A stretch of 20,872 nt of DNA from Pararhodospirillum photometricum DSM 122 (GTDB taxonomy: Bacteria > Pseudomonadota > Alphaproteobacteria > Rhodospirillales > Rhodospirillaceae), in the NCBI RefSeq assembly GCF_000284415.1, contig NC_017059.1:1557213-1578084 (forward strand), in the 5' to 3' direction. The notes under the pieces were generated by a model. The model was not told where the DNA came from, ran no database searches, and was given only the letters and a program-made list of their open reading frames with translations. The translations under genes were made by a program, and so were the position numbers. The first letter of the stretch is position 1, and every line of letters starts with the position of its first letter. This document shows, one piece after another, positions 1 through 20,872 of this stretch.

Positions 1-339
1 AACCCTCATTCTTTCGGAAGAGGGTTTGGGAGGCCGCGCCTCCCCAGCCTTCCCTTTCTGGGCGATCCTCAGGGGGATGGTCGGGGCGGTCGATGCCGCC
101 TCCAGAATCGCCTGATAAGCCCGGAGGATTGGCGCCTCCCCGAGACCGGCGGCGACGTAAGCCGCATCCAGCTTCATCATCTGGTCGCAGTTGGGCTTGG
201 TGTCGTGGTCTGGGTCTGTCCACCGGTAGACGTGCGTGACACTTTTGCCGACGACGGCCGCCGCCTTCTCACGCCCCAGACCCACCATCACCTTCATGAT
301 GGCATCCTCGATAGACAGTGGTTCGCGCGGTTTGGTCAT
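1..339 (-). CDS. Partial phage-like helix-turn-helix protein, runs off the left edge
   Basis: An open frame on the minus strand starts at ATG 339-337 and is still open at base 1, giving 113 residues with the C-terminus missing. The N-terminal part (about residues 10-60) reads MKVMVGLGREKAAAVVGKSV followed by THVYRWTDPD, then a DQMMKLDAAYVAAG segment. This pattern of two helices and a recognition helix with a conserved WTDP resembles small phage or plasmid DNA-binding proteins of proteobacteria. From about residue 98 the frame passes through a dispersed palindromic repeat, which encodes GKAGEARPPKP, so the C-terminal residues probably derive from the repeat. It is divergent from the small gene at 456. 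The role is inferred only as DNA binding or regulation; the exact family is not recognised. Confidence 0.55.
   Translation of the reverse strand, partial: MTKPREPLSIEDAIMKVMVGLGREKAAAVVGKSVTHVYRWTDPDHDTKPNCDQMMKLDAAYVAAGLGEAPILRAYQAILEAASTAPTIPLRIAQKGKAGEARPPKPSSERMRV
28..44. repeat. Dispersed palindrome, copy 1
   Basis: GGGAGGC (28-34) and GCCTCCC (38-44) form a perfect 7-bp inverted repeat around CGC. The flanks (TCCCCAGCCTTCCC on the right) match the other copies in this window. It is preceded by a second inverted repeat, AACCCTC (1-7) with GAGGGTT (20-26). Unlike the other copies it lies inside an open reading frame. Confidence 0.7.
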
Positions 340-418
340 TGTTTGCACCTATAGCGATTCACATGGACCCGTTTCCCCGAATCATCGGACGATCTCTTTG
401 TCAGCAGTCACCCGGAAC

Positions 419-436
419 GTGCGGCGGCAACCGCAC
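419..436 (+). promoter_or_regulatory. Hairpin just upstream of the small gene at 456
   Basis: GTGCGG (419-424) and CCGCAC (431-436) form a perfect 6-bp stem around CGGCAA. It lies directly before the GAGGAG ribosome binding site (442-447) of the gene starting at 456, in the 116-bp gap between two divergent genes. It could be an operator or a 5' UTR hairpin. Only the symmetry is seen; the role is a guess. Confidence 0.25.
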
Positions 437-455
437 CCGGCGAGGAGATCGAGAG

Positions 456-752
456 ATGAAACCGGTTCGGATCATCGGCATGGCGTGGTTCCGTCGAGAA
501 GATTGGCCCCGCGTTCGGGACATCATGGAGGACGCCGACGCCCTCCCGGCGACCTACGAAAAGTGGCTATACCGCGCCGAAAAGGGCGAGAAGCTCATGG
601 GCAAGAGCGGGGTAGTCGTGAAGCGCGCTTACATCGACCCCGAGACCTTCCCCGATTGGTGTGCCGCCCACAGCCTGAACATCGACGCCCAGGGCCGCAC
701 ACGGTTCGCCGCTGATTGGGTCCGGAAAGAAGAGAGGCTCGCCGAAGACTAG
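456..752 (+). CDS. Small conserved hypothetical protein
   Basis: The product is 98 residues. The start at ATG 456 is chosen because GAGGAGAT lies 8-14 bases upstream and because the protein then begins MKPVRIIGMAWFRREDW, a natural start. The frame is open further upstream, but those residues are low-quality. The sequence has the form of small soluble proteins in many proteobacteria with a WFRxEDWxxxRxIxED start, a central ATYEKWLYRAEKGEKLM helix, and a DPETFPDWCAAHSLNIDAQG segment before an alpha-helical tail. No catalytic motif, signal peptide or membrane segment is visible. It lies between two phage-like regulatory genes. Function unknown. Confidence 0.6.
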   Translation: MKPVRIIGMAWFRREDWPRVRDIMEDADALPATYEKWLYRAEKGEKLMGKSGVVVKRAYIDPETFPDWCAAHSLNIDAQGRTRFAADWVRKEERLAED

Positions 753-779
753 GGTGGTGAACATCGGGGGCTCCTTGAG

Positions 780-989
780 TTAGGCGGCTTTGTCGGGGGA
801 AGCGCGGTGGCGCTCCATGAAATCCCGAACTCGCTGTTCGTTTTCCGGCCACATCCGACCGCCGGAACGCAGACGCCGGACTAGCTTTCCGTCGTTTACC
901 GCAGCGCGACCAAATGTCGTCTCCGCCATCCCAGTGGCGCGACAGAAGCATTCGATATCCGCCACAAGCTGTGAGAATTTCGCGTTCAT
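780..989 (-). CDS. Small Cro-like helix-turn-helix protein
   Basis: The product is 69 residues starting MNAKFSQLVADIECFCR. Residues 17-43 (ATGMAETTFGRAAVNDGKL, then VRRLRSGG) read as a helix-turn-helix: a short helix, a turn with GMAETTFG, and a basic recognition helix. The frame could be extended upstream by nine residues to 1016. ATG 989 is preferred because a strong promoter (TTGACC, 17 bp, TATCAT) places the transcript start at or next to it, implying a leaderless mRNA. It is divergent from the S24 repressor at 1076 with operators in between, the geometry of a cro/cI pair. A Cro-like role is inferred from position and size; the sequence alone supports only DNA binding. Confidence 0.55.
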   Translation of the reverse strand: MNAKFSQLVADIECFCRATGMAETTFGRAAVNDGKLVRRLRSGGRMWPENEQRVRDFMERHRASPDKAA

Positions 990-995
990 AGAGGT

Positions 996-1024
996 ATGAT
1001 ATGGGACATATCCCATCAGGTCAA
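996..1024 (-). promoter_or_regulatory. Sigma70-type promoter of the cro-like gene
   Basis: On the minus strand TTGACC (1024-1019), a 17-bp spacer (1018-1002) and TATCAT (1001-996) match the sigma70 consensus at 5 of 6 positions in each box. The predicted start point is close to 989, which is the ATG of the cro-like gene. The spacer contains the whole palindrome at 1001-1016, so repressor bound there would block polymerase. Confidence 0.6.
1001..1016. promoter_or_regulatory. Operator 1 of the phage-type switch
   Basis: ATGGGA-CATA-TCCCAT is a perfect 6-bp dyad with a 4-bp centre, located between the -35 and -10 boxes of the leftward promoter. It shares the TGGGA-n4-TCCCA core with the site at 1059-1076. 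A degenerate third copy (TGGGA at 1025-1029, then CGCT and TCCTG) lies between them. Confidence 0.6.
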
Positions 1025-1058
1025 TGGGACGCTTCCTGCCTTCCGCCGCGTGATGCCG

Positions 1059-1076
1059 TGTGGGATCATTCCCACA
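1059..1076. promoter_or_regulatory. Operator 2, overlapping the repressor start codon
   Basis: TGTGGGA-TCAT-TCCCACA is a perfect 7-bp dyad with a 4-bp centre and the same TGGGA-n4-TCCCA core as operator 1. Its last base is the A of the repressor ATG (1076). GATCAT (1064-1069) inside it could be the -10 box of the repressor promoter, which would give a leaderless mRNA that the repressor controls itself. Confidence 0.6.
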
Positions 1077-1756
1077 TGAGCACGATGCCGGAACGCCTTG
1101 GCGAGCTAATGAAGAAAAAAGGGCTAAAGCAGAAGGCCCTTGCCCTTAAAGCTGGTCTCAACGAAACCGCCATTAGAGACATACTTGTCGGAAAGTCGAA
1201 AAATCCGACAGCAAAGACGATATCCGCTATTGTTGCCGTGTTAGGGGAAGAGGCGTCCGAGATTTTCTTTGGAGGTCAACCCATGACCATTTCAAAAGAA
1301 AGTGCCTCGCAAAGCACAATCATAGAATGGTGTGGCAAGGACATCGCCGCCATTCCGCAATATGATGCAGATTTTTCGGCTGGGCATGGGTCAATCATCG
1401 GGCCAGATTCAGCCCCATTAGGGTTTCAGTTCATCGAATGCCAGTGGTTGAGCGCGGTAACCTCCGCATCTCCCGATGACTTAGCTGTTGTCAAAGTTGC
1501 CGGAGATTCTATGGAGCCGACACTATCTAATGGCGACTGGATATTGATTGACAGGACACAATCCCGGGTTCGTCGTGACGGTATTTATGCCCTGTCATTT
1601 GATGATGCGTGCTGGGTTAAGCGGCTTTCCGTTAACTTCAAAGACAAAAATATTCGCATTATCAGCGACAATCAATCGTATCCGATGATTGAAATTGAAG
1701 AGGAGCGCCTCACTGTTATTGGCCGTGTCGTCTGGATCGTTGGGCGGCGCGTCTAA
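1076..1756 (+). CDS. CI/LexA-like phage repressor (HTH plus S24 peptidase)
   Basis: The product is 226 residues. An N-terminal XRE-type helix-turn-helix spans about residues 5-62 (KKKGLKQKALALKAGLNETA, then IRDILVGKSKNPTAKTI). The C-terminal S24/LexA-like domain spans about 95-226. The expected serine is S145 in GDSMEP and the expected lysine is K182 in CWVKRL. A likely self-cleavage site is A102-G103 in DFSAGHG. The family binds operators as a dimer and cleaves itself when RecA is activated by DNA damage. The start at 1076 is chosen over the longer frame at 1001 because it begins just before the HTH and overlaps operator 2. No clear ribosome binding site precedes it, consistent with leaderless translation. 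It is the best evidence that this region is a prophage remnant. Confidence 0.88.
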   Translation: MSTMPERLGELMKKKGLKQKALALKAGLNETAIRDILVGKSKNPTAKTISAIVAVLGEEASEIFFGGQPMTISKESASQSTIIEWCGKDIAAIPQYDADFSAGHGSIIGPDSAPLGFQFIECQWLSAVTSASPDDLAVVKVAGDSMEPTLSNGDWILIDRTQSRVRRDGIYALSFDDACWVKRLSVNFKDKNIRIISDNQSYPMIEIEEERLTVIGRVVWIVGRRV

Positions 1757-1802
1757 CCCATACACCCAAGATTGCATGACAGCACGCGAGGGAATTAAAG
1801 AA

Positions 1803-2357
1803 ATGGAGCGTTCCTTCATAAGATTTTTTAGAACTTTAAGAATTGAAATAACGTCCTTTTTTGCGTTTGTTTCCTTGTTGACCCTTCCAGAAATTGTGTT
1901 CGGTCAAGAACCTAGGCTAGAAATATCAAGCATCAGCAACATACAGGCCGCAGAGAAGTCTATGCGAGAAGTATTCGATCGAGGAGATTGCGAAGCCGCC
2001 ATCAAACAATCAACTGATCTATCAGAAAAAACGAAGGTAGTTATATCACTTGTTGACGCAGCTATGATTCCGCTTACCAACCAAAACTCAATAGACGTTG
2101 GCAACGTTAGTTTGAGCGCTAAACAGTACTTTTCAGCAAACAGAACCCTTTTGAGAAAATTAAAAAACACTACGGCTCTATCTTTAACAATAAAGGCCGA
2201 ATGCCTCGCAAAGATCAACGAAAGAAATGGGGCTGCAAGAGCATACACAGAAGCAATATCCTACATAAGCCCATCGGAAACTGAGTTGTGGAAACGTGCG
2301 CGCGCTGGCATTTACAATATAATAGGGTTTTATGATGAGCCGCTTATTTCTGAGTAA
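1803..2357 (+). CDS. Hypothetical secreted or periplasmic protein with helical repeats
   Basis: The product is 184 residues from ATG 1803, which has GAGGG ten bases upstream. Residues 1-36 look like a signal peptide: basic start (MERSFIRFFRTLR), a hydrophobic stretch (ITSFFAFVSLLTLPEIVFG), and possible cleavage before QEPRLE. The mature part is helical. The segments KAECLAKINERNGAARAYTE and AISYISPSETELWKRARAGI resemble a degenerate tetratricopeptide pair. There are two cysteines, in RGDCEAA and KAECLA. The gene is clearly AT-richer than the flanking core genes, indicating recent transfer. It lies between the repressor and the Mrr-like nuclease, co-directional with both. No function is recognised. 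Confidence 0.6.
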   Translation: MERSFIRFFRTLRIEITSFFAFVSLLTLPEIVFGQEPRLEISSISNIQAAEKSMREVFDRGDCEAAIKQSTDLSEKTKVVISLVDAAMIPLTNQNSIDVGNVSLSAKQYFSANRTLLRKLKNTTALSLTIKAECLAKINERNGAARAYTEAISYISPSETELWKRARAGIYNIIGFYDEPLISE

Positions 2358-2408
2358 TATTTAGGATGAGGGTGTTTTTCTGCGTGCGGGATAGCTTGGG
2401 AGGAGCAA

Positions 2409-3377
2409 GTGACCGAAGAGGGAGGCCCACAAGAAGAAGGTATCGGCCGAGCACGCTCTTGGCTGGCAGGCCTTTTTGTGAGGTCCATATCCTCGCTACG
2501 GCCAAGCAGTAAGCAAGATATCGCCGACTGGCTTTATCACTCCAAAGAAATCCTTGAGGGCGACGGGAGCAAGGCCGAAAAGGCCAAAGAGCTATCCAGG
2601 TCTATAGACGGCAGGGAGTCCGCTTCGCTTTTTGTTCGAGGCATCGTTGAGGCAATCAAATCCTACAAGGACGCCCCCATACCGATGTCCCTCAAGGTTG
2701 CCATCCCAATAACTGCTGTTGCCACGCCGGTTTTCTGGGGTCAAGGCGTCGGGGTTGCGGCGTTTGGCGGGGCTGTTGGGCTCCCTGCCTTGCTGCTGGT
2801 GTTTCTTGGGTCGGCGGGGATCGGCGCTATCCTGGACGACATTTCCCGCACCCCCGCTGGCGCTGTGCCTCTGAGCGTGATGATCCTTGAGATCATCGCC
2901 CGGGGTGAAATTGCAAGGCGCACAACGGCAGCAATGAAGGAGGCTATGCGGGCCGAACCGATCCGGCCTCGCCGCGCAGCGATGCCGGTCGATGAGGCCG
3001 AGACCCGCAAGCGCCTCATGAAGATGGATCCCTACGCCTTCGAGGCTCACGTCGTAAGCTTTTTTGAAGCCGAAGGCGTGCGTGCGTGGGTCACGAAGAA
3101 GTCGAACGACATGGGCGTTGATGGCTTTGTTGACGGCCCGGACGGCCTGATCGTCATCCAATGCAAGCGGTACGCACTAGACAACTTGGTTGGCGCTCCG
3201 GAAGTCCAGCAGTTCAAGGGCGTAATTGAAGAGAATGAGGCACTTAAAGGATACATTGTCACCACGTCCTATTTTTCTACACCAGCCCAGGCTTCGGCAG
3301 CAAAATCCGATCGTGTGGTGTTGGTGGATGGGGACGAGTTGATCCGATGGCACCGCGAAGAGCGTGTGACTAGGTAA
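2409..3377 (+). CDS. Membrane-anchored Mrr-type restriction endonuclease
   Basis: The product is 322 residues from GTG 2409, with GGGAGGAGC placed immediately upstream. Residues 1-90 are helical and charged. Residues about 94-148 (MSLKVAIPITAVATPVFWG to VFLGSAGIGAIL) are hydrophobic and can form two membrane segments. A linker follows, then an Mrr catalytic domain from about 198: DPYAFEAHVVSFFEAEGVRA, the D of MGVDGFV, the Q-x-K motif in VIQCKRY, and the typical NLVGAPEVQQFKGVI helix. D...QxK is the PD-(D/E)xK core of this family, which cuts foreign or modified DNA. Membrane anchoring is not part of the classical soluble Mrr. A defence role is inferred from the domain and the accessory setting; the trigger is unknown. 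Confidence 0.82.
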   Translation: MTEEGGPQEEGIGRARSWLAGLFVRSISSLRPSSKQDIADWLYHSKEILEGDGSKAEKAKELSRSIDGRESASLFVRGIVEAIKSYKDAPIPMSLKVAIPITAVATPVFWGQGVGVAAFGGAVGLPALLLVFLGSAGIGAILDDISRTPAGAVPLSVMILEIIARGEIARRTTAAMKEAMRAEPIRPRRAAMPVDEAETRKRLMKMDPYAFEAHVVSFFEAEGVRAWVTKKSNDMGVDGFVDGPDGLIVIQCKRYALDNLVGAPEVQQFKGVIEENEALKGYIVTTSYFSTPAQASAAKSDRVVLVDGDELIRWHREERVTR

Positions 3378-3399
3378 CGACCGAGGCAGGAGGCCAGCC

Positions 3400-3759
3400 A
3401 TGAGCGCATCCGCAATCCTCAAGCTCCAGCGATCCGGCTTCACCCAAGAGCAGGTCGAAGCCCTGGCCGAGTTCATGGACACCCAAGCCGCCAGCAAGGC
3501 GGACCTGGAGGCCGTGGCGCATCGGCTTGAGACGAAGATCACCGATGTGAGGAACGAGCTAAAGGCCGACATCGCGGAGGCAAGGACCGAGACCAAGGCG
3601 GGGCTCGCAGAAACCAAAGCCGACCTGAAAGCCGAAATGGCGGCGGTGCGCGTCGATGTGATCCGATGGGTTGTTGGCCTGCGGCCTCGTCGTCGAAAGT
3701 CGGCGATATTTATTTCCCGACCGGCTCGGCGGAGCTTGACGCCAACGACCTCAAGGTGA
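3400..3759 (+). CDS. Coiled-coil protein (DUF1640-like), C-terminus probably truncated
   Basis: The product is 119 residues with a strong AGGAGG ribosome binding site at 3388-3393. Residues 1-30 (SASAILKLQRSGFTQEQVEA, LAEFMDTQ) and a long coiled coil to about residue 88, with repeats of the type ETKAGLAETKADLKAE, match the DUF1640/CCDC90-like proteins of alphaproteobacteria. Those normally end in a membrane helix that begins like VIRWVVGLLLAQ. Here VIRWVVGL is followed by RPRRRKSAIFISRPARRSLT, which is an out-of-frame reading of OmpA-domain DNA. The natural membrane anchor is therefore lost at about base 3680. It might still be made as a soluble coiled-coil protein. Confidence 0.55.
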   Translation: MSASAILKLQRSGFTQEQVEALAEFMDTQAASKADLEAVAHRLETKITDVRNELKADIAEARTETKAGLAETKADLKAEMAAVRVDVIRWVVGLRPRRRKSAIFISRPARRSLTPTTSR

Positions 3760-4010
3760 TCCGGGAAATTGCCGCCTATCAGGTGCAATACGGCGGTCGC
3801 TTGCGGGTGGTCGGTTTTATATCAACCGGCGAAGGCTCTTATGGCGACGTGCGGACCCTGAAATTGGCTGCCCAACGGGCCGACGCGGTGGCAAACGCCT
3901 TGAAGCAGGCCCGCGTCGCCGCCGACCGGGTGACAGCTAGCGCCACCAGTGATGGCGCACCAGCAAACGACGCACGCTTTCAGCGCGTCGAGGTCTTCCT
4001 CGACGACTGA
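3666..4010 (+). pseudogene. OmpA-like C-terminal domain fragment
   Basis: From about base 3690 this frame encodes a peptidoglycan-binding OmpA-like domain: DIYFPTGSAELDANDLKVI, RLRVVGFISTGEG, then LKLAAQRADAVANALKQARV and a final FQRVEVFLDD. These correspond to the family's F.....L....L..ia, the v.G.tD..G loop and the RA..V...L helix. The usual acidic residue of the G-(H/F)-T-D loop is not present. There is no signal peptide or start context; the upstream part belongs to the coiled-coil gene in another frame. It is best explained as the tail of a lipoprotein or porin gene whose front was lost when the island formed. Confidence 0.55.
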
Positions 4011-4014
4011 GGGA

Positions 4015-4052
4015 CCCCGGCCTTCCCGCGCCGGTGCCCTGCCCGGCCGGGG
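4015..4052. terminator. GC-rich inverted repeat after the OmpA fragment
   Basis: CCCCGGCC (4015-4022) and GGCCGGGG (4045-4052) form a perfect 8-bp stem four bases after the TGA of the OmpA fragment. No U-tract follows, so it would be at best a weak or Rho-assisted terminator. The rest of the gap to 4145 is very GC-rich and holds no gene. Confidence 0.3.
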
Positions 4053-4144
4053 GGAACGGGAGCCCCGACCGGGAGAGACCTTGCTCCCGACACCGGGTCC
4101 GCTCCGTGCTTCCCCCTGGGGGCCGGAGGGGCCTTCTTCTCCTG

Positions 4145-5377
4145 ATGGACCAAACGGCCATGCACCCAGAGTTCTACCGGATCAAGCGCCTGCCGCCCTA
4201 CGTGTTCGCCGAGGTAAACGCGATGAAGGCCCAGGCACGGGCCGCCGGCGAGGACATCATCGATCTGGGGATGGGCAATCCCGACCAGCCCACCCCCAAA
4301 CACATCATCGACAAGCTGTGCGAAGCGGCCGCCAATCCGCGTGCCCACCGCTATTCGATGTCGCGTGGGATTCCGGGGCTGCGCAAGGCGTTGGCCGGCT
4401 ATTATGCCCGGCGCTTCAACGTTGAGCTGGATCCCGAGAGTGAGTGCATCGTCACCCTGGGATCGAAGGAAGGGCTCGCCAATCTCGCCCAGGCGATCAC
4501 CAGCCCCGGCGATGTGGTCTTGGCGCCGAACCCGAGCTATCCGATCCATGCCTTCGGCTTTATCATTGCCGGGGGCTCGGTGCGCCATATTCCGGCCCAC
4601 CCCGGCCCGGACTTTCTCCAAGCGCTCGAACGGGGCATGCAGCACTCGGTGCCCAAGCCGATGGCGGTGCTGCTGAACTTCCCGTCGAACCCCACGGCCT
4701 ATGTCGCCGACCTCGACTTTTACGGTCAGGTTGTGGACTTCTGTCGTTTTCACAAGATCTGGATTCTTTCGGATCTTGCGTATGCGGAGATCTATTTCAA
4801 CGACCAGCCGCCGCCCTCGGTGTTGCAGATCCCTGGCGCGCGCGATATTTGTATCGAGTTCACCTCGCTTTCCAAGACCTATAGCATGCCGGGCTGGCGC
4901 ATTGGTTTCGCAGCCGGCAACAAGCACCTGATCGGCGCCTTGACGCGCATCAAGTCTTATCTGGACTACGGCGCGTTCACGCCGGTGCAGGTGGCGGCAA
5001 CGGCGGCGTTGAACGGCCCCCAGGGCTGCATCGATGAAATCCGCACGCTGTATCGCGACCGCCGCGATGTGCTGATCGAGGGCTTGGCCCAAGCGGGGTG
5101 GGACGTTCCCTCGCCGCCGGCCACCATGTTTGCCTGGGCGCCGATTCCCAAGCCCTTCGAGCACATGGGCTCCTTGGAGTTCTCGAAACTCCTGATGCGG
5201 GAAGCCAAAGTGGCCGTGGCTCCCGGTGTGGGCTTTGGCGAACATGGCGACGACCATGTGCGCATTGCCTTGGTGGAAAACCGCCACCGGATCCGTCAGG
5301 CCGTGCGCAACATCAAGGCCTTCATGGCCCAGGCCGGCGCCACCGTGGCCCCGGACGAGGCCCACCCGGACGATTAA
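4145..5377 (+). CDS. alaC: AlaC-type alanine/LL-diaminopimelate-like aminotransferase
   Basis: The product is 410 residues, a class I/II PLP aminotransferase very close in layout to E. coli AlaC, which makes alanine from pyruvate with glutamate as donor. Visible landmarks are RLPPYVFAEV near the N-terminus, DLGMGNPDQPTP (41-51), SMSRGIPGLRKAL (71-83), NPSYPIHAFG (129-138), NFPSNPTA with N182, SDLAYAE with D210 and Y213 for the cofactor, and SLSKTYSMPGWRIGF with K244 as the PLP Schiff-base lysine. The C-terminal DDHVRIALVENRHRIRQA carries the substrate arginine. ATG 4145 is chosen; ATG 4160 is equally possible. Homologues are sometimes annotated as LL-diaminopimelate aminotransferases. It precedes hom in the same direction, an amino-acid biosynthesis pair. 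Confidence 0.92.
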   Translation: MDQTAMHPEFYRIKRLPPYVFAEVNAMKAQARAAGEDIIDLGMGNPDQPTPKHIIDKLCEAAANPRAHRYSMSRGIPGLRKALAGYYARRFNVELDPESECIVTLGSKEGLANLAQAITSPGDVVLAPNPSYPIHAFGFIIAGGSVRHIPAHPGPDFLQALERGMQHSVPKPMAVLLNFPSNPTAYVADLDFYGQVVDFCRFHKIWILSDLAYAEIYFNDQPPPSVLQIPGARDICIEFTSLSKTYSMPGWRIGFAAGNKHLIGALTRIKSYLDYGAFTPVQVAATAALNGPQGCIDEIRTLYRDRRDVLIEGLAQAGWDVPSPPATMFAWAPIPKPFEHMGSLEFSKLLMREAKVAVAPGVGFGEHGDDHVRIALVENRHRIRQAVRNIKAFMAQAGATVAPDEAHPDD

Positions 5378-5395
5378 CCCCTGGGGTGGCCCCCT

Positions 5396-5432
5396 GCCTC
5401 CTTTTTGGTCCCTCAAACAACCAAAAGGAGGC
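5396..5432 (+). terminator. Long hairpin between the aminotransferase and hom
   Basis: GCCTCCTTTTTGGT (5396-5409) pairs with ACCAAAAGGAGGC (5420-5432) with one bulged T and a 10-base loop. It begins 19 bases after the aminotransferase stop. There is no long U-tract, but the stem itself is stable. It may terminate the aminotransferase mRNA or act in the 5' UTR of hom. A second inverted repeat, CCCGAAG (5463-5469) with CTTCGGG (5509-5515), follows before hom. Confidence 0.45.
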
Positions 5433-5556
5433 GGGAGGTCCTGCCGTTGCGAAAGGCGGCACCCCGAAGGCCGTGTTTCACGCTCACCCTTTTCCCAAGC
5501 GTCCCACGCTTCGGGTCTCCCAGCCTCCCGACTTTCGATCAGGAAACGATCCGCGC

Positions 5557-6867
5557 ATGAAAGATCCCCACAAATCCGCCCCCCTGACCGTCGCCGTTGC
5601 TGGTTTGGGAACCGTCGGGGTCGGCACGCTCCGCGTGTTGAGCGATCAGGCCGCCCTTCTGGCTCGCCGGGCCGGACGGCCCATCGTGGTCACCGCCGTG
5701 TCGGCCCGCGACCACAACCGGGACCGGGGCATCGACCTGTCGCCCTACACGTGGTTCACTGACCCGGTGACCATGGCCCGCGAAGCCGAAGCCGACGTGG
5801 TGGTGGAACTCATTGGGGGATCGGAAGGGGCGGCCCGCGCCACCGTTGAAGCCGCGCTGGAGGCCGGCCGCCATGTGGTGACCGCCAATAAGGCCCTGCT
5901 CGCCCACCACGGCCTCGCCCTGGCCCAAAAGGCCGAGGCGGCTGACCTTGGTCTGTTCTACGAGGCGGCGGTGGCCGGTGGGATCCCCATCATCAAGGCC
6001 CTGCGGGAAGGACTGGCGGCCAATGAGATCCGCTCGGTGCAAGGCATCCTCAACGGGACGTGCAACTACATCCTGACGACGATGCGCGAGACCGGGCGCG
6101 ATTTCGACGACGTGCTGGTCGAGGCCCAGGACCTGGGCTACGCCGAGGCCGATCCCAGCTTCGACATCGACGGCATTGATGCCGCCCACAAGCTGACCTT
6201 GCTCGCCAGCCTTGCCTTCCGCCAGCCCATCGACTTGGCGGCGGTTTCGGTGCAGGGCATCCGCCACCTCTCGGCGCTCGACATCCGCTTTGCCGGAGAG
6301 TTGGGCTATCGCATCAAGCTGCTGGCCACGGGCGAGCGCCGGCCCGAGGGCGTGGACTGTCGCGTGGCCCCGGTGATGGTGCCCCTCGACTCGCCCCTGG
6401 CCCCGGTCGAGGGCGTTTACAACGCCGTGGTCACCGAGGGCGACTTTGTGGGGCGCAGCGTGTTCCAGGGCCGGGGCGCCGGCGCAGGGCCCACGGCCTC
6501 GGCGGTGGTGGCCGACTTGGTGGACTTGGCGTGCGGCCGCTTTGCCCCCACCTTGGGAGTCGCGGTGGCCGATCTGGAGCAGGTCGGCACTAACGCCGCC
6601 CCTTGCGCTCCGGCCGAGCGCTACTATGTCCGTCTGACCGTGCTCGATCGCCCCGGCGTCTTTGCCGACATCGCGGGCATCTTGCGCGACGAGCATGTTT
6701 CCATGGAATCGATCCTGCAACATGACCGCGATCCCGGAGAGACCGTGCCGGTAGTGATGATTCTGCACGAAACCGACGAAACCCCGCTGGCCCGGGCCGT
6801 GAGCCGGCTCGCCTCCCTGGAAACGGTGGTGGCGCCGCCGCGTGTCATCCGCATTGGCCGCTGCTGA
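5557..6867 (+). CDS. hom: Homoserine dehydrogenase
   Basis: The product is 436 residues. It reduces aspartate semialdehyde to homoserine with NAD(P)H, the branch point to threonine, methionine and isoleucine. The N-terminal Rossmann fold shows VAVAGLGTVGVGTLRVL (GxGxxG at 16-21), followed by TANKALLAHHG. The catalytic domain shows YEAAVAGGIPIIKALREGL, GILNGTCNYILTTM and EADPSFDIDGIDAAHKLTLL with the conserved lysine. A C-terminal ACT domain starts at about residue 355 (YYVRLTVLDRPGVFADIAGI), which in this family senses threonine. The start at 5557 is chosen because it lies just before the Rossmann fold; the ribosome binding site is weak (AGGAAA). It is monofunctional, with no aspartokinase domain. 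Confidence 0.97.
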   Translation: MKDPHKSAPLTVAVAGLGTVGVGTLRVLSDQAALLARRAGRPIVVTAVSARDHNRDRGIDLSPYTWFTDPVTMAREAEADVVVELIGGSEGAARATVEAALEAGRHVVTANKALLAHHGLALAQKAEAADLGLFYEAAVAGGIPIIKALREGLAANEIRSVQGILNGTCNYILTTMRETGRDFDDVLVEAQDLGYAEADPSFDIDGIDAAHKLTLLASLAFRQPIDLAAVSVQGIRHLSALDIRFAGELGYRIKLLATGERRPEGVDCRVAPVMVPLDSPLAPVEGVYNAVVTEGDFVGRSVFQGRGAGAGPTASAVVADLVDLACGRFAPTLGVAVADLEQVGTNAAPCAPAERYYVRLTVLDRPGVFADIAGILRDEHVSMESILQHDRDPGETVPVVMILHETDETPLARAVSRLASLETVVAPPRVIRIGRC

Positions 6868-6913
6868 CCCGAAGAGGACGCTCCTGTCCCTCTTCCCCTG
6901 ACTTGTAACAAGG

Positions 6914-6938
6914 CGCCGGGGGCCCTCTCCCGGCGTTT
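6914..6938 (+). terminator. Hairpin after hom
   Basis: CGCCGGG (6914-6920) and CCCGGCG (6929-6935) form a perfect 7-bp stem with an 8-base loop followed by TTT. It lies 46 bases after the hom stop and 55 bases before glpX. It could be a weak intrinsic terminator or attenuator between the two genes. Confidence 0.4.
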
Positions 6939-6992
6939 GGCTCCTTGATCCCCCCTGTCTCCCCGTTGTGGCGAGAAGAAGGAGTTTGCTCC

Positions 6993-8006
6993 GTGTCGGC
7001 TGGTTTTCGATACGAGAATGACCCCGCCCTGGCAGCCGCCCTGGACCGTAATCTGGCCCTGGATGTGGCCCGCGTCACCGAGGCGGCGGCCCTGGCTGCG
7101 GCCCGGCACATGGGCCGAGGCGATGAACGCGCCGCCGATCTGGCGGCCACCAGCGCCATGCGCGAGGCCCTGACTGCCGTCCCCATGGACGGCGCGATTA
7201 CCGTGGGCCCGGCCGCCGATCCCGACGAGGGCCTGTTCCGGCTGGGCGAAAAGGCCGGCAACGGGCAAGGTCCGGCCCTTGATGTGGGCGTAACCCCCCT
7301 GGAGGGCGGCACCATCTGCGCCATGGGCGCCCCCAATGCCACGGCGTGCATGGCTCTCGCGCCCAAGGGCGGCTTGCTGGCGGTGCCCCCGGTCTACATG
7401 GAAAAGATCGCGGTCGGCCCTGGCGTCCCGCCCGGCACGGTGAGCCTCGCCGCCGATCCGGCCGAGAACGCCAAGGCGCTCGCCGCCGCCCGAGGCGTGC
7501 CGGTCGCCTCCTTGCTGGTCTGCGTGCTGGACCGCCCGCGCAACGAAGGCGTGATCGACCGCCTGCGCGAGGTCGGGGCGCGCATCACCCTCATTTCCGA
7601 CGGCGACGTGTCGGGCGTCATCGCCGTGGGCCTGCCGGAAACCGGCGTGGACATGTACATCGGCTCCGGCGGCGCCGCCGAGGGTGTGCTGGCCGCCGCC
7701 GGCCTGCGCTGCCTGGGGGGCTTCATGGAGGGCCGCCTGCTCGTGCGCTCCGACGCCGAAAAGGCTGCCGTGCGCGCCGCCGTGGGCGATCCCGCCCGCA
7801 TCCTCTCCCTCGACGATCTGGTGCCGGGCGAAGCCATGTTCGCCGCCACCGGCGTGACCGACGGCACCTTGTTGCGCGGCGTGCGCCTGCATGCCGACAG
7901 TGCCCGGTCTTATACGCTGGTCATGCGCTCGCGCACCCGCTCGATCCGGCTCATCGACACCCGGCACGATCTGCGCCACGATCCTCGGCACGATCCGGCC
8001 CATTAG
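6993..8006 (+). CDS. glpX: GlpX-type (class II) fructose-1,6-bisphosphatase, divergent active site
   Basis: The product is 337 residues from GTG 6993, which has GAAGGAG nine bases upstream. Family landmarks are LDVARVTEAAALAAA, GRGDERAADLAATSAMREAL, PPVYMEKIAVGPG, ISDGDVSGVIA, GSGGAAEGVLAAAGLRC and FAATGVTDGTLLRGV. The family hydrolyses fructose 1,6-bisphosphate in gluconeogenesis and the Calvin cycle. Of the E. coli metal ligands D33, E57, D85, E88 and E213, the first and the last two are kept (D49, E104, E230). The GEGE-type loop reads VGPAADPDEG, so E57 becomes P73, and V-D-P-x-E-G reads VTPLEGG, so D85 becomes T101. The protein ends in an odd RHDLRHDPRHDPAH tail. Activity may be altered. 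It sits between hom and recJ. Confidence 0.88.
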   Translation: MSAGFRYENDPALAAALDRNLALDVARVTEAAALAAARHMGRGDERAADLAATSAMREALTAVPMDGAITVGPAADPDEGLFRLGEKAGNGQGPALDVGVTPLEGGTICAMGAPNATACMALAPKGGLLAVPPVYMEKIAVGPGVPPGTVSLAADPAENAKALAAARGVPVASLLVCVLDRPRNEGVIDRLREVGARITLISDGDVSGVIAVGLPETGVDMYIGSGGAAEGVLAAAGLRCLGGFMEGRLLVRSDAEKAAVRAAVGDPARILSLDDLVPGEAMFAATGVTDGTLLRGVRLHADSARSYTLVMRSRTRSIRLIDTRHDLRHDPRHDPAH

Positions 8007-8013
8007 AATTAAT

Positions 8014-8120
8014 GGGAGGCACGGCCTCCCCAGACCCCTCAATCCCTGGGACTTTCTTCCTCCAAAGGAAGGGCCGTGGACTTTTAAAGGACCGAGGAGT
8101 CTGGGGAGGCCGTGCCTCCC
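8014..8120. repeat. 107-bp MITE-like element with 27-bp terminal inverted repeats
   Basis: The left end (8014-8040) and right end (8094-8120) are inverted copies that match at 26 of 27 positions. Each end is itself a small palindrome (GGGAGGC-ACG-GCCTCCC at 8014-8030; CTGGGGAGGC-CGT-GCCTCCCCAG at 8101-8123). The 53-bp centre shows no coding capacity. It fills most of the glpX-recJ gap. It is built from two copies of the palindrome family seen at 28, 10024, 12886 and 18077. Confidence 0.7.
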
Positions 8121-8183
8121 CAGCCTGCCTTCCGATCACGCCAAAGGACGCCAGTCCGACCCTCCCGGCCTTGGAACCTGCTT

Positions 8184-8280
8184 GTGAACACCATCCCCGT
8201 GCCTTCCCCCCCCCACCCTTCTCGGGGTCGAACGCTCGGCCGGCGGCCGGCGCTGGACCCAGCGGGCCTACGACGACCGC
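8184..8280 (+). other. recJ: Probable true 5' end of recJ, split by a nine-C run
   Basis: GTG 8184 opens a frame reading VNTIPVPSP up to the C run at 8206-8214. Downstream of the run, RecJ-like residues (TLLGVERSAGGRRW) are in the next frame and join the recJ frame directly. Removing one C fuses both parts into a standard RecJ N-terminus. As given, translation from GTG would leave the frame. Confidence 0.55.
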
Positions 8281-9987
8281 ATGGCCCTCGCCATCAGCCA
8301 ACGGCTTGCCATGCCGGAAATCCTGGGCCGGGTCCTGGCCGGACGCGGCGTGACGCCGGAAGAAGCCGAAGCCTACCTCGATCCCAAGTTGGCAACCTTC
8401 CTGCCCGACCCCAGCCATCTGCTAGACATGGACCGGGCCGTGGACCGCTTGGTTCAGGCGATCGACGCCAACGAAACCCTGGGCATTTTCGGCGACTACG
8501 ACGTGGACGGCGCCACCTCGACCGCCCTGCTCCACCGGTTTTTCCGGGCACTCGGGGTCACGGTGCTGGTGCATATTCCCGACCGCCAACGCGAAGGCTA
8601 CGGCCCCAACGGCCCCGCCTTGCGCCGGCTGGCCGAGGCGGGCGCCCGGGTGGTGGTCTGCGTGGACTGCGGCGTCAGCGCCTTTGCCGCTTTAGAGGAA
8701 GCCCGGACCATCGGCCTGCAGGTGATCGTCTGTGACCACCACGAGGCCAGAACCACCCTGCCGCCGGCGCTCGCCATCATCAATCCCAAGCGCCTGGACG
8801 AAACCAGCCCGCATCCGCATTTGGCGGCGGTCGGCGTAGCGTTTTTGCTGGCGGTCGGGGTCAATCGCCGCTTGCGCGAAATCGGCTGGTACACCCAAAA
8901 ATCCGTCACGCCCCCCGACCTGATGAGCCTCCTCGATCTGGTCGCGCTCGGCACGGTCTGCGACATGGTGCCCCTGGTCGGCGTCAACCGGGCCTTGGTC
9001 CGCCAGGGCCTCAAGGTGATGGCGCGCGGCCAGCGTCCCGGTCTGGTCGCCTTGGCCGAGGTCTCGGGGATCAAGGAAGCGCTGGGCACCTTCCATCTCG
9101 GCTTCCTGCTGGGGCCCCGGGTCAACGCCGGCGGCCGGGTTGGCGAGGCGCCGATGGGCGAGGCCCTGCTGTCTTGCGATGACCCGGTGGCCTGCCTCGA
9201 CATGGCCCGCCATCTCGACGCCTGGAACGGGGCGCGCAAGGACATCGAAAACGATGTGCTGCTCCAGGCCATCGAGCAGGTCGAGGGCACGCCGCAAGAA
9301 GACGTCCCCCTGGTGTTCGCCCAGGGCCAGGACTGGCATCCCGGTGTGCTCGGCATTGTCGCCAGCCGGCTCAAGGAGCGCTACAACCTGCCGGCCTGCG
9401 CCCTCGCCCTTGAAGGCGGCTACGCCAAGGGCTCGGGCCGCTCGGTTACCGGCATCGACCTCGGGCGGGTCATCATCGCCGCCCGTGAGGCCGGCCTGCT
9501 CGAAGCCGGCGGCGGTCACGCCATGGCGGCCGGCTTCACGGTGGCCGAGGACAAGATCCCCGCCTTCCGCGCGTTTCTCGGGCAACGGCTGGCCGAGCAA
9601 CAGGCCCAAGGCGGCGTCGAGCCGGTCGTTGAACTCGATGGCCTGCTTGATGTGCAAGGCGCCACCCCCGATTTGGTGCGCCTGCTTGAGCGGGCCGGCC
9701 CCTTTGGCAACGGCAACCCCGAGCCCCGCTTCGCCATCGCCCGCGCCCGGATCGTCAAGTCGGATATCGTCGGCCTTGGGCATGTGCGCTGCGTCCTGTC
9801 CGGCCCGAGCGGCGGCTCCCTCAAGGCCATGGCCTTCCGCTCGGCCGATTCCGAGATCGGCCAAACCCTGCTCACCGCCCGGGGCGACACGGTTCACGTT
9901 GTCGGCACCTTGCGCCCGGACACGTGGCAAGGCCGCGATGGCGTTCAACTTTTGATTGAAGATGTCGTTCGGGTCGGGTTCGGCTGA
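8281..9987 (+). CDS. recJ: Single-stranded-DNA-specific exonuclease RecJ, 5' end out of frame
   Basis: The product is 568 residues from ATG 8281. RecJ is a 5'-3' single-strand exonuclease in RecF recombination, mismatch repair and base-excision repair. DHH motif I is GIFGDYDVDGATSTALL (D72, D74, D76), motif II has VVVCVDCG, motif III is CDHHEA (152-154) and motif IV lies in ALGTVCDMVPLVG. The DHHA1 domain ends in GSGRSVTGIDLG and AGGGHAMAAGF, followed by an OB-fold tail. Upstream codons 8218-8280 read LLGVERSAGGRRWTQRAYDD, the normal RecJ N-terminus, but have no start codon before the stop at 8185. GTG 8184 would be in frame if the nine-C run at 8206-8214 had eight. The true protein is probably about 32 residues longer. 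Confidence 0.93.
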   Translation: MALAISQRLAMPEILGRVLAGRGVTPEEAEAYLDPKLATFLPDPSHLLDMDRAVDRLVQAIDANETLGIFGDYDVDGATSTALLHRFFRALGVTVLVHIPDRQREGYGPNGPALRRLAEAGARVVVCVDCGVSAFAALEEARTIGLQVIVCDHHEARTTLPPALAIINPKRLDETSPHPHLAAVGVAFLLAVGVNRRLREIGWYTQKSVTPPDLMSLLDLVALGTVCDMVPLVGVNRALVRQGLKVMARGQRPGLVALAEVSGIKEALGTFHLGFLLGPRVNAGGRVGEAPMGEALLSCDDPVACLDMARHLDAWNGARKDIENDVLLQAIEQVEGTPQEDVPLVFAQGQDWHPGVLGIVASRLKERYNLPACALALEGGYAKGSGRSVTGIDLGRVIIAAREAGLLEAGGGHAMAAGFTVAEDKIPAFRAFLGQRLAEQQAQGGVEPVVELDGLLDVQGATPDLVRLLERAGPFGNGNPEPRFAIARARIVKSDIVGLGHVRCVLSGPSGGSLKAMAFRSADSEIGQTLLTARGDTVHVVGTLRPDTWQGRDGVQLLIEDVVRVGFG

Positions 9988-10023
9988 CGCCGACCATGCG
10001 GGCCGCCGCCCTCAAACTCCCGC

Positions 10024-10045
10024 TTGGGGAGGCGAGCCTCCCCAA
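10024..10045. repeat. Dispersed palindrome between recJ and cas6e, likely bidirectional terminator
   Basis: TTGGGGAGGC (10024-10033), GA, GCCTCCCCAA (10036-10045) is a perfect 10-bp inverted repeat between two convergent genes, 8 bp before the cas6e stop. It is a member of the same family as the copies at 28, 8014, 8101, 12886 and 18077. It could stop transcription from both sides. Confidence 0.7.
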
Positions 10046-10053
10046 ACCCCTCC

Positions 10054-10745
10054 TTAACTCGGCGACGGCAAGGCGATGTGCAGCATGCCGAAGCCAAAGG
10101 CCTTTTGCCGCCCGATCCCTTCCTTCAGGGCTTTCGCGAAGGCAGCCGGGGCGGTGACGGTGAGCTCGCCCTGGAAGCTCAGGCTGCCCACGGTGATGGG
10201 CGAGCGGCCCTTGTTGGGAAAGCGGTGACGCTCGTAGCGCAGGACGCGGGTCTGGTCGTGGTCAAGGTCAAAGCCCAAGACGGCCCCTTGGCGGGCCAGC
10301 CAGTCGCGCCCTACCGGATCGGCGATCTCGTCGGGCGACACATGCCGCTGGCGCTCGGCAGGCAAGGCTTTCCATTCGGCCATCACGGCGTCGTGCGGCC
10401 GTCCACGCTGGCCGGACTGGGCGGCTTTTTCCCACTTGGTCGCCACGGCATTAAGGGCAAAGGCCAAGCGTAGGCCGGATCTCAAAGCGGGCTGAAAGGG
10501 AAGGGTTTCGATCTTCCAGCAGCCCAGCCCATCGACCGGTTGGCGCTCGGAGCGGACCAGGGCCTGGAACGGCTGGCGCTCGGTGACATGAAACAGGAAA
10601 TCCCGCGAGGCGTCGGGAGCATCGGCGAACAAAGTCCAAATCAGCTTGTGGGCAAAGCTGGGGTCGTCGGCCCGCATCCGAGGACCGACCAAGGCAAAAA
10701 AGCCTGGGGGTTGGGCGGAAGCAAGGTGACACGGCTTAGGAACAT
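10054..10745 (-). CDS. cas6e: Cas6e (CasE/Cse3) crRNA endonuclease, frameshifted near its start
   Basis: Cas6e cuts the pre-crRNA at the repeat hairpin and stays in Cascade. The start at ATG 10745 gives MFLSRVTLLPPNPQAF, the standard N-terminus, but this frame then stops early. The rest of the protein is in the next frame: FALVGPRMRADDPSFAHKL, DASRDFLFHVTERQ, and the glycine-rich end GIGRQKAFGFGMLHIAL. The switch falls in a run of six A on the plus strand (10696-10701, T on the coding strand). One more T restores a 230-residue protein. The histidine of SFAHKL is a plausible catalytic residue. The start overlaps the cas5 stop by 10 bases, implying coupled translation. As written it is a broken gene; slippage or a sequencing error would restore it. 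Confidence 0.85.
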
Positions 10746-11572
10746 GGCATGACTCCCTGGGCCTCGGAGCGCACGGCAAAGCGACGCCCCCCCTGATCGA
10801 CGGCCCCCTCGGGGACCACCAGATGGTCGCGGCGTTCGACCAACCGGGCGACCGCCCCGTCCAGGCCGGGAAAATCGGGATCGCTGAGAAAACGGCACTC
10901 GGACCGCTTCTCCTCCCGGAAAGCAAGCCAAGAAGCCAGGGCCGGATGGCGGGAAGCGACGCCGCCATAGGCCGCCAAGGCCGCCAAGGGCCCGCTGGCC
11001 TCAACAAGGGCGGGATCGGGCGGCAGCCCCAGCCCAAACGCCTTGCGCCCGGCGTACAGCGGGAAGACAGGAGCCCGCAAGGCCGCCGCCAGCCCCGGCA
11101 GATCAACCCCCGCGTCCCCGTCGGCGCGCAACCGCACCACCACGGTCCACAGGCCCTCGGCCAGGATTTCCCGGCGAGAGAGCAAGGCGCCCCCGCTCTC
11201 CCCCCCGGCGAGGTCGGCGCGCAACTCGTCGAAGCGACTCATCGGCGATCGGCCCGGAGGCCGCGCCCCCTTGCGCACCGAGCGACTCATCGGCGAGCGG
11301 TCGGGAGGCCGGGTCCCCTTGCGCACCGTATGAAAGTCGGGCGCCGGTTGAACAACGGGCTCATGGTCCACCCGCACCGCCAGCAGCAGCCCAGCCGCCA
11401 GCGGCCCCAACCGCCCGCGTTCCCAGCCCAGCGCCGCCCCCAAAATCCCGACCACCGCCGACTTGCTGGGCGCCGTGTCGGTGGCCTTGTAGGCGGCATT
11501 GCTCGACGACAAGGTGGGGCTGCCCCACGCCCCCAACGGGGCCAAAAGCGTGAAAACCAGATGGCTTGCCAT
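10736..11572 (-). CDS. cas5: Cas5e (CasD), Cascade subunit
   Basis: The product is 278 residues, longer than E. coli CasD (224). In Cascade, Cas5 caps the 5' handle of the crRNA. The N-terminus MASHLVFTLLAPLGAWGSPT followed by APSKSAVVGILGAALGWERG is typical: the first RAMP strand and the PSKSAvvGllgaALG helix. The C-terminal half has EILAEGLWTVVVRLRAD and VFPLYAGRKAFGLGLP, the glycine-rich region. Between residues about 81 and 112 an in-frame duplication repeats VRKGxRPPxRSPMSR twice. The gene starts 9 bases after the cas7 stop and its end overlaps cas6e, so it is part of one operon. Confidence 0.93.
   Translation of the reverse strand: MASHLVFTLLAPLGAWGSPTLSSSNAAYKATDTAPSKSAVVGILGAALGWERGRLGPLAAGLLLAVRVDHEPVVQPAPDFHTVRKGTRPPDRSPMSRSVRKGARPPGRSPMSRFDELRADLAGGESGGALLSRREILAEGLWTVVVRLRADGDAGVDLPGLAAALRAPVFPLYAGRKAFGLGLPPDPALVEASGPLAALAAYGGVASRHPALASWLAFREEKRSECRFLSDPDFPGLDGAVARLVERRDHLVVPEGAVDQGGRRFAVRSEAQGVMPCS
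11234..11329 (-). repeat. 48-bp tandem duplication inside cas5
   Basis: Two direct copies (11234-11281 and 11282-11329) match at 42 of 48 positions. They encode VRKG(T/A)RPP(D/G)RSPMSR twice. The length is a multiple of three, so the frame is kept. The six differences show the duplication is not brand new. Confidence 0.9.
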
Positions 11573-11581
11573 GGCGCTCCC

Positions 11582-12838
11582 TCAGGCCGCGCCGACCGTA
11601 TCGACCGCACCGACCGTCTCGGCGACAAACCGGTGCACCGCGTCCACCGTCCACACCTCTGGCGCGGTGGGTGCGTTGCCCTCGCGCAGTGACGGGGCGG
11701 CGGCAAAGATCAGTGGTTCAAGGGACAGGTCATAAGCGGTGCGCACGGTGTCATAATACTCGCGCAGGCGCTTGGCACTCACCGCCAACAGGTCCTGGCC
11801 CTTTTCGGGCACCACGGGCTCAAGAAAAGCCAGGGCCGCATTGAAGCTGGGGGCAGTGCCTCGGCTGCATAGCAAGTACGCGGCCAGAACGTCCGAGGCA
11901 TAGCTGTTGCGCTTTCCCCCGGGCTGGGCGGCCAGCAAGCCATTAACGAAGGCCAGGGCCGCCTGACGCGCCCGGTCTTTGCCCAGCGACTGGCACAGCG
12001 CCCCCACGTCCAGCACCGCATGCTGATAATAAACGCCAGAGCCAAAAAACGCATAAGAGGTGTGAGCTGCGCCGGTTTCGCCCAAATCTTTGAGTTCTTC
12101 GGCTGCCGAAAAGTAATCACCCTCAATGCTGAAGCGATGGGTCGTGATAGCATGGCTTACCATGCTGGTGGCCTCGACGTTGTGTTTAGCATCGGCCGCC
12201 ACCATGCGACCGAATAGTACCGTATCCTCGTCTAAGTCCTCTTTTGAAAGCAGACTCTTCTTCTCGCACAGCTCGGCACAGAGAGTTTCAGCCTTCTTCC
12301 AAGCATTCTGGCCCGCCTCTCGACAAGCTGCGGCCAAGGTTTTCGTCCAGGCGTCCAGCTTCACCATCTCCTTGGTACTGATGACGAGCGCCTGAGCACT
12401 GCGCAACTCCTCCTCCAGAACGTACAACCGAGCCGTTTTCTCATCGCAGGCCTGTTCCGCCTGGATGCGGGCGATATTGTCCCTGCTCTTCTTCTCCTCC
12501 AAAGCTTTCAAAAACTCGGCCACGGTCTTCTTCTGCGGCTTCTTCCCCCCGCCACCCAGGGCAAAGTTGACCGACAAAGCCGCCAGGATGCGGATCTTTT
12601 CGTCCTCCACCCCAGCCTCGCCCAGGGCGCGCCATGTTATGATCCCGGTTTTGCGGGTGCGGGTAGCACGTTGCAGATCCTGGAAGTGGGGGGACAAGCG
12701 AATGGCCCGTTTTTTGGCCTGGCTGGAAATCCGCCCGCGTACTGTCCCCCCGAACATAGCGGTCTTGGGGCGGCCGTCCTCGTCGCGGTTCACGTTGTGG
12801 GGCGGGTAGACGGTCAACACATGAAAGTCCAGCTTCAT
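11582..12838 (-). CDS. cas7: Cas7e (CasC/Cse4), Cascade backbone subunit
   Basis: The product is 418 residues; E. coli CasC has 363. Six Cas7 copies line the crRNA in Cascade. The N-terminus MKLDFHVLTVYPPHNVNRDE, followed by KTAMFGGTVRGRISSQAKKR, is diagnostic (FGG..R.RiSSQ..KRA). Later landmarks are SHAITTHRFSIEGDYFSA, GAAHTSYAFFGSGVYYQHAV and GGKRNSYASDVL. Residues about 95-205 form a long, charged, helical insert (KKPQKKTVAEFLKALEEKKS onwards) where the E. coli protein is shorter. The start at 12838 is chosen because homology begins there; the upstream frame only reads through the palindrome at 12886. The gene follows cse2 after a 103-bp gap. Confidence 0.95.
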   Translation of the reverse strand: MKLDFHVLTVYPPHNVNRDEDGRPKTAMFGGTVRGRISSQAKKRAIRLSPHFQDLQRATRTRKTGIITWRALGEAGVEDEKIRILAALSVNFALGGGGKKPQKKTVAEFLKALEEKKSRDNIARIQAEQACDEKTARLYVLEEELRSAQALVISTKEMVKLDAWTKTLAAACREAGQNAWKKAETLCAELCEKKSLLSKEDLDEDTVLFGRMVAADAKHNVEATSMVSHAITTHRFSIEGDYFSAAEELKDLGETGAAHTSYAFFGSGVYYQHAVLDVGALCQSLGKDRARQAALAFVNGLLAAQPGGKRNSYASDVLAAYLLCSRGTAPSFNAALAFLEPVVPEKGQDLLAVSAKRLREYYDTVRTAYDLSLEPLIFAAAPSLREGNAPTAPEVWTVDAVHRFVAETVGAVDTVGAA

Positions 12839-12885
12839 CGTGGGATCCTTCCCTTGGAGGGCGATCAAGGTAAGAAAAAGGAAGG

Positions 12886-12907
12886 CTGGGGAGGCGGGCC
12901 TCCCCAG
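12886..12907. repeat. Dispersed palindrome inside the Cascade operon (cse2-cas7 gap)
   Basis: CTGGGGAGGC (12886-12895), GG, GCCTCCCCAG (12898-12907) is a perfect 10-bp inverted repeat flanked by AAGGAAGG and CCCCTCCATTCCTTAAG, matching the copy at 18077 over a longer span. It occupies the only sizeable gap in the operon. Confidence 0.75.
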
Positions 12908-12941
12908 GCCCCTCCATTCCTTAAGAGGAAAGGGATGGGCT

Positions 12942-13472
12942 CTAGGCGTCGGCGGGGGCGGTTTCGTAATAGTCAAGAAAGACTGTTCGACGCGCCCATA
13001 GTCGGCCGTTCGGATGCTCCCAGGACAACACCAGATCGGCCAGGGCTGCCACGTTCACTTGGCGATCAATCTGGTCCACGATCCCGCGCAGCAGGCGCAG
13101 GAACTCGTCCGGGTCCTCTGATCCCAAGAGCAGCCGCAAGCGGTCGGACGACACCAAGGCCTTGCCCCGGACTCCAAGGCTGGCGGCCCGGCGAGCCAAG
13201 GATACCTCGTGATCTTCGTCCACCTCGGCCACGGCCACAGCCACTCGGGCCAAGGCCATCGTGCTAAACGAGGCCAGGGGCAACAGATGCAGGCGCAGGC
13301 GGGAAAATGCTTCCTCCGGCCACACATCGTCGAGACTTTGCGCCCGGCGCAGGGCAGCCCGGGCGCGGCGGTCGTCGGCCAACCTTGCGTGCCATGCCTT
13401 AAGGACGGGAAGTGTGGTGGTTGCCGACTCTTCCTTGGAAAAGTTCAAATATTTTGCGCGTTCAGAAGACAT
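12942..13472 (-). CDS. cse2: Cse2 (CasB), Cascade small subunit
   Basis: The product is 176 residues from ATG 13472. Cse2 forms a dimer that holds the displaced DNA strand in the Cascade R-loop. The protein is all-helical and basic: LPVLKAWHARLADDRRARAA, LRRAQSLDDVWPEEAF, then DPDEFLRLLRGIVDQIDRQV and VNVAALADLVLSWE near the end. These match the conserved R..LRRa.s......a......L and the C-terminal d...La.dl..w features of the family. Its ATG overlaps the cse1 stop (TGATG), indicating coupled translation. The frame extends upstream by 16 residues inside cse1, but ATG 13472 is the natural start. Confidence 0.9.
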   Translation of the reverse strand: MSSERAKYLNFSKEESATTTLPVLKAWHARLADDRRARAALRRAQSLDDVWPEEAFSRLRLHLLPLASFSTMALARVAVAVAEVDEDHEVSLARRAASLGVRGKALVSSDRLRLLLGSEDPDEFLRLLRGIVDQIDRQVNVAALADLVLSWEHPNGRLWARRTVFLDYYETAPADA

Positions 13473-15205
13473 CAGGGCGAAACCTCCTTCTTCTTCCGCT
13501 GGGCCGGGGGCACCCCCCATAGATCTTTGCGCAAGTCGCGTCGGGCCTGGGCGATAGCCCGGGCCGAGGCGTCGGGGAACGAGAGGGGAAACGCTTCATC
13601 AAACAAATCCAGAGCCTTCTTCCGCGCCTGCTGGAGCAAGGCGTCGCGCACGGCGGCTCGGGCCACGTCGGGATCAGGATCGCGCAGGCTCTCAATGATC
13701 TGAGGCAAGGCGGCCAGTACGGGCCCCTCCAGGGAGCGCATCAAGGCATCGGATAATTGGCCGGGCAGCGTGGGGCGCGCGTCCGAGTTGCCGGCCTTGA
13801 GCACAGTGGCGGCACGGCGGGCCAGCGCCCGCGCCACATCGGCCACCGCGCGGGCCAGATGGGTAGCGTCGCTGACCACACTCAGCCGCGCGTCGCCAGC
13901 CACGGGATACAAGGGCAAGCTCCGCTCCGACAGTCCATCAACCTGCTTATCGGAATCTAAGTAAAACAAGGTGATGACCTTGATTGAGAAGGGGAGTTCC
14001 GGGGTCGGCGCCGAAATCACCGCCGCTTGCTCACCTGTCACGTTTTCAAAGGCATCCACCAGCTCCCCCAGGCGCCCGGCCAGAGCCCGAACCACAGGAG
14101 GCGAATGGACAATCACACCACTCTTACCTTCAGGCGGGGGAGGCTCATGGCCCAAAGCGGGGGAAAGCCAATCCTCCAGCCGCAAGGGGCTTGAGGCCTG
14201 GGCATACCAGCGCCCTTGCGACCGCCCCTCGGCATCAATCTTTTCCAGAGGGGCCACACAGGGCCAGACCCAGCCCTCTGAACTGTAGGAGAGCCCTTGG
14301 GTCCAACGCTGATAGGTTTCGAACACCCACCCCACTTCCCCGCTCAAACCACAAACCCCTTGGCGGGGAGGATCGAGTAGATAACGCCGGGGCATAACAA
14401 ACCCGGCCGGATGGCGGTCGCCGATCCCAACGGGAATAACCGTTTCCAAAACCTTTTGCTTAGCTTCAGTCCTCTTCTTTTTCAGGTGTTCGGTTTGTCT
14501 CCCAAGATCAAGCCGCCGAACATCTTCCCGGAGCCACGGGAAAGCTCGTCCATCCATAGGTACCGGCCAAAGCGCCTTGTGATCCCTTGATAGATCCAAG
14601 ACATTTAACCACAGAGTTTCCCATAAAGTTCGGCCCCGGACCTGATATTTTGGGGAGTGATTTTTGTGCGGAACCCCCAAATAACCACCACCTCCCGTGC
14701 AAAATAAAGCATTATCAGAATACAACAATGGAGCCAAAAAAGCTGCATGCAGAGCGACTGCGCATCCTCTTTTAATAAAAAAATCCCTGTGTTTTTCTTT
14801 TGCACCTTCTGTCGGAGCATCAAAAAAAAGCACGCCTAAATTCTGAGGTTTAGACTCCCACGCACTCAGAGGCTTGACCTGCAAAAACGGGGTGTCGCTG
14901 CCCCACAAGACGAAGGCCTCGCGGTAAGGGGCCAAGGCGTCTCGCAGTGCGGCGGGCGACGGGGGATCGAACAGGCGCTGGCGCCACGTCCGCTCGTCGG
15001 GCGGCGGGTAGGCGATTTGCAAGATGTGGGTCGCCAGCAACTCGAAACTCAGGGCCAGCAGCGGATGGGGGCAGTCCAAGCCCATCACCGGATCCTCGCG
15101 CCCCCCGGTCAAATCGGCAAAGCAGACCCGATCCCGCGCCCCGCTACGTCGCACCACCGGCAGGAGCACATCAAGCCATTGGAGAGGAGCCAAGCTCTCG
15201 TCCAT
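13472..15205 (-). CDS. cse1: Cse1 (CasA/Cas8e), Cascade large subunit
   Basis: The product is 577 residues, against about 500 for E. coli CasA. Cse1 recognises the PAM and recruits Cas3. The first residues (MDESLAPLQWLDVLLP) follow a GGGGAGGGG ribosome binding site, though the usual start of the family (a N-L-L-x-D-x-W-I-P motif) is not clear. Landmarks are LLALSFELLATHILQIAYPP, WGSDTPFLQVKPLSA, the glycine-rich LFCTGGGGYLGVPHKN with the TLWETLWLNVLDL helix, and the four-helix-bundle C-terminus with repeated alanine-rich helices. It is the first gene of a minus-strand operon and is divergent from cas3 with 92 bp between. DNA encoding residues about 110-190 is AT-richer than the rest. Confidence 0.93.
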   Translation of the reverse strand: MDESLAPLQWLDVLLPVVRRSGARDRVCFADLTGGREDPVMGLDCPHPLLALSFELLATHILQIAYPPPDERTWRQRLFDPPSPAALRDALAPYREAFVLWGSDTPFLQVKPLSAWESKPQNLGVLFFDAPTEGAKEKHRDFFIKRGCAVALHAAFLAPLLYSDNALFCTGGGGYLGVPHKNHSPKYQVRGRTLWETLWLNVLDLSRDHKALWPVPMDGRAFPWLREDVRRLDLGRQTEHLKKKRTEAKQKVLETVIPVGIGDRHPAGFVMPRRYLLDPPRQGVCGLSGEVGWVFETYQRWTQGLSYSSEGWVWPCVAPLEKIDAEGRSQGRWYAQASSPLRLEDWLSPALGHEPPPPEGKSGVIVHSPPVVRALAGRLGELVDAFENVTGEQAAVISAPTPELPFSIKVITLFYLDSDKQVDGLSERSLPLYPVAGDARLSVVSDATHLARAVADVARALARRAATVLKAGNSDARPTLPGQLSDALMRSLEGPVLAALPQIIESLRDPDPDVARAAVRDALLQQARKKALDLFDEAFPLSFPDASARAIAQARRDLRKDLWGVPPAQRKKKEVSP

Positions 15206-15297
15206 CCCGGTTTCCCCTCCCCTTTTATGATCGTTCTTGAAAGAAAACTATCAAAAGGGGTATTCACAAATCCAGCTTTTTTTGAGGGATTCCAATC
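15206..15297. promoter_or_regulatory. Divergent cas3/cse1 promoter region with a 42-bp dyad
   Basis: The 92-bp gap contains an imperfect palindrome at 15219-15260, centred on the GA at 15239-15240, with 14 of 20 matching pairs including perfect outer arms CCCCTTTT/AAAAGGGG and an inner TTCTT-GA-AAGAA. For cas3, TTGAAA (15237-15242) is a fair -35, but the -10 (TATTCA, 15261-15266) is poor. For cse1, TTGATA (15254-15249) with TCATAA at 18 bp is a candidate. cas3 has GAGGGA (15284-15289) eight bases before its ATG. A shared operator for both directions is inferred. Confidence 0.5.
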
Positions 15298-18042
15298 ATG
15301 GATTGCCTGCAACGCTGGGGCAAGGCGGGCTCCACACCCTGGCACCGCTTGACCTACCATGGCCTAGACGTGGCGGCGGTGCTGGACGCCGCCTTTGAGG
15401 CTTGGCCCGGACTCCTGGAAGCCCTGGCGGCCGGCCTGGGCTTGGCCCGCGACGACACCAGACGCCTGCTCTTGATGGTCCTGGCCCTGCACGATCTGGG
15501 CAAGGTATCGGGAGCGTTTCAGCACCTGCGCCCCGATCTGGCCGAAGCCCTGGGGGTCAAGGCGACGGTCGCCCCCTATGACCGCCGCCAAGCGGGACAC
15601 GACACCCTGGGGTTTGTGCTCTGGCGAACCTTGTGGCGCGACGCCAAGCGCGGTCTCGGCCCGGCCCCCGCCGTCCGAACCGAGTTCAGCCGCGTCGCCG
15701 CCCTCATCGCCGCCGCCACCGGCCACCACGGGGTACAGCCGCCCACCACCGGACCGACCCTGAGCCAGTTCAGCCCATGGCTAACCGACGCCGATCTGGA
15801 GGCGGCCCAGGTTTTTCATGAGGAAATGCGGGCCTTGTTCGCCCCGTCCGGCGCGTTGCCCACGCAAGAGGCCTGCGAGCGGCTGTCCTACACCCTCAAC
15901 GGCCTGTTTTCCGTCTGCGACTGGCTAGGCTCGGCCGAGGCCTTTGCCTACCACGCCGAGCCCCTCGACCTCGCCGACTATTACAACACCCACGCCCAGC
16001 CCACCGCCCGCCGCCTGCTGGCCGATCTGGCCCCCACCGGCATGACACCGCCCGCCCCGGCCCCGCTGCTCGACTTCGCCGCCCTCTTTCCCGGGCTGGC
16101 CAGCAGCCCCACCCCCTTGCAAGCCGCCTGCGCCCGCCACGTGGACCCCGCTGTCCTGCCCGAAGGCGCCCTCCTGGTCATTGTCGAAGACGCCCCAGGC
16201 GCCGGCAAAACCGAGGCCGGCGACCTGATCATCCATCGCCTGCTCACCGCCGGCCGCGCCTGGGGGTTCTATGCCGGCCTGCCCACCACCGCCACCGCCG
16301 AAAGCGCCTTCCAGCGCAAGAAAGACGTGCTAGAGCGCCTGTTCGCCACCATCCCCTCGTTCATGCTCGCCCATGGCCGACGCGCCCACAGCGAGGCCTT
16401 CCACGCCGTCGCCAGCCGCGCCGCCCTCGAAACCGGCGAAGGCGACGCCCAGGCGTGGTTCACCCAAGGCAGCAAACGCGCCTTGCTCAGTCCAGCCGGC
16501 GTCGGCACCGTGGACCAAGCCTTGATGGGCGCCCTGCGCGTGCGCCATGGCCCGGTGCGCCTCTGGGGCCTGTGGCGCAAGGTCCTGCTGGTGGACGAAG
16601 TGCACGCCTACGACGACTATATGCTGGGCGCCCTGGAGCAGCTTTTGCGCCACCACGCCGCCCAAGGCGATCCCGCCATCTTGATGTCGGCCACCTTGCC
16701 CACCCGCCTGCGCGAACAACTGGTCGCCGCCTTCGCCGACGGCGCCGGCTGGCCCAACCGCGCCGCGCCAAGCACCGGGTCACAGGCCTTCCCCCTCCTC
16801 ACCCTCCACCACGCCCAGGGCCGCGTGGAAACCCCAGTCCCCCTACGCCAGCCCGCCCGCCCGGTCCACCTCCAGGCCCAGCACGCCGAGGCCCCCCTCG
16901 AGGATGCGGTGGTCGACTGGGCCAGCCAAGGCCGCTGCGTCGTCTGGTTTCGCAACACCGTCCACGATGCCCGCGCAACCGCCCAAGCCTTGGCCCCGCG
17001 CTTGACCGAAGCCGGCCTACCACCCCCCCTCTTGTTCCACGCCCGCTACCTCCCCCACGACCGCGCCCGGATCGAACGCACCGTGCTAGCCCTGTTTGGC
17101 AAGGACAGCACCCCCGCCGATCGGGCAGGACGCGTTCTGATCACCACCCAAGTGGCCGAACAAAGCCTGGATCTGGATTTTGACGAGTGGATCAGCGATC
17201 TCGCCCCCGCCGACGTCGTGCTGCAACGCCTGGGCCGCCGCCGCCGTCATGCCCGCGATGCCCAAGGCGCCCGCCTTCCCCAAGGCCACGCCGACCAGCG
17301 CCCCGATAGCCCCGCCTTCCTCCTTATGCCCCCTCTCGACGACGCCGACCACGCCGGCCCCCAAGGCTGGCTCGCCCGCGTCCTCCCCCGCTCCCAGCGC
17401 CTCTACCCCGACGACGCCCGCCTATGGCTCGGCGCCCGCCATCTCATCGACCCCACAACCATCCCCGGACGACCCAGCACCGGCCCCCTGAAACCCGAAG
17501 AAGACGCCCGCCCCCTCCTGGAAAGCGTCTACGCCGAGACCAATACCCTGTGCGCCAACGTCCCCCCAGCCCTGCACCCCCGCCATAACCAAAACGAGGG
17601 AAAAGGCGTGGCCGAGCGCGCCCAAGCCCGGCACAACACCCTGGCCTTTCGCAACGGCCTGCTCCAAGACTGGCAAGAGAACGGCATCCTCGGCTCCAGC
17701 CCCGACGAAGAGCATCCCCCAACCCGCCTCGGAGACTCCGCCCCCGTCGCCCTCGCCACCCACCGCGACACCGGCCCCGCCTTCCTTGGCGAGGATCTCG
17801 ACCGCTCCCTTCTGCGCGTCCCCCAGCCCCTCCTCCCCCCAGCCACCGACCAAGCCTTTCTCGATGCCCTCGCCGCCCTCCTGCCCCTCGCCCAACGCCG
17901 CCGCCTCTCCTTCACCCCGGTTCTGTGCCTCACCCCCGATCCAGACAACGGATGGGTCGGCTCCGGCCTTTACAACGGCCGCCCTGTTCAGGTCCGCTAT
18001 GCCTGCGATGAAGGGTTGTCGTGGGTTTTCGAGAAGACGTGA
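15298..18042 (+). CDS. cas3: Cas3 helicase-nuclease
   Basis: The product is 914 residues. Cas3 is recruited by Cascade and degrades the target strand. The N-terminal HD nuclease domain shows H21 in YHGLDV, H65-D66 in LALHDLGK, H101 in AGHDTLG, H143-H144 in ATGHHG and D208 in SVCDWLG, a full set of metal ligands. The SF2 helicase domain shows Walker A APGAGKT (299-305), DEVH box LLVDEVHAYDDYM (433-436), SAT in LMSATLPTRLREQ (464-466), RVLITTQVAEQSLDLDFD, and motif VI QRLGRRRRH (643-651). A C-terminal accessory domain follows. The start at 15298 has a good ribosome binding site. The gene is strongly C-rich in the third position. It is divergent from cse1, so it can be regulated separately from the rest of Cascade. 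Confidence 0.96.
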   Translation: MDCLQRWGKAGSTPWHRLTYHGLDVAAVLDAAFEAWPGLLEALAAGLGLARDDTRRLLLMVLALHDLGKVSGAFQHLRPDLAEALGVKATVAPYDRRQAGHDTLGFVLWRTLWRDAKRGLGPAPAVRTEFSRVAALIAAATGHHGVQPPTTGPTLSQFSPWLTDADLEAAQVFHEEMRALFAPSGALPTQEACERLSYTLNGLFSVCDWLGSAEAFAYHAEPLDLADYYNTHAQPTARRLLADLAPTGMTPPAPAPLLDFAALFPGLASSPTPLQAACARHVDPAVLPEGALLVIVEDAPGAGKTEAGDLIIHRLLTAGRAWGFYAGLPTTATAESAFQRKKDVLERLFATIPSFMLAHGRRAHSEAFHAVASRAALETGEGDAQAWFTQGSKRALLSPAGVGTVDQALMGALRVRHGPVRLWGLWRKVLLVDEVHAYDDYMLGALEQLLRHHAAQGDPAILMSATLPTRLREQLVAAFADGAGWPNRAAPSTGSQAFPLLTLHHAQGRVETPVPLRQPARPVHLQAQHAEAPLEDAVVDWASQGRCVVWFRNTVHDARATAQALAPRLTEAGLPPPLLFHARYLPHDRARIERTVLALFGKDSTPADRAGRVLITTQVAEQSLDLDFDEWISDLAPADVVLQRLGRRRRHARDAQGARLPQGHADQRPDSPAFLLMPPLDDADHAGPQGWLARVLPRSQRLYPDDARLWLGARHLIDPTTIPGRPSTGPLKPEEDARPLLESVYAETNTLCANVPPALHPRHNQNEGKGVAERAQARHNTLAFRNGLLQDWQENGILGSSPDEEHPPTRLGDSAPVALATHRDTGPAFLGEDLDRSLLRVPQPLLPPATDQAFLDALAALLPLAQRRRLSFTPVLCLTPDPDNGWVGSGLYNGRPVQVRYACDEGLSWVFEKT

Positions 18043-18076
18043 GGGCCCCGGAAAAAAGGCCACGAGGAAAGGAAGG

Positions 18077-18099
18077 CTGGGGAGGCGCGGCCTCCCCAG
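18077..18099. repeat. Dispersed palindrome after cas3
   Basis: CTGGGGAGGC (18077-18086), GCG, GCCTCCCCAG (18090-18099) is a perfect 10-bp inverted repeat 34 bp after the cas3 stop. The flanks GGAAGG on the left and ACCCCTCGATTCC on the right match the copy at 12886. It may act as the cas3 terminator. Confidence 0.75.
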
Positions 18100-18558
18100 A
18101 CCCCTCGATTCCTTTAGAGACGGAAAATCCGTGTTTCTCGTCTCCAGAACGGGCGAGAAAAGGGTGGTCCGGCGAAGCTGCCTCCGCCCGGACCCAGCCG
18201 CCCCCCTAGGGCAGCCGGCAGCGGCTTCGGCATAGGGCGGCATGAGAGGAGTATGGCGCCTCTCCTCAGAGAGAGGAAGCAAGCGCAGAGCCCCTTGCTC
18301 CAAAAACGCCGCGCACCACCCTCCCAGACTCAGGGGCTTTGCCTCTGCAAGCAGGGGACACGCGACGTGGGATTTCTCTACACCATCGGCCAAGTTGACG
18401 GCAGGAACCCTCTACCGTCAACCACTCCACCGCCTTGGGAACCCAGGGTCGAGTCAGCAGCGGGGCTAGCAGTCAGATTATAGAGGGTGTTGCCACCTCC
18501 GACCACTACCAAAAACCCCGCCCACGCGCAAAAGCACTCCTTGGGGTAAAGTGACCTT
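18100..18558. other. Non-coding gap between cas3 and the first CRISPR array
   Basis: No credible gene is present. It holds several small inverted repeats: TTTCTCG (18134-18140) with CGAGAAA (18154-18160), GGTCCGG (18166-18172) with CCGGACC (18188-18194), and GAGGAG (18245-18250) with CTCCTC (18260-18265). cas3 is transcribed into it from the left and the array from the right, so some of these may be terminators. No clear degenerate CRISPR repeat was found. Confidence 0.5.
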
Positions 18559-18709
18559 GGGTTCATCCCTGCGCATGCAGGGGATACGAGGGGTCGCACC
18601 TCCTCGGCCATGAGGGGGAGGGTTCATCCCTGCGCATGCAGGGGATACGCGGCGGGAGTGATCTTCGAGGCCGAGGGCGAGGGTTCATCCCTGCGCATGC
18701 AGGGGATAC
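18559..18709 (-). CRISPR. CRISPR array 1, three repeats and two spacers, reads leftwards
   Basis: Repeats lie at 18559-18587, 18620-18648 and 18681-18709 and are identical, with two 32-bp spacers (18588-18619, 18649-18680). On the minus strand the repeat reads GTATCCCCTGCATGCGCAGG followed by GATGAACCC, a type I-E repeat with a CCCTGC/GCAGGG hairpin. Orientation is fixed by the leader to the right, next to the cas2 end. The newest spacer should be 18649-18680. No decayed terminal repeat is seen. Confidence 0.97.
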
Positions 18710-18758
18710 CCTCCCTGTAAGGGATTGGCAGGAATGGGGGAATGAGTCAAGGACTTTC
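18710..18758 (-). promoter_or_regulatory. Leader of CRISPR array 1
   Basis: These 49 bp are identical to the leader of array 2 (20192-20240) in inverted orientation. The leader overlaps the last 12 bases of cas2. TTGACT (18750-18745, minus strand), a possible -35, contains the cas2 stop codon. CCCTTACAGGG lies just before the first repeat and is a small dyad. Array transcription probably starts here. Confidence 0.7.
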
Positions 18759-19055
18759 CGTGTTCTTGGTCTTTGTTATCAACATATAAATGCCGTCGCG
18801 TTCGACGACGGTTCTTTTGGGGACTCCCAAGGATCGGAAGTCGAGTCCCATGGGTTTTTCCTTGGCTTTATACATCATAAGGAGGGTTCCCTGGGGTTCG
18901 GCGTTCCACCAGCCCTCGAGGATGGTCCAAACGCGCTCTCGGCTTCCCGCGTCCAGGGTCACGCTGACATAGACCCCGGGATGGGGATTGAGCATGCATG
19001 AGCGCAGGAAGCCATGGACCCGATCCACCGTGTTGGACGCGCAAATGAGGATCAT
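18747..19055 (-). CDS. cas2: Cas2 (type I-E), spacer integration
   Basis: The product is 102 residues. Cas2 dimerises and bridges two Cas1 dimers in the spacer integrase. The sequence follows the type I-E form: MILICASNTVDRVHGFLRSC, PGVYVSVTLDAGSRERVWTI with the conserved GVYV strand, GTLLMMYKAKEKPMGLDFRS, and DGIYMLITKTKN. The start ATG overlaps the cas1 stop (TGATG), so the two are translated together. The stop codon is only 37 bases from the first repeat of array 1, so the leader partly lies in the 3' end of this gene. Confidence 0.95.
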   Translation of the reverse strand: MILICASNTVDRVHGFLRSCMLNPHPGVYVSVTLDAGSRERVWTILEGWWNAEPQGTLLMMYKAKEKPMGLDFRSLGVPKRTVVERDGIYMLITKTKNTESP

Positions 19056-19906
19056 CAGGCCAGAATCTCCTTGATGTCGTCGATCACGGTATCAATCAGG
19101 GAGGAGCGGGTCAGGGCGCGGGCCATCATCAAACGAACCACACGCTCCAAACGCTGGTTGGGATGGCGACCCTCGTTGATCTCGCGCACGGCCCGAAAGG
19201 CCAGGGGAACAGTAACCGTGGTCCGGTAGAGATCGCACAGGTCCAAGGTCCAGGCGATGCCGGGAGCCTCGTGGAGAAAGCCCAGTTGGGGCACCGTGCC
19301 CGTCGCCGCCACACCGATGGCGACCGCTGCCTCCAAGGCTGTGACCGCGTGATTGATGGCTTGGTTGGGGAGATCGGCCGCCTCTGGCGCACCGCGATCG
19401 AAGTGACGGCCTTTCCAGTCGATTTTTTCCTGCGCCGCCAACAGTTCATACGAACGTTTGATCCGCTGCGCCTCCATCCCGCGCAAAGCATCCAGAGAAG
19501 AAACGCGGGGCCGCTCGCCAAAGCGCTTCTCGTACATCCGCAACGCAACCATCAACCGCGTGGTGTCCGAGGCAAAATAAACCGCCTGCTTGTGGGCAAG
19601 ATCGGCGGAACGCTCAAACAGCGGCGGCGCCGTATAAAGCCGAGTCCCCTCACTCCCTACCGCCATGAAGGCGGTGCCATGCGCGGAAAGATGACGGATC
19701 GCGTCGTGCGTGATCGTTGTGCCGGGCCCCAAAAGAATGGCACTCACCGCCTGATAGGGAAGCTCTGCTTCTTCCCCACTCTCGTCGTAGCGCAGGGTCA
19801 GGCTCCCGTTATCAATAGAGAGACGGCAGTATTCAAGATAAACAAGCCCATGACGGCTTTTATGAGGAATGCGCGCCTTTTCAAGCCCTAGCCTGCCCTT
19901 CAGCAT
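19055..19906 (-). CDS. cas1: Cas1 (type I-E), spacer integrase
   Basis: The product is 283 residues. Cas1 is the catalytic subunit that inserts new spacers at the leader end. The N-terminal beta domain reads LVYLEYCRLSIDNGSLTL to AVSAILLGPGTTITHDAIRH. The catalytic helical domain shows metal ligands E145 (RGMEAQRIKRSYE), H212 (LGFLHEAPGIAW) and D222/D225 (TLDLCDLYRT), matching E. coli E141, H208, D218 and D221. It is transcribed on the minus strand with cas2 only, not with the Cascade genes, which suggests its own control. The E. coli proline-rich C-terminal tail is absent. The start at 19906 is preceded by GGGGCAG. Confidence 0.97.
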   Translation of the reverse strand: MLKGRLGLEKARIPHKSRHGLVYLEYCRLSIDNGSLTLRYDESGEEAELPYQAVSAILLGPGTTITHDAIRHLSAHGTAFMAVGSEGTRLYTAPPLFERSADLAHKQAVYFASDTTRLMVALRMYEKRFGERPRVSSLDALRGMEAQRIKRSYELLAAQEKIDWKGRHFDRGAPEAADLPNQAINHAVTALEAAVAIGVAATGTVPQLGFLHEAPGIAWTLDLCDLYRTTVTVPLAFRAVREINEGRHPNQRLERVVRLMMARALTRSSLIDTVIDDIKEILA

Positions 19907-20191
19907 GGTCTGCCCCGGATATTCCCTTAAAGATTTTTACATCATTCAAAATGACCAACAACGAGCACAAACGCAATCCATCAACCGATCTTGTCCCCAA
20001 ATTTTTTCCACCCCCCGCGACCTTGCCGCCCCCGCCCAGGCAGCCCCTTAAGGACCACCCCTCTCAAGGCTTCATGAAGAATCCCATCTTAAAAAAGCCC
20101 ATGGAACTCCCCCCCAATCCTTCCCCCCTCCCCGACTCTCCGTGTAAAACGCCCCACCATTGCCCCATTAACAACAAACCCCAAGAACCCT
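19907..20191. other. Non-coding gap between cas1 and array 2, C-rich on the plus strand
   Basis: No credible gene is present. From 19981 to 20220 I count about 106 C against 28 G on the plus strand, with long runs of C and A. On the minus strand TTGTTG (19961-19956), 16 bp and TAAAAA (19939-19934) form a weak candidate promoter for cas1. The right end (about 20165-20191) is a decayed copy of the cas2 3' end. Confidence 0.5.
19934..19961 (-). promoter_or_regulatory. Candidate cas1-cas2 promoter
   Basis: TTGTTG (19961-19956), a 16-bp spacer and TAAAAA (19939-19934) match 4 of 6 positions in each box. It lies in an AT-rich patch 28 bases upstream of the cas1 ATG. No other good pair was found nearby. 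Confidence 0.3.
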
Positions 20192-20240
20192 GAAAGTCCT
20201 TGACTCATTCCCCCATTCCTGCCAATCCCTTACAGGGAGG
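20192..20240 (+). promoter_or_regulatory. Leader of CRISPR array 2
   Basis: These 49 bp are identical to the leader at 18710-18758, inverted. They contain TTGACT (20200-20205) as a possible -35 without a good -10, and CCCTTACAGGG just before the first repeat. Similarity to the cas2 end continues leftwards with mismatches to about 20165. Confidence 0.7.
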
Positions 20241-20634
20241 GTATCCCCTGCATGCGCAGGGATGAACCCTGGTCCGCAACCCGCACATCGACGCGCAGCG
20301 AGTATCCCCTGCATGCGCAGGGATGAACCCAGGACTCTGATCTGTGGCCGCAGATGCGCTACGTATCCCCTGCATGCGCAGGGATGAACCCAAGGACTAT
20401 ATCGTGCCATTTCCCGCGCTGCTGTATCCCCTGCATGCGCAGGGATGAACCCTATGGGACCTCGCGGCCACAGTCGGGAATGACGTATCCCCTGCATGCG
20501 CAGGGATGAACCCTCGTGGGAGAAGCTTGGTGTCCAGGGGGACTTGTATCCCCTGCATGCGCAGGGATGAACCTGACGCTCTCAAGGCCGACCAGAAAGA
20601 CGTCATGTATCCCCTGCATGCGCAGGGATGAACC
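20241..20634 (+). CRISPR. CRISPR array 2, seven repeats and six spacers, reads rightwards
   Basis: Repeats start at 20241, 20302, 20363, 20424, 20485, 20546 and 20607, a regular 61-bp period with 32-bp spacers. All seven share the same 28 bases. The 29th base is C in the first five, T in the sixth and A after the last. The repeat CCCTGC-ATGC-GCAGGG hairpin is the expected Cas6e target and would leave an AUGAACCC-type 8-base handle. The leader side is on the left, so the spacer at 20270-20301 should be the newest. None of the spacers matches another part of this window by eye. Confidence 0.98.
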
Positions 20635-20701
20635 ACCTCTTGGCTGAGTCACCGCCTCGCTGACAGACGGATCGGTGCTGGTTTTTCCGGGGGTATCCAG
20701 C

Positions 20702-20872
20702 TACAATACGCCCGTGGATCACCCTATGCCGAGACCGCCGCCGGTCCTCCTAGGGGGGCGATCTGGCCCGGGAGCGGCGGCGTCTCCCGGGCCGCCCTGT
20801 CCTCAACCCGACCTACGCCACAGCAGCGTCCCGTGGCGCACTATGCCCGCATGGTTACGAGTGGTGAGAGCA
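20702..20872 (+). ncRNA. Possible structured RNA gene at the right edge (6S-like?)
   Basis: No reading frame of useful length is present. TACAAT (20702-20707) is a good -10 box with a weak -35. Downstream are a strong hairpin with GGCCCGGGAG and CTCCCGGGCC arms (about 20767-20796) and a second with CGCCAC and GTGGCG arms (about 20815-20838). TCACC (20719-20723) can pair with GGTGA near 20865. The order of GGGCC, CCTGTCCTCAACCCGA, GTGGCGC and GGTGAG elements vaguely resembles enterobacterial 6S RNA. The identity is uncertain and the 3' end lies outside the window. A protein gene starting beyond the edge is also possible. Confidence 0.25.

Follow-up and report, generated by a model that had tools for sequence, protein, structure and literature searches.

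Several CRISPR arrays of one repeat within a genome are common, accounting for 25% of arrays in the accessible part of a cross-genome analysis (PMC12814883), where arrays that share a repeat are inferred to be updated about equally wherever they are located, and where type I-E loci with two arrays carry one on each side of the cas genes, almost exclusively in the same orientation. In E. coli and Salmonella, one type I-E cas locus is accompanied by a second array, and the leaders of CRISPR1 and CRISPR2 are partly alike; as far as the accessible text on them goes (PMC2886076), the two arrays point in one direction, a cas2 relic is not mentioned, and duplication of CRISPR1 as the source of CRISPR2 is considered and left open. 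The same text has CRISPR3/4 of E. coli flanking cas genes (PMC2886076). For the type I-A system of Sulfolobus islandicus, the accessible sections report that both loci acquire spacers upon induction of the adaptation genes and that one forward primer served for both leader-proximal regions (PMC4333418). How an extra array came into being is mostly conjectured from the spacers that it has in common with another, and such spacers do not persist for long.

The locus described here lies at the end of the window, i.e., the whole stretch of 20,872 nucleotides of Pararhodospirillum photometricum DSM 122 that was analysed. It resembles the E. coli-type I-E systems of the Azospirillum/Telmatospirillum/Geminicoccaceae branch in gene content, Cas1e and Cas2e, repeat length, 61-nt period and the position of a putative IHF-like site, and its cas3 is divergent from cas8e, likewise the case in loci L053, L054, L055, and L088. 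It departs from the I-E arrangement cas6-cas1-cas2-leader-array in three respects: the unit cas1-cas2-array 1 has been separated from cas6 and is found past cas3, another array upstream of cas1 faces the opposite way, and one leader family is common to four arrays. Unlike the arrays described for E. coli and Salmonella, the second array here is inverted and carries a cas2 relic, and in contrast to arrays such as CRISPR3/4 of E. coli, the pair is of type I-E and flanks cas1-cas2 only. S. islandicus also combines one adaptation module with two loci, but its subtype and leader differ, and the use of both loci is experimental there and inferred here. Arrays 1 and 2 point apart and so do not take the common, same-oriented two-array form; because I-E pairs are almost exclusively same oriented in the accessible part of PMC12814883, an outward pair around cas1-cas2 alone is an unusual form. 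Duplicated arrays are ordinary in type I-E; what is unusual is that the pair diverges and that four arrays share a leader family.

A single Cas1-Cas2 most probably serves four arrays, array 1 being the original and array 2 and two distant arrays, B and C, descending from a copied piece. The dead cas2 end in a leader is a datable birth mark, which separates parent from copy without shared spacers; the literature searched contained no account of such a relic in a CRISPR leader. The relic also delimits the functional leader without experiment (about 50 nt kept, the rest decayed), and the four arrays, with leaders that show 0 to 9 differences in 49 nt, are a natural test of how one Cas1-Cas2 splits new spacers.

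Cas gene content and layout

The locus is a complete type I-E CRISPR-Cas locus, with NCBIfam matches above the models' own cut-offs for cas8e, cse2, cas7e, cas5e, cas6e, cas3, cas1e, and cas2e; for cas3, it is the cas3_core and HD domain models that exceed the cut-off, and the full-length I-E Cas3 model falls below it. On the minus strand lie cas6e (cse3/casE; scanned stretch 10054..10800, open frame to 11106), cas5e (casD; 10736..11572), cas7e (cse4/casC; 11582..12976), cse2 (casB; 12942..13520), and cas8e (cse1/casA; 13472..15205). They are followed by cas3 on the plus strand (15298..18042) and, again on the minus strand, by cas2 (18747..19055) and cas1 (19055..19906), recognised by the Cas2e and Cas1e models.

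Some minor features accompany these genes. The cas5e gene contains an in-frame 48-nt tandem duplication (window 11233-11328; 16 codons of the RKG-RPP-RSPMSR type). The intergenic stretch at 18069-18114 is a multicopy palindromic element (GGGGAGGC..GCCTCCCC), part of the 57 matches listed for the query stretch with 40 of 803 candidates scored, so that the total is probably higher. A 51-nt inverted pair, 76% complementary, brackets the two-array block (18187-18237 and 20722-20772), and related copies occur at 902,968-903,045 and 1,578,298. The product of window positions 2409-3377 has a C-terminal nuclease domain of Mrr-like type and weakly matches type IV restriction models. To the right of array 2 (L026:4253-5463), inspection by eye picked out open reading frames that resemble lysis genes of phages, one for a GH108-like lysozyme and the one next to it.

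Two outward-facing arrays with identical leaders

Array 1 (18560..18709, minus strand) consists of three exact 28-nt repeats, GTATCCCCTGCATGCGCAGGGATGAACC, beginning at 18560, 18621, and 18682, and two spacers of 33 nt. Array 2 (20241..20634, plus strand) has seven exact copies of the same repeat, beginning at 20241, 20302, 20363, 20424, 20485, 20546, and 20607, with six spacers of 33 nt, and the repeat period is 61 in both. Array 1, behind cas2, reads left, and array 2, upstream of cas1, reads right. The preliminary description of two arrays facing outward around cas1-cas2 is correct in coordinates and in substance, with exact repeats on either side and matches to the Cas1e and Cas2e models between them, and sequence comparison confirmed the identical 28-nt repeats and 49-nt leaders that it had reported.

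Identity between the two leaders extends over exactly 49 nt before the first repeat (leader core 1, 18710..18758, minus strand; leader core 2, 20192..20240, plus strand). Counting also the repeat and two bases beyond it, the arms span 79 nt with 0 mismatches (18680-18758 versus 20192-20270), and a repeat search reports them as a 108-nt inverted repeat that is 93% complementary. The arms are inverted and lie 1.4 kb apart, and their identity far exceeds chance. The core of array 1 overlaps its neighbouring gene: the distance from the cas2 stop codon to the repeat is 37 nt, and the remaining, upstream 12 nt of the 49-nt leader are cas2 coding sequence, comprising the last codons and the stop.

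A single array next to cas2 in relatives

Relatives' loci were taken as the best 80 of 191 Cas1-encoding stretches (230 candidates), fetched with a Cas1 alignment. In these, the order cas6-cas1-cas2 is universal (80/80), and 70 of the 80 have an array within 2 kb behind cas1; none of them (0/80) carries an array built of its own repeat in the 1.5 kb upstream of cas1. One apparent upstream array (L059) consists of a 20-nt unit that does not resemble the repeat of that locus and was classed as a minisatellite. In the nearest named relatives, with Cas1 identities of 62 to 66%, cas3 likewise diverges from cas8e...cas2. The gap between cas2 and the start of the array measures 37 to 45 nt in three of these four, and in L055, an open cas2 frame extends into the first repeat. 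A scan of 83 loci gave 73 rows after the 10 without a cas2-adjacent array had been dropped (L032 and L082, which are the same contig, were both kept).

In all three of the distinct close genomes searched for the repeat, every match (33, 26, and 27) falls in one array, next to cas2. A fourth entry turned out to duplicate one of these genomes and is not counted. The single-array ancestor for which the preliminary description had proposed a search in related genomes is thereby found. A single array linked to cas2 is thus the ancestral state, and array 1, which descends from it, is the parental array. The block array 1-cas2-cas1 now lies beyond cas3 and no longer behind cas6, with its orientation relative to cas8e-cas6 unchanged.

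Cas1 proteins at 77 to 83% identity were found in Caenispirillum salinarum and on short metagenome contigs. Among 385 genomes drawn from the class, this genome was the only one with a Cas1 match at an E value of ≤1e-100, and no plasmid match was obtained at an E value of ≤1e-70. Near recJ, the sister species lacks a cas1, cas3, or cas6 of this type. Its I-E system is a different one (G001 contig 56, L031:11487-12334); the cas1 of that system is matched in two frames that overlap, one of the matches containing a stop codon, and may be broken or misassembled. By eye, the leaders of relatives look too different to polarise changes in the leader core.

Four arrays of one repeat on the chromosome

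The repeat occurs 20 times chromosome-wide: 10 times in the window, three times in array B, six times in array C, and once alone. Array B has three exact repeats (chromosome 752,665-752,814) and array C six (chromosome 3,252,482-3,252,814), and the numbers of spacers are two, six, three, and five in arrays 1, 2, B, and C, respectively. All 16 spacers are 33 nt long and follow a 28-nt repeat, which agrees with the palindromic repeats of 28-29 nt and spacers of about 32-33 nt of type I-E. A 99-nt query from leader 2 had four matches on the chromosome at an E value of ≤10, one in the leader of each array (1, 2, B, and C). The locus is thus part of a four-array system, two arrays of which lie outside the window to which the preliminary description was confined.

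The 49-nt cores of leaders 1 and 2 are identical (49/49), and that of leader 1 agrees with B at 44/49 and with C at 40/49 positions. Core identity among the four leaders ranges from 40 to 49 of 49, versus 12 to 22 of 27 further out, and all 19 repeats in the four arrays are intact.

Two further details concern these repeats. In array B (L022, ∼752.6 kb), the third full repeat is followed by a 33-nt spacer and then by only 11 nt of a fourth repeat, which ends at the tip of its palindrome. The lone repeat, with one mismatch (minus strand, chromosome 2,147,655-2,147,682; L024:7656-7683), has neither leader nor array; it adjoins a 23S-5S-tRNA-Met cluster, lying behind it and convergent to it, and may be what is left of an array or else an ectopic copy that serves a different function.

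The flanks of arrays B and C differ. For the gene adjoining array B, a search without positive control gave no match in the three genomes tried. The aminotransferase flanking array C is present in the sister species without the other C-flank gene beside it.

A cas2 relic in the leaders of arrays 2, B, and C

Beyond the core, the leaders of arrays 2, B, and C track the coding sequence of cas2, with substitutions and small indels. The relic upstream of leader 2 (20093..20191, plus strand) still reads KPMEL... in one frame but has no open cas2 frame; it copies, in decayed form, the 3′ part of cas2 at about 18761-18859 (minus strand). A profile built from leaders 2, B, and C over −160 to −50, with the core excluded, was scanned against 94,077 nt of this genome, and cas2 was the only good match (18859-18761, minus strand; E value of 9e-9, next match 0.5). 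With −73 to −50 removed as well, cas2 still matched at 0.0012 (next, 0.26).

Individually, upstream of −49, leader B matches cas2 with a score of 81 and leader 2 with a score of 42, neither of which was reached by any of 1,000 dinucleotide shuffles. The score of leader C, 25, was reached by 120 of 1,000 shuffles and is not significant alone. Leader C scores 105 against leader 2 and 71 against leader B, compared to a best of 39 in 200 shuffles, and it is through this match to leaders 2 and B, not to cas2 alone, that C is counted with the cas2 relics. A shared core together with a recognisable cas2 3′ end, taken as the marks of a copied leader and array, was thus found for leaders 2 and B individually and for the joint profile of leaders 2, B, and C. 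Shuffles and profile speak clearly against an independent origin of the leaders, which the preliminary description had named as fatal to its reading; the leaders are kin through the cas2 relic.

The matched codons (KPMG and following) are conserved in the Cas2 of relatives, and since they belong to the part of Cas2 common to them, the direction of copying is from cas2 to the leaders. The reverse, in which cas2 was extended over a pre-existing leader so that its tail is leader derived and the other leaders hold no cas2 relics, could be suggested by the position of the last cas2 codons inside the conserved leader core. It is scarcely credible given that the homology reaches these core codons, well before the tail.

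On the preferred reading, a stretch running from the 3′ end of cas2 through the leader into at least one repeat would have been copied, giving rise to array 2, which lies inverted beyond cas1, and to the distant arrays B (at about 753 kb) and C (at about 3253 kb). Being noncoding, the cas2 portion of each copy would decay, and a core of ∼50 nt with the IHF-like site and the leader-repeat junction would be kept; relic, conserved core, and the single-array state of close relatives are the observed parts of this scheme. The three arrays may trace back to one founder copy, a proposal based on seven columns in −100 to −74 where leader 1 alone differs. The source of the relic could also be a closely related cas2 of another strain instead of the resident gene.

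An alternative is that the extra arrays were not copied in this genome but arrived horizontally from other strains with the cas2 remnant already attached. The differing flanks of B and C, the separation of the C-flank gene pair in the sister species, and the divergence of the relics from resident cas2 (33/50 or less in −150 to −101) speak for such transfer. Against it, the repeats are identical in all four arrays, the cores are near-identical, and the repeat, with ≤2 mismatches allowed, occurs in one other genome among 317 of the order, a single-array relative; we regard transfer as very unlikely.

Whether the copying route is a general one was addressed at six other I-E loci with second arrays (L076, L094, L095, L104, and L106, with one each, and L124 with two). 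A cas2 relic scored above shuffles at none of these seven second arrays (0/7), and the route may not be general. Some of these seven may be interrupted parts of a main array.

Possible inversion and exchange between the inverted leaders

The preliminary description suggested that the inverted leaders could allow inversion of the cas1-cas2 segment by recombination. The anatomy does permit this, with 79 bp of inverted identity, but the sole assembled orientation is that of the ancestral cas2-array 1 linkage (37 nt here; 37 to 45 nt in relatives where measured), which leaves inversion unsupported. Nor is inversion needed to account for the layout, as the array 1-cas2-cas1 block keeps its ancestral orientation and has merely moved behind cas3.

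The pattern of differences among the four leaders bears on the same question. Columns split two against two group leader 1 with leader 2 in four of four cases within the core; upstream, they do so in two of eight, the other six pairing 1 with B and 2 with C. The difference between core and upstream columns has a P value of 0.06 and is not significant. Exchange between the two inverted leaders, by gene conversion or by crossing over, could account for the small excess of core identity between leaders 1 and 2; so, equally well, could selection on the core.

An invertible adaptation cassette, in which recombination between leaders flips cas1-cas2, so that cas2 reads into array 1 or array 2, and homogenises the cores, would agree with the perfect arms 1.4 kb apart, with the column pattern and with a core identity of 49/49 versus 44/49 and 40/49. 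The single assembled orientation with its ancestral linkage, the column test, and the equal standing of selection count against it, and the 317 genomes of the order include no second strain for comparison; we consider such a cassette improbable. A combined scheme, in which cas1-cas2 flips (or the two sites trade leader cores and leader-proximal spacers) while the piece of cas2 end, leader, and repeat disperses and seeds fully served arrays, is likewise improbable.

Probable shared adaptation of the four arrays

In E. coli, Cas1-Cas2 is directed to the leader-repeat junction by an IHF site located at −9 to −35 together with an element located at −50 to −55, and the protospacer-adjacent motif (PAM) supplies the final base of each new repeat, according to the accessible part of PMC10011333. 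An IHF-like match of 7/9 consensus positions begins at −21 in all four leaders here (−21 to −9 in leader 1, 18718..18730, minus strand, and in leader 2, 20220..20232, plus strand), a score that for a single leader was reached by 179 to 233 of 500 shuffles and is thus not significant leader by leader. Sites were scored against nine positions of the IHF consensus. Of the best 80 relatives' loci, 66 yielded a leader, and matches of ≥6/9 are found at −22/−21 in 46 of the 66 versus 1 of 66 at −45/−44, with a sharp peak at −22.

A second character common to the four arrays is the base after the 28-nt repeat, which is C in 14 of the 16 spacers. In three relatives, this base is C in 31/32, 24/24, and 24/25 spacers. 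The E. coli I-E protospacer-adjacent motif is AAG, and with C rather than G as the first spacer base, the motif of this system is probably not AAG. The first spacer base could also be copied from the repeat instead of being set by the PAM.

Conserved cores, an IHF-like site at one offset, and a common first spacer base together support a shared adaptation module. IHF would bend each of the four leaders, and Cas1-Cas2 would insert spacers at all four leader-repeat junctions. The preliminary description had envisaged one module feeding two competing integration sites. Its interpretation is in part borne out: sequence features support the shared module, and the candidate sites number four rather than two.

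It is unlikely that arrays 2, B, and C have fallen silent after an earlier period of filling, with spacer acquisition continuing at array 1 alone (or at none). All four arrays are short (2, 6, 3, and 5 spacers), array B ends in a truncated repeat, and the eight window spacers gave no convincing viral match. When the 20-nt cores of these eight spacers were compared with viral_contigs, seven had no match; the one match to a viral contig ends after the seed stretch without extending and was not accepted. At the threshold used, no spacer match outside the spacer's own array was found in the examined stretches of this genome. The cores and all 19 repeats are nevertheless intact while the adjoining cas2 relic has decayed, which suggests continued use, and array 2 is longer than array 1.

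The genome contains a second type I-E system (L025:10072-19890; chromosome ∼2.386-2.396 Mb; cas3-cas8e-...-cas1), with a 14-repeat array of a different repeat. Its first spacer base is G in 13 of 13 spacers, a difference from the four arrays with a P value of 2e-6. Such a pattern would be expected if a single Cas1-Cas2 with a particular PAM preference filled the four arrays and the second system were restricted to its own array.
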